Source: an uncultured Bacteroidota bacterium (GTDB taxonomy: Bacteria; Bacteroidota; Bacteroidia; Flavobacteriales; Flavobacteriaceae). Taken from it: 64,000 bases of DNA. Every line of letters begins with the position of its first letter. Positions within the stretch are counted from its first letter, which is position 1. Positions 1 to 64,000 of this stretch are shown one piece after another. Made by a program: the position numbers and the translations under genes. The DNA is taken from positions 1-64,000 of the forward strand of contig CABWYN010000002.1 of NCBI GenBank assembly GCA_902509675.1. The letters run 5' to 3'. The notes below the pieces were generated by a model. The model searched no databases. It saw nothing but the letters and a program-made list of their open reading frames with translations, and had not been told where the DNA came from.

Positions 1-569
1 TTTTTTATTTTCTTATTTTCTTTTATTAAATTCTCCTTGTCTATCTTCTGCGAGTCTAAAACTTTTATAGTAACGTTTATTTCTTTTGTGGTTGATTTTA
101 TTTTATTTATCGTTTTATTTTGAAAGTTTGAATACTGTTTAAAATATTGAATTCTCTTATAAGCTTGGGCAAATGAAGTTGATGAAAAAATAAACATAAT
201 TTTATTTAAATCTGATCGCTTCTTATAAGATTTTAGAATCATTTTAGAAAGCTCGTTCTTTAGTGAAAGTTCTCTTGAGTTTAGTTCACTTAATTTATTC
301 TCATTGTAGTCTATTTCAGAAACAATTAAATTTAACTGATCATTAATATTATTTATTAAGTTTTCCTGCAGCTTAACTTTAAAATTAACATCCTCTGCAT
401 TAGCTAATACAAATCCCTTTTCTTGTTTTGTATTTAAAAGCTTCTTTTCAATTTTTTTAATATCATTCAATAAATCCTTTCTCTGATTTTCAAGTTCAGA
501 TTTAGACTGACAGAATAAATTACAACAAAAGAGAAAAGTACTTATAAACAAAAATCTAGAAATATTCAT
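1..569 (-). CDS. EnvC/M23-type coiled-coil murein hydrolase activator, N-terminal part (gene runs off the window)
   Basis: Minus-strand reading from ATG at 569 gives MNISRFLFISTFLFCCNLFCQSKSELENQRKDLLNDIKKIEKKLL..., signal peptide plus coiled coil typical of EnvC-like proteins; catalytic domain not in window. Confidence 0.55.
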   Translation of the reverse strand, partial: MNISRFLFISTFLFCCNLFCQSKSELENQRKDLLNDIKKIEKKLLNTKQEKGFVLANAEDVNFKVKLQENLINNINDQLNLIVSEIDYNENKLSELNSRELSLKNELSKMILKSYKKRSDLNKIMFIFSSTSFAQAYKRIQYFKQYSNFQNKTINKIKSTTKEINVTIKVLDSQKIDKENLIKENKKIK

Positions 570-1309
570 TACAAATTAGTCTGCTTAAAATTTTTGGGGA
601 TTTTGAAGGGTGTGTTTAATTTTTCAGGTGCTGAAAAAGATTTTATTTCAATATTAAAGCTTTCATCACCATTGTTAATAAAACGGATTTTCGTTGGAAT
701 GTATTGTTCCTTTAATTTTTTATAGTCGCTGTAAAATACAATGAATTTATTATTAGACTCTGTAAAAGATTGCTGATATATTCTAAAATCAGAAGCACCT
801 ACGTGGATTAAAGATTCAACTTTTTTTTCACCAAACTCTATTTCCTTTTTAAAAATATAGTTTCCTTCTTTTTTATCAAAATAGCTTGAAAATTCTAGTT
901 TTTGCATTAACATCCCTAATATTAAATTCTGAAGAATACCAAAATCTGCATTGATCCCTATTTGATCATTGATAAAGTCAAAGTCTGAGATAAAATAGTT
1001 CCTTTCTAGTTTGTTGTAATATTTAATCGAATCATTATCTATTAAAATTCTTACGGCACCCAATGTCGCATTTACCCATAGCTTTTCATTTACAGAAAGT
1101 CTATAAGCAACTGTATTAGATTTTTTTTTGTTATTATTTACAAATGATACTTTTGCTTTTGCTTGTAAATAATTAATTTGATTAGTTGCCTTGTTAATAT
1201 TACGAATGACTTTTTTAGGAGAATATTCTCTGTTTTTAGAAATGACTTTTTTTGAAACTGAACAAGAAGAAAACCATAAGGCAAAGAGTAATAATATAAT
1301 TTTTTTCAT
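569..1309 (-). CDS. DUF4292-type lipoprotein
   Basis: ORF with lipobox (WFSSCSVSKK); architecture and position next to EnvC-like and dut fit DUF4292. Confidence 0.6.
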   Translation of the reverse strand: MKKIILLLFALWFSSCSVSKKVISKNREYSPKKVIRNINKATNQINYLQAKAKVSFVNNNKKKSNTVAYRLSVNEKLWVNATLGAVRILIDNDSIKYYNKLERNYFISDFDFINDQIGINADFGILQNLILGMLMQKLEFSSYFDKKEGNYIFKKEIEFGEKKVESLIHVGASDFRIYQQSFTESNNKFIVFYSDYKKLKEQYIPTKIRFINNGDESFNIEIKSFSAPEKLNTPFKIPKNFKQTNL

Positions 1310-1318
1310 CTTTTAATT

Positions 1319-1750
1319 TTATATTCCTGTACTTCCATATCCTTTGTTTCCCCTCTCTGAGTCATCTAATTTATCTGTGACAGTCCATAGAACTTGTTCA
1401 TGTTTTGCTATTACCATTTGGGCAATTCTATCACCTGTGTTGATTTCGAAATTAGTGTCTGAAAGATTAATTAAAATTATACCGATTTCTCCACGGTAAT
1501 CTGAATCTATGGTTCCAGGTGAATTTAAAACTGTAATGCCGCTTTTTATTGACAAACCACTCCTTGGTCTAATTTGTGCTTCATAGCCTGTCGGAAGTGA
1601 AATAAATAAACCTGTTTTAATAATATTTCTTTCCAAAGGTTTTAAAACAATTGGTTCGGCTAAGTGAGCGCGTAAGTCCATTCCCGCAGATTGAATTGTT
1701 TCATACTTTGGTAATTCATTATTTGACTTATTAATAATTTCTATGTTCAT
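1319..1750 (-). CDS. dut: dUTP diphosphatase
   Basis: [36 protein letters not shown] and GSTG motifs. Confidence 0.95.
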
Positions 1751-3213
1751 TTAAGAGCTTTTAAAAAATTATATATTCTACTTTTTTCATTTATATAGAT
1801 AACTAAATTCATTATTAACACACATGTTATCCCAACAATTAAATTATTTCTAAAAATATAGAAAGATACATAGGACAGAAAAACAGCTAAAGAAATATAA
1901 AATAAAATCTTAAAGTTATTATAAGGAATTGGATAATATTTTTGACCCATGAAATATGACAATACAGACATCGTTAAATATGCCACTAATGTTGCAAATG
2001 CTGATCCCAGGTACCCATAGATAGGAATTAAGATAATATTAATGATCAAGGTCAATAGAGCTCCCACTATCGAAATATATGCGCCAAATCTAGTTCTGTC
2101 GGTGACCTTATACCAAACCGATAAATTCTGATAAATCCCCAAGCAAAAGTTTGCTAATAAAATAATCGGTACAATTTTCATCGCTTTCCAATATTCTTGG
2201 TCACCTATAAAGACAACCTTCAATAAATCAAGTGAAACTACTACTAGGACTAATATGGAAGAGCCGATAATCACATATGTTTCAAGAACTAGCGCATAAT
2301 TTTTTTTAGGGTTTGACTTTTCAGCCTCGCTAAAAAAGAAGGGTTCAACGGCCAGCTTATATGCAACAGAAAATAAAGTCATAAAAACCGCTAATTTATA
2401 ACAGGCTGAATACATGCCTATTTCGGTTTTTGCAATCGATTCTAGAAGTAAAAAATCTAATAATATTTTATCAAACGTTTCATTTATAGTATATGCCAAG
2501 CCAGAAATTAATATAGGAAATGCATAGAATAACATCTTTTTAAGTAATCTAAAATTAGCCCTATAATTAATCTTAAAATAGAAGGGAATAAGTAAAAGTA
2601 ACGATGTCAGGCTGGCAAATAGATTTGCAATAAAAATATAGCTTACCTCGAAATTTTCAATGTATATTTTTCTCAAAAAAGTGTTGTCATTTGCTAGATC
2701 TTTCAAGAAGATTAAAAGAAATATATTTAAAGAAAAGTAAACTAGTACATTAGCAATTTTTATATAAGAATATTTTATCGCTTTTCCTTTTAAACGTAAA
2801 TAGGCAAAAGGAATAACTGTTAAAACATCAAAGGCCAAAATCCAAACAATGATTGACAAATAGCCGGTATCTATGCCTGTTAGAAGAGAAATATTTGATT
2901 TGAAAATTCCAAAGAGAGCAACAAAGATTATAGTGGTAAAGATTAAGGAAACACTAGATGTATTGACTACATCGTTCTTGTTTTTTTCTAAATTATAGAA
3001 CCTAAAAAATGAGGTTTCTAATCCGTAAGATAAAATTACATTAAAAAGGATTATATATGAAAAAATTAAAGATAAGTTCCCAAATTCTGAAACCTCGCTA
3101 ATTACGCTTTTATCTGTATGAATACGAACAAGCAATACACTTATTATCCTGGGGAAAACGGTAGCAATTCCGTATATAAAAGTTTGCTTAAATAGTTGTA
3201 AGAATTTTCCCAA
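1747..3213 (-). CDS. Polysaccharide biosynthesis protein / flippase, Wzx-like
   Basis: 488 aa multi-TM protein of MATE/Wzx type. Confidence 0.8.
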
Positions 3214-3269
3214 GTCAGCTATATTTAAAATCTAAAAATAAACTAATAAAGCTTGGAAAACAAAAGGCG

Positions 3270-4121
3270 CTAATTATTAAGAGCTTCAGCTCCCCCAACA
3301 ATTTCTAAAATTTCATTTGTTATTGCGGCTTGCCTAGCCTTGTTATAGGTTAACTTAAGCTGATCTCTAAGCTCAGTTGCATTGTCAGTGGCTTTGTGCA
3401 TTGCTGTCATCCTAGCGCCATGCTCAGAAGCATAAGAGTCTCTTACCGCCTTATATAATTGAGTCTTTAACGACTTGGGGATTAACTCAGAAATAATTTC
3501 TGTTTGAGAAGGTTCAAAAATATAATCGCTAGATTCATTTGCTTCTCCGGACTCATTATTTTCAATTGGAAGATATTGTTCGTTTGTAACAATTTGGGTT
3601 GCAGCATTCTTGAATTTGTTGTAAACTATCTTTATTTGATCAAATTCTTTTTCAGAAAACTTTGACATTAATTTCTCAGCAATTAAAGCAACATTTTGAA
3701 AATTTAAATCGTCAAAAATCTCATTGCTTATCTCAATAACATTATGTTTTTTTGATAATATGTCTGCCCCCTTTTTCCCAATGCAATAAAATGAAACTTC
3801 ATGGTCAGTTGTTTTGGATATTTCCAAACACTCCTTTATAACATTAGAGTTAAAAGCACCACAGAGCCCTCTATTTGATGTTACACATACTACCAATAAT
3901 TTTTTATAATCTGTTGATTGAAGGAAATGGTTTTCAAAATCAACTGAAGAAGAAAGGTCAACCAACATTTGGGTTAACTTGTCAGAATAAGGTCTCATGG
4001 CTGTAATTGCATCTTGTGCCTTTTTAAGCTTAGCCGCAGAAACCATTTTCATAGCACTTGTAATCTGCATTGTAGAAGATACAGACGAAATTCTATTTCT
4101 TATTTCTTTTAAGTTTGCCAT
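3270..4121 (-). CDS. atpG: ATP synthase F1 subunit gamma
   Basis: N-terminal MANLKEIRNRISSVSSTMQITSAMKMVSAAKLKKAQ; C-terminal RQAAITNEILEIVGGAEAL. Confidence 0.97.
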   Translation of the reverse strand: MANLKEIRNRISSVSSTMQITSAMKMVSAAKLKKAQDAITAMRPYSDKLTQMLVDLSSSVDFENHFLQSTDYKKLLVVCVTSNRGLCGAFNSNVIKECLEISKTTDHEVSFYCIGKKGADILSKKHNVIEISNEIFDDLNFQNVALIAEKLMSKFSEKEFDQIKIVYNKFKNAATQIVTNEQYLPIENNESGEANESSDYIFEPSQTEIISELIPKSLKTQLYKAVRDSYASEHGARMTAMHKATDNATELRDQLKLTYNKARQAAITNEILEIVGGAEALNN

Positions 4122-4124
4122 TTT

Positions 4125-5699
4125 TTAAAACTTTGCTACCAAGTCAGCGCATACTTTTTCTAATGTGCTTGTAACTTCATCAGTTAATTTACCTTGTTTA
4201 ATCGTTGATAATACTTCTGAATGTTTATCGTTCAGAACTCTTATATATTCAGATTCAAAATCTTTTATCTTCTCAACAGGGATATCCCTAAGAAGATTCT
4301 TGGAGCCAACATAAATTATCGCAACCTGATCTTCAACTTTGAACGGATCATTTTGCGCTTGTTTTAATATTTCTACATTTCGCTTTCCTTTTTCAATAAC
4401 ATTAAGTGTTGCTGCATCAAGGTCAGATCCAAATTTTGCAAAGGCTTCTAATTCTCTAAATTGTGCCTGATCAAGCTTTAAGGTTCCCGAAACTTTTTTC
4501 ATTGATTTAATCTGAGCTGAACCTCCTACCCTTGAAACTGAAATACCCACATTAATCGCAGGCCTAACTCCAGAATTAAACAAATCTGACTCCAGGAAAA
4601 TCTGACCATCAGTGATGGAAATTACATTTGTAGGAATATAAGCAGAAACATCTCCTGCCTGAGTTTCAATAATCGGCAATGCAGTAAGCGATCCGCCCCC
4701 TTTTACTTTCGATTTAAGTGACTCTGGAAGGTCATTCATGTCTTTAGCAATTGTATCATCATTAATGACCTTTGCTGCCCTTTCTAATAATCTTGAATGA
4801 AGATAAAAAACATCTCCAGGATAAGCTTCTCTTCCCGGAGGCCTTCTCAATAATAGTGAAATTTCACGGTATGCTACCGCTTGCTTTGATAAGTCATCAT
4901 ATATGATTAGAGCTGGTCTTCCAGTATCTCTAAAATATTCTCCGATGGAAGCGCCTGTGAAAGGAGCGTAGACTTGCATAGCAGCTGGATCAGAGGCATT
5001 TGCTGCTACAATTGTTGTATATGCTAAAGCTCCTTTGTCTTCTAAAATTTTTGCAATTCCTGCAACAGTAGATGCCTTTTGTCCTACTGCAACATATATA
5101 CAATAAACAGGTTCTCCCGCATCATAAAATTCTTTTTGATTTAAAATTGTATCAATACAAACTGTTGTTTTACCGGTTTGTCTGTCGCCAATAACTAATT
5201 CTCTTTGACCTCTTCCGATCGGGATCATTGCATCAACTGACTTAATTCCTGTTTGAAGGGGTTCGTTTACAGGCTGTCTAAAAATAACTCCAGGTGCTTT
5301 CCTCTCTAATGGCATTTCGTAAAGATCTCCGGGTAAATCGCCTTTTCCGTCAATTGGATTACCCAAAGTATCAACTACTCTTCCGACAATACCTTCGCCA
5401 ACTTTAACAGAAGCAATTGTAGAAGTTCTTTTAACAGTGTCGCCTTCTTTAATATCTGTTGATGCACCAAGAAGCACTATTCCAACATTGTCTTCTTCTA
5501 AATTAAGGACAATTCCTTGGGTTCCGTTTGAAAACTCGACAAGTTCTCCGTATTGAGCATTTGAAAGTCCATATGCTCTTGCAATTCCATCACCAACAGT
5601 TAGAACACTTCCGATTTCGTTTAATGATGATGAAGAGTCAAAATCTTTTAATTGTTTTTTTAATATTGCTGAAATCTCAGCAGGATTTACCTCGGCCAT
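4125..5699 (-). CDS. atpA: ATP synthase F1 subunit alpha
   Basis: Walker [28 protein letters not shown]. Confidence 0.98.
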
Positions 5700-5704
5700 A
5701 TTAT

Positions 5705-6235
5705 TTAGTTTGTAAGTTCAGTTTTTAAATTATTTAAATTTTGCTTTACGCTTGCATTATACTCTTTTCCGTCAAATCTTATAATGAAACCTCCAAGAAT
5801 ACTTGGGTCCACTATGTTTTTTAAATTAATTGATTTAATGTCAGCAACATTAATCTTAGAAAGGATTTTTTCTTCTAAATCTTTATTAATTGGGGTGGCC
5901 GTTATAACTACGGCTTCCTTAATATCGTTGTGACGGTTATACAATTGTATAAAGCTCTTAGCGATATCATTAACTATGTAAACTCTTTTGTTGTTGATTA
6001 GTAAGTCAATCAATTTTACAGTTAATCCGCTATAACCTTTGATTAATGACAAGATTGCATTTTTCTTATCCTGATATTTAATCTGTGAATTAGTTAATAA
6101 ATTTCTGAAATCTAAGGAGTCATTTGACAAAGAGTCAATAATATTCATGTCGGTGAAAACATTTTCTATTGCATTCTCTTCAATGGCAATTTCAAATATT
6201 GCTTTTGCATATCTAATGGCTGCTCTTGATTGCAT
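5705..6235 (-). CDS. atpH: ATP synthase F1 subunit delta
   Basis: [11 protein letters not shown]-terminus; C-terminal [24 protein letters not shown]; operon position. Confidence 0.93.
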
Positions 6236-6729
6236 TAATTTAATTTTGTTTTGTCAAGGATCTCTTGAATATTTTCGAGTTGCTTGTCCTTACTTTCTAA
6301 TTCCTTAGAAAGTAATTTTTCAGCAATATTAAGTGAAAGGTCTACAACAGTATTTTTTAATTCTTTCATTGCAGCAGACTTTTCATTTTCAATTGCTGTT
6401 TTAGCGGACTCAATGAGCTTATTTGCCTTTTCAGTCGCTTCATTTTCAGCGTCAGAAATTATTTTTGATTTTATTTCTCTTGCTTCTTTTAATAACAATT
6501 CCCTTTGAAGCTTTGCCTCATTTAAAATCTTTTCATTGTCAGACTTTAAATTTTCCATTTCATCTTTGGCTTTTTCAGCCGCAGAAAGTGCGTCTTTGAT
6601 AGATTTTTCTCTTTCATTAACGGCCCCTAAAATAGGTTTCCATGCAAATTTTGCAAGAACGAAATATAGGATCCCAAAAGAAACTGTCGTCCAAAAAATA
6701 AGACCTATGTCTGGTGTAACTAAATCCAT
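6235..6729 (-). CDS. atpF: ATP synthase Fo subunit b
   Basis: Single N-terminal TM plus long coiled coil; operon position. Confidence 0.93.
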   Translation of the reverse strand: MDLVTPDIGLIFWTTVSFGILYFVLAKFAWKPILGAVNEREKSIKDALSAAEKAKDEMENLKSDNEKILNEAKLQRELLLKEAREIKSKIISDAENEATEKANKLIESAKTAIENEKSAAMKELKNTVVDLSLNIAEKLLSKELESKDKQLENIQEILDKTKLN

Positions 6730-6757
6730 ATCAGTTAATTAAGGTTAATATAAGTAC

Positions 6758-7009
<252 letters not shown>

Positions 7010-7015
7010 TTAAAA

Positions 7016-8104
7016 TTAATGTTCGTGTTCTTCAATTGCACTACCTATGTATAAGGCAGACAACATTGTAAATATATATGCCTGAATGGCAACAACTAAA
7101 ACCTCGATAAGACTAATAAATACCGAAAAGAATAAAGATGCTGGTGCTAACCAGATACTCTTAAATATAAATATTAATGATATCAAGCTTAATACTATAA
7201 TATGCCCTGCTGAAATATTTGCAAATAATCTTATCATAAGGGAAATGGGTTTGATGAAAATTCCTAGGAATTCGATTGGTGCGAGGAATAACTTCATAGG
7301 AACTGGAATTCCTGGCATCCAAAAAATATGTTTCCAATAATCTTTATTCGCAACCAATGTCGTAATGATAAACGTAATCGCTGCCAACACAAATGTAAAA
7401 GCAATATTTCCACTTAGATTTGCACTAAAAGGGAAAAAAGGAATTAACCCCATAACGTTATTTATCCATATAAAAAAGAACAATGTTAGTAAGAAAGGCA
7501 TGTACTTTTTATAATTTTTTTCTCCAATCATTGGAACAGCAACTTCATCTTTTATGAAGAGAATTAGTGGCTCTGTAAACTTTCCTAATCCTGTTGGTTC
7601 TCCTTTTCTAGATCTTGAGTACGTTTTTGCCGTAGCCACAAAAATAAATACTAATAAAATCATAGAAATAAACATTGAAAAAACAAGCTTTGTTATCGAC
7701 AAGTCTAATGGTTTTTCATTTAAAACATTGCCTAGTTCATCATAAGAGATATATTTAGTATTATTTTCAGTGTTAGCATAAAATATTTTTTCGTGATACT
7801 TGACAAAAAGTTGTCCATTTTTATCTACAACTACTGTCCCCGAATCATCGTGATCAAACTCAGAAGAAAGAAATGAAACCAGTCCATTTTTAGTCCAAAG
7901 GATAATTGGAAGCGGAAAAGAAACCCCATGACCATTTATATCCATTATATGAAATTCATGCGAGTCTTTAATATGGTGCATTATCATTTCATTTACATCA
8001 AAGCCTTTTTTATCATCAGACTTTTCTGCTGAAAAAGCTATGCTGCTTCCGAAAAAAATTAGGAAAAAAATTAAGGAAAATTTCGTTGAAAATCTTAAAA
8101 GCAT
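7016..8104 (-). CDS. atpB: ATP synthase Fo subunit a
   Basis: Subunit a motifs PISLMIRLFANISAGHI and EVLVVAIQAYIFTMLSALYIGSA; long N-terminal extension as in Bacteroidota. Confidence 0.95.
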   Translation of the reverse strand: MLLRFSTKFSLIFFLIFFGSSIAFSAEKSDDKKGFDVNEMIMHHIKDSHEFHIMDINGHGVSFPLPIILWTKNGLVSFLSSEFDHDDSGTVVVDKNGQLFVKYHEKIFYANTENNTKYISYDELGNVLNEKPLDLSITKLVFSMFISMILLVFIFVATAKTYSRSRKGEPTGLGKFTEPLILFIKDEVAVPMIGEKNYKKYMPFLLTLFFFIWINNVMGLIPFFPFSANLSGNIAFTFVLAAITFIITTLVANKDYWKHIFWMPGIPVPMKLFLAPIEFLGIFIKPISLMIRLFANISAGHIIVLSLISLIFIFKSIWLAPASLFFSVFISLIEVLVVAIQAYIFTMLSALYIGSAIEEHEH

Positions 8105-8137
8105 TTTTGCTAAAATTTCTTCTATTAATTATGGTTG

Positions 8138-8145
8138 CAAATGTA
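8138..8145 (-). promoter_or_regulatory. Candidate Bacteroidota -7 promoter element (TACATTTG) upstream of atpB
   Basis: Reverse complement of CAAATGTA; TTTG about 20 nt upstream; within 45 nt of the atpB start. Confidence 0.5.
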
Positions 8146-8188
8146 CACACATAAAAGGAAATTTCAAACAAAAAAAAAGAAGAAGTTT

Positions 8189-8575
8189 TTAAATATTATT
8201 AAAGGTTTTTTTTAGACTAAAAATTTCAAATGAAAGGAATAAAAAATAAACGGGAAAAAAATTATATGCAACTATTTTAATATCATAAAAAGACTCTTGG
8301 TTATAGTAAATAAAGAAAATTATTACAGCTAACATTTTAATAAATGTGAGTAAAATGAAAAAGGTAAGCGGATTAACAAGATTGTATATTATATTCATTC
8401 TTGAGCCTATCAAAAAAAATAAAACTGCAGAAAAATTAAATATATAGATGGAATTAATAGGTGTTTTATCAAATATTGAATAATTAAATTCCAAATTTGA
8501 GTGAAGATTATATGAAAGAATTGTAATTAAGAAAAGAACCGCGAAGTCCGTATGTTTTTTTAGAGTATTATCCAT
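8189..8575 (-). CDS. Small 4-TM membrane protein, DUF6168-like, in the ATP synthase cluster
   Basis: 128 aa hydrophobic protein between AtpZ-like ORF and atpB. Confidence 0.55.
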   Translation of the reverse strand: MDNTLKKHTDFAVLFLITILSYNLHSNLEFNYSIFDKTPINSIYIFNFSAVLFFLIGSRMNIIYNLVNPLTFFILLTFIKMLAVIIFFIYYNQESFYDIKIVAYNFFPVYFLFLSFEIFSLKKTFNNI

Positions 8576-8777
8576 TTTTTTTGACTTGACTAATAATTTG
8601 ATATATAGAAACTACTATTGAGATCAAAGAGAAAGAAATGGTGAATAAGTTGTATGCATTGGAAAAATAAAGATCTAGCTGATAGCCCAAATAAATCCCA
8701 CCCCCAATAACAATTAACATTTGAAAAGCTAACTGTGAGAAGATTATAAAATTATGCTGATTTTTCTTTCTTTTCAG
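8568..8777 (-). CDS. AtpZ/AtpI-family small membrane protein with probable non-ATG (CTG) start; not in the ORF track
   Basis: Minus frame reads (CTG)KRKKNQHNFIIFSQLAFQMLIVIGGGIYLGYQLDLYFSNAYNLFTISFSLISIVVSIYQIISQVKKNG*; FQM...G.YLGYQLD is AtpZ-like; overlaps bactofilin 3' end and DUF6168-like start. Confidence 0.7.
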   Translation of the reverse strand: MKRKKNQHNFIIFSQLAFQMLIVIGGGIYLGYQLDLYFSNAYNLFTISFSLISIVVSIYQIISQVKKNG

Positions 8778-9141
8778 ATGAGGTTTTTTCTTCTAAGTTA
8801 TTTAATTCCTTTACCCCGCCTTTCATTGAACAGGTGGCGTTAAATGTTGCTCCTGGTTCAACGGAAAGTTTTGCAATTTCAACCTCCCCTTCAATGTAAG
8901 CAGAGGATCGTAAAGTTAGCATTCCTGAAAGCTTTAACTTTCCTGAAAAACCGCCTTCAAAGTCTGCATTTTCACCCTCAAGGCTTCCGTTAACAACTCC
9001 CGTTTTGCCAACAACAACCTTTCCTGATGTTTTAATGTTTCCTTTAATATTTCCTTCAATTCTAAAGTCTCCCTCACTAAAAATATCACCTACCAAAGTT
9101 GTCCCTTGGGTTATCATATTTTGCTGGTTTGTATTACTCAT
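8752..9141 (-). CDS. Bactofilin (polymer-forming cytoskeletal protein)
   Basis: TLVGDIFSEGDFRIEGNIKGNIKTSGKVVVGKTGVVNG beta-helix repeats. Confidence 0.92.
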   Translation of the reverse strand: MSNTNQQNMITQGTTLVGDIFSEGDFRIEGNIKGNIKTSGKVVVGKTGVVNGSLEGENADFEGGFSGKLKLSGMLTLRSSAYIEGEVEIAKLSVEPGATFNATCSMKGGVKELNNLEEKTSSEKKEKSA

Positions 9142-9150
9142 AACAGTATT

Positions 9151-11694
9151 TTAATTACTAAAATTATTTAGGTTTTTATGAATTTGAATCGTCTTGTAAT
9201 TGTCCGAGGAAATAACAAAAAACGAATCTGCCTGGATGTTAATGGATTTTTCCAGTCTTTCTGAGAGCCCAAAACCTCCGTCATAACTGGTTAAACCATG
9301 AACTACAACAAATGTAAGAATATTATTGTAAAAATCTTTAGATGTACGTAAATCTAAATAGTCAACTTGACTAATGTATTGTTCCAAATCATTTGCTTGC
9401 TGATTAATCTTTTCTATTTCTCCGGACTCAAAAACATATACAATTTTATAATTATAAGATAATTGATTTTCCGTGAATGCTGGATTACTAATCTGAGGCA
9501 GCACTTCTGAAAGAATTCGTTCAGCCTCTTTTGCCTCTGGAGTTACCGAATAGTTTAATTTTATGAATTGTAGTGACTTCTCATACTCAGAATAACCGTA
9601 AACTCTTGCAATTGCTAAAGACTTCAAAAACTCTAATTTAGATACAACCGGTTCGCCAGTAAATGAAACTATATTTTTTTCACAATCTGAAATAACTTGT
9701 AAATATTTTTGGTCTTGATATAGGTTATAAATTCTTTCGTATACTATATTAAAATCCTCTTGACTATTAATCATTGCATTTGGGTCTAATAAAATCGATG
9801 CATATTTTGAATCAGGATGATTTGTTATTATATCCTTTTTCAATTGGCCCGCAATATTAATTGAGTCCAGTATAAGCCAGTTTTTGTAAATAAAAAATTT
9901 GGAGGGCGGAATTAAATTAGATTTTGGATTGCTTTCTAGTAAATTATACAATTTATCGTTAGAAATTTGATATTCTTGGAATTGATCTTTATAAATAGAG
10001 CCTAACCTGAAGTATGCGTCATTTCTTATATTTCTTATGCTGTCTATTTTAATAGAGTCTTTTGGAATAAGGCTAATATAATAGTCCGCTGATAGCAAAC
10101 TGTCATTGTCAATTTTATCTGATTTTATTATATTTTTTTTCTCTGACGCGTCCTTTGGCTTTATTGACCACCTCCAATTATCAGATAAGCGTCTGTCTCC
10201 CCATCTGTTTTTAAAATCCGATTTCCCATAAGCAACAGCAGAGGAATTATAAAAATAGAATAGCCCTTCATCAGATTCTGAAAATGAATTCAAAGAATAT
10301 GCAGATCCAAAGTTTTTGCTTTTTTTTGATGCTTTTTTTTGACCTTCTTTAATTTTATCAATGTACTTTTTAAAATATTCTTCCCTTTTCAGCTTAGGCA
10401 TTTCGATCAGATTTATAACGCTGTCTAAGTTTGATGAAATTGTTTCATAATAAATTAAATCGTTTAAATTTTCTCTTTTCCTTGTTATTTTTCTGAATTC
10501 TCTAGATTTATTATTTAACTGAGTTAAGGTGCTATCATAATATTGCCCAGCGATCAAATAATTTTTATTTCTAAAATTTAATTCAGCTAATTCATTATAA
10601 TTTTTTGCAACGATAAGCTCGTCATTTGTGTCTGTTTTAAGGGATTTGTTAAAATAATCGATTGCGATTGAATCTAATTTTTTATTATTTTGATTGTCCT
10701 CAATTAAACTATTCTTCTTTAAGTTAAGCATAGCTATTTGATGAAAAATAACATCTAAAAAATTGTTGTTTTCAAAATTTTCTGTTAACAAATTCAGCTC
10801 TAGAATCGAATGGTCAATCGAGTCTGAAACCATTGATCTTTTTATAAAAGAATTGATGTAAAATTCTCTTGGAATTTTTCTGTGCAAATCAATAATCTCA
10901 GAATATAGGGTATATGCTGTGTCTTGAATCGAAAGTTGTTGATATAATTGGGCTAGTAAAAACTTTTTTCTAGTGTTTAACAATAGATCTTTTTGTTTAA
11001 AAATTGATTTTTTTAAGTAAACTAAAGAACTGTCTAGTTCTTTCGTGTTGATAAAAGCTTGACTTATGTAAGAATTTGCTAGGCTTCTTTCTTCTTTTGT
11101 TAAATTCTCTTCTTCCAAGAGTTCTTTTAAATTATCAATTGCATATTTGTTTTGGTCAATTCTAATGTTGACTTTTTCTTTCCAAATTTTTACTAAATTA
11201 ATGTATTCGCTAGTGGGGTATTTAAATAATATATAATTAAATGCTTCTAGTGCAGGAATGAATCTGTTGTCGAAATATCTGGCTTTACCAAGCAATAAAT
11301 ATGCCTCGTCCATAACAGGGTTCTTTTCTTTTCCCTCAACATTCATCGAATGTTTTTGAATTGCCAGAGTTGCCTTCTCTTCTGCATTTGTAAACTTAGT
11401 TTCTCTTTCCTCATCAAGATTAATGTTGATATATTTAAATTTTTCAATAGGAATTAATGTCCAAAAATTTTCTTTCTCTCTGGTATCTAACTCATTTAAA
11501 CCCTGAAAAAACAAATTGTTACCGTTGTAAAGATAATTGTAGGTTGTGGTAAGCGAATGAAATTTTTTATTTAGAAACTTGTCTTTTTTTCTCGAGCATC
11601 CTGCAATAAATAATATCACAAAAAAAAATAAAAATATATGTGGCGCTAGTTTTTTCAACTTATATATAAATGTATGTATAAAACAGAAAATCAT
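9151..11694 (-). CDS. TPR lipoprotein of the SprE/PorW type (type IX secretion/gliding)
   Basis: 847 aa, lipobox FIAGCSRKKDKF, TPR-like repeats, FHSLTTTYNYLYNGNNLFFQG N-terminus, next to bactofilin and ferredoxin. Confidence 0.75.
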   Translation of the reverse strand: MIFCFIHTFIYKLKKLAPHIFLFFFVILFIAGCSRKKDKFLNKKFHSLTTTYNYLYNGNNLFFQGLNELDTREKENFWTLIPIEKFKYININLDEERETKFTNAEEKATLAIQKHSMNVEGKEKNPVMDEAYLLLGKARYFDNRFIPALEAFNYILFKYPTSEYINLVKIWKEKVNIRIDQNKYAIDNLKELLEEENLTKEERSLANSYISQAFINTKELDSSLVYLKKSIFKQKDLLLNTRKKFLLAQLYQQLSIQDTAYTLYSEIIDLHRKIPREFYINSFIKRSMVSDSIDHSILELNLLTENFENNNFLDVIFHQIAMLNLKKNSLIEDNQNNKKLDSIAIDYFNKSLKTDTNDELIVAKNYNELAELNFRNKNYLIAGQYYDSTLTQLNNKSREFRKITRKRENLNDLIYYETISSNLDSVINLIEMPKLKREEYFKKYIDKIKEGQKKASKKSKNFGSAYSLNSFSESDEGLFYFYNSSAVAYGKSDFKNRWGDRRLSDNWRWSIKPKDASEKKNIIKSDKIDNDSLLSADYYISLIPKDSIKIDSIRNIRNDAYFRLGSIYKDQFQEYQISNDKLYNLLESNPKSNLIPPSKFFIYKNWLILDSINIAGQLKKDIITNHPDSKYASILLDPNAMINSQEDFNIVYERIYNLYQDQKYLQVISDCEKNIVSFTGEPVVSKLEFLKSLAIARVYGYSEYEKSLQFIKLNYSVTPEAKEAERILSEVLPQISNPAFTENQLSYNYKIVYVFESGEIEKINQQANDLEQYISQVDYLDLRTSKDFYNNILTFVVVHGLTSYDGGFGLSERLEKSINIQADSFFVISSDNYKTIQIHKNLNNFSN

Positions 11695-11777
11695 TACTGA
11701 TATTGTGCAACAGCAAAAATAGACATCTTTTTAATATTATTAGGAAATTAATTACATTCGCATATATATATTTATTA

Positions 11778-12062
11778 TTGGATTCAATTAAGATTACATA
11801 TAAAGTTGATGGAGTTGAGACCACAGTTGAGGGCGACAAAAACAAAACTCTTCTAGACACCGCAATAGAAAATGACATCGACGCTCCCTATTCGTGTAAG
11901 GGTGGCGCTTGCGCGACCTGTATCGGTCGTCTAAAAATAGGTTCGGTTGAGCTTGAACAAAATTATATTTTAACCGATGGAGAAATCGAAGAAGGATTAA
12001 TAATTACTTGTCAATCTTACCCAACATCAAACGAACTATACCTTGACGTTGATGATAATTAA
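11778..12062 (+). CDS. 2Fe-2S ferredoxin (start likely TTG at 11778 rather than 11703)
   Basis: CKGGACATCIGRL plus distal Cys (ITCQSYP); the part upstream of DSIKITYKVDG is not ferredoxin-like. Confidence 0.88.
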   Translation: MDSIKITYKVDGVETTVEGDKNKTLLDTAIENDIDAPYSCKGGACATCIGRLKIGSVELEQNYILTDGEIEEGLIITCQSYPTSNELYLDVDDN

Positions 12063-12067
12063 ATCCT

Positions 12068-13144
12068 TTACTTTATCATACTTATTATTTTTTCTGGACT
12101 TATACTGTTGATTGCATCTATACAATTTTCTGGACAATTCCTTCCGTATATAGTTGCAGGAACATTAGGATATTTTTTTAAATCCACTGTTATCGAATTA
12201 CCTTCGGGCTGACCAAAAGGTGCATACCCCAAATAAGGGTGTGTGGCGCCCCATATTGAAATTACTTTTATTCCAAACAGTGTAGCAATATGGCCGTTGG
12301 CAGAATCCATTGAGATCATCAAATCTAAATTAGAAATAACAGCCATCTCTTGGCTTAAGCTTAGTTTTCCCGCAATTGAGTACACATTTTGCTTTTTATC
12401 AGATATTTTCTCTAATTTATATTGCTCGTTACCTGGAGCGCCAAATAAAATAACACACGTGTCCTGATTAATGGAATCAATTATTTTTAAAATGTTTGTC
12501 AAAGAGTATTCTTTGCAGGAGTGCTTGGCAAATGGGGCAATACCAATGAAGTTTTTAAAATTGTGAAAATCAATGTTTGTATTTGAAATTTTTACTTTTT
12601 TGTATGAAGTGAATTTTTTTAGATCTAATGACAAGTCAAGATTAGTAAATACATCCGCATATCTTTGATGCATTGTTTTTAATTTTTTTAGTTTCCCACC
12701 TTTAATAAGTCTTTTCTTTTCTCTTCTTCCCTTCTTTAGTTTGAAGAAAGAGGTTTTGGAAATATTAAAGGGGTTGATTAAAAAATTAATAATGTTTGTT
12801 CTTATCACATTATGAAGATCTATAATATGATCAGCTTTAATATTTTTAATCGCATTGGTTAATAAAACCAGACCCTTTATGTTTTTATGCTTTTTCTCAA
12901 AGTATAAAAAGTTAATATTTGGTGTCTGATTATATAATTCAGAAAAAAACTTTGTGGTCAGAACTGTTATTTTAACTTCTGGATAAGTCTGTCTAAAAAC
13001 ACTAACTATCGGGACGGTCATTGCAACATCGCCAAAAGAAGAAAGTCTTATTATTAATATGTGCTTATTCAAAATTTGTGGGGTTCTAGAATGGCTTTTG
13101 ATTTTACAGTGCTTAATGGTAATCCTCGTATGACTTTTCTTCAA
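12068..13144 (-). CDS. Glycosyltransferase family 9 (heptosyltransferase-like)
   Basis: ILIIRLSSFGDVAMTVPIV N-terminus; SMDSANGHIATLFG. Confidence 0.88.
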   Translation of the reverse strand: MKKSHTRITIKHCKIKSHSRTPQILNKHILIIRLSSFGDVAMTVPIVSVFRQTYPEVKITVLTTKFFSELYNQTPNINFLYFEKKHKNIKGLVLLTNAIKNIKADHIIDLHNVIRTNIINFLINPFNISKTSFFKLKKGRREKKRLIKGGKLKKLKTMHQRYADVFTNLDLSLDLKKFTSYKKVKISNTNIDFHNFKNFIGIAPFAKHSCKEYSLTNILKIIDSINQDTCVILFGAPGNEQYKLEKISDKKQNVYSIAGKLSLSQEMAVISNLDLMISMDSANGHIATLFGIKVISIWGATHPYLGYAPFGQPEGNSITVDLKKYPNVPATIYGRNCPENCIDAINSISPEKIISMIK

Positions 13145-13499
13145 TAAAGCCTGAATCAGTGAGTAAGTTAATTGATTTTTTTACATCACTTCTTTTGTCG
13201 TTTGTAAAGTATACCGCCCTTGCTAACTCGGTGAATTTATCCCCGAAATCTTTAAGCTTTTCACACTCCCTAATGTCATCTTCAATTTTCCATAATTGAC
13301 TATTTATGCCGGCGAGCTCATTGTAAAGACTGCTAAGCTTGTTCCTGTACTTAGCAAATAGTAGTTCTGCTAGGGGGGTTAGTTCGTTATGCTCTTTTTT
13401 AACATTTTCTAATTTTTTTTCATCGTTAATGTTTGACAATTTTAATTCTAAAATTGTCAATTTATCTAATAACTCACCGTTTGATACTTCTACTTTCAT
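13113..13499 (-). CDS. DUF6165-like protein
   Basis: KVEVSNGELLDKLTILELKLSNI N-terminus, 128 aa. Confidence 0.6.
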   Translation of the reverse strand: MKVEVSNGELLDKLTILELKLSNINDEKKLENVKKEHNELTPLAELLFAKYRNKLSSLYNELAGINSQLWKIEDDIRECEKLKDFGDKFTELARAVYFTNDKRSDVKKSINLLTDSGFIEEKSYEDYH

Positions 13500-13508
13500 T
13501 ATTTTAAT

Positions 13509-14441
13509 TTATAAGGGAAAAGAATTCAATAAAACTATAAGAATCATTACTGATTCTAAAAAAATACTTTTCCGGGTTTGAGAAATAATTCTTACCAAAG
13601 TTACCAGAAAAGGAAAGAACAAAAAAATCGTATAATCCTCAATTAAAAAAATTAGCAAAATTGAGTTTAACAAAAACAATAATAAAAATGTATTTTTTAA
13701 TCTTTCCGTTCTGTTGCTACCAAAATATTGGAATAAATAAACTGAGAAAATTAGCGAAGTAATTACAAGAATTGAGGTGTTAAAAAAGCTGAAATCTGGG
13801 CAATTAAAGCAGGGTTGAAGTTGTAAAATTAATGAGTCAACAATATCAAATAAGTGAAGTGAATTCGGGGAGCCTAATTGTAAATTGAAAAATAAAGCTG
13901 CAATAAATACCACTGAAAAATAGCCCATAATAAATTGTAGTATAGTTTTAATATTTAGCTTATATAAAATATAAGTGCCAAATGAAATAGAAATGATAAA
14001 AAGTATATTTACGGGACTTAATATTGTAGAGATCGAAAACCAAAAGCCTGCGTCAAATAACTTTTTATTTGTTTTTTTATGAGACTTAAGACTGTAGATT
14101 TTACGAATAGAAAACAAAAGAAAAAGATAGGAAAGAACGGTAAGAAAATTAATTTCTGTCTTGTAAAAAAACCCACTAAAAATTATTAATCCCAAGGTTG
14201 TATATTGGTTGTTTTTTAAAATAGAATTTTTTGAAATAACAAAAATTGAAAGTAAAAAAATAAAAACAAGAAGAAATGAAATGTACAAATCTTCCCAGGA
14301 AAGATTATTGAACTTTAAATTTATCATTGTCGCCACAGAAATAATCGATGAAACTATTAACTGAGGTAGTTTTGTAAATTTAAAAAACCTAATTATCATA
14401 TAAAGATTTGTATATTTGCAAAGTAAATAATTTAAAACCAA
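13509..14441 (-). CDS. Multi-TM membrane protein (DUF6427-like)
   Basis: 310 aa hydrophobic ORF divergent from a DUF6341-like ORF. Confidence 0.55.
   Translation of the reverse strand: MVLNYLLCKYTNLYMIIRFFKFTKLPQLIVSSIISVATMINLKFNNLSWEDLYISFLLVFIFLLSIFVISKNSILKNNQYTTLGLIIFSGFFYKTEINFLTVLSYLFLLFSIRKIYSLKSHKKTNKKLFDAGFWFSISTILSPVNILFIISISFGTYILYKLNIKTILQFIMGYFSVVFIAALFFNLQLGSPNSLHLFDIVDSLILQLQPCFNCPDFSFFNTSILVITSLIFSVYLFQYFGSNRTERLKNTFLLLFLLNSILLIFLIEDYTIFLFFPFLVTLVRIISQTRKSIFLESVMILIVLLNSFPL
14411..14418 (+). promoter_or_regulatory. Candidate -7 promoter element (TATATTTG)
   Basis: TAnnTTTG about 22 nt upstream of ATG at 14441. Confidence 0.45.
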
Positions 14442-14668
14442 TGAAAGAGTTCTTTTACGGCATTGAAAATCTATTTGTTAACTATTTTTTTATTCCCTTT
14501 GACGCATTAAGAGAGGTTGGTGATTATAATTGGTGGTTAGCAAATATTATGGCGTGGGTTTTTACCTTAATTGGTTGCGTTGCTTTCACGTACTGGATGA
14601 TACAACTTAAAAAGTTTGATGATAATAACGAAGAAGACAAGAGCATAACAGCTCATGATTATTTATAG
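14441..14668 (+). CDS. Small membrane protein (DUF6341-like); start trimmed to ATG at 14441
   Basis: MKEFFYGIENLFVNYFFIPFDALREVGDYNWWLANIMAW... Confidence 0.65.
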   Translation: MKEFFYGIENLFVNYFFIPFDALREVGDYNWWLANIMAWVFTLIGCVAFTYWMIQLKKFDDNNEEDKSITAHDYL

Positions 14669-15937
14669 GTCAAAGCCGATATCCTTTCTAAAATTCATCC
14701 CCTCAAAATTTATTTTTTTTATAGATTCGTATGATTTCTCTAGAGCTTGCTGAATAGTATTAGCTAAGGAAGTTATTGCTAAAACCCTGCCTCCCGAGGT
14801 GAAAATTTTTTCATCCTTTTTAATTGCTCCGGCGTGAAATACCATCGAATTAGTGACTGTTTCTAAGCCAAAAATTTGTTTGTTTTTTTCATAGAGCTCA
14901 GGGTATCCACCAGAAACTAAGAATACTGTTGTGGCTGGATTATCATCAATGATCAAATTGTAATCACTAAGCGAACCGCTATTAACTGAATGTAATAATT
15001 CCAAAAAATCGGATTTTATTCTTGGAATAACTGCTTCGGTTTCTGGGTCTCCCATTCTGACGTTGTATTCAATAACATATGGCTCATCACCAACTTTTAT
15101 TAGTCCAAAAAATATAAATCCTTGATATTCTATTTTATCTTTTTTTAATCCCTGAATTGTTGGATTAATAATTTCGTTTTCTATTTTTTTCATCAAGCTA
15201 TCGGATAAAAATGGTGGGGGTGAAATCGCGCCCATACCTCCGGTATTTAATCCGGTGTCTGATTCTCCAATTCTTTTATAATCTTTAGCGCTAGGCAATA
15301 ACTTATATGTTTCACCGTCAGTCAACACAAAGCAACTCAATTCAATTCCGTCTAAAAACTCTTCGACGACTACACTGCTACTAGCACTACCAAATTGAGA
15401 ATTAACAAGCATTTCATAAAGAGATTTTTTTGCTTCTTCAGGATTGTCTATAATCAATACACCTTTTCCAGCGGCAAGCCCGTCCGCCTTTAATACATAA
15501 GGTGGATTCGTGTTGTCTATATAATCGTATCCTGAGCTAATATTATCAACGGTAAAAGTTTCGTGGGCAGCTGTTGGAATATTATGTCTATTTAAAAACT
15601 CTTTTGCAAAATCTTTGCTTCCTTCTAATTGAGCTGCTACTTTTTTTGGTCCAATTACAGAGATATTATCTAATTTGTTGTTTTGGGTAATATAATCGTG
15701 AAACCCTTCAACTAAAGGAGCCTCTGGGCCAACAACCACCAAAGATATTTCATGTTTAATTATGGCTGATTCAATTTGAACAAATTGGTCAACCTGTATG
15801 TCTAAATTAACCGCTATTTCTGCCGTTCCTGAATTTCCAGGCGCCACGAAAAGGTTTTTACATAGCCTACTTTCTTTTATTTTATATGCAAAAGCATGTT
15901 CTCTACCCCCCGATCCTAGTATAAGTACGTTCATCAT
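14663..15937 (-). CDS. purD: Phosphoribosylamine-glycine ligase
   Basis: LGSGGREHAF, KADGLAAGKGV, YNVRMGDPETE. Confidence 0.97.
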   Translation of the reverse strand: MMNVLILGSGGREHAFAYKIKESRLCKNLFVAPGNSGTAEIAVNLDIQVDQFVQIESAIIKHEISLVVVGPEAPLVEGFHDYITQNNKLDNISVIGPKKVAAQLEGSKDFAKEFLNRHNIPTAAHETFTVDNISSGYDYIDNTNPPYVLKADGLAAGKGVLIIDNPEEAKKSLYEMLVNSQFGSASSSVVVEEFLDGIELSCFVLTDGETYKLLPSAKDYKRIGESDTGLNTGGMGAISPPPFLSDSLMKKIENEIINPTIQGLKKDKIEYQGFIFFGLIKVGDEPYVIEYNVRMGDPETEAVIPRIKSDFLELLHSVNSGSLSDYNLIIDDNPATTVFLVSGGYPELYEKNKQIFGLETVTNSMVFHAGAIKKDEKIFTSGGRVLAITSLANTIQQALEKSYESIKKINFEGMNFRKDIGFDL

Positions 15938-15971
15938 GTCTAAAATAATATTTTGGTATTAAAAAGTTTGA

Positions 15972-17342
15972 TTAATACGCTTTTTTCTCACCCCCTATTA
16001 CATTAATAATTGTTATAATAATTATTTTTATATCTAAAACAAATGACCAGTTTTCAATATAATAAATATCATACTTGATCCTATTTACAATATCGTGGGT
16101 TGTTTCAATTTCTCCTCTAAAACCTTTTGTTTGGGCCAAACCCGTTATTCCTGGTTTTACATAGTGTCTTACCATGAATTTGTCAATTGTAGTCTTATAT
16201 TTTTCATTCTCTTTAAGCATGTGTGGGCGGGGTCCAACAACAGACATTTCGCCTTTCAGTACATTATAAAATTGAGGTAATTCGTCTAAGCTGAGTTTTC
16301 TTAAAAATTTACCAATTTTGGTTACTCGATAATCATTTTTTGTTGCTTGAGTAGTGTTTGCTTCTTTGTTCAATTTCATTGACCTAAACTTGTAACACCA
16401 AAATTCCTTGAAATTAAAACCATTTCTTTTTTGCTTAAAAAAAATAGGACCACTTGAGTTTATTTTTATAAAAATCGCTAATATGGGGGTCAGCCATGAC
16501 ATTAAAAGAAGTAAAACGAGGCCAGAAAAAACTATGTCAAAAGACCTTTTTAGAAAACTATTAAAAGAATCTTCTAAATGAATTGTTCTTAGTGAGAGAA
16601 CAGGGATAAGTCCATAGTTTTGATATGATAGTTTTTTTGAATAAATCTTACCAAACGATGGAATATACTTAACCTCTTTTAAATTACTTTCGGCAAAATT
16701 AGTAATTTGATTCAATTTATCATCATCCGTTGTGCTCAGGCAACAATATATTTCATCAATTGATTCAGACAATACAAAATCAAATACAGCGGTTAAATTT
16801 AAATTTGCTGAATTAAAAACCTTCTTAAGCTTAAATCCTGCTTCTTTTTTATCATTAAAGTAGTCCTTTAGGTTTTCAGACTGCTGGCCAGATCCGATGA
16901 TGACTGTTTTTCTATAATTTCCCCCAAAAACAACTCTAAACTTTAAGAGTAAATAGTAAACAACAAACTTAAATGATGCCACAACTACTATTATTGAAAT
17001 TGAAATCAATATAATCTGATTTGCGGAAAATAAAGGATCTGAAAAAGACAATAAATCTCCTGATTCAAAAAAACCTATCAACGCGAAAAGAAAAAGAGTA
17101 AAAACAAAAAATTGTTTTATGATTAAAGAAAATATTTTTATCTCAGGGGTAAACCTGTAAACTTTATAAAAATTTGTGAATACAGAAATTACAATCCAAG
17201 CCAAAGATGATAATAATGAAAAAACAAGTCCTTTTGTCTCAAAATTAAAATGATAAAGAATAATTAGGTTGATAATTCCTAAATCATACAGGTTTAATAT
17301 CGGTCGAATAAATCTTGAAAATCTACCTTTTTTCTTTTTCAT
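15972..17342 (-). CDS. Undecaprenyl-phosphate glycosylphosphotransferase (WbaP/EpsL-type)
   Basis: C-terminal sugar transferase domain: KRSFDIVFSG, KFRSM, LRKLSLDELPQFYNVLKGEMSVVGPRPH. Confidence 0.93.
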   Translation of the reverse strand: MKKKKGRFSRFIRPILNLYDLGIINLIILYHFNFETKGLVFSLLSSLAWIVISVFTNFYKVYRFTPEIKIFSLIIKQFFVFTLFLFALIGFFESGDLLSFSDPLFSANQIILISISIIVVVASFKFVVYYLLLKFRVVFGGNYRKTVIIGSGQQSENLKDYFNDKKEAGFKLKKVFNSANLNLTAVFDFVLSESIDEIYCCLSTTDDDKLNQITNFAESNLKEVKYIPSFGKIYSKKLSYQNYGLIPVLSLRTIHLEDSFNSFLKRSFDIVFSGLVLLLLMSWLTPILAIFIKINSSGPIFFKQKRNGFNFKEFWCYKFRSMKLNKEANTTQATKNDYRVTKIGKFLRKLSLDELPQFYNVLKGEMSVVGPRPHMLKENEKYKTTIDKFMVRHYVKPGITGLAQTKGFRGEIETTHDIVNRIKYDIYYIENWSFVLDIKIIIITIINVIGGEKKAY

Positions 17343-18433
17343 TGCAGGTTGTGTAGCTTTATTTTATTTTCAACAAATTTTTGAAAATTATTCTTAAATG
17401 TGTTTTCTGAAAATTGCTGAGCATGTTTGCCAATAAATGCATAGTCAAACTTAATAGTTTTAAAACGTTTTAATGATTTTAAAATTGCCTCAGATGTTTG
17501 TGTGTTAAATAAAACGCCAGTTTTTCCGTCAATGACAGTCTCTACTAATCCCCCTGCATTATATCCAATAACTGGAGTGCCACAGGACTGAGCTTCAACG
17601 GGGGCTATTCCAAAATCTTCAATACCTGCGTGTATAAATGCCCTTGCTTTACTCACTAACTCATTAACTTTTTCTGACCCTACATAATCTAAAAATTTAA
17701 TGTTTGAATTAGCAGCTTGCTGAAGTCTTCTTTTCATTGATCCGTCACCCAATATGTATAAAATTTCATCGGTCTGGTTGAAAGCCTCTACAATAAGATC
17801 AACTCTCTTGTAGGGCTCTAATCTTGCAGTAGTAATAAAATAGTTTGACTTTTCTTTTTCAAGCCTGAAAAGCTTTGTGTTCACCGGAGGGTAAATTACC
17901 TCACAATTAGTGTTGTACTTTTTTTTAATCCAGTTTTTAACAAAAAAAGAGTTTGCTATAATATAATCTGGTCTTTTTGAATGATTTATATCAACTTTAC
18001 GAAGAATATATAAAAGCGGGAATAGAACAAGTTTTTGAAAAGATGAGAAATAAATGTTTTCATTGTCCCAAATATATCTTTGATTTCTTGCCTGATAATA
18101 GCATATATGTAGTTGCTGACCTTGTTTTTTAAAGCCCTTCGCAACAGAAAATGAAGAAGATATAATTAAGGTCTTCTCAGCAGTGATTTTAAATCTGGAA
18201 ATAAAAAAAGGAAATAAAAAAAACAAGTATCTAAAGTTAGATTTAAGGACTCTCAAAGGGGATTCTGTTATGGGAACTTTCTTGTTTTGAAAAACCTTAC
18301 ACTGATCAGTCTCAGGCATAATATTCAAAAGAGTGTAACATTTGTCGAAATCAAAACAACTATTAAGTACACTCAAGACTCTTTCAGCACCACCGTATTT
18401 ATCAAGCCAATCAGCTACTAATATTTTTTTCAT
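17339..18433 (-). CDS. Glycosyltransferase family 4
   Basis: WLDKYGGAERVL; ARAFIHAGIEDFGIAPVEAQSCGTPVIGYNAGG. Confidence 0.92.
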   Translation of the reverse strand: MKKILVADWLDKYGGAERVLSVLNSCFDFDKCYTLLNIMPETDQCKVFQNKKVPITESPLRVLKSNFRYLFFLFPFFISRFKITAEKTLIISSSFSVAKGFKKQGQQLHICYYQARNQRYIWDNENIYFSSFQKLVLFPLLYILRKVDINHSKRPDYIIANSFFVKNWIKKKYNTNCEVIYPPVNTKLFRLEKEKSNYFITTARLEPYKRVDLIVEAFNQTDEILYILGDGSMKRRLQQAANSNIKFLDYVGSEKVNELVSKARAFIHAGIEDFGIAPVEAQSCGTPVIGYNAGGLVETVIDGKTGVLFNTQTSEAILKSLKRFKTIKFDYAFIGKHAQQFSENTFKNNFQKFVENKIKLHNLQ

Positions 18434-19625
18434 TTTCAGAATTAATTATGAATACCGCAATGGCTAAAGTTAGAGCAAAAATAAATGATCCTAATTGCCT
18501 ATGAAAAACATTTTCAATTAACAAAAACAGTACTAAGCTTAATATTAAATTTGATGAGTAAATATTTTTATAACAAAGTACTATTATTTCTTTTAAAAGA
18601 AATAAAAACACAAATAATCCTGTTAAACCGAAGGAAATAAGAATATCTAAATACTGGTTATGTGTATTAAAATTTCTTTCCATAAACCAGTTTTTTCTTT
18701 TTTCAATAGGCATTAATTGGTATTTTGAAACCAATAATTCTTGAGTTCTAAATGTGCCTATACCAAAAATATAAGGCTTTTCTTCTTTAAATATTTGAGT
18801 TGAAAACTTCCATATATCGTATCGTGGTTCATGAGTTTTTATTTTTTCAATAAATGAAGGTCTTATAGAGTCGTCAGAATATAAAAACCTCTTGGAAAGA
18901 GTTTTGCTGTTAAAAATTATAGCTAAAAAAACAATTGACATTGTCAAAAGAAAGCCTATTCTATACTTGTTTTTGATGTTATAAATAATTGATGTAGTCA
19001 AAGTCAAAAAGGCTATTGCTATAGCGCTTCTAGATGCAATTAAAAACAAAGAAATCAGAAAAAACACAAATAAAAGTAAATAAATGTACTTGACTTTTCT
19101 ATTTGATGTTTTGCCATATCTTTCAAGCAACAGTATAATTGAAATAACAATAAAAAACCCAAGATAAAGTCTTTGTGTTATGAACAAATCTTTGGCGACA
19201 CCTCCTGAAATTAAAAATTCAAAAGACTTTAAATAGTAGTTTATAATATTTATATCTGTTATGAAAGTGCTAATAAATGTTCCAGCAATAAAACTATAAA
19301 TTAAAACTTCTTTATTTTTTACCTGAGAAAATAATATTAAGAGAAGGAGTGTTTGAGCTATCTTTCTGGTTTCTGATAAATCGTTAAAAAATGATTGATT
19401 AAATAATGAAAATAGGATAATAAAGATCAAAAAAACAAAAAACATTTTTACATAGCGCTGGTTTAACAACGCTATAATTTTATCTTTTTTAAAACCCAAA
19501 ATTAAAATCCCCAAAAGGCAAATCATTGTAATGTTTACAAAAGCTTTTGCATAAGTCATAAAGGGAATAGATACGCATACAGCAGCGGCTAAATAAGTGT
19601 ATGCTTTTTGTAGTTTAGTATTCAT
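18411..19625 (-). CDS. O-antigen ligase/polymerase family (WaaL/Wzy-like)
   Basis: 404 aa multi-TM; IFGIGTFRTQ...NTHNQYLDILISFGLTGL. Confidence 0.8.
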   Translation of the reverse strand: MNTKLQKAYTYLAAAVCVSIPFMTYAKAFVNITMICLLGILILGFKKDKIIALLNQRYVKMFFVFLIFIILFSLFNQSFFNDLSETRKIAQTLLLLILFSQVKNKEVLIYSFIAGTFISTFITDINIINYYLKSFEFLISGGVAKDLFITQRLYLGFFIVISIILLLERYGKTSNRKVKYIYLLLFVFFLISLFLIASRSAIAIAFLTLTTSIIYNIKNKYRIGFLLTMSIVFLAIIFNSKTLSKRFLYSDDSIRPSFIEKIKTHEPRYDIWKFSTQIFKEEKPYIFGIGTFRTQELLVSKYQLMPIEKRKNWFMERNFNTHNQYLDILISFGLTGLFVFLFLLKEIIVLCYKNIYSSNLILSLVLFLLIENVFHRQLGSFIFALTLAIAVFIINSENEKNISS

Positions 19626-20418
19626 GCTTCGTTATTATTTTTTTTATAAACGATGTTGAGCTCCTTGAAAAAAAATACAACACTATACTTCTTAAAAGTC
19701 CATATATGGGATAAATTCCTGGTTTGAAGTTTTCTAGAATAACCTTAATCCTATTTTTAACCTGAAGCTTTCGTTTCCTTGTAGAAATTGAGTTTTCATC
19801 TGAAACATAGTCAAGTAAAACCTCTGGCATATTAGCACATTTAAAATGTTTAATCACCTCAAAGAAAAAAGCATAATCTTGTGCAGCAAATCTATATTTT
19901 TCTGGATACTTTGTTACTACATCTAAAATAGACGAACAAAAAACAACTGTTGGATTAACAAACATGCTGTTTAAATACATGTTTCTATTTATCTCCTTAT
20001 AATTAACTGGATGCTTAATTGTATATAAAAAATCTCCACTAGAATTAACCACTCTTGCCCAGGTCCCAACAAGTTTAATTTCCTTATTAAGCTCTAAGAA
20101 ATTAATTTGTTTTTTAAACTTGTCTTTATAGCAAATATCTCCAGCATCTAATCTGGCGGTGTATTTATAATTTTTACTTTTTACAAAATCTAAGCATTGG
20201 TTTGCTGCGATGCCAACCCCTTGATTCTTTAGCAGGTATCTAAAAAACACATTTCCATTTTTGTATTGCATCTTAATTGCGTCCTTGTCAGGTTTTTCAT
20301 TGCTCCCGTCGTCAACAATAATAATGTCAATTAAAAAATCCTCATCAATTGACCGAATTGTTTTTAATAACCCTTTGGGGTTATTAAAGTGAGGTATTGT
20401 AATTACAAGATTACTCAT
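19615..20418 (-). CDS. Glycosyltransferase family 2
   Basis: VITIPHFN...DIIIVDDGSNE; ARLDAGDI. Confidence 0.9.
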   Translation of the reverse strand: MSNLVITIPHFNNPKGLLKTIRSIDEDFLIDIIIVDDGSNEKPDKDAIKMQYKNGNVFFRYLLKNQGVGIAANQCLDFVKSKNYKYTARLDAGDICYKDKFKKQINFLELNKEIKLVGTWARVVNSSGDFLYTIKHPVNYKEINRNMYLNSMFVNPTVVFCSSILDVVTKYPEKYRFAAQDYAFFFEVIKHFKCANMPEVLLDYVSDENSISTRKRKLQVKNRIKVILENFKPGIYPIYGLLRSIVLYFFSRSSTSFIKKIITKHEY

Positions 20419-21784
20419 AATCTAGTTTTTTTTGACTTTCCTTAGTGAATATTAAAGCTAAACATATCCAAAAGAAATATATTCTTAAGGAGTCCATTTT
20501 TAACCAATTCAATGAAAAACCCAACATTGAAACTAAAATTATAAAAGGAAGAAGTCTATTCTTGCTTTTATAATTATTAAAGCACCAGAGGAAAATATGG
20601 AGAAAAAAAAGGATAAAAATTGACATTCCTATAATACCTGTTTCACTCAATATTCTCAAATATAAATTATAACCCGGTGGAAATTTTTTATCATTTTGAT
20701 TAAGGTATTTAAGCCTAAATTCCCAATTGTTGTTTTTTGCCCAATTGGGATACTTTTTCCAAGACTCAAAAGCTTGCAGGCCATATCCAGTTCCTGAGAT
20801 GGGGTTTTCTAGAAATACTTCAAACATTGCCTGTTGAATCCCAAATCTTGATTTATTTGAGAGGGCGTGGGTAGGGTCGCTTAATTTGAAAGAGGCAACC
20901 TCATTTTCAACATATTTAAAAATTTGCCTGTGGTATGTAAACAAAATTACTGCTGAAGCAAAAAAAGAAATCAAGCCAATCTTATAAATATTTTTTTTGA
21001 CGGGTGTTTCTTTGAAAATAACTATAACAGCTAATACGAATTGTATCAAAATTGCGAAAAATGCTGCCCTGGAGCCAGAAAAAAACCCTAGTACTAATAC
21101 AACAAGGCCAGGGACATATTTGTAATTTTTTTTCTCTGTGATAACATAACTGAACATCCATCCGGCTATTGAAATTAAATACGTTCCAAGAGCAGGCGGT
21201 TCAAAAGTGACAGATGAAATTCTTTTAAGACGCATATCTGTCTTTGCTTCTGTAAATGGAAAATAGTCAAATAAATTAAGTACAGATTTTTTCAATCCAG
21301 TGAAATCAAATTTGACAATCAAGATCTCAACAACAGCGTATGCTGTAACAATAAGTAATGAAATAAGAATTGTTTTTCTTATCAATAATAAAACCTTGTT
21401 GACGCTTAGTGCTTTAAACACATTGTAAAAGGTAATAGGTATTAACAATGCTGCAATTATTAAAGACCCAAACTGATTAATAAATCTAGAGGTGCCGCTT
21501 GTTTGCTTGAAATAATAGTCTGAAATGCTGAACATATTTAATAGTGTGGCGAATAGGGCCCATAAAATAAAAAAAAGTAGTAGTTGAAATATTAAATTTT
21601 TATACGGAAGATTGATTTTTCTTTTAAATAAAATTATTAAGAATGCCAAAGTAAAAAATAAAAAGCATGAGTCTCTATAATACTCACCTAAAAAGGGTAT
21701 TCCTTCCCATGAATTAAAAGGAACGAAAAAAATTCCAATAAGGATTAACTGTAATGCAATAAATGAAATGTCTAATTTTTTCAT
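20411..21784 (-). CDS. O-antigen ligase/polymerase family, second copy
   Basis: Multi-TM; NPISGTGYGLQAF; likely start MKKLDISF at 21784. Confidence 0.75.
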   Translation of the reverse strand: MKKLDISFIALQLILIGIFFVPFNSWEGIPFLGEYYRDSCFLFFTLAFLIILFKRKINLPYKNLIFQLLLFFILWALFATLLNMFSISDYYFKQTSGTSRFINQFGSLIIAALLIPITFYNVFKALSVNKVLLLIRKTILISLLIVTAYAVVEILIVKFDFTGLKKSVLNLFDYFPFTEAKTDMRLKRISSVTFEPPALGTYLISIAGWMFSYVITEKKNYKYVPGLVVLVLGFFSGSRAAFFAILIQFVLAVIVIFKETPVKKNIYKIGLISFFASAVILFTYHRQIFKYVENEVASFKLSDPTHALSNKSRFGIQQAMFEVFLENPISGTGYGLQAFESWKKYPNWAKNNNWEFRLKYLNQNDKKFPPGYNLYLRILSETGIIGMSIFILFFLHIFLWCFNNYKSKNRLLPFIILVSMLGFSLNWLKMDSLRIYFFWICLALIFTKESQKKLDYE

Positions 21785-21785
21785 T

Positions 21786-22685
21786 TTAGTATTCTCTCCA
21801 GCTTTTAATGTTAACATTCATCTTTTCTATTTTCTTGACATCATTTTTGAAATGCTTTCTTAATAAATCAACAGTTTCTAAATCAATTTCCTCTGTAGGC
21901 TTTAAAAAATACTTTGACAAAAAAGTTAAATAGACTTTTATTCTTGATGTTGGTTTGACAAATTTCTTTAAAATATTCTTTGTTTTGGAGGGCTTAAATA
22001 ATATCCTTGTGATAATATTAGATGAATAATTTCCACCAAGATTGTATCTTTTATCTAAGTTTCCAATTTTATGGTTTTTATCAACACCCAAAAATGAATA
22101 AACTACTTTAATCGTCTGCTCAGGTTTTTGATTCAAGTCTTCTTGGGTTAAAACCAAAACTTTTGAAAAAACACTTTTAGCTTTTTTAATCTTGTCAAAG
22201 TATGTGGAATTAAATTTATAATACCAAAAATCTGAATACTCTAATTTTTTTCTTTTTTCTTCAGCGAAAATAGATTCCTTAAAGGATAGCGTTTCTCTAC
22301 TTTCTCTTTTGAGGTGTAGATAATTTGAATAAGCTCTGTTAATTGGATCTCTTATAATAATTATAACTTTTGGGTCATCCAAAGTTTTTTTAATTTCAGG
22401 CAAAAATTCTGGATAATTAATATAAGAAGGCGATGCCTCTCCTATTGCAATTTCATCATTTACATTTTTGAAAAAACTCAAATATCTAGACAATGATTTT
22501 ATTTGGGTCTGTTTAACAATCTTGTCACCCGGGCCATTATTTAGTTTTGCTAGTTTTTTTGAGGTAAAATAGTGTAGCTCTTTCTGGCTTGGCATAAAAA
22601 TATTTGGGTGTTCTTCTAAATAGTGATGAAGAGACGTTGTTCCACATTTTGGAAATCCCATTATAATAAAGTTTGGTTTTCTCAT
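21786..22685 (-). CDS. Sulfotransferase (P-loop, PAPS-dependent type)
   Basis: FIIMGFPKCGTTSLHHYLEEHPNI; VIIIRDPINRAYSNYLHL. Confidence 0.92.
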   Translation of the reverse strand: MRKPNFIIMGFPKCGTTSLHHYLEEHPNIFMPSQKELHYFTSKKLAKLNNGPGDKIVKQTQIKSLSRYLSFFKNVNDEIAIGEASPSYINYPEFLPEIKKTLDDPKVIIIIRDPINRAYSNYLHLKRESRETLSFKESIFAEEKRKKLEYSDFWYYKFNSTYFDKIKKAKSVFSKVLVLTQEDLNQKPEQTIKVVYSFLGVDKNHKIGNLDKRYNLGGNYSSNIITRILFKPSKTKNILKKFVKPTSRIKVYLTFLSKYFLKPTEEIDLETVDLLRKHFKNDVKKIEKMNVNIKSWREY

Positions 22686-22686
22686 A

Positions 22687-23976
22687 TTAAGTTAAAAAAA
22701 CTTTTACCCGGTCTTTATGGTATATATACAGGATAATTATAAGATTCCAAAAAACAAAACTTATTAGCGTGGCTATTGCGGCCCCACTTATTCCGTAGGA
22801 AGGAATCAAATAAAAGTTTAATCCGATATTAACAATAAGGCCGGTCAATAGTATTTTATTTAGCACTCCTTGCCTTTTGGTCATGTTCAAATAAATTGCC
22901 CCTGGCCCACTTAAAGAATTAAAAAATTGACCAAAAATTAATATAATAAGGGCTTGCTTTGCCACTAAATAATTTTGGCCAAAGAGTCCTAAAATAGTCT
23001 CAGAAAAGAATACTAAAAACAACAGCGTAACCACACTAATAATAAATATAATTCTAGTAGATTTTTTAATTATTTCTTGCATTTCTTTTGTTTTCTTCTT
23101 TTCATATAATTCAGCAATTTTTGGAGCAACCACAATATTCACAGATAATAATGCTAGTGCAATTAGAGTAGCTAATTTAACCGAAACAGAGTAATAGGCA
23201 AGCTTATCAAACCCCTCATAAATCGCTAAAATTATCACATCTATGCTTTGCATAACAAAATAAGCCATAGCGCTAATAGCCATTGGAGTTGAAACTTTTA
23301 GAATTTCTTTTGTGGTGTAAGACAGTATATTTTTCTGAGTATAGGAGCCTTTTTTAAAAGACAATAAAACATGTATGGAGGAGATCACAGATAGTATAAA
23401 AAATCCTGCTAGATAAACATCTACAATCAGGTCTTGTCTGTTCGTAAAAAACAGCACTACGGTGCCAATAAAAACAGGGGTATATCTAAAAATATTCCTG
23501 TATAATTCTGACATCATTGTTTTTTCAATTGCTCTGATTGTATCAATGTTTAACATTGTAGAGGTAAAAAACATAAGTACTGCAAAAGACTTAAAGACTA
23601 AATTAAATGCATCTGGCTTATTAAAAATTGAATTTATTATAGCTTTATTTTGAACTGATAAAAACAAGTATAAAAAAAGAAAAGCAAAGCTTGTCATTGC
23701 AATTATTTTTAACATCTTGAAGTATATGCTTTTAATTGAGCCCATACTGTTTTTGGCTTTTAACAACCCTGAATAGTATATAATTGCCTGATTCGTTCCC
23801 ATAAGAGCAATGCCCCCTATTATCATCACCGTAGACCTTACAAAGTCATATCTGCCTACATTTTCTGGACTAAAAAAATTGGTTATAAAAAGGGTGAATA
23901 GAAACAAGACAAAAACCCCAGTTATTCTTATTATAAATACCGATAAGCTTTTCTTAGTAAGTTCTCTTAATAGCAT
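22687..23976 (-). CDS. Oligosaccharide flippase, Wzx-like
   Basis: 429 aa multi-TM, polysaccharide biosynthesis protein pattern. Confidence 0.85.
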   Translation of the reverse strand: MLLRELTKKSLSVFIIRITGVFVLFLFTLFITNFFSPENVGRYDFVRSTVMIIGGIALMGTNQAIIYYSGLLKAKNSMGSIKSIYFKMLKIIAMTSFAFLFLYLFLSVQNKAIINSIFNKPDAFNLVFKSFAVLMFFTSTMLNIDTIRAIEKTMMSELYRNIFRYTPVFIGTVVLFFTNRQDLIVDVYLAGFFILSVISSIHVLLSFKKGSYTQKNILSYTTKEILKVSTPMAISAMAYFVMQSIDVIILAIYEGFDKLAYYSVSVKLATLIALALLSVNIVVAPKIAELYEKKKTKEMQEIIKKSTRIIFIISVVTLLFLVFFSETILGLFGQNYLVAKQALIILIFGQFFNSLSGPGAIYLNMTKRQGVLNKILLTGLIVNIGLNFYLIPSYGISGAAIATLISFVFWNLIIILYIYHKDRVKVFLT

Positions 23977-23977
23977 T

Positions 23978-24952
23978 TTAACTAGCTCTGTCTAGTTTGT
24001 CTAAATAAGAATAAAGTCCAATTGATAAGCTTATAAGTATATAAAGTCCTAAAAATAGAATCGGATAATAAATCATCAAATTTGATGATAAAGACTTGTC
24101 TTCGATTAACACATTGGTGTCGTTTATTATCATCACTGTTTGTTTTGATATTAAACTCTCGTTTTTAAGCTCTTCATTTTCTTTCTGAAGATTTACCTTC
24201 GTTTTGATAAGCTCATTTGGATTAATGTCTTTGTTGTCTATATAAAACTGGGCTGTATTAATTTCCTTTTGTGAAGAATAGTAGTCAATTATTTTGTCGA
24301 TCTGATTAATGGTTTCTTCATTGTCATAAATCACACTAGAAATTCTTTGGAGGTTTCTGTCTTTTAATTCAGCAAATAGCGGGTTTCTGTTAAAATAGTC
24401 AATCACCTTACCAACTGTGCTGATGGATGAATTATCTGACACATTTAATGTTATCAAGTGGTAGTCATAATCCGATCTAAATCCCTGAGTTACCGAAAAA
24501 TTATCCTCATATTCTAGGTTTTCAAATAAGGCTCTTATCTCATTGGCATTGATATCTTTTTCCATTATATCTTTAATATCAACAACAGGTGTAATTGATA
24601 TCATATCAATTACTTCTGTGTCGTCAAGCATCATTTCCAGATTAAAAAAGCTTAAATCCTCAGAAGAAATTTTTGAATTTATAAGCTCTATAGCATCGTA
24701 AACATAATTACCTGCGTCAAAATTTACCTTAACCAGTATGTTGGCCTCTTTTGCGTTTTGCTTTTCATTGTCAGTTAGTAAGTAGCCTACAGCAAAACCA
24801 ATAAAAGCTATAATTAAAAGTTGTTTCCATTTTAAAAAAATGGACTTAGTTCTTCTAAAAACCTGTAAAAATAAACTTAAAAACATAAGTTTAATTTTTT
24901 CCATTAGAACTATTATGTCAAGTTCCTCATTTTCTTTAAAATTATTTTTCAT
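23978..24952 (-). CDS. Wzz/chain-length-determinant-like membrane protein
   Basis: N-terminal TM, large periplasmic region, C-terminal TM; last gene of the EPS locus. Confidence 0.55.
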   Translation of the reverse strand: MKNNFKENEELDIIVLMEKIKLMFLSLFLQVFRRTKSIFLKWKQLLIIAFIGFAVGYLLTDNEKQNAKEANILVKVNFDAGNYVYDAIELINSKISSEDLSFFNLEMMLDDTEVIDMISITPVVDIKDIMEKDINANEIRALFENLEYEDNFSVTQGFRSDYDYHLITLNVSDNSSISTVGKVIDYFNRNPLFAELKDRNLQRISSVIYDNEETINQIDKIIDYYSSQKEINTAQFYIDNKDINPNELIKTKVNLQKENEELKNESLISKQTVMIINDTNVLIEDKSLSSNLMIYYPILFLGLYILISLSIGLYSYLDKLDRAS

Positions 24953-24997
24953 TTGTTTCTTATTGTTTCTTTAGAACGGTTATTTCTAAAAAATATT

Positions 24998-26491
24998 TTA
25001 TATTAATTTTAGGTTTTCTAACAGAGATGCAATTTCTCTATCATTAGCAATTTTTGGAATTTTATTTTGTCCTCCAAGCTTACCAATATGCTGCATGTAT
25101 TTTTTAAAGCCACCTGGGCAAACTTGTGTAATAACAGGCTTTGAAATAATGTTCCCGTCAATCAAATCTTTATAGTACTTGTTTTGTGCTTTTAGTTCAC
25201 TGTTTAACACCTCGGCAAATCTTTTGTTATTCCTAAACTCTGTGCCAAACTCAATAAACCATTCATGACACGCATTCTTTTTATCTGTTTTAAATCTTGG
25301 AGCGACGGTAAATTCGTTAACAACAGAAGCTGTTTGTTTAATGGCCTTTTCAATAGCTTGTTCTACCTCCTTAACAATTACATGCTCTCCAAATGCGGAT
25401 AAATATTGCTTAATACGCCCTGTAACAATAATTCTGTGGGGATAAAAAGATTTAAATTGAATTGTGTCCCCCGTATTATAGCCCCAAAGTCCAGCGTTGG
25501 ATGAAATAATCAATACGTAATTTGTGTTGAGCTCTACACTATCAATACTAATTCTGTTTATATTATTTTTTCTAAAGTCTTCGTCCTTTATAAATTCATA
25601 AAATATTCCTGCGTTTAAGATTAGTAGCATTTCATTGGTTTTTTGTGTGTCTTGGAATGCAAAAAAACCTTCACTCGCCGGAAACAATTCAATTGTGTCT
25701 ATGCTTTTACCTATCAAGAATTTAAACTTTTCTTTATAGGGCTTAAAACTAACACCTCCATGGATTAAAAGATTAAAATTTGGAAAAACTGATGATATTT
25801 TTTTTCCGGTCTTTTTAGATATTTTTTCAAAATACATCTGAAGCCAAGAAGGAATCCCACTGATAACTGTCATGTTTTCATTAATTGTTTCATCAACTAT
25901 TTTTTCTACTTTTCTTTCCCAATCATCAATAATATTGGTTTGCCAAGAGGGAAGCATCTTATGTTGCATAAAAAAAGGAACATGATGGGCGGAAATTCCT
26001 GAAAGTCTTCCTTTGAAAATTCCTGAAAGTTTTTCTAATATTGGACTCCCTTGAATAAAAATAAATTTTCCATTGGTAAACTTTGTTTTTCCTGTACTCG
26101 AAATATACATCAACAATGCATTTTTGGCTCCTCTTAAATGATTTGGCAGGCTCTCTCTTGTTATGGGGATGTATTTAGCTCCAGACGTGGTCCCGGATGT
26201 TATTGCCAAATAGACGGGTTTTCCTGGCCATAAAACATTTCTTTCGCCTGACTTAACCCTGTCAAAATATGTTTTTAACCCTTCATAGTCTCTTACAGGG
26301 ACCTTTGATTTAAAATCATGGTAAGAGGAAATAGACATAAAGTTATGGTCTTTTCCAAAAGCTGTTTGTGATCCTTTCTTTATCAGATTTAAGAATTGCT
26401 TATTTTGTGTAATTGTAGGTTTACTTGCCCACTTGTAAAGTCTGTATTTTGTGATTTGAGCAGCTAATTTTAAAATAGTATGCTTTAGCAT
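24998..26491 (-). CDS. GH3-family (auxin-responsive-promoter-like) adenylating enzyme
   Basis: YLAITSGTTSGAKYIPIT; HGGVSFKPY; YNTGDTIQF; likely start MLKHTILK at 26491. Confidence 0.85.
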   Translation of the reverse strand: MLKHTILKLAAQITKYRLYKWASKPTITQNKQFLNLIKKGSQTAFGKDHNFMSISSYHDFKSKVPVRDYEGLKTYFDRVKSGERNVLWPGKPVYLAITSGTTSGAKYIPITRESLPNHLRGAKNALLMYISSTGKTKFTNGKFIFIQGSPILEKLSGIFKGRLSGISAHHVPFFMQHKMLPSWQTNIIDDWERKVEKIVDETINENMTVISGIPSWLQMYFEKISKKTGKKISSVFPNFNLLIHGGVSFKPYKEKFKFLIGKSIDTIELFPASEGFFAFQDTQKTNEMLLILNAGIFYEFIKDEDFRKNNINRISIDSVELNTNYVLIISSNAGLWGYNTGDTIQFKSFYPHRIIVTGRIKQYLSAFGEHVIVKEVEQAIEKAIKQTASVVNEFTVAPRFKTDKKNACHEWFIEFGTEFRNNKRFAEVLNSELKAQNKYYKDLIDGNIISKPVITQVCPGGFKKYMQHIGKLGGQNKIPKIANDREIASLLENLKLI

Positions 26492-26492
26492 T

Positions 26493-27368
26493 TTAATTAA
26501 AATTAAAAAGTGGCTCAGGATTAATGGGCGTACCATTTTTCCACAATTCAAAATGAAGATGAGGCCCAGTACTTAGATTTCCTTGATTTCCTGAATAAGC
26601 TATAACCTCCCCCGCTTTTACAAAATTATTTTGTGTTTTTAAGGTTTTTGAATTATGCTTGTAGACAGAGATAATGTTTTCGCCATGATCAATTATTAAC
26701 ACATGTCCCGTGTCAACAGACCATTCTGAAAACAGAACTTTTCCGTCTAAAACTGATTTAACAGCAGTTCCAATATCAGCTGCGACATCGATAGCAAAAT
26801 GACTATTGGAAGGATCAAATTTTTGGGTTATCTCACCCCTTATAGGGCTAAAAAACATTTTGTTTTCGATAACTAATTCATTTTTAGTTAAGTTGAATTT
26901 GTCTTCCTGTTCGACATATCTTCTGAGTATAGAGTCTTCATAGCTAGCTGAAATAGTTGTTTGATTTAATTCATTATAATTATTGTTTGAGGCCAGCGTA
27001 TCTTTATATATTACCTGATCTGTCTTTCCGGAAAGGACACTTTCAATTGAGTTGTAGAATTTATTATTCAGCTCTAATTCTCTTTCCAACGAGTCTGTCT
27101 TTTGAGTCAAAAAAACTGCTTTGTTTAATAACTCTGACGAAGAGTAACCGGGAACCATCTCTCTGACCTCAGTGAAAAAGACAACACTTATTGTAAAAGC
27201 AATAAGAATTGTAGAATATACAAGTAGTGTGAAAAAAATATTTATTTTATTTGTTCTGAAAGAAAGCCTTTCTTCGAAAGTATCTTCATTTGAAACAACC
27301 ACTTTATAGCTATTAATCAACTTTTTTAAAAAACTATTGTTTTGTTTTTTCTTTTTCACAGTATTCAA
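26493..27368 (-). CDS. M23-family metallopeptidase
   Basis: HFAIDVAADIGTAVKS...DHGENIISVYKHN...GNLSTGPHLHFELWKNG. Confidence 0.93.
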   Translation of the reverse strand: MNTVKKKKQNNSFLKKLINSYKVVVSNEDTFEERLSFRTNKINIFFTLLVYSTILIAFTISVVFFTEVREMVPGYSSSELLNKAVFLTQKTDSLERELELNNKFYNSIESVLSGKTDQVIYKDTLASNNNYNELNQTTISASYEDSILRRYVEQEDKFNLTKNELVIENKMFFSPIRGEITQKFDPSNSHFAIDVAADIGTAVKSVLDGKVLFSEWSVDTGHVLIIDHGENIISVYKHNSKTLKTQNNFVKAGEVIAYSGNQGNLSTGPHLHFELWKNGTPINPEPLFNFN

Positions 27369-27460
27369 AAATACTTAAAATTAGCTTACTCTAGATAACA
27401 TAGGAAAGATATAGTAACAATTAAATGTATTATTGTTAACTTAGCTTAAAATAATTTACT

Positions 27461-27649
27461 ATGAATTTATATATAATACCTCTTGCTTTAGGCCCAGGTC
27501 AACTGGTGTTGATTGCTGTTGTTGTTTTAATTTTATTTGGTGGTGGTAGGAAAATAAGTGAATTAATGAGGGGAACAGGTAAGGGAATTAGAGAATTTAA
27601 AAAGGCCCTGAAAGAAGATGAAGACGAGGATGCTGAAAAGAATGACTAG
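27461..27649 (+). CDS. tatA: Sec-independent (Tat) translocase TatA/E-like subunit
   Basis: LALGPGQLVLIAVVVLILFGGGRKISELMRGTGKGIREFKKAL. Confidence 0.92.
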   Translation: MNLYIIPLALGPGQLVLIAVVVLILFGGGRKISELMRGTGKGIREFKKALKEDEDEDAEKND

Positions 27650-28584
27650 AACTTTATGCTTCTAATTATTGCCTCAAGTTCAAAAATATACTCTCTTTTG
27701 TTTGTCCCAGGCGAGTAGACAAATCCGTCTATCATAACCATATTGTTATTGCCAAGATCTATATAATAATTTATAAATGGGCCCGCCATAAACTGGCCTT
27801 TTACATCCCACAAACCTCTTGATTCCATGGTTTTTGTTTTCCCAAAATAAACTTCCTGAGTATTTGGTTTATAACTGAAATCTGTTCTCATTTGTGAGTC
27901 TTCGGTTGGTCCAGGAATATTTGTTTTTGAAATTGAATCTCTTAAAATAAAAATATCCTTGCTAGTCTTTTTTAATTTACTTACAAACAGGTTTACGGAC
28001 CCAGCTTTTATATCTCTTCTGATCCACACAAAATTCGAATCTAATTTGGCAACTCTATAGGCAGAAGGAAACTTAAGTGAAAGTCCAAGGTTTTGTTTCA
28101 AACTCTGGGTGTTGTTTGTGTTTTTTAAAATTCTTCTTTGTTTTTCTTTAAGTTCGCTAAAATACAAGGATGAATAGATTGAAGGAAGGTTTTCTATAAT
28201 AAGCTCAGAAATCTTTTCTTTATTTTTTGCAGTTATATAAACGATATGTTGTGGAGATGCATATTGATTTGTCAAATTTTTTATTGCCTCTTTTTGGCCT
28301 ATTGCGACTTTTAAAATTGTTCTTGATTTTGTAGCAAATCCTGAAAATATTTTACTAGGAATATGGTTAAGAGTGAAAACAGGCTCAATCTGAGGGAGTC
28401 CGTAAATTGGACGCTCTAAGTTTTCTCTAATTACATCACCAACCTCTCCATCCCAAAGCTCATTATTTATAACCACTGAAATGTTATTAATATTTCCACT
28501 AGAGTTTGGCAAAAGCTTTTTATTGTCATCAGAGCATGAAAAGATCAAGCCTAGAATAAATAAAACAAATAAGTTTTTTCTCAT
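27646..28584 (-). CDS. DUF4837-like lipoprotein
   Basis: Lipobox FSCSDDNKK; convergent with tatA. Confidence 0.65.
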   Translation of the reverse strand: MRKNLFVLFILGLIFSCSDDNKKLLPNSSGNINNISVVINNELWDGEVGDVIRENLERPIYGLPQIEPVFTLNHIPSKIFSGFATKSRTILKVAIGQKEAIKNLTNQYASPQHIVYITAKNKEKISELIIENLPSIYSSLYFSELKEKQRRILKNTNNTQSLKQNLGLSLKFPSAYRVAKLDSNFVWIRRDIKAGSVNLFVSKLKKTSKDIFILRDSISKTNIPGPTEDSQMRTDFSYKPNTQEVYFGKTKTMESRGLWDVKGQFMAGPFINYYIDLGNNNMVMIDGFVYSPGTNKREYIFELEAIIRSIKF

Positions 28585-28618
28585 TTTTTTAAAAACCTTT
28601 TATACCAAATTACAATAA

Positions 28619-29740
28619 TTAATTTTTGGGAATTCTTTTAGGAAAGATAATTAGCTTCTGATTTTCCTTAATATTGTCACTTTTTAAGTTGTTCCAACGT
28701 TTAATTTCTGAAACTTTAATGCCAAATTTTCTCGCAATTTTACCTAGAAATTCCCCATATTTTACTTTATATATTAATTTTGAGTTAATAGAGTATAGGT
28801 CTGGTAGAGGTTTTTCTCTATTGTTAAATTGCTTTTTTGAAAATGCATAAAATTCTTTTTCAGAATCTATTAATTTATCTAATAATTCAACTGGTAATTT
28901 TAGCGAATTCTTTTTATCCCCGGGAATTATACTATGAATATAAGAGGGGTTTAATTGTTTTATAGAATCTTCTGAGATATTTAAGAATCTTGAAATATGT
29001 TCGAATGCGACCTTTTCTTTTATTATAATTGTATCTAAAGCTGGTAATGGAACCCTTGATTTAGGCAGGCTAATTCCATGTTCTTCTGCGTATTCTAGTA
29101 TGTACATAGTTGCTAGAAATGACGGGATATAGTTTGCTGTTTCGCTGGGAAGAAAAGGCCTTATATTCCAATAATTTGTGTACCCTCCAGATCTCTTAAT
29201 AGCTTTTGATATCGTTCTTGGGCCTGCATTATATGATGCAAGAGCAAGATTCCAATCAGCATGTGTAGTATAAAGCTTTTGTAAGTATGTCGTTGCTGCT
29301 ATTGTAGATTTTATTGGGTCCATTCTTTCATCAACATAGCTATTCATTATTAAGCCATTTTCCAATGCAGTGTAAAACATAAACTGCCAAAGACCTGTAG
29401 CTCCTACCTTTGACACTGCTGTTGGGTCTAACCTTGATTCTATTAGGGGCAAATATTTAATCTCAGTAGGGATGCCTTTATCTTGAAGATGTCTTTCAAA
29501 AAGCGGCAAATAAAAATTGATTTTGTGAGTATTTTTTTTATAAAAATTGACTCTTGTTTTTAAATATTTTTTAATCGTTTTTTCAAGATCTGGGGAGAAA
29601 AAAAGTTCAAGTGGAGTTTTGGCATTTAATCTTTCAAGTCTATTTTTTATTGTGTCTGAATCAAAGTTTGCGTCTATTTGTGAATGATTTGATTGAATAA
29701 AAAAATAAAAAAATAAAAAAAATAAATATTTAAATTTCAT
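28619..29740 (-). CDS. Lytic transglycosylase with LysM domain (MltD-like); start trimmed to MKFKYLF
   Basis: YLPLIESRLDPTAVSKVGATGLWQFM...ALASYNAGP; C-terminal LysM YKVKYGEFLGKIARKFGIKVSEIKRWNNL. Confidence 0.9.
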   Translation of the reverse strand: MKFKYLFFLFFYFFIQSNHSQIDANFDSDTIKNRLERLNAKTPLELFFSPDLEKTIKKYLKTRVNFYKKNTHKINFYLPLFERHLQDKGIPTEIKYLPLIESRLDPTAVSKVGATGLWQFMFYTALENGLIMNSYVDERMDPIKSTIAATTYLQKLYTTHADWNLALASYNAGPRTISKAIKRSGGYTNYWNIRPFLPSETANYIPSFLATMYILEYAEEHGISLPKSRVPLPALDTIIIKEKVAFEHISRFLNISEDSIKQLNPSYIHSIIPGDKKNSLKLPVELLDKLIDSEKEFYAFSKKQFNNREKPLPDLYSINSKLIYKVKYGEFLGKIARKFGIKVSEIKRWNNLKSDNIKENQKLIIFPKRIPKN

Positions 29741-29750
29741 ATCTATAATC

Positions 29751-30932
29751 TTAAGACAAAGCTTTGATGCCTGGTAGTGTTTTTCCTTCAAGACTCTCCA
29801 GCATTGCTCCGCCTCCAGTACTTATAAAACTAACTTTATTTTGAAATTCAAACTTTTTAATAGCAGCAACAGAGTCTCCGCCCCCAATCAGAGAAAAAGC
29901 TCCCTTTTGAGTAGAATTTGCAACTGCTTGTGCTATCGCTTTAGTCCCTTTTTCAAAAGAAGGCATTTCAAAAACTCCCATTGGACCATTCCATAAAATG
30001 GTGCTGCTGTTGTAAATAACCTTTTCGAATTTAGCTGCTGTACGCGGGCCAATATCCAACCCTTGCCAGCCATCAGGAATATTGTTAACATCGACAATTT
30101 GTTTTAGTGCATCATTCGAAAATTCATTTGATGCAACGACATCGTCAGGTAAAAAAATATTAACCTTTTTCTCTTTTGCCAAAGCAAGAATTTGGCTGCA
30201 GTCAACAAGTCTGTCATTTTCAAAAATAGAGTCCCCTATTCTACCTCCATTTTGTTTGATAAAGGTATATGCCATTCCGCCCCCAATTATTAAATTATCT
30301 ATAACGTTTAGCATATTTGACATAACAGAAATCTTTGAGGAAACTTTAGCGCCGCCGATGATAGCGGTTACAGGACTGCTTGGTTTATTCATCAATTTCT
30401 TTAAACCGTTTATTTCTTTTTCCAAAAGAAGGCCGGGGCACCTGTGTTCAAAAAATTGTGCAATAGTTGCTGTAGATGCGTGTTCCCTATGTGTTGTTCC
30501 GTAGGCATCGTTAACATAAATATCTGCTAATGCTGATAATTGTTTTGCAAAAAATGGATCAGCAGCTGTTTCCTCTTTGTAAAACCTAAGGTTTTCCAAA
30601 AGAATGACCTGGCCCTCCTTAAGTTGGGAGCAAAGCTGTTCTGCCTTTTTACCAATACAGTCTTCTGAGAAGATCACCTTTGTGTTTAAAAGCTTTTCTA
30701 TTTCCGGTAACAGTTTTGAGAGCGTATGATTCATTGATTTTCCCTTGGGCCTGCCTAGATGAGAAGCTAGAATACAGGATCCTCCTTTGGATAAAATATA
30801 GTTAATCGTAGGAAGCGCCGCAACAATTCTAGAGTTATCTGAGATGTCTCCTTCGTCATTAAAAGGGACGTTAAAATCAACTCTTATAAAAGCTTTTTTA
30901 CCAGAAAAAGAAATATCTGTAATTGATTTCAT
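29751..30932 (-). CDS. pgk: Phosphoglycerate kinase
   Basis: KKAFIRVDFNVPF; SHLGRPKG; NDAYGTTHREHAS; LIGGGDSVAA. Confidence 0.98.
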   Translation of the reverse strand: MKSITDISFSGKKAFIRVDFNVPFNDEGDISDNSRIVAALPTINYILSKGGSCILASHLGRPKGKSMNHTLSKLLPEIEKLLNTKVIFSEDCIGKKAEQLCSQLKEGQVILLENLRFYKEETAADPFFAKQLSALADIYVNDAYGTTHREHASTATIAQFFEHRCPGLLLEKEINGLKKLMNKPSSPVTAIIGGAKVSSKISVMSNMLNVIDNLIIGGGMAYTFIKQNGGRIGDSIFENDRLVDCSQILALAKEKKVNIFLPDDVVASNEFSNDALKQIVDVNNIPDGWQGLDIGPRTAAKFEKVIYNSSTILWNGPMGVFEMPSFEKGTKAIAQAVANSTQKGAFSLIGGGDSVAAIKKFEFQNKVSFISTGGGAMLESLEGKTLPGIKALS

Positions 30933-30949
30933 CTATATATAATACGTGG

Positions 30950-30957
30950 CAAATATA
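30950..30957 (-). promoter_or_regulatory. Candidate -7 promoter element (TATATTTG) for pgk
   Basis: CAAATATA on +, about 18 nt from the pgk start. Confidence 0.5.
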
Positions 30958-30963
30958 ATTCTT

Positions 30964-30971
30964 TATCTTTG
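30964..30971 (+). promoter_or_regulatory. Candidate -7 promoter element (TATCTTTG) for holB-like gene
   Basis: TAnnTTTG 17 nt upstream of ATG 30988; back-to-back with the pgk element. Confidence 0.5.
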
Positions 30972-30987
30972 TTTTTAATCGAATTAG

Positions 30988-32016
30988 ATGGGCCAAATTG
31001 AATTAAATAAAGTTAAAAAAGCTGTTGAGAGTGGAAGAGTGGCAAACACTTATTTGCTAATTGGGCAGCCTGATTCGGACGTGTTAGGCGGGGGGTTTGG
31101 ATTAATTAAGTCCATTCTTAAAAGCCCTCTTTTTGAGCAAGAAATACCCCAACAACAAGCCTCTCTAGAAAAACTAAAAACATTAGCAAATCCTGATATT
31201 CACTACTTTTATCCTGTCAATACGACCAGTGAAGTAAGGACAAAAGCAAGCTCAAGTGACTTTATTGTTAAATGGAGAGAGGTTGTTGCAAATAACACTA
31301 AAGTCTCCTTAAACGAGTGGTATCAAAAAATTGGCCTAGGGAATAAACAAGCCTCAATAAATAAAGAAGAGGCTGAAAAAATTTCGAAACTAGCATCCTT
31401 AAAATCTTACGAAGGTAGCGTAAAGATTTTTTTGATATGGATGGCTGAAAAAATGAATATAAGCGCCTCTAATAAGCTATTAAAGCTGTTAGAAGAACCT
31501 CCTCAAAAAACAGTATTTATATTAATTTGCGAGAATGAAAAAAAGCTAATACAAACCATTACTTCTCGTTGCCAAAAAATATATTTTAGACATCAACCAT
31601 TTGATAATCAAGAGGTTAGAATCGACTATGAGCCGCTTTTTTTAGAGTGGGTAAGAGCTGCATTCAAGGTAAAAGGCAATAAATCTGCAATAAATGAACT
31701 TATGCAGTTCTCGGAAAAGGTAAGCAAAAAGACACGTGAAGAGCAAAAAGACTTTTTAATTTATTGTTCATCAATATTTAGAGACTCCTTGCTGTATGGA
31801 TACAAGGCATTTGACAACTCTAAGAATTATAATAATGGCTTAGATCTTAAAAAGTTTGCGGCTTTCGTACATGAAGAAAATATAGAATCATTTTATGAAG
31901 AAATTCAAAAGGGGTATTATGATATTGAACGCAACGGAAACCCTAAAATTATTTTTCTTGATATTTCAGTAAAGCTTACTCGACTACTTCACATAAAGCC
32001 TCTTGAAAATGCTTGA
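30988..32016 (+). CDS. holB: DNA polymerase III delta-prime subunit-like protein
   Basis: SNKLLKLLEEPPQKTVFILICENEKKLIQTITSRCQKIYF. Confidence 0.85.
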   Translation: MGQIELNKVKKAVESGRVANTYLLIGQPDSDVLGGGFGLIKSILKSPLFEQEIPQQQASLEKLKTLANPDIHYFYPVNTTSEVRTKASSSDFIVKWREVVANNTKVSLNEWYQKIGLGNKQASINKEEAEKISKLASLKSYEGSVKIFLIWMAEKMNISASNKLLKLLEEPPQKTVFILICENEKKLIQTITSRCQKIYFRHQPFDNQEVRIDYEPLFLEWVRAAFKVKGNKSAINELMQFSEKVSKKTREEQKDFLIYCSSIFRDSLLYGYKAFDNSKNYNNGLDLKKFAAFVHEENIESFYEEIQKGYYDIERNGNPKIIFLDISVKLTRLLHIKPLENA

Positions 32017-32923
32017 TGACTGGTTTCTTATCGCAAACCCTTTTTCAAATTCAGGAAAAGCTGCAAAAGTTGTGCAAAAAGTTGCGAAAGAGCTTGACAG
32101 GGTCGGAGTTGAATTTAAAATAAACTTAACAAGCTACCCTGGCGAGGAAATAGCTCTGGTTGATAAGGCAACATCCAATGGGTACAGTAGAATTCTTGCA
32201 GTAGGTGGTGATGGAACTGCTCAAAAAGTTGTAGCAGGTATAATTTTGCAAAAAAATATTCCCAGAAACAAAATATTGTTTAGCTTAATCCCCTGTGGTA
32301 CCGGAAACGATTGGGCTAAATCTAAACAAATACCTGTTGATTTGTCAAAAAACATAAAACTGCTTAAAAACGGTAAAATTAAAAACCAGGATGTTGGTGT
32401 TGCAAAAATTATAAATAAAAAATATAAGAGAAAAAGATTCTTCATTACTTATTCAGGTGTCGGATTCGACTCTTTTATGTTGAAAGAAATTAGCAAGTAT
32501 AAATGGCTGGGCAGATTTTCTTATACGGCTTGTGCGCTTATGAATTTTACAAGATACAGAAACATCCCTGTAAATATTAATTCAACAAAAAACCAAATCG
32601 AAGCGAATATTTTTTTGTTGGGGATTGGCATTTGTAAATACACCGGGGGCGGGATGCAGTTAATAAAAAGCCCAAATGGAAATGATGGATTACTAAATAT
32701 TACAATTGCACAAGATTTTAGCAAATTTGATATAATTAGAAATTTTTTTAATCTTTTTAATGGTGCTATTTTTAAAGAACGAAAAGTTTTGACTGTAACG
32801 GCTAAGAGTGTAAGAATCGTTGCTAAAAACGGCTCTTTAGTGTGTCAGGGAGATGGTGAAATTTTTGGCGCGGGTAAAATCGAATATTCTGTGATAAAAG
32901 ACGGGCTTAGATATTTGTGTTAG
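32003..32923 (+). CDS. Diacylglycerol kinase-family lipid kinase
   Basis: IANPFSNSGKAAK; VGGDGTAQKVVAGI; PCGTGNDWAKS. Confidence 0.93.
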   Translation: MKMLDDWFLIANPFSNSGKAAKVVQKVAKELDRVGVEFKINLTSYPGEEIALVDKATSNGYSRILAVGGDGTAQKVVAGIILQKNIPRNKILFSLIPCGTGNDWAKSKQIPVDLSKNIKLLKNGKIKNQDVGVAKIINKKYKRKRFFITYSGVGFDSFMLKEISKYKWLGRFSYTACALMNFTRYRNIPVNINSTKNQIEANIFLLGIGICKYTGGGMQLIKSPNGNDGLLNITIAQDFSKFDIIRNFFNLFNGAIFKERKVLTVTAKSVRIVAKNGSLVCQGDGEIFGAGKIEYSVIKDGLRYLC

Positions 32924-33755
32924 TTTTTTTGAAAACAAAAACATTGGATGAATATTGTTTTGTAAAAAAAGCTTTAACGTTTGAGAAAGTTCCAATAATA
33001 ATCGCTCTAAGTATTTTGAATTTACTGTTATTATTCTTCTCGGACAAGAGCGAAACATAGTATGCGTCCAACAACATAGGGCTTGAAGAGATAAAACTGA
33101 AGCCTCTTGATGAAAAAAAACTTTTTATCGCCTCCTTGTCAAAATGCCACAAGTGTCTAGGAACATCGTAGGCAGCCCATTTATCTCTATAATATTGTGC
33201 ATCGAATGATTGGTGGTTTGGGACCGCTACAATGACTGTTCCATGATCCTCTAGCAATTCAAAAAAACGATGTACTGTTTTATCGACGTCATGTACATGC
33301 TCCAGTGAGTGCCAAGCGGTGATGTGTTGAAACCTTTTTAAACTTAACGAATCATTATATAGAGAGTGAAAAATGTTTTTTGAAAGATCAGGTAAAAATG
33401 GGTCTACCCCAAAAACACAAAAGCCTTCAGGTTTGATTTTATTTATAAAATAGCCTTCGCCAGAGCCAAAATCTAAGATGTTAGCGTTAATTTTTTTTTT
33501 GTCTAAAAAACTACATTTAAACCAAAAGTTTAAACTCCTTAAAAGCCGATAAAAAAAAGAAAAAATATTTTTTTGACTTGAGTTGTGAGAGGTGTATAGT
33601 TTGCTTTTATAGTATTTACCAATTTGTTTTTGCGTTGGGGGTGGAGTTGTTCTGAGCATTCCAGGAATGTCTGTTTTAGACAAAACAAATGTCTCTTTAG
33701 TAAGAAAATGGTCAACTACTTTTATATTTGTTTTTTTTTGTTCCACGTGAAACAT
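32907..33755 (-). CDS. Class I SAM-dependent methyltransferase
   Basis: ILDFGSGEGYFINKIKPEGFCVFGVDP; AWHSLEHVHD; N-terminal MFHVEQ is encoded within a parS-like site. Confidence 0.85.
   Translation of the reverse strand: MFHVEQKKTNIKVVDHFLTKETFVLSKTDIPGMLRTTPPPTQKQIGKYYKSKLYTSHNSSQKNIFSFFYRLLRSLNFWFKCSFLDKKKINANILDFGSGEGYFINKIKPEGFCVFGVDPFLPDLSKNIFHSLYNDSLSLKRFQHITAWHSLEHVHDVDKTVHRFFELLEDHGTVIVAVPNHQSFDAQYYRDKWAAYDVPRHLWHFDKEAIKSFFSSRGFSFISSSPMLLDAYYVSLLSEKNNNSKFKILRAIIIGTFSNVKAFFTKQYSSNVFVFKKTNTNI
33739..33754. promoter_or_regulatory. parS-like ParB binding site TGTTCCACGTGAAACA
   Basis: Full match to the recalled bacterial parS consensus TGTTYCACGTGRAACA. Confidence 0.85.
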
Positions 33756-35627
33756 TTAACGACCCATATATACTAAAAGCACGGAAATATCATTGGGAGA
33801 AACCCCACTAATTCTGGATGCTTGAGAGATGGTTTCGGGCTTTATACTGTTTAATTTTTCTAAAGCTTCTGCACTGATAGACTTTAGTTTTTTGTAATCA
33901 AAATCTTTTGGAATTTTAACAGCCTCTAGCCTATTTAATTTGTCAGCATTATTTTTTTCTTTTTGGATGTATCCATTGTATTTAATTTGAATTTCAGCCT
34001 GGTCTTGAACCTCGCTCGACAAATTGTTTTGTGAGACATATTCATCAACGCTTTTACATTTTTTTAAATCTGCCAAATCAATATTTGGTCTTGAAAGAAT
34101 CTTATCTGCCTTTCCAGATTGTTTTATTTCTGCTGAATCTTTTGAGGATAATATAGGATTGACTTCTTCAGGCAAAATACTTTGAGATTTTAAAAATTTT
34201 ATCAAAGAATCTGACTCTTTATATTTTTGGTCACACAAAAATAATCTTTGTTCACTAGCAAGTCCTATTTTATGACTTATAGAGGTTAATCTTTGGTCTG
34301 CATTATCCTGCCTTAAAAGCATTCTATATTCCGCCCTAGATGTAAACATTCTGTATGGCTCTTCAGTTCCTTTAGTTATTAAATCGTCTATCAGCACTCC
34401 AATATACGCCTGGTCTCTTTTTAAAACAAAAGGGGGCTTGTTTCTAATTTTTAGAACTGCGTTTATGCCCGCCATTAGTCCTTGTGAGCCCGCCTCTTCA
34501 TATCCTGTGGTGCCGTTAATTTGACCTGCAAAAAATAAGTTGTCAATAATTTTTGTCTCTAATGAATATTTTAGTTGAGTAGGGTGGAAGTAGTCATACT
34601 CAATAGCATATCCTGGTCTAAAAAACTTGACTTTTTCAAAACCAGAAACTGCCTTTAACGCATTATACTGAACTTCTTCCGGAAGTGATGTTGAAAAGCC
34701 GTTGACATATACCTCAACAGTGTTCCACCCCTCAGGCTCAACAAAAAGCTGGTGTCGTTCTCTCTCTGAAAATCTGTGAATTTTGTCTTCGATTGAAGGA
34801 CAATATCTTGGGCCTACACTTTTAATTCTGCCGTTAAACATAGGCGACCTGTCAAAGCCTTCTCTCAGCAAATCATGCACTTCTAGGCTTGTGTAGGTCA
34901 TGTGACAAGGAAGCTGGTTGTCTAGTGTTTTAGTTGAATTTAGATATGAGAACTTTTGTGGGTTTTCATCTCCTGGCTGCTCTATCATTTTGGTATAATC
35001 AAGAGACCTGCCGTCAACTCTAGGGGGAGTGCCTGTTTTCATTCTTCCAGACTCGAAGCCAAGTGAAACAAGCTGTTCTGTAATTCCTGTAGCAGCTTTT
35101 TCTCCTGCTCTTCCGCCGCCAAAATTTTTGTCTCCTACGTGGATTAGTCCGTTTAGAAATGTCCCGTTCGTTAAAACAACTGATTTTCCTTTAATTTTTT
35201 GTCCTAAACCAGTAATAACGCCGCACAACTTATTGTTTTCTATCCATATGTTTTTCACCATTTCTTGGTAAAAGTCTAAGTTAGGGGTGTTCTCTAGCAT
35301 TTCTCTCCAATATTGAGCAAATAAAGCTCTGTCGTTTTGAGCTCGTGGGCTCCACATGGCTGGGCCCTTAGAAAGGTTTAGCATCTTAAACTGGATTGAT
35401 GACTTGTCAGTAACAATTCCACTGTAGCCACCAAGCGCATCAATTTCGCGCACAATCTGTCCTTTAGCAATTCCACCCATAGCTGGGTTACAGGACATTT
35501 GACCAATGGTCTGAAGACTCATTGTAACAAGCAAGGTCTTGGCGCCTAAATTGGCAGCAGCTGCGGCCGCTTCACTACCAGCATGACCTCCGCCAACAAC
35601 AATAACATCATATTCTTGACTAAACAT
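33756..35627 (-). CDS. mnmG: tRNA uridine-5-carboxymethylaminomethyl synthesis enzyme MnmG
   Basis: YDVIVVGGGHAGSEAAAAAANLGAKTLLVTM; CNPAMGGIAKGQIVREIDALGG. Confidence 0.98.
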   Translation of the reverse strand: MFSQEYDVIVVGGGHAGSEAAAAAANLGAKTLLVTMSLQTIGQMSCNPAMGGIAKGQIVREIDALGGYSGIVTDKSSIQFKMLNLSKGPAMWSPRAQNDRALFAQYWREMLENTPNLDFYQEMVKNIWIENNKLCGVITGLGQKIKGKSVVLTNGTFLNGLIHVGDKNFGGGRAGEKAATGITEQLVSLGFESGRMKTGTPPRVDGRSLDYTKMIEQPGDENPQKFSYLNSTKTLDNQLPCHMTYTSLEVHDLLREGFDRSPMFNGRIKSVGPRYCPSIEDKIHRFSERERHQLFVEPEGWNTVEVYVNGFSTSLPEEVQYNALKAVSGFEKVKFFRPGYAIEYDYFHPTQLKYSLETKIIDNLFFAGQINGTTGYEEAGSQGLMAGINAVLKIRNKPPFVLKRDQAYIGVLIDDLITKGTEEPYRMFTSRAEYRMLLRQDNADQRLTSISHKIGLASEQRLFLCDQKYKESDSLIKFLKSQSILPEEVNPILSSKDSAEIKQSGKADKILSRPNIDLADLKKCKSVDEYVSQNNLSSEVQDQAEIQIKYNGYIQKEKNNADKLNRLEAVKIPKDFDYKKLKSISAEALEKLNSIKPETISQASRISGVSPNDISVLLVYMGR

Positions 35628-35632
35628 ATAAT

Positions 35633-35648
35633 AGTTTCACGTGGAACA
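35633..35648. promoter_or_regulatory. Second parS-like site, AGTTTCACGTGGAACA (first base deviates)
   Basis: 15 of 16 positions match TGTTTCACGTGGAACA; between mnmG promoter element and start codon. Confidence 0.8.
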
Positions 35649-35654
35649 TTTGTG

Positions 35655-35662
35655 CAAATATA
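35655..35662 (-). promoter_or_regulatory. Candidate -7 promoter element (TATATTTG) for mnmG
   Basis: CAAATATA on +, 28 nt upstream of mnmG start. Confidence 0.45.
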
Positions 35663-35664
35663 AA

Positions 35665-36087
35665 TCATTTAAAGGTTGTGTGAAAAGAAGCAATACAGGC
35701 ATCCTCTTTTTTGCGCATAATAGTTTTTTCTTTTTTTGTTTTGTCAGCATAGCCACACAAGTGAAGCAAAGCGTGACAAATAACCCTAAGAGTCTCATTT
35801 TCAAGGCTTTGAGACAAATCTTTTGCGTTTGTCTCAACTTGGTCTTGGGAAATAAAGACCTCTCCTAGAATTAACTTGGCCTCACAATAATCGAAAGTGA
35901 TAACATCGGTAGGATAATCGTGTTTTAAATATTTCTTATTTAGCGAGTGGATTTGTTCTAATGAAACATAATTGTATTGAAGTGTTTCTAAGGTAAAACC
36001 TTCATTATTAACAATAGAGATAAGCCAGTCAGAAAGGTTTTTTTCACCAACTAAAGAAAAATCTGTATTGTAAATAAACTCAACCAT
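35665..36087 (-). CDS. ybeY: rRNA maturation RNase YbeY; start trimmed to MVEFIYN
   Basis: HDYPTDVITFDY; VICHALLHLCGYADKTKKE. Confidence 0.93.
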   Translation of the reverse strand: MVEFIYNTDFSLVGEKNLSDWLISIVNNEGFTLETLQYNYVSLEQIHSLNKKYLKHDYPTDVITFDYCEAKLILGEVFISQDQVETNAKDLSQSLENETLRVICHALLHLCGYADKTKKEKTIMRKKEDACIASFHTTFK

Positions 36088-36132
36088 AATACTATAAGCA
36101 AATCTACACAATCAATTGAAGAATTATTGTTT

Positions 36133-36140
36133 TATATTTG
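36133..36140 (+). promoter_or_regulatory. Candidate -7 promoter element (TATATTTG) for gltX
   Basis: TAnnTTTG 14 nt upstream of the TTG start at 36154. Confidence 0.5.
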
Positions 36141-36153
36141 ATAAAAATTCATT

Positions 36154-37656
36154 TTGACAAAAAAGCCCACAAGAGTAAGATTTGCACCCAGCCCAACAGG
36201 ACCGCTTCATGTTGGCGGGGTAAGAACAGCTCTTTTTAACTACCTGTTTGCCAAAAAAAATGACGGAGCTTTTGTATTACGTATTGAAGATACTGATAAA
36301 AAAAGAGAGGTTGAGGGAGCTGAGAAATATATTCTTGACTCTCTTAAATGGTGTGGGATATCGGTTGACGAAGGACCCAAAATCGGAGGTGAGTATGGGC
36401 CGTACAGGCAAAGCGAGAGGAATAGATTATACAACAAAGAAATAGAGTCTTTGTTAGACTCAGGGCATGCATATTATGCTTTTGATTCAGAGGAAGAGTT
36501 GAGTAATCAGAGGAAAGAGTGTGAAAAAAAAGGAGAGACTTTCATGTATAACTGGCGAAATAGGCTTGAGCTTAAAAACTCTCTTTCAATGCAAAAAAAA
36601 GAAGTTGAAATGCTAATCAGCAGGGGGGAAAAACACGTAGTGCGGTTTCTTTCTCCTAAGGATAAAACAATTGAAACGTTCGACATAGTTAGAGGTCATT
36701 CTAGAATTGATTCAAATTTAATTGATGATAAGATTTTGATAAAGGCTGATGGGACACCCACCTATCATTTTGCGAACATTGTAGATGATCACCACATGAA
36801 AATAACGCATGTGATTAGGGGCGAAGAATGGTTGCCGTCACTTGCCTTGCACCAGCTCTTGTACGAGTCTTTTGGTTGGGAAAAACCATTATTTGCTCAC
36901 TTGCCACTAATACTAAACCCCAGTGGAAAAGGTAAATTAAGTAAACGAAGCGGAGAAAAGAGCGGTTTTCCCGTTTTTCCAATAAAGTGGAGAGGCGATG
37001 TTTCTTTTGAGGGGTTTAGGGAGTTTGGAATACTGCCCTCGGGGCTTGTTAATTATTTAGCTACGCTAGGGTGGACACCAGATGAGGAGGCTGAAATTCT
37101 TGAAATTACAGAACTTATTAAATTGTTTGAGCTTGAAAAAGTTGTTTCTGCAGGAGCTAACTTTGATCTTGAAAAGCTTAAGTGGAATAATCACAAGCAC
37201 ATTCAAAACACAAAAGACAAAATACTTGTTGAGGAGCTCTGTGTTTGCTTTAACGAAGCAAAGTCACTTAACGAAAAGCTATTAATCAAGGCTGTTGGGC
37301 TCGTTAAAGAAAGAGCAAATACTGTGAAAGATCTTTGGGGTTTGTTAAACTACTTGTTTTATGATCCGATCAAATTCGATGAAAAAAGCGTAACTAGGAT
37401 AAAAAAAGAGGGGTTGGAAAAAATCCTTTCTGCTATTTTGTTGCAATGTAAAAGTGCCAGTGGAGAAGAGGTTTTTATAAATGATCTTAAGGCTTGGGGG
37501 GAAGAAAACAACATAGGTGCTGGTCAAATAATGATGTCCTTACGTGTTGTCTTAGTGGGCTCTCTTAATGGAGTTGATCTTCAAAAAATAGTCTCTTTTG
37601 TGGGCTTAAAAAATGTCGCTAGAAGAGCCTCAAGGTTCTTAGGAACAAACATTTAA
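36154..37656 (+). CDS. gltX: Glutamyl-tRNA synthetase (TTG start)
   Basis: RFAPSPTGPLHVGGVRTALFNYLFA; GKLSKRSG. Confidence 0.97.
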   Translation: MTKKPTRVRFAPSPTGPLHVGGVRTALFNYLFAKKNDGAFVLRIEDTDKKREVEGAEKYILDSLKWCGISVDEGPKIGGEYGPYRQSERNRLYNKEIESLLDSGHAYYAFDSEEELSNQRKECEKKGETFMYNWRNRLELKNSLSMQKKEVEMLISRGEKHVVRFLSPKDKTIETFDIVRGHSRIDSNLIDDKILIKADGTPTYHFANIVDDHHMKITHVIRGEEWLPSLALHQLLYESFGWEKPLFAHLPLILNPSGKGKLSKRSGEKSGFPVFPIKWRGDVSFEGFREFGILPSGLVNYLATLGWTPDEEAEILEITELIKLFELEKVVSAGANFDLEKLKWNNHKHIQNTKDKILVEELCVCFNEAKSLNEKLLIKAVGLVKERANTVKDLWGLLNYLFYDPIKFDEKSVTRIKKEGLEKILSAILLQCKSASGEEVFINDLKAWGEENNIGAGQIMMSLRVVLVGSLNGVDLQKIVSFVGLKNVARRASRFLGTNI

Positions 37657-37733
37657 CATTAATTTAAAAGTTTATTTTTTTTTAAAGGAGACCTTTTCGT
37701 TATCTTGTTCGTTACGAACCAAAACTACTTAAA

Positions 37734-38663
37734 ATGATACTATATACAATTTTATTGCCACTAATATTTCTATTGCTTTTCTTTACTTTTTTTATTGTTA
37801 AACAGCAGTCTGCTGCAATAATTGAAAGGTTTGGAAAGTTTGTTAGCGTAAGACAATCCGGGTTACAATTAAAAATTCCTATTATTGACAGTGTTGCGGG
37901 AAGGCTTAGCCTAAGAATTCAACAACTAGACGTTGTTATTGAAACAAAAACCAAAGATGATGTTTTTGTAAGACTTAAGGTTTCTGTACAATTTAAAGTT
38001 ATAAAAGATAAGGTTTATGATGCCTTCTACAAACTAGACAACCCTCATGATCAGATAACCAGCTTTATTTTTGATGTTGTAAGGGCAGAGGTGCCGAAGC
38101 TAATCCTTGATGATGTGTTTCTTAAGAAAGACGATATCGCAATAGCTGTTAAAAATGAGCTCCAAGTTGCGATGACCGAATACGGTTATAACATTATTAA
38201 AACACTTGTGACCGATATTGATCCTGACGCTCAAGTTAAACAAGCCATGAACAGAATTAATGCATCTGAAAGAGAAAAGGTTGCTGCTCAATTTGAGGGA
38301 GAGGCACAAAAGATTTTAATTGTTGAAAAAGCTAAGGCCGAAGCGGAAAGCAAGCGTCTTCAGGGTCAGGGTATTGCTGATCAAAGAAGGGAGATTGCTC
38401 GAGGTCTTGAGGATTCTGTAAAAGTCTTAAACGGTGTTGACATTAACTCTCAAGAAGCTTCTGCGCTAATTGTTGTAACACAACACTATGACACGCTCCA
38501 GTCTGTAGGGGATTCGTCTAATAGTAATTTAATCTTGCTACCCAACTCTCCTCAGGCTGGGTCCGAGATGTTAAACAACATGGTGGCTTCTTTTACCGCA
38601 AGTAATCAAATCGGAGAAGAAATGAAAGCGGCTAAACTCAGAAAAAAATCTACAGAAAAATAG
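37734..38663 (+). CDS. SPFH/Band 7 domain membrane protein
   Basis: N-terminal TM, SAAIIERFGKFVSVRQSGLQLKIPIID, coiled coil INASEREKVAAQFEGEAQKILIVEKAKAEAESKRLQGQGIADQRR. Confidence 0.93.
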   Translation: MILYTILLPLIFLLLFFTFFIVKQQSAAIIERFGKFVSVRQSGLQLKIPIIDSVAGRLSLRIQQLDVVIETKTKDDVFVRLKVSVQFKVIKDKVYDAFYKLDNPHDQITSFIFDVVRAEVPKLILDDVFLKKDDIAIAVKNELQVAMTEYGYNIIKTLVTDIDPDAQVKQAMNRINASEREKVAAQFEGEAQKILIVEKAKAEAESKRLQGQGIADQRREIARGLEDSVKVLNGVDINSQEASALIVVTQHYDTLQSVGDSSNSNLILLPNSPQAGSEMLNNMVASFTASNQIGEEMKAAKLRKKSTEK

Positions 38664-40340
38664 TTATTTCTTTTTCCAAGAATCTCTAAGGCCAACGGTT
38701 TTGTTAAAAACAATTTCGTTGGCTTTACTGTTTTTATCAACCGTAAAGTATCCTTTTCTTTGAAACTGAAAAGTGTCGCCGCTACAAGCTGAGTTTAGTG
38801 AAGGCTCTGCTTTAGCGTGTATGATTTTTAAAGAGTCTGGATTGATATCCATTAAGAAATCTGATTGATCATTTGCTCCAGGCGCCTCTTCTCTGAAGAG
38901 CCTATCGTAGCTGTTAATTTTAATGTCTAGGCTTTCTTTTTGCGTAACCCAGTGTAGTGTTCCTTTCACTTTTCTAAGGCTTTCTTCAGTCCCGGATCCG
39001 CTTTTACTTTTGGGGTCATATTCACACAAAACCTCAGTAATATTGCCCAGTTCGTCTTTTAGAACTCCGGTACCTTTTATTATGTATGCGCTTTTTAATC
39101 TTACCTCTTTGCCAATAGTTAATCTAAAAAACTTTCTGTTTGCCTCTTCCTTAAAGTCCTCTCTTTCAATATAAAGACATTTATTAAAAGGAATGCTTCT
39201 CTTTTTATTGAGGTCGCTTTCCGGATTGTCCTCAGACGTCAGAACCTCTGATGTTTCATCGGGATAATTTGTTATTGTTAATTTAACAGGGTCTAACACA
39301 ACCATTTTTCTGTCTGCTTTTTTATTAAGATCTTCTCTTATACAAAACTCAAGCAGAGATACGTCAATAACATTTTCTCTTTTTGCTACCCCAACTTTAT
39401 TAATAAACTCTCTAATTGATTTTGGTGTGTAACCTCTTCTTCGTAAGCCAGAGATTGTAGGCATTCTTGGGTCATCCCAGCCTTCAACTAGTTTGTTCTC
39501 GACAAGTACGGCTAGTTTTCTTTTGCTCATTATCGTGTAGCTAAGGTTTAGTCTTGCAAACTCTCTTTGTTTGGGAAGGACTAAGAGATTTGTTTTGTGG
39601 CTTGCCACAGCTGAAATAAACCACTCGTAAAGATCTCTATGGGGTTTGAACTCCAACGAACATAAAGAGTGTGAAACCTGCTCTATATAATCACATTGAC
39701 CATGGGCCCAATCGTACATTGGATATATCTTCCAGTCCGTTGATGTCCTGTGATGTGGTTTGTTTAAAACCCTGTAAATAATAGGGTCTCTCATTAACAT
39801 GTTTGAATGTGTCATGTCAATTTTAGCTCTTAGAACATGAAGGCCTTCGGAGTAATGGCCTTGTTTCATTTCTTGAAAGATTTTGAGGTTTTCCTCAACG
39901 GGTCTATTTCTAAATGGGCTGTTGGTTCCAGGGGTTGTTGGCGAACCTTTTTGATCTGCCATTTGTTTGGAGGTTTGAGAGTCAACATATGCATTATTGC
40001 TTTTGATTAACGAAATAGCCCAGTCATAAAGTTTTTTAAAGTTATCTGAAGAATAGGTTTCCTCTGCCCACTTGTAGCCCAGCCAAGCTACATCTTCTTT
40101 AATAGCTTTGACGTACTCTAATTCTTCTTTTTCTGGATTTGTGTCGTCAAACCTCAGGTTAACAGGTGCGTTATACTTTTGCCCCAAACCAAAATTTAAT
40201 CCAATCGCTTTGGCATGGCCTATATGCAAATAGCCATTTGGCTCTGGTGGAAAACGAAATTTTAAGTTTTTAGAATTAAAACCAGCGTCTAAATCGTCCT
40301 TAATAATCTGATCTATAAAATTTTCTGGTTTACTTTCCAC
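38664..40340 (-). CDS. glnS: Glutaminyl-tRNA synthetase
   Basis: FRFPPEPNGYLHIGHAKAIGLNFG; IMSKRKL; TVGLRDSWKK. Confidence 0.97.
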   Translation of the reverse strand: MESKPENFIDQIIKDDLDAGFNSKNLKFRFPPEPNGYLHIGHAKAIGLNFGLGQKYNAPVNLRFDDTNPEKEELEYVKAIKEDVAWLGYKWAEETYSSDNFKKLYDWAISLIKSNNAYVDSQTSKQMADQKGSPTTPGTNSPFRNRPVEENLKIFQEMKQGHYSEGLHVLRAKIDMTHSNMLMRDPIIYRVLNKPHHRTSTDWKIYPMYDWAHGQCDYIEQVSHSLCSLEFKPHRDLYEWFISAVASHKTNLLVLPKQREFARLNLSYTIMSKRKLAVLVENKLVEGWDDPRMPTISGLRRRGYTPKSIREFINKVGVAKRENVIDVSLLEFCIREDLNKKADRKMVVLDPVKLTITNYPDETSEVLTSEDNPESDLNKKRSIPFNKCLYIEREDFKEEANRKFFRLTIGKEVRLKSAYIIKGTGVLKDELGNITEVLCEYDPKSKSGSGTEESLRKVKGTLHWVTQKESLDIKINSYDRLFREEAPGANDQSDFLMDINPDSLKIIHAKAEPSLNSACSGDTFQFQRKGYFTVDKNSKANEIVFNKTVGLRDSWKKK

Positions 40341-40387
40341 AGTTGATAGTTTTTAATAAGTTTACAAAGTTATCAAAAGAATAATAA

Positions 40388-40756
40388 ATGAGAACTACAG
40401 TTAAAGTTGAAAATCTTAAAATCTATGCTTTTCATGGTTGTATGAATGAAGAAAAGGTAATAGGAAGTGACTATATTGTAAATATAACTGCAATTTGTTT
40501 TGTTAACAAAGAGGTTTTTCAGGATGTTATAAGCGGAACCGTTGACTATGTTGATTTGGCGCGAATTGCAAAGCAAGAGATGTCTATCAGAGCAAAGCTT
40601 CTTGAGGTTGTTGTCAAAAGAATCATTGATCGCTCTTTTGAAGAAATTACGGTTTTAAATAAAATTTCCGTAACTGTATCTAAAATTAACCCTCCAATTA
40701 ATGCAGATGTTGAAGCGGTTTCTGTAACAATGGCAGAAGAAAGAAAAAGTCAGTAA
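40388..40756 (+). CDS. folB: Dihydroneopterin aldolase
   Basis: VKVENLKIYAFHGCMNEEKVIGSDYIVN; SGTVDYVDLARIA. Confidence 0.92.
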   Translation: MRTTVKVENLKIYAFHGCMNEEKVIGSDYIVNITAICFVNKEVFQDVISGTVDYVDLARIAKQEMSIRAKLLEVVVKRIIDRSFEEITVLNKISVTVSKINPPINADVEAVSVTMAEERKSQ

Positions 40757-40771
40757 GTTAAAAATTTATCC

Positions 40772-40779
40772 TAAATTTG
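40772..40779 (+). promoter_or_regulatory. Candidate -7 promoter element (TAAATTTG) for tRNA-Cys
   Basis: TAnnTTTG 16 nt upstream of the tRNA 5' end. Confidence 0.45.
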
Positions 40780-40795
40780 CGCTCACTTGATATTT

Positions 40796-40866
40796 GGCGC
40801 CTTGGCCGAGTGGCTAGGCAGAGGTCTGCAAAACCTTGTACGGCGGTTCGAATCCGCCAGGCGCCT
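40796..40866 (+). tRNA. tRNA-Cys (anticodon GCA)
   Basis: Cloverleaf: acceptor GGCGCCT/AGGCGCC, anticodon loop CTGCAAA, T-arm CGGCGGTTCGAATCCGCC. Confidence 0.95.
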
Positions 40867-40871
40867 CAACT

Positions 40872-40900
40872 AAAAACCCCCATTGATATGGGGGTTTTTT
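40872..40900 (+). terminator. Rho-independent terminator after tRNA-Cys
   Basis: AAAAACCCCCAT-TGAT-ATGGGGGTTTTTT. Confidence 0.85.
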
Positions 40901-40910
40901 TATTTGGTGA

Positions 40911-41441
40911 TTATTCTTTTTCCGAAGGAGCAGAAAGCGCTAATTCCGCCATCATCTCCTGAGTGTCATAGTTGTGCCACTCTTCTACAATTTTTCCATC
41001 ATCTCCCCATCTAAACCCTATATGTGCAGGCAAGACTATTTTTTTTCCTGATACTTTTCCTGTTGCATTCCAGTCAAACCAAGATTGAGTCATTGTTGCT
41101 GGGGGATATTCTCCTAATGCTGGATAAGTTATCGTTTGAACCCAAACCCCTAAGTCTTCTCCTCCGTCTTCTCCAAAGCTCATTGTTATGGGATCAAAAC
41201 CCGCATGCTGCGCTTCTAAGAGAGCGACAAGCTCATCTACGCCTATAGCCTGTTTAGAATTTAAATACACCTTTACATCCGGGGACCAAAGTTCTTTCAA
41301 ACCATCCATATCATTGTTTAAGTAGTTTTGAAAGTGTGCTCTAATTGCATTTGAATTATTGTCATCAAAAGTAACTTGTACACCGTCGTTACAGCTAAAA
41401 ATTAGTCCTATCGTTAAAATTGTTAAAATTATTTTTTTCAT
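40911..41441 (-). CDS. NTF2/SnoaL-like lipoprotein
   Basis: Lipobox LIFSCNDG; NAIRAHFQNYLNNDMDGLKELWSPDVKVYLN; EEWHNYD. Confidence 0.7.
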   Translation of the reverse strand: MKKIILTILTIGLIFSCNDGVQVTFDDNNSNAIRAHFQNYLNNDMDGLKELWSPDVKVYLNSKQAIGVDELVALLEAQHAGFDPITMSFGEDGGEDLGVWVQTITYPALGEYPPATMTQSWFDWNATGKVSGKKIVLPAHIGFRWGDDGKIVEEWHNYDTQEMMAELALSAPSEKE

Positions 41442-41452
41442 ATAATTGGTTT

Positions 41453-41962
41453 TTAATTAGTTGGTCTGTGCCACTGCACAACTCTAGATATTTTATTGTC
41501 TGTGTTAATATATAATTTTTCATATACACCAACTGATTTTGATGTACCATCTTTTAAATATGTGGTTTCACTAAAAGAAGTTTCTACGAACCTTACATTC
41601 GTTCCCTCCATTTTGAGAGGCATAATGAAGATGTAGTTTCTTGAAATCGAATCCATATCTTTTTGTCTTTCAACGATAAAGTCTGTGTTGGTCATATCTA
41701 CATCAAAGACACCGGCTACGTCTCCTGGGTGAAACTTTACAATATCAGCCGATAGATCAACTACTGTTTGCGGATCCATATTTTCGTATCCGTCCATAAA
41801 TTTCATGGCAAGATCTGCGTCGCTATCATCTCCCATTATATATTTTTTTCCCTGATTAACAGAGCCTTCCATCATCCACTCACCTGCGCTAGAAACATCT
41901 ACGCTGTTTTTTTGACAAGATAGTATTGAAAATGATATAAAAAGAATTAAGAGTTTTTTCAT
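41453..41962 (-). CDS. Uncharacterised lipoprotein
   Basis: Lipobox SILSCQKNS; no family recognised. Confidence 0.6.
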   Translation of the reverse strand: MKKLLILFISFSILSCQKNSVDVSSAGEWMMEGSVNQGKKYIMGDDSDADLAMKFMDGYENMDPQTVVDLSADIVKFHPGDVAGVFDVDMTNTDFIVERQKDMDSISRNYIFIMPLKMEGTNVRFVETSFSETTYLKDGTSKSVGVYEKLYINTDNKISRVVQWHRPTN

Positions 41963-42021
41963 GTTTAATGTTTTGGTTAGTGTACTAAATATATAAATTT
42001 TTATGCTATTAAGTATTTTAC

Positions 42022-42639
42022 TTAACTGCCTTTAATTATTAAGACAATTCCTGAAATAATAAGGATTAAAGAAATAATCGAGTTTACGATGACAATACCT
42101 TTTCCTGTTAACAGGCTTTTAAACCTGTTTGCAACAGAAATTTTTAAAAGGTCTGTTATAAAATAGGAGAGGATTACAATTGAAAAAAAGAGAACAAAGC
42201 TTGTAAAAGACTTTCCGCTTGTTGGTGAAGAAACAATAAGAACACCTCCCCAAAAAATAAACACCCCTACATTTAAGATGTTGAGTAAAAAACCTTTTGC
42301 CGCTAACCCAAGGTAATTTTCTTTAAAGTTTTTGATTTTTGGTTGCTTCTTGTTTTTCTTATTTCTATTGATAAAAGAAAAAATTCCGTAAACAAGTAAA
42401 ATTGTTCCTCCTAAAACAAAAAGACCTTGCTTGTTTTGCTCAGCTTCTAAAAGCTGTATGCTCCCAAAATAGCAAACAGCTATAAAACATACATCAGCGA
42501 ACATAACTCCTAAATCAAAAGCCACAGCTGCCCTAAAACCCTTAGTTATGCTTGTTTCTAAGAGCACCCAAAATACAGGCCCCATTATAAATGCAGTGAA
42601 AAAACCTATTGTTATGGGTGTTAACAAATTAAAGTCCAC
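42022..42639 (-). CDS. LysE-family translocator
   Basis: TPITIGFFTAFIMGPVFWVLLETSITKGFRAAVAFDLGVMFADV. Confidence 0.85.
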   Translation of the reverse strand: MDFNLLTPITIGFFTAFIMGPVFWVLLETSITKGFRAAVAFDLGVMFADVCFIAVCYFGSIQLLEAEQNKQGLFVLGGTILLVYGIFSFINRNKKNKKQPKIKNFKENYLGLAAKGFLLNILNVGVFIFWGGVLIVSSPTSGKSFTSFVLFFSIVILSYFITDLLKISVANRFKSLLTGKGIVIVNSIISLILIISGIVLIIKGS

Positions 42640-43316
42640 TATTGTTCGTATAAGTAATTTACAACCCCTCCAACAGATATTTTTTCTGTAATCTTGTCTG
42701 TTTTAGTGTGTACATTTATGATTCCCCCTATTTTGCTATTTACTTTAAGCTCTTTAGATGTAGAAACACCTATTAAAGCCCCCGTTGTTGAAAGAACTAC
42801 CGCGTCCTCATTTTCAAGCTTTGAGGCTAGTATCTCTGCGCCTGTTGTAGCTGACAAGTCTTGATATTTTGCACTTCCCGTAATGTTTACTTTTGCTCCG
42901 GCGGTTGCTGTTGCCTGCAAAGTGTTAAGGTTAACAATCATGTTCTGTTTAGACCCGCTATTTGCTTTTAAATTTAGATCTGCCTGATTAATCGTGTCTT
43001 TTGAAAACACATTAGCTCCTTCGTGAGAAATGACGGAGTAAATATTTTTATAAAAAACACTAACCTTTGTTCTGTTTCCAGAGAATCTTTTTTCAACACT
43101 GAGTCTTATTTTTAAGTCTCCATTTTTATTTTTGACAACAATATATGCTGAGTTTTTCCCTGTAATTTCAACCCTGTTTTCGTCTGATTTTATTAGCTCT
43201 ACATTAATCCCGTCGTAAACGGATAATTTTTGAAAATCTCCAATTTTTCTTTCTGTTTGAGCTAATAAAAGATTAGGTAAAATAATAAATGTTAATATGT
43301 AGATAATTTTTTTCAT
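42639..43316 (-). CDS. DUF2807 (GIN-domain) putative auto-transporter adhesin head-like protein
   Basis: Signal peptide, FQKLSVYDGINVELIKSDENRVEITG, beta-repeat pattern. Confidence 0.8.
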   Translation of the reverse strand: MKKIIYILTFIILPNLLLAQTERKIGDFQKLSVYDGINVELIKSDENRVEITGKNSAYIVVKNKNGDLKIRLSVEKRFSGNRTKVSVFYKNIYSVISHEGANVFSKDTINQADLNLKANSGSKQNMIVNLNTLQATATAGAKVNITGSAKYQDLSATTGAEILASKLENEDAVVLSTTGALIGVSTSKELKVNSKIGGIINVHTKTDKITEKISVGGVVNYLYEQ

Positions 43317-43328
43317 GTATTAAAATTA

Positions 43329-45299
43329 TTAAATTATTGTAAAATCAAGATGTTTTTTTATTAAATCTGCTTTCTTAACCTCGATTTGTAAAGAGTCTCC
43401 CAATTGATATTTTTTCTTTGTTTTTTTTCCTATTAGTGCTTGTTCATCAGCACTATAAAAATATCTATCATCCTTGATGTCTCTAACATATACCATTCCT
43501 TCACATTTATTATCTTCGATTTCAACATAAATTCCCCAGTCAGAAACACCTGAAATAGTTCCTTTGTATTCACTTCCAATTTTATCTTGCATATACTTAA
43601 TTTGCATGTACTTTATAGATTCTCTTTCTGCTTTTACAGCCGTATTTTCTTGCTCAGAACAATAAACAGATTTTTTTTGCAAGTTCTTGTCATATCTACC
43701 ATATTGTTGATTTAGAAGATCTTGTAATAATCTGTGAACAAGAACATCCGGATATCTTCTAATTGGAGAGGTAAAGTGTGTGTAATTAATAAATGCTAGG
43801 CCGTAATGACCTATGTTATTAGTTGAATATTCCGCCTTACTCATGCTTCTTAGGGTTAAAGATTCTATAAGATTTTGTTCTTTCTTTCCTTTTACCTCAT
43901 CTAATAATTTATTAAGAGAATTTGATATTCCTTTTGAACTTGAAATATCAAGAGTATAACCGAAGCCCCTGACTATATGTTTTAAGTTTTTTAATTTTTC
44001 AATGTCTGGAACATCATGTACCCTGTAAATATATTTTTGTTTTTTTATGTCTGTAAAGAGTTCAGCTACTTTTTTATTTGCAATTAACATAAACTCTTCA
44101 ATTAGCTTATTAGCATCTTTACTTTCCTTAAATACAATTTCTACCGGATCTTTATCCTCATTTAGTTTAAAGGAAACTTCTTTTTTGTTGAAGTTAATTG
44201 ATCCTTTTTTTTCTCTTTCTTTTCTTTTTTGTTTAGCTATACTATCCAAGGTTAGAATTGCTTCAACAATTGATTTATCTACTTTATATTCTTTGTCTTG
44301 TAAAGAATTCTCTTTTGATATTTGATTTGATTTAGTTTCTATAATTTCTTGAGCCTCTTGATATGAAAATCTGTAGTCACTCTCAATAATCGTTCTTCCA
44401 AACCAACTTTCTATTATCTGACCTTTATCATTAAAGGTAAACACTGCTGAGAAGGTTAATTTCTCCTCCTTAGGACGTAGAGAACAAATTTTATTTGATA
44501 GTTTTTCCGGTAACATCGGAATGACTCTATCAACTAAATATATAGAGGTGGCTCTATTATATGCTTCTTTATCTAATATTGTTCCTGGAACTACATAGTG
44601 TGAAACATCTGCTATATGAATTCCAACTTCAAGGTTATTATTTTCTAATTTTTTATACGATAATGCATCATCAAAGTCTTTTGCATCGGTTGGGTCTATT
44701 GTAAATGTTAATGTATCTCTAAAGTCTCTTCTTTTTTCAATATCCTGTTTGCTTATTTTTTCTGAGATGTTTTTTGTAAACTCATTTACTTCTTCGGAAA
44801 ATTTTATTTCTATACTATTTTTGGATAAGATTGAATCTATTTCTGTAGTGTGATCTCCAGGTTTTCCAAGAATTTTGTCTACTCTTCCTATAGGTGATAA
44901 ATCCTGTTTTTTCCAGTCTAGTATTCTTATTAAAACTTTATCTCCATCTTGAGCTTTTCCAATATGGGTACTAGGAATAAAACAATCAGTATATACATTT
45001 CTGTCTTCAATAATTGTAAAAGCAAAATTTTTATTTATTTGTATAATGCCTATATACTCTTTCTTTTTCCTCTCAATTAATCTCAATATATTACCTAAAT
45101 AAAAACCCTTTCTTTTTCTACTTAAGATTTCAAACTCTACAACGTCTCCGTGAAAATAATTTATAACTGAAGAACTTAACTTAACGTGATGAGCTATTTT
45201 AACACAACTTATAAATGGGTCTTTTCTGTTTGAAAAGTCTAGTAATCCGCTGTAAGTTTTTTTATTGTTTTTGTTATTTTGATTTCTTCTATTTCTCAT
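43329..45299 (-). CDS. rnr: Ribonuclease R
   Basis: FTIDPTDAKDFDDALSYKKLENNNLEVGIHIADVSHYV; INYTHFTSPIRRYPDVLVHRLLQ; C-terminal S1 domain. Confidence 0.96.
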   Translation of the reverse strand: MRNRRNQNNKNNKKTYSGLLDFSNRKDPFISCVKIAHHVKLSSSVINYFHGDVVEFEILSRKRKGFYLGNILRLIERKKKEYIGIIQINKNFAFTIIEDRNVYTDCFIPSTHIGKAQDGDKVLIRILDWKKQDLSPIGRVDKILGKPGDHTTEIDSILSKNSIEIKFSEEVNEFTKNISEKISKQDIEKRRDFRDTLTFTIDPTDAKDFDDALSYKKLENNNLEVGIHIADVSHYVVPGTILDKEAYNRATSIYLVDRVIPMLPEKLSNKICSLRPKEEKLTFSAVFTFNDKGQIIESWFGRTIIESDYRFSYQEAQEIIETKSNQISKENSLQDKEYKVDKSIVEAILTLDSIAKQKRKEREKKGSINFNKKEVSFKLNEDKDPVEIVFKESKDANKLIEEFMLIANKKVAELFTDIKKQKYIYRVHDVPDIEKLKNLKHIVRGFGYTLDISSSKGISNSLNKLLDEVKGKKEQNLIESLTLRSMSKAEYSTNNIGHYGLAFINYTHFTSPIRRYPDVLVHRLLQDLLNQQYGRYDKNLQKKSVYCSEQENTAVKAERESIKYMQIKYMQDKIGSEYKGTISGVSDWGIYVEIEDNKCEGMVYVRDIKDDRYFYSADEQALIGKKTKKKYQLGDSLQIEVKKADLIKKHLDFTII

Positions 45300-45732
45300 C
45301 TAAGGCAAAAATATGACTAATAACAACATAGAATATTAAATGATTTTATACTTATAAACATTATATATTATATTATTTAAATTTTAAAAAAATAAAAAGA
45401 TATTATTATTGTTTGTTAATAGTTACAATAACTTTTAAAAATATAATTGCATTTAATGATATAAAGAAATTATTAATAAGCAATTAACACAATATGTTTT
45501 TTTAAAACTATAATTATCAATTAGATATTATAGATATTAACAATATTAAAAGTTTAAAAAAAGAAAGAAATATTAATAACTAAAAGCATAATAATTATTG
45601 AAAACCTCAAATTTATTATTAATAAATAGTAAATTAAATAATGAAAATAAATTAGGAAAAAAGCTTAAAAATTTTATGAAAAAGCACCTAAAAAAAACAT
45701 ATAAAACAATATTAACAAATAACTAACAGGCA

Positions 45733-46161
45733 ATGAGGATATCTATTGGAAATGACCACGCAGGCGTGGATTACAAAAAACACATACAGGAATACTTATT
45801 TGTTAAAGACGTAGAAGTTAAAAATTATGGAACAGACTCTTTGGATAGTGTTGATTATCCAGATTTTGCCCACCCAGTTTCTCAAGATGTTAATGAAGAA
45901 TCGTCTGACCTAGGAATTCTTATTTGTGGTAGTGGAAATGGTGTATGCATGACAGCAAATAAATATAAAAATGTAAGAGCAGCATTATGTTGGAATAAAG
46001 AATTAGCGATGCTTTCAAAAACACACAACAACGCAAATGTAATTTGTATCCCTGCAAGATTTATTGAAAAAGAGGATGCTCTTGAAATAGTAAAAACATT
46101 TATTTCAGAAACTTTTGAAGGAGGAAGACATCAAAGAAGGGTAAATAAAATAAGTAAATGA
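45733..46161 (+). CDS. rpiB: Ribose-5-phosphate isomerase B
   Basis: ISIGNDHAGVDYKKHI; LGILICGSGNGVCMTANKYKNVRAAL. Confidence 0.95.
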   Translation: MRISIGNDHAGVDYKKHIQEYLFVKDVEVKNYGTDSLDSVDYPDFAHPVSQDVNEESSDLGILICGSGNGVCMTANKYKNVRAALCWNKELAMLSKTHNNANVICIPARFIEKEDALEIVKTFISETFEGGRHQRRVNKISK

Positions 46162-46607
46162 AGACCTATATAAAAAAATTTGAAGAGCTTAGTGTAGATG
46201 AAATATATAATATATTAAAACTAAGATCCTCAGTTTTTGTTGTTGAACAAAATTGCGTATACCAAGATTTAGACGACAAAGATAAGCAAGCAACTCATTT
46301 GTTTATGGAACAAGACCAGGAGATTATTGCTTACACTAGAATTTTTAAAAAAGGAGATTATTATGTTAATAATCCCAGCATTGGCAGGGTTGTGGTAAAA
46401 AAATCACAGAGAGGAAAGGAGCTAGGAAAAGAAATTATGATAAAATCTATAAAATATATAAAAGAAAATATTGAGGAAGAAAAAATAGAATTATCAGCAC
46501 AAAAGTATTTAGATAAATTCTATAATGAATTAGGTTTTTATCGAGTTGGAGAAGATTATTTAGAAGATGGAATACCTCATCAAAGAATGTTATACGATCT
46601 AATCTGA
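46158..46607 (+). CDS. GNAT-family N-acetyltransferase (ElaA-like)
   Basis: LRSSVFVVEQNCVYQDLDDKD; IGRVVVKKSQRGKELGKEIM. Confidence 0.88.
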   Translation: MKTYIKKFEELSVDEIYNILKLRSSVFVVEQNCVYQDLDDKDKQATHLFMEQDQEIIAYTRIFKKGDYYVNNPSIGRVVVKKSQRGKELGKEIMIKSIKYIKENIEEEKIELSAQKYLDKFYNELGFYRVGEDYLEDGIPHQRMLYDLI

Positions 46608-47393
46608 TACTATAAAAATTTCAACCCTTCTGTCTTTATCCGCACTGCCCCCTAAGGGAAATTTATGGGCCAAACCCTCATAAGACATTCTTGACTTATC
46701 AATACCGTTTTTTATAAAAAAATCATAAACAAATTTAGCCCGAGCAACAGACAAATTTCGTTTGTTTGTTTTTTTGTCAACTGCATCAAGCGTTCCCTCT
46801 GTACAACATACATGACCTTGAATAACAAAAGAAAAATCACTTTCTTTTATCGTTTTAACGACATTGCTTAAAGTTTTCTTTGAATTTCTAGTAACGTAGC
46901 TGTAACCGGTTATAAATAAAACATTTTCTAAGATAAACTTATTTTTATTTTCCATTTTCTCAACCAGATTATAGCTTGGAGAATCTTCTTCGGGATAACT
47001 AATTACTACATCAACACGCCTGTTTAACGCTCTTAAAACACTGGGGTCCTTATCGTCTATTATATTTAGAAGTAATTCTCCTTTACCGTCAACGGAAGAA
47101 ATTTTTTCAGGAAAAAAAGAAGCATCGTTAAAAATTCTTTTTATAGAATTTGCTCTGTTTTGAGAAAGAATCAAATTATAATTTTCACCCCCTCTGTCAT
47201 CGCAAAAACCATAGATTTCTATTTGAATCACATTGTCTCTAGACAAAGTTGTAAGAAGCTTTTGGAGTCTGGTTTGTTCAGTTTTTGTAAGAATAAATTC
47301 ATCTGTATCAAAATATACAGAATGTTCAACATTATATTGTCCATACGTTAGAACACTTTGAAAAAGAAAAAATAAAATAAAAACTTTTTTCAA
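46599..47393 (-). CDS. OmpA-family protein with two OmpA-like segments
   Basis: IEIYGFCDDRGGENYNLILSQNRANSIKRIF; second segment VIQGHVCCTEGT...LSVARAKFVYDFF. Confidence 0.8.
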   Translation of the reverse strand: MKKVFILFFLFQSVLTYGQYNVEHSVYFDTDEFILTKTEQTRLQKLLTTLSRDNVIQIEIYGFCDDRGGENYNLILSQNRANSIKRIFNDASFFPEKISSVDGKGELLLNIIDDKDPSVLRALNRRVDVVISYPEEDSPSYNLVEKMENKNKFILENVLFITGYSYVTRNSKKTLSNVVKTIKESDFSFVIQGHVCCTEGTLDAVDKKTNKRNLSVARAKFVYDFFIKNGIDKSRMSYEGLAHKFPLGGSADKDRRVEIFIVSD

Positions 47394-47752
47394 CTTTTTA
47401 TTGTTTTAGATAAAGACAAAAGTAATGATTTAATAGAATCTTCAATTTCATTATAAGCAGGAACATCTTTGCTAAAAAAAACAAAGACTAAATCATGCGC
47501 TCCAAGATTAAATTCGGGAATATTTAAACGAAAAGCCTCTCTCATTAATCTTTTTATCTTATTTCTGTTTACAGCAAGCTTATGTGTTTTTTTGCCCACT
47601 GAAAAAGCCACCCTTAAATCTTCTATAGAATCTTGCTTTAAATAATAAAGAGAGCAAGCGGAATGAGTGAGTTTTTTACCGACAGAAAAAACAGAATCTA
47701 AAACCGAAGAGTTGGTAAGAATATGTTTTTTAGAAAGTGAATAGCGCCCCAA
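47390..47752 (-). CDS. rnpA: Ribonuclease P protein component
   Basis: VAFSVGKKTHKLAVNRNKIKRLMREAFR. Confidence 0.93.
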   Translation of the reverse strand: MGRYSLSKKHILTNSSVLDSVFSVGKKLTHSACSLYYLKQDSIEDLRVAFSVGKKTHKLAVNRNKIKRLMREAFRLNIPEFNLGAHDLVFVFFSKDVPAYNEIEDSIKSLLLSLSKTIKS

Positions 47753-47754
47753 AA

Positions 47755-49590
47755 TTAAAAAACTAAAGAATTATTAACTCTATTAATATCAGCTATTTCC
47801 CCTTTTGGATCGATGACAATTTTAGAAATAGCACTTTTCTTAACATCTAGTTCAAAGGAATAGTAAGGCTTTGCCCAACTCCAAGAATCAAGAAGCACAG
47901 CCTTTTCAAGCGGCTTAGCGCCCCGCATTTTTGTCATAGGAATATTGTAATATAGCTTTTCTCCTGAGACAAGCTCAACTTTTAAATCTATAGGCATTCC
48001 CATTTGACCAACACGCTGTAGATTGACAGTAGTTGAATTTTGATTGTCAACAATACTGTTTATAGCATAGTCAATTGTCATAGTTGATTGAGCCCAGTCT
48101 AACAAATACCAGTCTAGCTCAAGACCGGATACTTTTTCAGCGCTTCTAATAAAGTCATTTGGACGAGGATGTTTAAAAGCCCAATCATCAAAATACTTTT
48201 TTAAACTATTATCAAATTTTTCTTTTCCGATTACGTACTTAAGCTGAGATAGAAATATTGAGCCCTTATCGTATGCGCTCATTCCATAACCTGTATTGTA
48301 CTTGAACCTGTCGGCATGTGTCGTCATTGGCTCTTCTAAACCTAGGCCAACCCAATTAAAATAGTCATCATATGCCTTGGCATTTGGCAACTTTTTCCCT
48401 TGTTGTAAAACGACATTTAAAGCCTCGTCGTCAATATAACTTGTAAAACCTTCATCCATCCAAGAATGTTTGGATTCATTTGTAGCCATTAAAAACTGAA
48501 ACCAAGTATGTGCAATTTCATGTGAGGTTACAGAGTAAAGACTTTCCAATGTTGGGTGTCCAACACCGTCAATGAAAGTACACATAGCATACTCCATACC
48601 ACCATCTCCGGCCATAATTACAGAGTATTGACCATAGGGATATTTACCTATTGTTTCGCTAAAAAAAGTTAAAAACTTGGCTGAATTTTCTTGAAAATCT
48701 TTCCAAAGTTTAACAAATTCAGAATCGCTTTTGTAAAAGAAATGCATTCTTGGACCATCTTCTATATCCAAAAAATCATGAGTAAACAAAGGGTCAGCTG
48801 CCCAGCTAAAATCGTGAACATTAGGAGCGATGAATCGCCAAGAAATTTTTTCGCCATGCACAACCCCTTTTTTTAATGGAGCATATCCATGACCAATTAA
48901 TTCTGGATCTTGTAAATACCCAGAACCAGCAACGGTGTAGTCTTTGTCTATGTTTATAGTTACATCAAAGCCTCCCCAAATTCCATAAAATTCTCTTCCT
49001 ATATAAGGATTAGCATGCCAGCCCTCTTCATCATATTGACAAAGTTTAGGATACCACTGTGACATCGAAAAAGCAACATTATCCTCGCTATTTTTCCCGG
49101 ACCTTCTAACCATCGCAGGTGTTTGAATAAAAAACTCCATTTCTAACACAGAGCTTTCTCCAGACCTAACGGTTTTGTTTAGAGCAACCTCTAATATTGT
49201 CTCTTCAATTTTAAAAGAGACAGGTTTTCCATCTTGTAATAGCCAGTTTATTTGAACATCTCCCCAATCCTCTTTTGGCATAGAAAGTAGTTTCTTAGAC
49301 ATACTCCTTGAATCATCTGAAGAATACCTGGAATTTTGTTCAAGATCAGTGCCTGGCTTAAAAGCATTAAAGTATAAGTGGTAAAAAACCCGGTCTAAAT
49401 CGTCAGGGGAATTGTTGGTGAAAACAAGATTTTGTGTTCCTTTATAGGTGTGGTTTTCTACATTTACATCAATCACCATCGTGTAATCAACTTTTTGTTG
49501 CCAACGAAAACCATTTTCTTGTGAAAAACTCACCAAAGTAAAAATGAAAAACAAGAAAAATCCGACAAGTATTGGTAAGGTCTTTTTCAT
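47755..49590 (-). CDS. M1-family metallopeptidase
   Basis: VTSHEIAHTWF zinc motif; MDEGFTSYIDD. Confidence 0.93.
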   Translation of the reverse strand: MKKTLPILVGFFLFFIFTLVSFSQENGFRWQQKVDYTMVIDVNVENHTYKGTQNLVFTNNSPDDLDRVFYHLYFNAFKPGTDLEQNSRYSSDDSRSMSKKLLSMPKEDWGDVQINWLLQDGKPVSFKIEETILEVALNKTVRSGESSVLEMEFFIQTPAMVRRSGKNSEDNVAFSMSQWYPKLCQYDEEGWHANPYIGREFYGIWGGFDVTINIDKDYTVAGSGYLQDPELIGHGYAPLKKGVVHGEKISWRFIAPNVHDFSWAADPLFTHDFLDIEDGPRMHFFYKSDSEFVKLWKDFQENSAKFLTFFSETIGKYPYGQYSVIMAGDGGMEYAMCTFIDGVGHPTLESLYSVTSHEIAHTWFQFLMATNESKHSWMDEGFTSYIDDEALNVVLQQGKKLPNAKAYDDYFNWVGLGLEEPMTTHADRFKYNTGYGMSAYDKGSIFLSQLKYVIGKEKFDNSLKKYFDDWAFKHPRPNDFIRSAEKVSGLELDWYLLDWAQSTMTIDYAINSIVDNQNSTTVNLQRVGQMGMPIDLKVELVSGEKLYYNIPMTKMRGAKPLEKAVLLDSWSWAKPYYSFELDVKKSAISKIVIDPKGEIADINRVNNSLVF

Positions 49591-50426
49591 AAATCAAGCA
49601 ATGTTAATTTTTCGTTTAATCGAATTCCACGATCTGTTTTTTTAAGTGAACTAAGCTCTACACTTGCGTCGTGTTCGAAGAATAAAAATACGTTATTTTC
49701 ATGGCAAAAATTTAAGAACAAATCTTTTTCTTTCAAAGAGATTAAAGGCCTTATATCATATCCAGGAATATAAGGTAATGGCACGTGGCCGTGCGTGGGA
49801 ACAAGGTCAGCAGCAAAGGCAATTTTACACCCTCTGTAATTAATAATAGGAATCATTTGTTTTTCTGTATGACCATCTACAAACAACACATCAAACCCAA
49901 GATCAGACTGAGTTAAATAATTCTCCCCATCCTTCTCCAAATAATGTAATTGACCAGAGTCAAGAATAGGGTGAATGTTCTCTTTTAAAAAAGAGGCGCT
50001 TTCTCTTTTGTTTGGATCGGTTGCCCAATCCCAATGACTTTTATTGCTCCAGTATTTTGCGTTTTTAAAAGTTGTTTTCCCAGAACTTAGCACCCCACCA
50101 CCACAATGATCAAAGTGAAGGTGTGTTAAAAAAACATCGGTCACATCATCGGGTTGAAAACCATGTTTTTTTAAGGAAGATTCAAGGGTCTCTTCGCCCC
50201 AACGATAATAGTAACCAAAAAACTTTTCACTTTGCTTATCACCCATTCCTGTATCGATTAAAATAAGCCTATCTCCGTCCTCGATAAGCAAACAGCGTGC
50301 GGCAATTTTTACCATATTATTATTGTCGGCAGGGTTGGATTTTTGCCAGATAGATTTTGGAACCACACCAAACATGGCGCCACCGTCGAGCATAAAATTT
50401 CCAGCAATTATGGGATATAAATTCAA
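49587..50426 (-). CDS. MBL-fold metallohydrolase
   Basis: FLTHLHFDHCGGG; VDGHTEKQMIPI. Confidence 0.92.
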   Translation of the reverse strand: MNLYPIIAGNFMLDGGAMFGVVPKSIWQKSNPADNNNMVKIAARCLLIEDGDRLILIDTGMGDKQSEKFFGYYYRWGEETLESSLKKHGFQPDDVTDVFLTHLHFDHCGGGVLSSGKTTFKNAKYWSNKSHWDWATDPNKRESASFLKENIHPILDSGQLHYLEKDGENYLTQSDLGFDVLFVDGHTEKQMIPIINYRGCKIAFAADLVPTHGHVPLPYIPGYDIRPLISLKEKDLFLNFCHENNVFLFFEHDASVELSSLKKTDRGIRLNEKLTLLDL

Positions 50427-50469
50427 GTGAAAGTATTATTTACTATTTTTATAAATATAAAACAATATT

Positions 50470-52710
50470 TTGAAGAAACTAGAGAGAAGCTTAACGTTGC
50501 CCGCAGTGATAGCAATTGGTATTGGGGGAATGCTTGGAACAGGAATTTTTGTGCTACCAGGACTTGCAGCAACTAAGATTGGAGCCTCACTTTGGTTAGC
50601 TTATCTAATCGCTGCTATTTGTATTTTACCCGCAGCATATTCAAAATCTGAACTAGCCACAGCAATGCCAAGCTCTGGAGGAACTTATGTGTTTATCGAA
50701 AGAGCCTTTGGGCCTCTTTTTGGAACAATTTCTGGACTCGGTCTTTGGATTGCTCTTGTTTTAAAATGCGCCTTTGCCCTTGTTGGAATAGGCGCTTATG
50801 TGCTTGTGGTTTTAGACATGGACAGCGAGGCAATTACAAAATCAGTTGGCCTAGGGTTTTTATTTTTAGTTTTTCTATTAAATATTGTTGGGGCAAAAAA
50901 AGCAGGAAACTTTCAGTCTTATGCCGTTCTTGTTGCCTTATTAGTTCTTGCAGCTCTTTTTGTTTTAGGATTGCAAACCATGGATCAAACAACTCCGTTT
51001 TTTGCCAAACTAAAAGGAGAAACAGTTGAGCTTGCGGGATACAAAGACCTTATTTTTGCCGTTGCATTTGTTTACCTTTCCTATTCTGGTGTAACGAAAG
51101 TTGCAGCAATTGCAGAAGAAATCAAAAACCCAGACAAAAACTTGCCACAGGGAATGATCCTGTCACTCTTTATAATAACAATTATCTATGTCCTAATTTC
51201 TTTTGTCTTAACAGCAAATGTTAGCCTTTCGGAATTAGCCGGAAACTATAACCCAATACATACATTAGCTCTTGATCTTGACATCTCATCATTTGAGTTT
51301 AACGGTATTCATGTCGTGGGCGCTTTTATTGCCCTAATTGCGGTACTTACGCTTCTTTCAACGGTAAATGCAGGCGTGCTTGCATCTTCAAGATTTCCTT
51401 TTGCAATGTCAAGAGACGGACTTCTCCCAGAAATTTGGAGTAAAGTTCACAAGAAGTTTTTAACCCCAATTAATACAATTGCTGTTACATGTGTGGCTAT
51501 CGCTCTTGTTGTTTTGTTTTTAGATGTGTTTGAGATTGCTAAACTAGCCAGTGCGTTTAAAGTAATGATGTTTATTTCTGTTAACTTAGCGGTAATCGTA
51601 CTAAGAGAAACAGCAGCTCAGTGGTACCAGCCAAAATACAAATCACCACTATACCCATGGGTTCAGATTTTTGGAATCGTCACGGGAATTTTTTTCCTGG
51701 TCTTTTTAGGGATGGTTCCAATGCTGGCAATTTTTGCAATATTTCTAATTGGGGGAGCGATTTATTTTGCTTACGGCAAAAATGTAATGAGGTCTGGGGT
51801 TTTAAAGAACTATGCACAAAGACCTGCTTCGTCTTTATTTGGAAACAAGCAGCAAACAAAAAAACAAATCCAACAGAGTGTAAAAAAAGCATCCTCAAAG
51901 CTAGATCCAAAATTAGCATCAAGCGCAGGCGCTATTGTTCCTCTTCTTGGAAACGAAACATCACCAGAGATGCTTATTGAAATGGCGGCCGCCATACAAA
52001 GCAAAAAAGTGATTCAAGCGCTAAATATTACAGAGGTTCCTAGCCAAACAGATCTTGACGTCTTTTTGGAAGACTCACCCACAGAAAACTCTTTAAAAAG
52101 AAGGTTAGCAAGATTGTCAAAGTCTCAAAAAATTTCGGTCGATTTTGAAGCGGTTGTTACTCACGAACTTTCAGACACAATAAACCAACTAAGCTCTCAA
52201 AGTAGTTGTGATTGGTTGGTAATGGGTTGGGACGGAAGACCAACAACAGGAATCTTTATCACAAACCCGATTGGCTGGTTGTTGGCAAACATAAATTCCA
52301 ATTTAGCGCTTTACAGAGATAATGGGGTGCGCTATGTTGGAAAAGTACTTTTAGCGCTTAGGCCTGGTAGAAAAGATAAAAACTTTATAAGTATTGCAAA
52401 AAATGCTTGTGACTATTTTGGAGCTACATTAACTCTTTTACATGTTGTTCCCGAAAACAGCTCTACCACTGAAAGTGTTAAGCATCGCTCAGAAGAAAAA
52501 TTAAAACAGTCTGGCGTGGAGGCTGAAGTGTTGATTTTAAAAAGCTCAGATCCTGTAGAAACAATCTCTGAAACCTCTGCTGGTTATGATTTATTAATTC
52601 TAGGAACACCCGAAAAAGACAACTGGATTAATGTTTTGTTTGGGGGAGGCAAAGACAAGTTTACCGAAAGAGCTGCCTGCTCTGTTTTAAGAATTACATT
52701 AAAGGATTAG
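50470..52710 (+). CDS. APC-family amino acid permease with C-terminal universal-stress-protein-like region
   Basis: [22 protein letters not shown] plus about 12 TMs; C-terminal [34 protein letters not shown]...[12 protein letters not shown]. Confidence 0.85.
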
Positions 52711-54503
52711 TCACTCAATTTCAAAACAGCCATAAAAGCTTCTTGAGGAATCTCAACACTTCCCACCTGACGCATTCTCTTTTTCCCTTTTTTCTGGTTT
52801 TCTAAAAGCTTTCTCTTTCTAGTGATGTCTCCACCGTAACATTTCGCAGTTACATCTTTTCTCACGGCTTTTATCGTTTCCCTAGAAATTATTTTTGCAC
52901 CTATTGCCGCCTGAATAGGAACATCAAATTGTTGTCTTGGAATTAACTCTTTTAGTTTTTCACAGATCTTTTTTCCAATCCTATATGCATTGTCTGCATG
53001 AATTAAGGCAGAGAGTGCATCTACAATATTCGCGTTTAGTAAGATGTCTACACGGACAAGTTTTGATACCTGAAGCCCAATTGGCGTGTAGTCAAATGAC
53101 GCATATCCCTTTGAAACAGTTTTTAACCGATCGTAAAAATCGAAAACAATTTCAGCTAATGGCATGTCAAACACTAACTCCACCCTTGTTGTGGTTAGGT
53201 AGGTTTGACTCTTTATCACACCCCTCTTTTCAATACACAGCGACATAACATTTCCGATAAAATCAGATTTGGTAATTATTGATGCCTTAATAAAAGGCTC
53301 TTCAACCTTATCAAGAAATGATGGGTCTGGTAAATCAGAAGGGTTGTTTACCATAATAATATCTTCAGGATTCTTTTTGGAGTATGCATGATATGAAACA
53401 TTAGGAACAGTTGTTATAACGGTCATTCCAAACTCTCTTTCAAGCCGCTCTTGAACGATTTCCATGTGAAGCATTCCTAGGAAGCCACAGCGGAATCCAA
53501 ACCCTAAAGCAGCAGAGCTTTCCGGAGTAAAAACAAGAGATGCATCATTCAATTGCAATTTTTCCATTGCCCCACGAAGCTCCTCATACTCCTCTGTATC
53601 AACAGGATAGATTCCGGCAAAAACCATAGGTTTTACATCTTCAAAACCGGAAACAGCCTCGGTAGTAGGGTTTTCAAAATCGGTAACCGTATCTCCCACC
53701 TTTACCTCTTTTGCCTCTTTAATACCCGTTATTAGATAGCCTACATCGCCTGTGTAAATTTCTTGTTTTGGATTTTGTTTGAGGTTAAGCGTTCCCACCT
53801 CGTCGGCGAAGTAAGACTTGCCAGTCGCTAGAAATTTAATCTTTTGCCCCTTTTTTATAGAGCCACTTAAAACTCTAAAATAGGTTTCAATTCCCCTAAA
53901 AGGATTGTATACTGAATCAAAAATTAATGCTTGTAGAGGTTTTTCAGGCTCTCCACTTGGAGCAGGAACCCTTTCTATAATTGCTTTTAAAATTTCTTCA
54001 ATTCCAAGACCTGTTTTTGCACTAGCAGGAATTACTTCTTCAGCTCTACAACCAAGAAGATCAACAATGTCGTCTGTTACTTCTTCGGGGTTTGCACTTG
54101 GAAGATCAACCTTGTTAAGAATAGGAATAATTTCTAAATCGTTTTCTAAAGCTAAATAAAGGTTTGAAATAGTTTGCGCTTGAATACTTTGCGCAGCATC
54201 AACAACAAGCAGCGCACCTTCACAGGCAGCAATAGACCTAGAAACCTCATAAGAAAAGTCAACATGCCCAGGGGTATCAATTAGGTTCAAAACAAAATCT
54301 TCTCCACCCTGATTGTAATACATTTGTATTGCATGAGACTTAATGGTAATTCCTCGCTCTCTTTCAAGATCCATGTTGTCTAAAAGCTGGTCTTGTTTTT
54401 CTCGATCACTAATAGCCCCTGTATACTCTAACAACCTGTCAGCAAGCGTGCTTTTCCCGTGATCGATGTGGGCAATAATGCAAAAGTTTCTAATATTTTT
54501 CAT
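52707..54503 (-). CDS. lepA: Elongation factor 4 (LepA)
   Basis: [38 protein letters not shown]-terminal [23 protein letters not shown]. Confidence 0.98.
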
Positions 54504-54568
54504 CCGACAAATTGAGGCTACAAAAATAAGTAAAAATTATTGTTATGTGAGCATATTAAAGACTTGGT

Positions 54569-54576
54569 TATCTTTG
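54569..54576 (+). promoter_or_regulatory. Candidate -7 promoter element (TATCTTTG) for dus gene
   Basis: TAnnTTTG 20 nt upstream of ATG 54596. Confidence 0.5.
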
Positions 54577-54595
54577 CAAAAGCAATTTCACTTTA

Positions 54596-55585
54596 ATGGT
54601 AAAAATCGGAGACATAGAGTTAGGACAATTTCCTTTATTACTGGCGCCCATGGAAGACGTAAGTGACCCCCCGTTTAGGGCTCTTTGTAAAGAGAATGGA
54701 GCAGATGTGGTCTACACAGAGTTTATTTCATCTGAAGGGTTGATAAGAGACGCAGCAAAAAGTGTTATTAAACTGGATATTTACGAAAAAGAAAGGCCTG
54801 TTGGAATTCAAATTTTTGGGGCCAAACTGGATTCAATGTTGCAGGCTGTAGATATTGTTGAGAAATCTAACCCAGACATTATTGATATTAACTTTGGTTG
54901 TCCTGTCAAAAAAGTTGTTTCAAAAGGGGCAGGCGCAGGAATTCTAAAAGACATCTGTTTGATGGAAAGCCTGACCAAAGCAATTGTTGAAAGAACAAAG
55001 CTCCCTGTAACCGTAAAAACAAGGCTTGGATGGGATCACGATTCTATTAAAATTGTTGAAGTTGCAGAGAGACTTCAAGACATAGGTTGTAAAGCAATTG
55101 CCATTCACGGAAGAACAAGGGCTCAAATGTATAAGGGAGATGCGGATTGGAGTTACATTGAAAAAGTAAAAAACAATCCAAGAATGCATATTCCTGTTTT
55201 TGCAAACGGAGACATAAATACGCCAGAAAGAGCGAAGTATGTTCGAGATAGTTTAGGTTTGGACGGAGCAATGATTGGAAGAGCCTCCATAGGGAATCCG
55301 TGGTTTTTTAACGAAGTAAAACATTATTTTGAAACAGGCACACATAAGCCACCTGCATCTATCAAAGAAAGAGCAGAGGTTGCTAGAAGACACTTGGAAA
55401 TGTCTGTTTCTTGGAAAGGGGAAAGGCTAGGCGTATATGAAACAAGAAGGCATTATTCTAATTACTTTAAAGGAATTGAAAATTTTAAACCTTTTAGACA
55501 AAAATTAGTAACCACAGAAACCTCAAAAGAGGTTTATACAATTTTAGATTCTATTGCTGAGAAATTTGCGGAATACTCTTTTTAA
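54596..55585 (+). CDS. dusB: tRNA dihydrouridine synthase (DusB-type)
   Basis: LAPMEDVSDPPFRALCKENGADVVYTEFIS; INFGCPVKKVVSKGAGAG; IHGRTRAQMYKG. Confidence 0.95.
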   Translation: MVKIGDIELGQFPLLLAPMEDVSDPPFRALCKENGADVVYTEFISSEGLIRDAAKSVIKLDIYEKERPVGIQIFGAKLDSMLQAVDIVEKSNPDIIDINFGCPVKKVVSKGAGAGILKDICLMESLTKAIVERTKLPVTVKTRLGWDHDSIKIVEVAERLQDIGCKAIAIHGRTRAQMYKGDADWSYIEKVKNNPRMHIPVFANGDINTPERAKYVRDSLGLDGAMIGRASIGNPWFFNEVKHYFETGTHKPPASIKERAEVARRHLEMSVSWKGERLGVYETRRHYSNYFKGIENFKPFRQKLVTTETSKEVYTILDSIAEKFAEYSF

Positions 55586-56732
55586 CATAGAAAGAAACCA
55601 ACAGAGAAGCCATACAGCCAAGAAAACTTACTGTTCCAAAAACTACTAAATAATTAACCGCTTCAATTGAAACAGGATAGGCCAATGAGGGAGTTATCAT
55701 AAATAATGAAAAGTTGTTTTGTAAAAGCAATAAAATTGATCCTAAAAACAACCCAGTAACACACCCAAAGAGAGAAATAATCCAACCCTGATAAAGAAAT
55801 ATTTTTCCGATTTCTTTTTGAGGAAGCCCTAAAATCAAAAGTGTTTTTAGGTTTCTTCTTTTTTCTAGAACCATCATTATTAAAGCGCCAAACATATTAA
55901 AAAGAGCAACAATAACAATCATTGAAAAAATCATATATATAGCGGCTTGCTCTGTTCTAAGCATTTTATACAAACTGCTGTTTTGTTCAATTTTGTTTTT
56001 TACAGAAAAGTTTTCCCCAAAAAAAGATCGAATTTCTTTCTCGTTAGAAGAGGCATCATAGATGTCAATTGAGCTTACTAAACCATCATCGATGCCAAAA
56101 AGAGATTGTCCGAATTCGTAACTGGCAAAAACTAAGCTCGAATTAAGATCCTCGTTTAAGCTAAAAATACCTGAGGCTAATGCTTTTTTAGATTTTAGAA
56201 CATCTTTTTCAGAAAAAATCTGCCCCTTCCCAGGCTTGGGGGAATAAAAAGTTAAAGGATTTATTTGGTCATTGACAACAATTCCTAAATCATAGGCAAG
56301 ATTCCACCCAACAACAACATCTGACTCATTGAGCCAAGCTCCTTCATACAAAAGAGAGTCAATATTCTTTTTTGGAAAACGGCCGTCGACTGCCTTAAGC
56401 CTAACAATTTGGTTGTTGTTGTTTATAGAAACAAGAGCCTTATCTTCAATAGATTTAGAGTAATAAACGCCCTTGTTGTCTAAAAAGTCCTTTATTTCAT
56501 CACTGAACAGAAATGTCTTACCTTTTTTTGGAGAGATTTTTAATTCAGGGGAAACATTTGATATGAATTTAAGGCTGTAGTTTTTAAGACCAGAAAAGCC
56601 AGACAAAACAACTATCATTGCTGCCGAACTAACAATAACTCCCAGAACAGCAAGTAACGACATGTAGTTAACAGCGGTGTTTTTGCTTTTGGTTGAAAAG
56701 TACCTTATTGAGATGTATCTAGAAAAGTTCAA
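55551..56732 (-). CDS. ABC transporter permease, LolC/E/FtsX-like
   Basis: SRYISIRYFSTKSKNTAVNYMSLLAVLGVIVSSAAMIVVLSGFSGL and C-terminal TM bundle. Confidence 0.88.
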   Translation of the reverse strand: MNFSRYISIRYFSTKSKNTAVNYMSLLAVLGVIVSSAAMIVVLSGFSGLKNYSLKFISNVSPELKISPKKGKTFLFSDEIKDFLDNKGVYYSKSIEDKALVSINNNNQIVRLKAVDGRFPKKNIDSLLYEGAWLNESDVVVGWNLAYDLGIVVNDQINPLTFYSPKPGKGQIFSEKDVLKSKKALASGIFSLNEDLNSSLVFASYEFGQSLFGIDDGLVSSIDIYDASSNEKEIRSFFGENFSVKNKIEQNSSLYKMLRTEQAAIYMIFSMIVIVALFNMFGALIMMVLEKRRNLKTLLILGLPQKEIGKIFLYQGWIISLFGCVTGLFLGSILLLLQNNFSLFMITPSLAYPVSIEAVNYLVVFGTVSFLGCMASLLVSFYVKKSIPQISQQ

Positions 56733-56735
56733 AAA

Positions 56736-57098
56736 CTATTTTTTTAAAGGGTTGTCTAGTCCTTTTAACGAGTCTTCAATTTTTTCGATATAGTCTAAAG
56801 AATCATCCAGGAAGAAAATAAGCTCAGGAACTTTCCTTAATTGTTTTTTTGCCTTTTGCGCAACTTCGTGCCGAATTCTTCCTGATATTTTTGAAACCTC
56901 GCCTAAAATTTGATCACTCATCTCAGAAGGAAAAATACTCAAATAGATTTTGGCAACAGAAAAATCAACAGTAACTAAAACTTTAGTTACCGACAAAAGA
57001 ATTCCATAGTTGCCCTCTTTTTTTATTCTTCTTTGTAAAATTTCTGCTATGTCTTTTTGAAGGAGTTTTGAAACCTTTTTTTGACGTGTCGTTTCCAT
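56736..57098 (-). CDS. rbfA: Ribosome-binding factor A
   Basis: TTRQKKVSKLLQKDIAEILQR; VTVDFSVAKIYLSIFP; RKVPELIFFLDDSLDY. Confidence 0.93.
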   Translation of the reverse strand: METTRQKKVSKLLQKDIAEILQRRIKKEGNYGILLSVTKVLVTVDFSVAKIYLSIFPSEMSDQILGEVSKISGRIRHEVAQKAKKQLRKVPELIFFLDDSLDYIEKIEDSLKGLDNPLKK

Positions 57099-57151
57099 TT
57101 GTTAAAATTAGACTATTTAAACGGTTAAATTAAATAAAAATAAATTTAACC

Positions 57152-57159
57152 TAAATTTG
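57152..57159 (+). promoter_or_regulatory. Candidate -7 promoter element (TAAATTTG) for mce
   Basis: TAnnTTTG ends 4 nt before the GTG start. Confidence 0.45.
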
Positions 57160-57163
57160 TAAA

Positions 57164-57565
57164 GTGATAACAAAAATTGAACATATAGGAATTGCAGTAA
57201 ATGATCTAAAAGCATCCGAGGAACTTTTTAAAAGGCTTTTGGGAAAAAAACCATACAAGAAAGAAGAGGTTGCGTCAGAAGGCGTGACAACTTCTTTTTT
57301 TAAAATTGGTGAACAAAAAATCGAGTTGCTTAAGGCAAGCTCAGAAGATTCACCGATTCAAAAATTTATTGAAAAAAGAAGAGAAGGTGTTCACCACATT
57401 GCGCTGCACGTTGACAGCATAGCCGCAGAGGTCAAAAGAATGCAAGGCTTAGGATTTGAATTTATTTCAACTAAGCCAAAAAAGGGGGCAGATAACAAGA
57501 TGATCGTTTTCCTTCACCCAAGAACAACAAATGGCGTGCTAGTAGAGCTTTGTGAAGACGTGTAG
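57164..57565 (+). CDS. mce: Methylmalonyl-CoA epimerase (GTG start)
   Basis: KIEHIGIAVNDLKASEELFKRLLG; GVHHIALHVDSI; GVLVELCE. Confidence 0.9.
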   Translation: MITKIEHIGIAVNDLKASEELFKRLLGKKPYKKEEVASEGVTTSFFKIGEQKIELLKASSEDSPIQKFIEKRREGVHHIALHVDSIAAEVKRMQGLGFEFISTKPKKGADNKMIVFLHPRTTNGVLVELCEDV

Positions 57566-57611
57566 GATGTTTTGTGATTACCGAAACATTCATTAATATT
57601 GCAAACTATTT

Positions 57612-57685
57612 GGTCCTATAGCTCAGTTGGTTAGAGTAGATGACTCATAATCATTTGGTCCCTGGTTCGAGCCCAGGTGGGACCA
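57612..57685 (+). tRNA. tRNA-Met (anticodon CAT)
   Basis: Acceptor GGTCCTA/TGGGACC, D-arm GCTCAGTTGGTTAGAG, anticodon loop CTCATAA, T-arm CCTGGTTCGAGCCCAGG. Confidence 0.93.
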
Positions 57686-57687
57686 CC
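57644..57687 (+). repeat. Left flank of tRNA-Met island: anticodon loop to 3' end, containing the exact 14-nt repeat CAGGTGGGACCACC (57674-57687)
   Basis: CAGGTGGGACCACC recurs at 60148-60161. Confidence 0.85.
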
Positions 57688-57690
57688 CTT

Positions 57691-57716
57691 AAAACCCTTC
57701 TTCTTGAGGGGTTTTT
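57691..57716 (+). terminator. Terminator hairpin after tRNA-Met
   Basis: AAAACCC-ttcttcttga-GGGGTTTT followed by T run. Confidence 0.65.
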
Positions 57717-57742
57717 TGTTTTTTAGAACCAAAATATCCTTT

Positions 57743-57766
57743 GGGGTTCCATTTGGGGTTCCATTT
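57743..57766 (+). repeat. Tandem 12-mer (GGGGTTCCATTT)x2
   Basis: Exact tandem repeat; half-site shared with palindromes at 60056-60095. Confidence 0.9.
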
Positions 57767-57785
57767 CATTGATTTTTAATTTGAG

Positions 57786-57809
57786 AAAGTGTAAAAGCAA
57801 TTACACTTT
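57786..57809. promoter_or_regulatory. Candidate operator palindrome upstream of the methyltransferase gene
   Basis: AAAGTGTAA-AAGCAA-TTACACTTT, perfect 9-bp arms; near copy upstream of nuclease gene. Confidence 0.6.
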
Positions 57810-57928
57810 AATTTAGAATTAACAAAGTTTAATATCCTTTTTCCGATTAGTAATTAAAATTATTAGGGACACGAAATTAATTTAAATACAGAGTTGTTGT
57901 TTTTAAAAATAAATGTAGTTTCGTAACC

Positions 57929-59152
57929 ATGTATAACCATGATGAAAAACTTTATTCCATTTCAGAACTTGCTGACATTTTAGGCGTTACAAAGGAAACT
58001 TTGAGAAGGTGGGATAGGTCGGGAAAATTAAAAGCCATTAGAGATAACAAAGGTTATAGAAAGTATCCAGAAGCTAATTTAAAATCTATTCCTGAGTTTT
58101 GTTTCTGGTTTGACAAATCTGAACATAAAAAAGAAAACCCTAAAAGAGATTACAGTGTTATTGAACTTTTTGCTGGTGCCGGAGGAATGGCACTAGGTTT
58201 TGAAAAATCAGGGCTAAAATCACTTGTACTAAACGAAATTGACAAATACGCTTGTGAAACTTTAAGAAATAATCGTCCAAAATGGAATATCCTTGAGGGT
58301 GATGTAAAAAAATTTTCATTCTCAAAGTATAAAAATAAAGTTGATATTGTAAGTGGGGGGTTCCCTTGCCAAGCCTTTAGTTATGCTGGAAAAAAACTTG
58401 GTTTTGAAGACGCTAGAGGAACCTTGTTTTTTGAATTTGCAAGGGTTGTTAAAGAAACTATGCCAAAAATATGTGTAGGTGAAAACGTAAGAGGTTTATT
58501 CATGCACGATTCTGGAAAAACACTAAAAGGGATGGTTGATGTATTAGATGAAATAGGGTATAAGGTAATTAGTCCTAAAATATTAAAAGCCATTTTTTAT
58601 AAAGTTCCTCAAAAACGAGAAAGAGTAATCATTGTTGGTGTTAGAAAAGATTTAAAAATTGATTTTACCTTTCCAAAACCAGTAAATAAAGTTTATACTA
58701 TGAGGGACGTACTCTTCAAAGGAGATTTGTATGATTCCGATGTTCCTGAAAGTTTGGGAAGCAAATATCCTAATGATAAAAAGAAGGTATTGAAATTAGT
58801 TCCACAAGGTGGGTATTGGAGAGATCTTCCTTTAAAAATTCAAAAAAAGTATATGGGTAAAAGTTTTTATTTAGGAGGAGGGAAAACAGGAATGGCAAGA
58901 AGGTTAAGTCTAGACGAACCATCTTTAACTGTAACCACAAGCCCTGCTCAAAAACAAACAGAAAGATGTCACCCTATTGAAACAAGACCGTTACAAATTA
59001 GAGAATATGCAAGAGTTCAAACTTTTCCTGACAATTGGATGTTTTCTGGCTCAGTCTCACAACAATATAAACAAATCGGCAATGCGGTTCCTGTAAACTT
59101 AGCCTATTATTTAGGATGTCAGTTGGTAAAAAGTTTAAACTCTTTAGAATAA
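57929..59152 (+). CDS. Fusion of N-terminal MerR-like HTH and C5-cytosine DNA methyltransferase (Type II M)
   Basis: YSISELADILGVTKETLRRWDRSGKLKAIRDNKGYRKY; VIELFAGAGGMALGFEKSG; GGFPCQAFSYAG; ENVRGL; QKRERVIIVGVR; QIGNAVPVNLAYYLG. Confidence 0.95.
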   Translation: MYNHDEKLYSISELADILGVTKETLRRWDRSGKLKAIRDNKGYRKYPEANLKSIPEFCFWFDKSEHKKENPKRDYSVIELFAGAGGMALGFEKSGLKSLVLNEIDKYACETLRNNRPKWNILEGDVKKFSFSKYKNKVDIVSGGFPCQAFSYAGKKLGFEDARGTLFFEFARVVKETMPKICVGENVRGLFMHDSGKTLKGMVDVLDEIGYKVISPKILKAIFYKVPQKRERVIIVGVRKDLKIDFTFPKPVNKVYTMRDVLFKGDLYDSDVPESLGSKYPNDKKKVLKLVPQGGYWRDLPLKIQKKYMGKSFYLGGGKTGMARRLSLDEPSLTVTTSPAQKQTERCHPIETRPLQIREYARVQTFPDNWMFSGSVSQQYKQIGNAVPVNLAYYLGCQLVKSLNSLE

Positions 59153-59159
59153 AGGGGTG

Positions 59160-59867
59160 TTATATTTTTATTTTTTCTATTTGTTTTGCAAGGATTTGAC
59201 AAGCTTCGTCTAGTTTCGATTTTGCGTTGTGATTATTAGCAAGATTGGTTAAACTTTTGATTAAACAATTGTAAAAGTCTTCATAACCGGATATTCTATA
59301 CCACAAGTCTTCCCCAATTAAAACAGGAAATCTATTTTCAATATTTTTATAATGAGTACTTAAAGAATCATATTCTCCGTAAAGAACTCCTACGAAAATA
59401 TCTTCAATTCTAACATCTCTATCACCGTTCTGTTTTAACAGTCTATATCCTCCGTGTAGCTCATTAATTATTGGAGTAACATCACCCGAGTTTATAGTAT
59501 TTGGCCCTGCCTTTAATTGACAATATTTATACCTGCCATCAACTTTGTCTTCAAACTCAATGTCCAGACCTCCTCCAACTGAACCTTTAACATTTGAAAA
59601 TATGTCTACAACCATGTTCTGAACATTTGAACCAAAAGAAGTAGAAATACTACTACCTAAGATTCTTGGATACATTAAAGATTTGGCAAGACTAAGAGGA
59701 TCTGAATTTCCAAAACCAAAATTGGATAAATAATAAATTAAAAATGGATTTATATTATAAGAAGATAACTTAGAATGTTTTTTCAAACCATTGTTAATCA
59801 AATTTTGAAAAATTTTTTTTTCAAAAATTTCGCAAGCTTTTTTGAGTAACCTGTTTTTGTCATCCAT
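59160..59867 (-). CDS. Type II restriction endonuclease, probably EcoO109I-like
   Basis: Convergent 8 nt from the methyltransferase; INPF, LDIEFEDK...YCQLKAGPNTI (D...QxK-type active site), VGVLYGEYDSLSTHY, GEDLW resemble remembered EcoO109I segments. Confidence 0.7.
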   Translation of the reverse strand: MDDKNRLLKKACEIFEKKIFQNLINNGLKKHSKLSSYNINPFLIYYLSNFGFGNSDPLSLAKSLMYPRILGSSISTSFGSNVQNMVVDIFSNVKGSVGGGLDIEFEDKVDGRYKYCQLKAGPNTINSGDVTPIINELHGGYRLLKQNGDRDVRIEDIFVGVLYGEYDSLSTHYKNIENRFPVLIGEDLWYRISGYEDFYNCLIKSLTNLANNHNAKSKLDEACQILAKQIEKIKI

Positions 59868-59917
59868 AATTTAAATATAGCTTTTTTTGAGGTATTTGTT
59901 TCCTATATAGGTAATTC

Positions 59918-59941
59918 TAAGTGTAACTGCTTTTACATTTT
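59918..59941. promoter_or_regulatory. Candidate operator upstream of the restriction endonuclease gene
   Basis: TAAGTGTAACTGCTTTTACATTTT; 21 of 24 identical to the reverse complement of 57786-57809, same orientation relative to its gene. Confidence 0.6.
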
Positions 59942-60025
59942 AGGGTGATTTCCAGTACAAAAAAATACTGATAATTTTCTTTCAAAAGTTAAAGTCCAAA
60001 CCGGACTCTAACCAGACCTAATCAT

Positions 60026-60053
60026 AAAAAGTGATTTAGCTAACTCACTTTTT
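60026..60053. repeat. 28-nt near-perfect palindrome
   Basis: AAAAAGTGATTTAG/CTAACTCACTTTTT, one mismatched pair. Confidence 0.85.
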
Positions 60054-60055
60054 GG

Positions 60056-60095
60056 TGGAACCCCGGGGTTCCATTATGGAACCCTAAGGGTTCCA
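60056..60095. repeat. Two adjacent palindromes from TGGAACCC/GGGTTCCA half-sites
   Basis: TGGAACCCCGGGGTTCCA (60056-60073, perfect) and TGGAACCCTAAGGGTTCCA (60077-60095, perfect around one central base). Confidence 0.9.
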
Positions 60096-60112
60096 CTCAC
60101 AATTGTAACTGC

Positions 60113-60161
60113 CTGATAATCAGTAATGTTTAGGTATGGTTATAGTACAGGTGGGACCACC
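60113..60161 (+). pseudogene. Decayed 3' half of tRNA-Met (island right end)
   Basis: CTGATAATCAG...TGGTTATAGTACAGGTGGGACCACC aligns to CTCATAATCA...TGGTTCGAGCCCAGGTGGGACCACC; last 25 nt 21/25 identical, last 14 nt exact. Confidence 0.7.
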
Positions 60162-60164
60162 AAC

Positions 60165-60190
60165 AAAACCCCTCCTTGAGAGGGGTTTTT
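60165..60190 (+). terminator. Terminator hairpin at island right edge
   Basis: AAAACCCCTC-cttga-GAGGGGTTTTT, similar to the hairpin after intact tRNA-Met. Confidence 0.75.
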
Positions 60191-60261
60191 ATTTTCTTAA
60201 GGACACTGTTTTTTATAAAAAAAACAGTAATTTCAAAAAACTAATCTTAAACAACTATTAA

Positions 60262-61182
60262 ATGAAAAACTATATAATTTACTTAATGATATTATGCTTT
60301 TCTTTTTCTTTTGCACAAAAGAAAGTTAACGGAAAGCTATACATTGAACATCCAGCAATGGAAACTGTCGAACAGTTTAATAAAGCTTTTGTTGCAGGTG
60401 ATCTCGAAACAATTAAAAGCCTTGTCGATGACAATTTTTATTGGAGAAACTCAACAATGAGAACTGAACCCGGGACTCTACAACAGCTCCTAAATAGGTC
60501 TAATTACCTTAGTAAAAATATTGTAAACTTTGAAATTAAACATTATGGAGGCGCATATCCAGACGCTTTAGAGTATACAAAAGACAACATATTAGAAGTA
60601 ATGACGTGGACCTGGATGTCAGGATATGACAAGAACACAGGAGTAGAGCTTGACATGCCTAGGTATGCTAGTTTTAGAATGAATAAGGAAGGAAAAATCC
60701 GCTCTGTTAATATTATGGATGATCAAGTACTTTGGAACAAAGCATATGACGCATGGGACACCAGAGCTAACGGAGTTATTTACAAAGACCATCCGCTAGT
60801 TACGAAAGTGAGGCTAATGATGCAAGATTATCAAACTCAAGATGTTGAAAAAATAAAGAGCAATTATACTGAGTCCACTAGGTTTTATGATGTTATGAAT
60901 TCTCCGATTAACGAGTTTAAAACATTAGAAGAAGAGTTTGCTCAATTTAATCAGTACATGGAAGTATTAGAACTAGTCGATATAAGAGAAAGTGGCTACC
61001 CTGATGTTCTGGATTACGAAGGAAACGGCATGGTGGTTATTTCTTGGTGGGAAATGGAGTTTAGAAATAGAAAGTCAGGCAACACCAGTACGATTAAACA
61101 GCACATACAGCATGCTTTTAATGAAAAGGGAGAAATTATAAGAGAAGATTATTATTTTAATCCTGCTCAGCTTCCTCAATAA
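60262..61182 (+). CDS. Secreted protein with two NTF2/SnoaL-like domains
   Basis: Signal peptide MKNYIIYLMILCFSFSFA; two similar segments AMETVEQFNKAFVAGDLETIKSLVDDNFYW and LVTKVRLMMQDYQTQDVEKIKSNYTESTRFY. Confidence 0.65.
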   Translation: MKNYIIYLMILCFSFSFAQKKVNGKLYIEHPAMETVEQFNKAFVAGDLETIKSLVDDNFYWRNSTMRTEPGTLQQLLNRSNYLSKNIVNFEIKHYGGAYPDALEYTKDNILEVMTWTWMSGYDKNTGVELDMPRYASFRMNKEGKIRSVNIMDDQVLWNKAYDAWDTRANGVIYKDHPLVTKVRLMMQDYQTQDVEKIKSNYTESTRFYDVMNSPINEFKTLEEEFAQFNQYMEVLELVDIRESGYPDVLDYEGNGMVVISWWEMEFRNRKSGNTSTIKQHIQHAFNEKGEIIREDYYFNPAQLPQ

Positions 61183-61205
61183 AAAGAGTTATTAAAAACA
61201 ACAAG

Positions 61206-61234
61206 AAAAAACCTGCTTTTTGAGCAGGTTTTTT
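61206..61234 (+). terminator. Rho-independent terminator
   Basis: AAAAAACCTGC-tttttga-GCAGGTTTTTT. Confidence 0.85.
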
Positions 61235-61249
61235 AATTAACCCTATATT

Positions 61250-61711
61250 TTGACCACAAGTAAGTTTTTTGAAGTTTTTAAAACGAGTACAATTTTTATA
61301 ATGTCGGCAATGTACATTACCATTGGGGTTAAACATTTTTCAGACCCGATATATTTTGTTAACATCACACCCCCTTTTGTTCCGTTCAAAGAAGGAGCCG
61401 TATACATTACTGGGATTATAGAAATTTTAGCAGGGGTTATGATTCTATTTAAAAGATCAAGAGCTCAAGGCGCTTATTTGCTGATTTTTTTATTAATTAT
61501 TGTGTTCCCCGCCAACATATATCTCTATATTTCTGAGTTGCCAAGGGATCTTCTAGGGATAACTAAAAATCAAGCTTTAATGAGGCTTCCTTTTCAAATA
61601 CCCTTATTAATTTTAGCGTATTGGCATTCACAAAGTAACTCTCCAGCTTGGCTAACAAGGCTGTCTTTTATTGTTTTCTTACCAACAATAGTATACTTCA
61701 TCTCCCTTTAG
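61250..61711 (+). CDS. DoxX-like membrane protein (TTG start)
   Basis: 4-TM, SAMYITIGVKHFSDPIYFVNITPPFVP...YITGIIEILAGVMILF. Confidence 0.75.
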   Translation: MTTSKFFEVFKTSTIFIMSAMYITIGVKHFSDPIYFVNITPPFVPFKEGAVYITGIIEILAGVMILFKRSRAQGAYLLIFLLIIVFPANIYLYISELPRDLLGITKNQALMRLPFQIPLLILAYWHSQSNSPAWLTRLSFIVFLPTIVYFISL

Positions 61712-61714
61712 TAA

Positions 61715-63700
61715 TTATTCAGAAGCTGTCCTCCAATAATTGTTGTTTCCGTTAACATCTGGATATACATAATCAGGATCTACAACAATTTTTTTATAAG
61801 CCTCGCTTGACTCTACTAGAAATGACCATTCAATATTTTTCTTCCATATTTCTACGGGTAAATTCTTTCTTATCTTTTTGCCGCTTTCAGTAGTAATTTC
61901 AAGGGTAACAGGCATTGGTATCTCTTTCATGTTTTTGATAGTAACAATTGCTCCATTTTTTGGATCCCCATCAACATACTTTACACCCGTAACAGCCTGG
62001 TCTAGCTGCCAGTTATTTAAAACCCAGGATCTCCAAAACCAACCAAGGTCTTCCCCAGAAACATCTTCAATTGTTCTAAAAAAGTCATCCGGAGCAGGGT
62101 GTTTGTATGCCCACCTGTGAATATATTCTTTAAAAGCATCATCAAATCTTTTCGGGCCTAAAACGTTATCTCTTAATAGCCACAAAAACATTGCTGTTTT
62201 ATAATATTGTAAACCCATGTTTCGTTCGGCTAAATTATCAGGAGCTGTAATTAGCGGTTCAAGATCATCAGAAACAAAACCAAGCGCAGCCATATGCATA
62301 TTCATTTTTCCTCTATGGTATTCTCCGTTGTTAAATTCTTTTGTGCTGATGTCATTAACAAAAGAGTTGAACCCTTCGTCCATCCATCCAAAAAGCCTCT
62401 CATTAGACCCCACGATCATTGGAAACCAGTTGTGTCCAAATTCATGATCGGTTACACCCCAAAGACTAGCTCCTTTTGATTCAAAACTACAGAATGAAAC
62501 ACCTGGATATTCCATTCCTCTTACGTTACCGGCAACATTAATAGCTGTTGGATAAGGATATTCAAACCATCTTTCCGAATAGTGTTCAACGGATGCTTTT
62601 GTGTACTCAGTGGACCTTTCCCACGCATTTCCGCCGTTACTTTCAACGGGATAGGCAGATATTGCCATGGACTTTTTACCACTTGGCAATTTAATTCTTG
62701 CAGCGTCAACTATGAATGCTGCAGATGATGCCCAAGCAACATCACGAGTGTTTTCCATTTTATACCGCCAGGTTATCATTTTCTTTCCGCTCGGTCTTGT
62801 TTCAGGATTGGTAACTTCTTCGGCAGATCTAATTGCAATAGTTTGATCACTTGCTTCTGCTTGTGCCCAACGATTAAGCTGGTCTAAAGTATACGTTTCA
62901 AGTGGGTTTAAAAGCTCTCCTGAACAAACAACCATGTGGTCAGACGGAACGGTTATGTTTATATTAAAATCACCATATTCAAGATAAAATTCCCCTTGCC
63001 CCGTGTAAGGTAAATTATTCCAAGCATTAAGATCATCATAAACGCACATCCTTGGATACCATTGAGCTATGGTGTAGAGCTTTCCGTTTTTGGTTTCAAG
63101 GATACCCATTCTGTCTGATCCGTATTTTGGAGAAAGAAATGAAAAATCAATTTTTAAGGACAACTCACTACCGCCTCCTTTTAGAGGCTCAGGTAATAAA
63201 ACCTTCATCCTTGTGTCATAAACTTCATACTCTGCATCCACAATAGACCTGTTTCTTCCCTTTCCTCTAATCAACTGAACAGCAGAAATCTTAAAACCAC
63301 CATTTAACTTTTCTCCTTTGGAGCCGTTCCTGCTTCCAACAAGTGGTATGATTGCATTTCCACGCGAATCGTTGTCAAAAAGATTCTGATCCATATTTAG
63401 CCATAGAAAATCCATGTCGTCAGGACTATTATTTGTGTATTTTATTATTTCTTTTCCCATAATAATATCGGAAAGCGTATCCAGTTCAACATCAATAATA
63501 TAATCAGCACTGTTTTGCCAATAATCACTTCCAGGCTTTCCGCTAGCAGACCTTGTTGTAGTAGAGGGAGAGTTATAAAAGGCAGTTTTAAAAGCTTCTA
63601 CATAACTATATGTTGATTCCTCAGACTTTTGCGAGATTAACGGATGAGAGTACATTAAAAAAACAATTGCAGCTAGGGTTATTTTTTTCATTTTTTTCAT
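61715..63700 (-). CDS. M1-family metallopeptidase, second copy
   Basis: VTDHEFGHNWFPMIVGSNE; WMDEGFNSF. Confidence 0.93.
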   Translation of the reverse strand: MKKMKKITLAAIVFLMYSHPLISQKSEESTYSYVEAFKTAFYNSPSTTTRSASGKPGSDYWQNSADYIIDVELDTLSDIIMGKEIIKYTNNSPDDMDFLWLNMDQNLFDNDSRGNAIIPLVGSRNGSKGEKLNGGFKISAVQLIRGKGRNRSIVDAEYEVYDTRMKVLLPEPLKGGGSELSLKIDFSFLSPKYGSDRMGILETKNGKLYTIAQWYPRMCVYDDLNAWNNLPYTGQGEFYLEYGDFNINITVPSDHMVVCSGELLNPLETYTLDQLNRWAQAEASDQTIAIRSAEEVTNPETRPSGKKMITWRYKMENTRDVAWASSAAFIVDAARIKLPSGKKSMAISAYPVESNGGNAWERSTEYTKASVEHYSERWFEYPYPTAINVAGNVRGMEYPGVSFCSFESKGASLWGVTDHEFGHNWFPMIVGSNERLFGWMDEGFNSFVNDISTKEFNNGEYHRGKMNMHMAALGFVSDDLEPLITAPDNLAERNMGLQYYKTAMFLWLLRDNVLGPKRFDDAFKEYIHRWAYKHPAPDDFFRTIEDVSGEDLGWFWRSWVLNNWQLDQAVTGVKYVDGDPKNGAIVTIKNMKEIPMPVTLEITTESGKKIRKNLPVEIWKKNIEWSFLVESSEAYKKIVVDPDYVYPDVNGNNNYWRTASE

Positions 63701-63719
63701 TTAAATAAAATATTGTGTG

Positions 63720-63727
63720 CAAATTTA
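63720..63727 (-). promoter_or_regulatory. Candidate -7 promoter element (TAAATTTG) for the M1 peptidase
   Basis: CAAATTTA on +, 20 nt upstream of the start. Confidence 0.5.
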
Positions 63728-63761
63728 CAAAACTTGCCTGTAATTAAACCAGAATAAAAAT

Positions 63762-63794
63762 AAAACCCCCAGCCTGATTAAAGCTGGGGGTTTT
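63762..63794. terminator. Rho-independent terminator
   Basis: AAAACCCCCAGC-ctgattaaa-GCTGGGGGTTTT. Confidence 0.85.
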
Positions 63795-63814
63795 CTATTA
63801 ACTAAAAACTTGAT

Positions 63815-64000
63815 TTAGTCCAGCACAATTGGAGCACCGGCCTCCTCCAAGATTTTTCCTACTTTTTTAACTTTTTCAAAGTAGGCGTCCATTTCAGGCT
63901 TTACCCTATTGAACATTTCTTTTGCAATATCAAAACTTTGCATGTGTTGCAGCGTTGGCCCATAAGAATTAGGATACCAACCACCTCTTGCAGTTGAAAG
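63815..64000 (-). CDS. C-terminal end of a larger protein, possibly a sortilin/BNR-type glycosyl-hydrolase-like repeat protein (runs off window)
   Basis: Minus frame: LSTARGGWYPNSYGPTLQHMQSFDIAKEMFNRVKPEMDAYFEKVKKVGKILEEAGAPIVLD*; only the tail is visible. Confidence 0.4.
   Translation of the reverse strand, partial: LSTARGGWYPNSYGPTLQHMQSFDIAKEMFNRVKPEMDAYFEKVKKVGKILEEAGAPIVLD

What the first reader, a model, noticed from the sequence alone, without database searches (positions are those of the whole stretch)
57612..60190. Integrase-less restriction-modification island inserted at the 3' end of tRNA-Met
Seen: intact tRNA-Met at 57612-57685; its 3' end CAGGTGGGACCACC repeats exactly at 60148-60161; the right copy extends as a decayed tRNA 3' half (21/25 over the last 25 nt, with an upstream CTGATAATCA match to the anticodon-loop region). 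Between them lie only a methyltransferase and a nuclease. Established: tyrosine-recombinase islands typically use tRNA 3' halves as attB and leave a displaced fragment at attR. Inference: a minimal R-M cassette about 2.5 kb long that was mobilised in trans or has lost its integrase.
Basis: partly seen in the sequence, partly recalled or inferred. Interest (0 to 1): 0.78.

Follow-up and report, generated by a model that had tools for sequence, protein, structure and literature searches.

The report
Integrase-less defence cassettes behind tRNA-Met
A 2.5-kb restriction-modification cassette sits site-specifically in the 3' end of a tRNA-Met gene without carrying any recombinase, and it turns out to be one of a family of tiny elements with shared end structures and exchangeable, often anti-phage, cargo that have moved recently between genera of Flavobacteriaceae, apparently using somebody else's integrase.

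Summary
The tRNA-Met 3' end (CAGGTGGGACCACC, 57674-57687) repeats exactly at 60148-60161, bounding 2474 bp with a C5 methyltransferase and an EcoO109I-type nuclease, and no integrase. Two same-genus relatives are empty sites that run straight through the core into the same SnoaL gene, so the second copy is an insertion junction.

Following the ends shows a family. Twenty-two core-bounded integrase-less units (0.6-4.6 kb) in 16 genomes were found, most with one layout: core, terminator, arm repeats 12 bp apart, cargo, inverted arm copies, attP half, core. Arm sequence differs between elements but matches at both ends of one element (16/16 testable ends; 0 of 20,000 permutations as good). Cargo is swapped; R-M and candidate defence genes recur. 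A 0.65-kb unit is 99.5% identical in two genera whose lepA is 73% identical; a 3.6-kb R-M unit is 96% identical (lepA 70%). Autonomous relatives with the same end layout carry a tyrosine recombinase; one (Draconibacterium) has this element's arm repeats.

Best reading: a non-autonomous tRNA-Met integrating element moved in trans. The right-hand 'tRNA half' is conserved attP, not decayed host tRNA. Excision and the helper remain unshown.

The parts
57612..57685 (+). tRNA-Met(CAT), the attB gene; 5' part host, 3' end from the core on supplied by the element
57674..57687 (+). left core (attL), CAGGTGGGACCACC
57691..57722 (+). element-borne rho-independent terminator behind the tRNA (same left-end sequence in G434, G024, G375)
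57743..57763 (+). left arm-type pair GGGGTTCCA-TTT-GGGGTTCCA, 12-bp period
57786..57809 (.). left palindrome AAAGTGTAAAAGCAATTACACTTT, at a fixed distance (+112) from the core as in several other units
57929..59152 (+). C5-cytosine DNA methyltransferase with MerR-type HTH at its N terminus (407 aa)
59160..59867 (-). EcoO109I-family type II restriction endonuclease (235 aa), GGGLDIEF...QLKAGPNTIN core motif kept, convergent with the MTase
59912..59941 (.). inverted partner of the left palindrome
59993..60015 (+). AGTCCAAACCGGACTCTAACCAG, right-end motif about 155 bp before the right core, shared with five other integrase-less units
60028..60051 (.). right palindrome AAAGTGATTTAGCTAACTCACTTT (-120 from the right core)
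60056..60095 (.). right arm-type cluster: four inverted/direct copies of GGG(G)TTCCA
60113..60147 (+). attP half (CTGATAATCAG ... TATGGTTATAGTA), T-arm-like and conserved among elements of this class
60148..60161 (+). right core (attR)
60162..60199 (+). displaced host sequence: original terminator of tRNA-Met
   Evidence: aligns with the empty sites of G004 and G007
60262..61182 (+). host SnoaL-like gene that directly follows tRNA-Met in the empty-site relatives

Best explanation
57674-60161 is a non-autonomous, site-specifically integrated mobile element whose cargo is a type II R-M pair. It carries a complete attP (core plus arm-type sites on both sides) but no recombinase. [quoted passage not shown] The tRNA stays intact because the element brings a copy of its 3' end and a terminator. 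Helper candidate: the ~535-aa Arm-DNA-bind_5 / Phage_int_SAM_5 / Phage_integrase family found directly behind tRNA genes in autonomous relatives. The cargo then acts as an ordinary R-M system that protects against foreign DNA and also resists loss of the element. Shown: precise insertion, absence of an integrase, matched arms at both ends, cargo swapping, recent inter-genus transfer of sister elements. Inferred: integrase in trans, circular intermediate, identity of the helper, R-M activity.
For: Empty sites in G004 and G007 join the two flanks exactly at the core. Exact 8-mer pairs 12 bp apart in 15 of 20 left ends against 3 of 750 interior stretches; own left arm found in own right end in 16/16 units with a pair, in other units' right ends 20/240, permutation 0 of 20,000 (first version). 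The class window/G434/UBA7446 keeps its ends (74-93% identical) around unrelated cargo. Near-identical sister elements in different genera: 99.5% with lepA 73.2%, 96.0% with lepA 69.8%. Unit order differs between G404 and G108. No integrase in any of these units. Autonomous elements with the same layout carry integrases: G343, G096, G027, Draconibacterium L152, the last with arms GGGGTTCCATTTAGGGTTCCATT as in G434. Of 18 exact arm-pattern hits in 84,980 genomes, five stand behind an annotated tRNA-Met and a sixth, at a contig end, behind a tRNA-end core.
Against: No helper integrase with GGGTTCCA arms was found in a flavobacterium; the only one is in Draconibacterium, and its right end was not seen. 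Apart from two tRNA-Asn integrases the genus has only Xer-type recombinases, and G180 (98% complete) has only two Xer-type recombinases beside two units, so the helper is not resident. Genomes are SAGs/MAGs and incomplete. No circular form or viral carrier was found. The window element itself has no near-identical copy elsewhere.
Confidence: 0.8

Rival explanations
1. A CIME: a decayed ICE/IME that lost integrase and transfer genes, kept attL/attR, and moves at most in cis when an autonomous element integrates beside it.
For: CIMEs and tandem accretion are documented (PMC5704250; Dehalococcoides ssrA islands without integration modules, PMC3146451). Cores are shared with autonomous elements.
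Against: No decayed integrase or transfer gene was recognised in any unit. Units stand alone or in integrase-less arrays; no integrase was found in the stretches fetched around them except a 349-aa one in L180 outside the array. Two units occur near-identically in other genera without a partner beside them. Uniform compact geometry with palindromes and motifs at fixed distances is not what independent decay gives.
Confidence: 0.12
2. Integration by homologous recombination after natural uptake of DNA, using tRNA-Met as left homology and the terminator/core as right homology.
For: The tRNA and a similar terminator are shared, and recombination at tRNA flanks could swap downstream cargo.
Against: Right-hand homology is only the 14-bp core plus a similar terminator; downstream genes differ between hosts sharing the same unit. 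It does not explain private arm repeats matched at both ends with 12-bp spacing.
Confidence: 0.05
3. Host XerC/XerD act on the core, as for dif-using elements.
For: They are the only tyrosine recombinases found in many carriers.
Against: The core is a tRNA 3' end; Xer recombinases have no arm-binding domain (general knowledge), and the arm sequences vary between elements, which Xer would not need.
Confidence: 0.03

Closest known systems
CIMEs (cis-mobilizable elements, e.g. ICESt1-related; Dehalococcoides ssrA islands without integration module)
   Same: att sites retained, no integrase, tandem accretion at one attB (PMC5704250, PMC3146451)
   Different: Here the units are a compact class (0.6-4.6 kb) with complete arm-type sites at both ends, no recognised remnants, private arm sequences, and near-identical copies in different genera without an adjacent autonomous element.
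tRNA-integrating tyrosine-recombinase islands / ICEs at tRNA-Met of Flavobacteriia (e.g. ICECleSHZ29, inserted in a tRNA-Met-CAT gene, PMC12561888)
   Same: tRNA-Met 3' end as attB, direct repeat at both ends
   Different: That ICE carries an integrase and conjugation genes (75 kb); its 17-bp repeat differs (tcccgtcttcgctacaa).
CALINs (integron cassette arrays without integrase) and MITEs
   Same: Small cargo units without a recombinase, mobilised in trans by a related one (PMC11389934)
   Different: Boundaries are a tRNA-end core with lambda-type arms, not attC sites or transposon inverted repeats, and each unit has its own arm class.
Tycheposons, PICIs, PICMIs, tmRNA islands of Pseudomonas transduced by a jumbo phage (PMC12595487)
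   Same: tRNA/tmRNA target, defence cargo, helper needed for transfer
   Different: The Pseudomonas islands encode their own integrase (PMC12595487); as recalled, the others do too. These units encode none.
EcoO109I-type R-M systems
   Same: Nuclease in PF14511, C5 MTase neighbour
   Different: Specificity untested; MTase carries an N-terminal MerR-type HTH.

Membership tests
Site-specific tRNA island of tyrosine-recombinase type | Direct repeat equal to a tRNA 3' end at both boundaries | tested here: met
Site-specific tRNA island of tyrosine-recombinase type | Empty attB in relatives joining both flanks | tested here: met
   two genomes
Site-specific tRNA island of tyrosine-recombinase type | Arm-type sites flanking the core | tested here: met
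   (sequence layout; protein binding itself not tested)
Site-specific tRNA island of tyrosine-recombinase type | Own integrase | tested here: not met
CIME | attL and attR without integration or transfer genes | tested here: met
CIME | Derived by decay of an ICE/IME | tested here: inconclusive
   no remnants recognised in any unit
CIME | Moves in cis with an adjacent autonomous element | tested here: inconclusive
   no tRNA-Met integrase in the fetched stretches and unaccompanied units recently shared between genera speak against it; movement itself was not observed
Integron / CALIN cassette | attC sites and IntI target | not tested
   boundary is a tRNA-end core; no attC model was run
EcoO109I family nuclease | PF14511 match over cut-off and conserved GxDxEF...(Q)xK motif | tested here: met
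EcoO109I family nuclease | Cleavage of RGGNCCY | not testable with these tools
   needs an assay
Tycheposon | tRNA-targeting element with its own tyrosine recombinase (definition from memory) | tested here: not met

The most novel reading that the evidence does not exclude
Flavobacteriaceae with small genomes share a tRNA-Met-anchored cassette system: sub-5-kb, integrase-less units that fall into arm-sequence compatibility classes (GGGTTCCA, CCGAACC, GAGTTCCA, GGGTACCA, GTGTACCA, others), each class mobilised by its own travelling integrase, with cargo swapped within a class and units stacked in tandem. It would be an integron-like trade in defence genes inside streamlined genomes that keep no matching integrase of their own.
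Probability: 0.5. Interest if true: 0.82.

Novelty: new variant of a known kind. Interest (0 to 1): 0.7.

Why it matters
Streamlined bacteria carry few mobile-element genes, yet R-M and other defence genes turn over quickly; how single defence genes move into them is an open question. Units of 0.6-4.6 kb with no recombinase are invisible to tools that find islands through integrases, but can be found through paired core repeats and 12-bp-spaced arm repeats. The arm classes also give a direct prediction of which integrase moves which cargo, testable in vitro. The open literature searched here held no description of such a class; absence from this library is not proof of novelty.

Tried and rejected
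Chance repeat: rejected. Right copy as decayed host tRNA: rejected, conserved among elements. Helper in the same genus: the only accessory integrases (G020, G009) are tied to tRNA-Asn. Helper in G434: a same-family integrase at tRNA-Phe with other arms. Viral carriers: no arm pattern, no attR pattern, no integrase relatives in IMG/VR. PF14511 nucleases elsewhere in the family have no tRNA in the fetched 2-4 kb, so the R-M pair is not bound to this site. phmmer against the PDB for the nuclease gave nothing significant. G080, G367 and G018 units lack a clear exact arm pair and are less certain members. Some core-bounded units in larger genomes carry integrases (G213, G257, G093, G275, G266), and some 183-202-bp core repeats (G169, G275, G099) are not elements of this class. 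Literature searches for integrase-less tRNA R-M elements returned no description.

Full report
1. Observation. The window contains tRNA-Met(CAT) at 57612-57685. The 14-mer CAGGTGGGACCACC lies at its 3' end (57674-57687) and at 60148-60161, and nowhere else even with one mismatch; shuffles give none. The repeat is longer than reported: 63 nt at 76%, including a strong rho-independent terminator on each side. Between the copies are a C5 methyltransferase with an N-terminal MerR-type HTH (57929-59152, +) and an EcoO109I-family nuclease (59160-59867, -), convergent, and nothing integrase-like. The nuclease keeps the GxDxEF...QLK(S/A)GPNTIN core of its closer relatives. Both reading frames are open over their full length.

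2. Is it an insertion? Twenty same-genus genomes were compared. In G004 and G007 tRNA-Met is followed directly by a terminator and the same SnoaL gene. The window's flanks joined at the core align with them through the junction (280/331 and 279/325 identical positions). The nuclease is absent from the rest of the genus. Among the 19 other genus loci with readable downstream sequence, G005, G010, G015 and G018 also hold an insertion, each with other cargo, and the remaining 15 show no second core.

3. Direction of the parts. The sequence left of the right core (CTGATAATCAG ... GGTTATAGTNCAGGTGGGACCACC) is conserved between the window, G434, UBA7446 and G138 elements. It is thus the element's attP, mimicking the tRNA T-arm, not a decayed host tRNA half. 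Conversely the sequence right of the left core (CTTAAAACCC..GAGGGGTTTTTTGTTTTTTA) recurs in G434, G024 and G375 elements and is element-borne, whereas the sequence right of the right core matches the empty-site hosts. The element replaced the tRNA's last bases and its terminator.

4. A family. A search with the paired repeat GGGGTTCCANNNGGGGTTCCA (one mismatch allowed) in 400 family genomes gave four hits: two apparently in coding sequence without a tRNA, the window, and G434 (single-cell genome AG-390-M23, another genus), which has the same ends around a different R-M system (Bsp6I-type nuclease plus C5 MTase) in 2582 bp at tRNA-Met. An exact scan of 84,980 genomes gave 18 hits, five of them behind an annotated tRNA-Met (L138, L140, L142, L144 = G434 again, L152) and one behind a tRNA-end core at a contig edge (L149). 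UBA7446 carries a trypsin-like protease in 1433 bp; L138 a GmrSD/NsnA-type protein, right end not visible; L152 (Draconibacterium sediminis) a 542-aa tyrosine recombinase. A DNA search with the right end found further genera, with tandem arrays of core-bounded units behind tRNA-Met in G404, G080, G180, G108 and G375 and single units in G024 and G367. Two more units (G124, G194) came from a count of the core in 241 genomes; in that count 112 genomes had the core while the reversed control sequence matched once. In all, 22 fully bounded integrase-less units in 16 genomes are in hand. A profile of Bacteroidota integrases plus Xers finds no integrase in them and does find those of the autonomous elements (G010 not scanned separately, 97.5% identical to G015).

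5. End anatomy. Fifteen of 20 distinct left ends hold an exact 8-mer pair with a 12-bp period some 60-100 bp behind the core, against 3 of 750 interior stretches. For the 16 units with a pair (14 integrase-less, 2 autonomous) the same 8-mer recurs in their own right end in 16/16, but in other units' right ends in only 20/240; in the listed version about half of these cross-matches are between units of one arm class. None of 20,000 permutations reaches the observed score (42 versus mean 5.5, maximum 28). Arm sequences differ between classes (GGGTTCCA, GGGTACCA, GTGTACCA, GAGTTCCA, GTGTTCCA, CCGAACC, GGGTAATA, TGGCAACA). This is the expected signature of lambda-type arm sites read by an arm-binding integrase (established knowledge); binding was not tested. 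Palindromes AAAGTG..CACTTT at about +112 and -120, and AGTCCAAACCGGACTNTAACCAG at about -155, recur at near-fixed distances in several integrase-less units with different cargo. Their role is unknown; bidirectional terminators or an accessory site are the simplest guesses.

6. Movement. The 631-653-bp unit with one small membrane protein is 99.5% identical in G010 and G375 and 97.8% in G015 and G375, different genera whose lepA genes are 73-75% identical. Two hosts of one genus (G015, G010) share it at 97.5% with lepA at 77.7%. The 3.6-kb Bsp6I R-M unit is 96.0% identical in G404 and G108 (lepA 69.8%) but stands first in one array and third in the other; the PDC-S18 unit shared by the same two is 85.7% identical. 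Transfer of individual units to the same tRNA in unrelated downstream contexts is hard to explain without site-specific recombination.

7. Helper. The closest integrases found (P0001/P0002 family: Arm-DNA-bind_5, Phage_int_SAM_5, Phage_integrase) lie directly behind tRNA-Met, Phe, Asp or Val genes, after a terminator and, in most, a short repeat pair with the same 12-bp step. That of L152 sits behind GGGGTTCCATTTAGGGTTCCATT, the left arms of G434. No carrier genome was found to hold such a helper with matching arms: the genus has at most two Xers per genome plus two tRNA-Asn integrases, and G180, 98% complete with two units, has only two Xer-type recombinases. The helper is therefore probably transient, arriving with the element or on another vector; nothing related was found in IMG/VR.

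8. Place among known things. CIMEs and integrase-less islands in tandem arrays are known (PMC5704250; PMC3146451 counts 15 Dehalococcoides ssrA islands without integration modules), as are CALINs mobilised in trans (PMC11389934) and helper-dependent tRNA/tmRNA defence islands that keep their own integrase (PMC12595487). What is different here is a compact class, built to a common plan with complete arm sites and no recombinase, with recent inter-genus copies. It is filed as a new variant of non-autonomous integrative elements, with the R-M cargo itself ordinary.

9. Limits. Many of the genomes are incomplete SAGs/MAGs; units were found partly through the window's own ends, so classes and cargo proportions are biased; some units (G080, G367, G018) lack a clear arm pair; excision, circular form and helper activity are not shown.

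Noticed in passing
L077 (G030), about 100-1100 of the reverse complement (tRNA-Met locus): A 406-bp unit with a GIY-YIG-nuclease-like ORF (recognised by eye) is present in two tandem copies at the tRNA-Met 3' end, each ending in a copy of the tRNA 3' half: possibly a homing-type relative of the same site.
   Followed up: no
L159 (G020:C8) and L160 (G009:C6): The only accessory tyrosine integrases of the genus (about 350 aa) are tied to tRNA-Asn: the gene itself in G020, a copy of its 3' part in G009.
   Followed up: partly
L181 (G024), L185 (G108b), L160:7544-7978: An orphan protein of about 140 aa (VIRYKNYGC...) recurs as cargo beside different neighbours at tRNA-Met units and near the G009 integrase; no Pfam match.
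   Followed up: partly
window 57786-57809, 60028-60051, 59993-60015 and equivalents: Palindrome and AGTCCAAACCGGACTNTAACCAG motif at near-fixed distances from the cores of several integrase-less units, not seen in the two autonomous ones tested (G343, G027); could be terminators, accessory sites or a transfer signal.
   Followed up: partly
L187 (G343) and L197: One genome holds two autonomous relatives of the same integrase family, at tRNA-Met and at tRNA-Phe, with different arms; both seem to carry a ParB-like/DNA methylase gene next to the integrase.
   Followed up: no
L149/L189 (UBA7446 second contig): A contig starts at a GTGGGGCCACTT core with GGGTTCCA arms and runs through two further cores (2.6 kb and 0.7 kb units), suggesting another array cut off at the contig end.
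   Followed up: partly
window 57929-58140: The methyltransferase has a MerR-type HTH fused at its N terminus, which may autoregulate the R-M pair.
   Followed up: no
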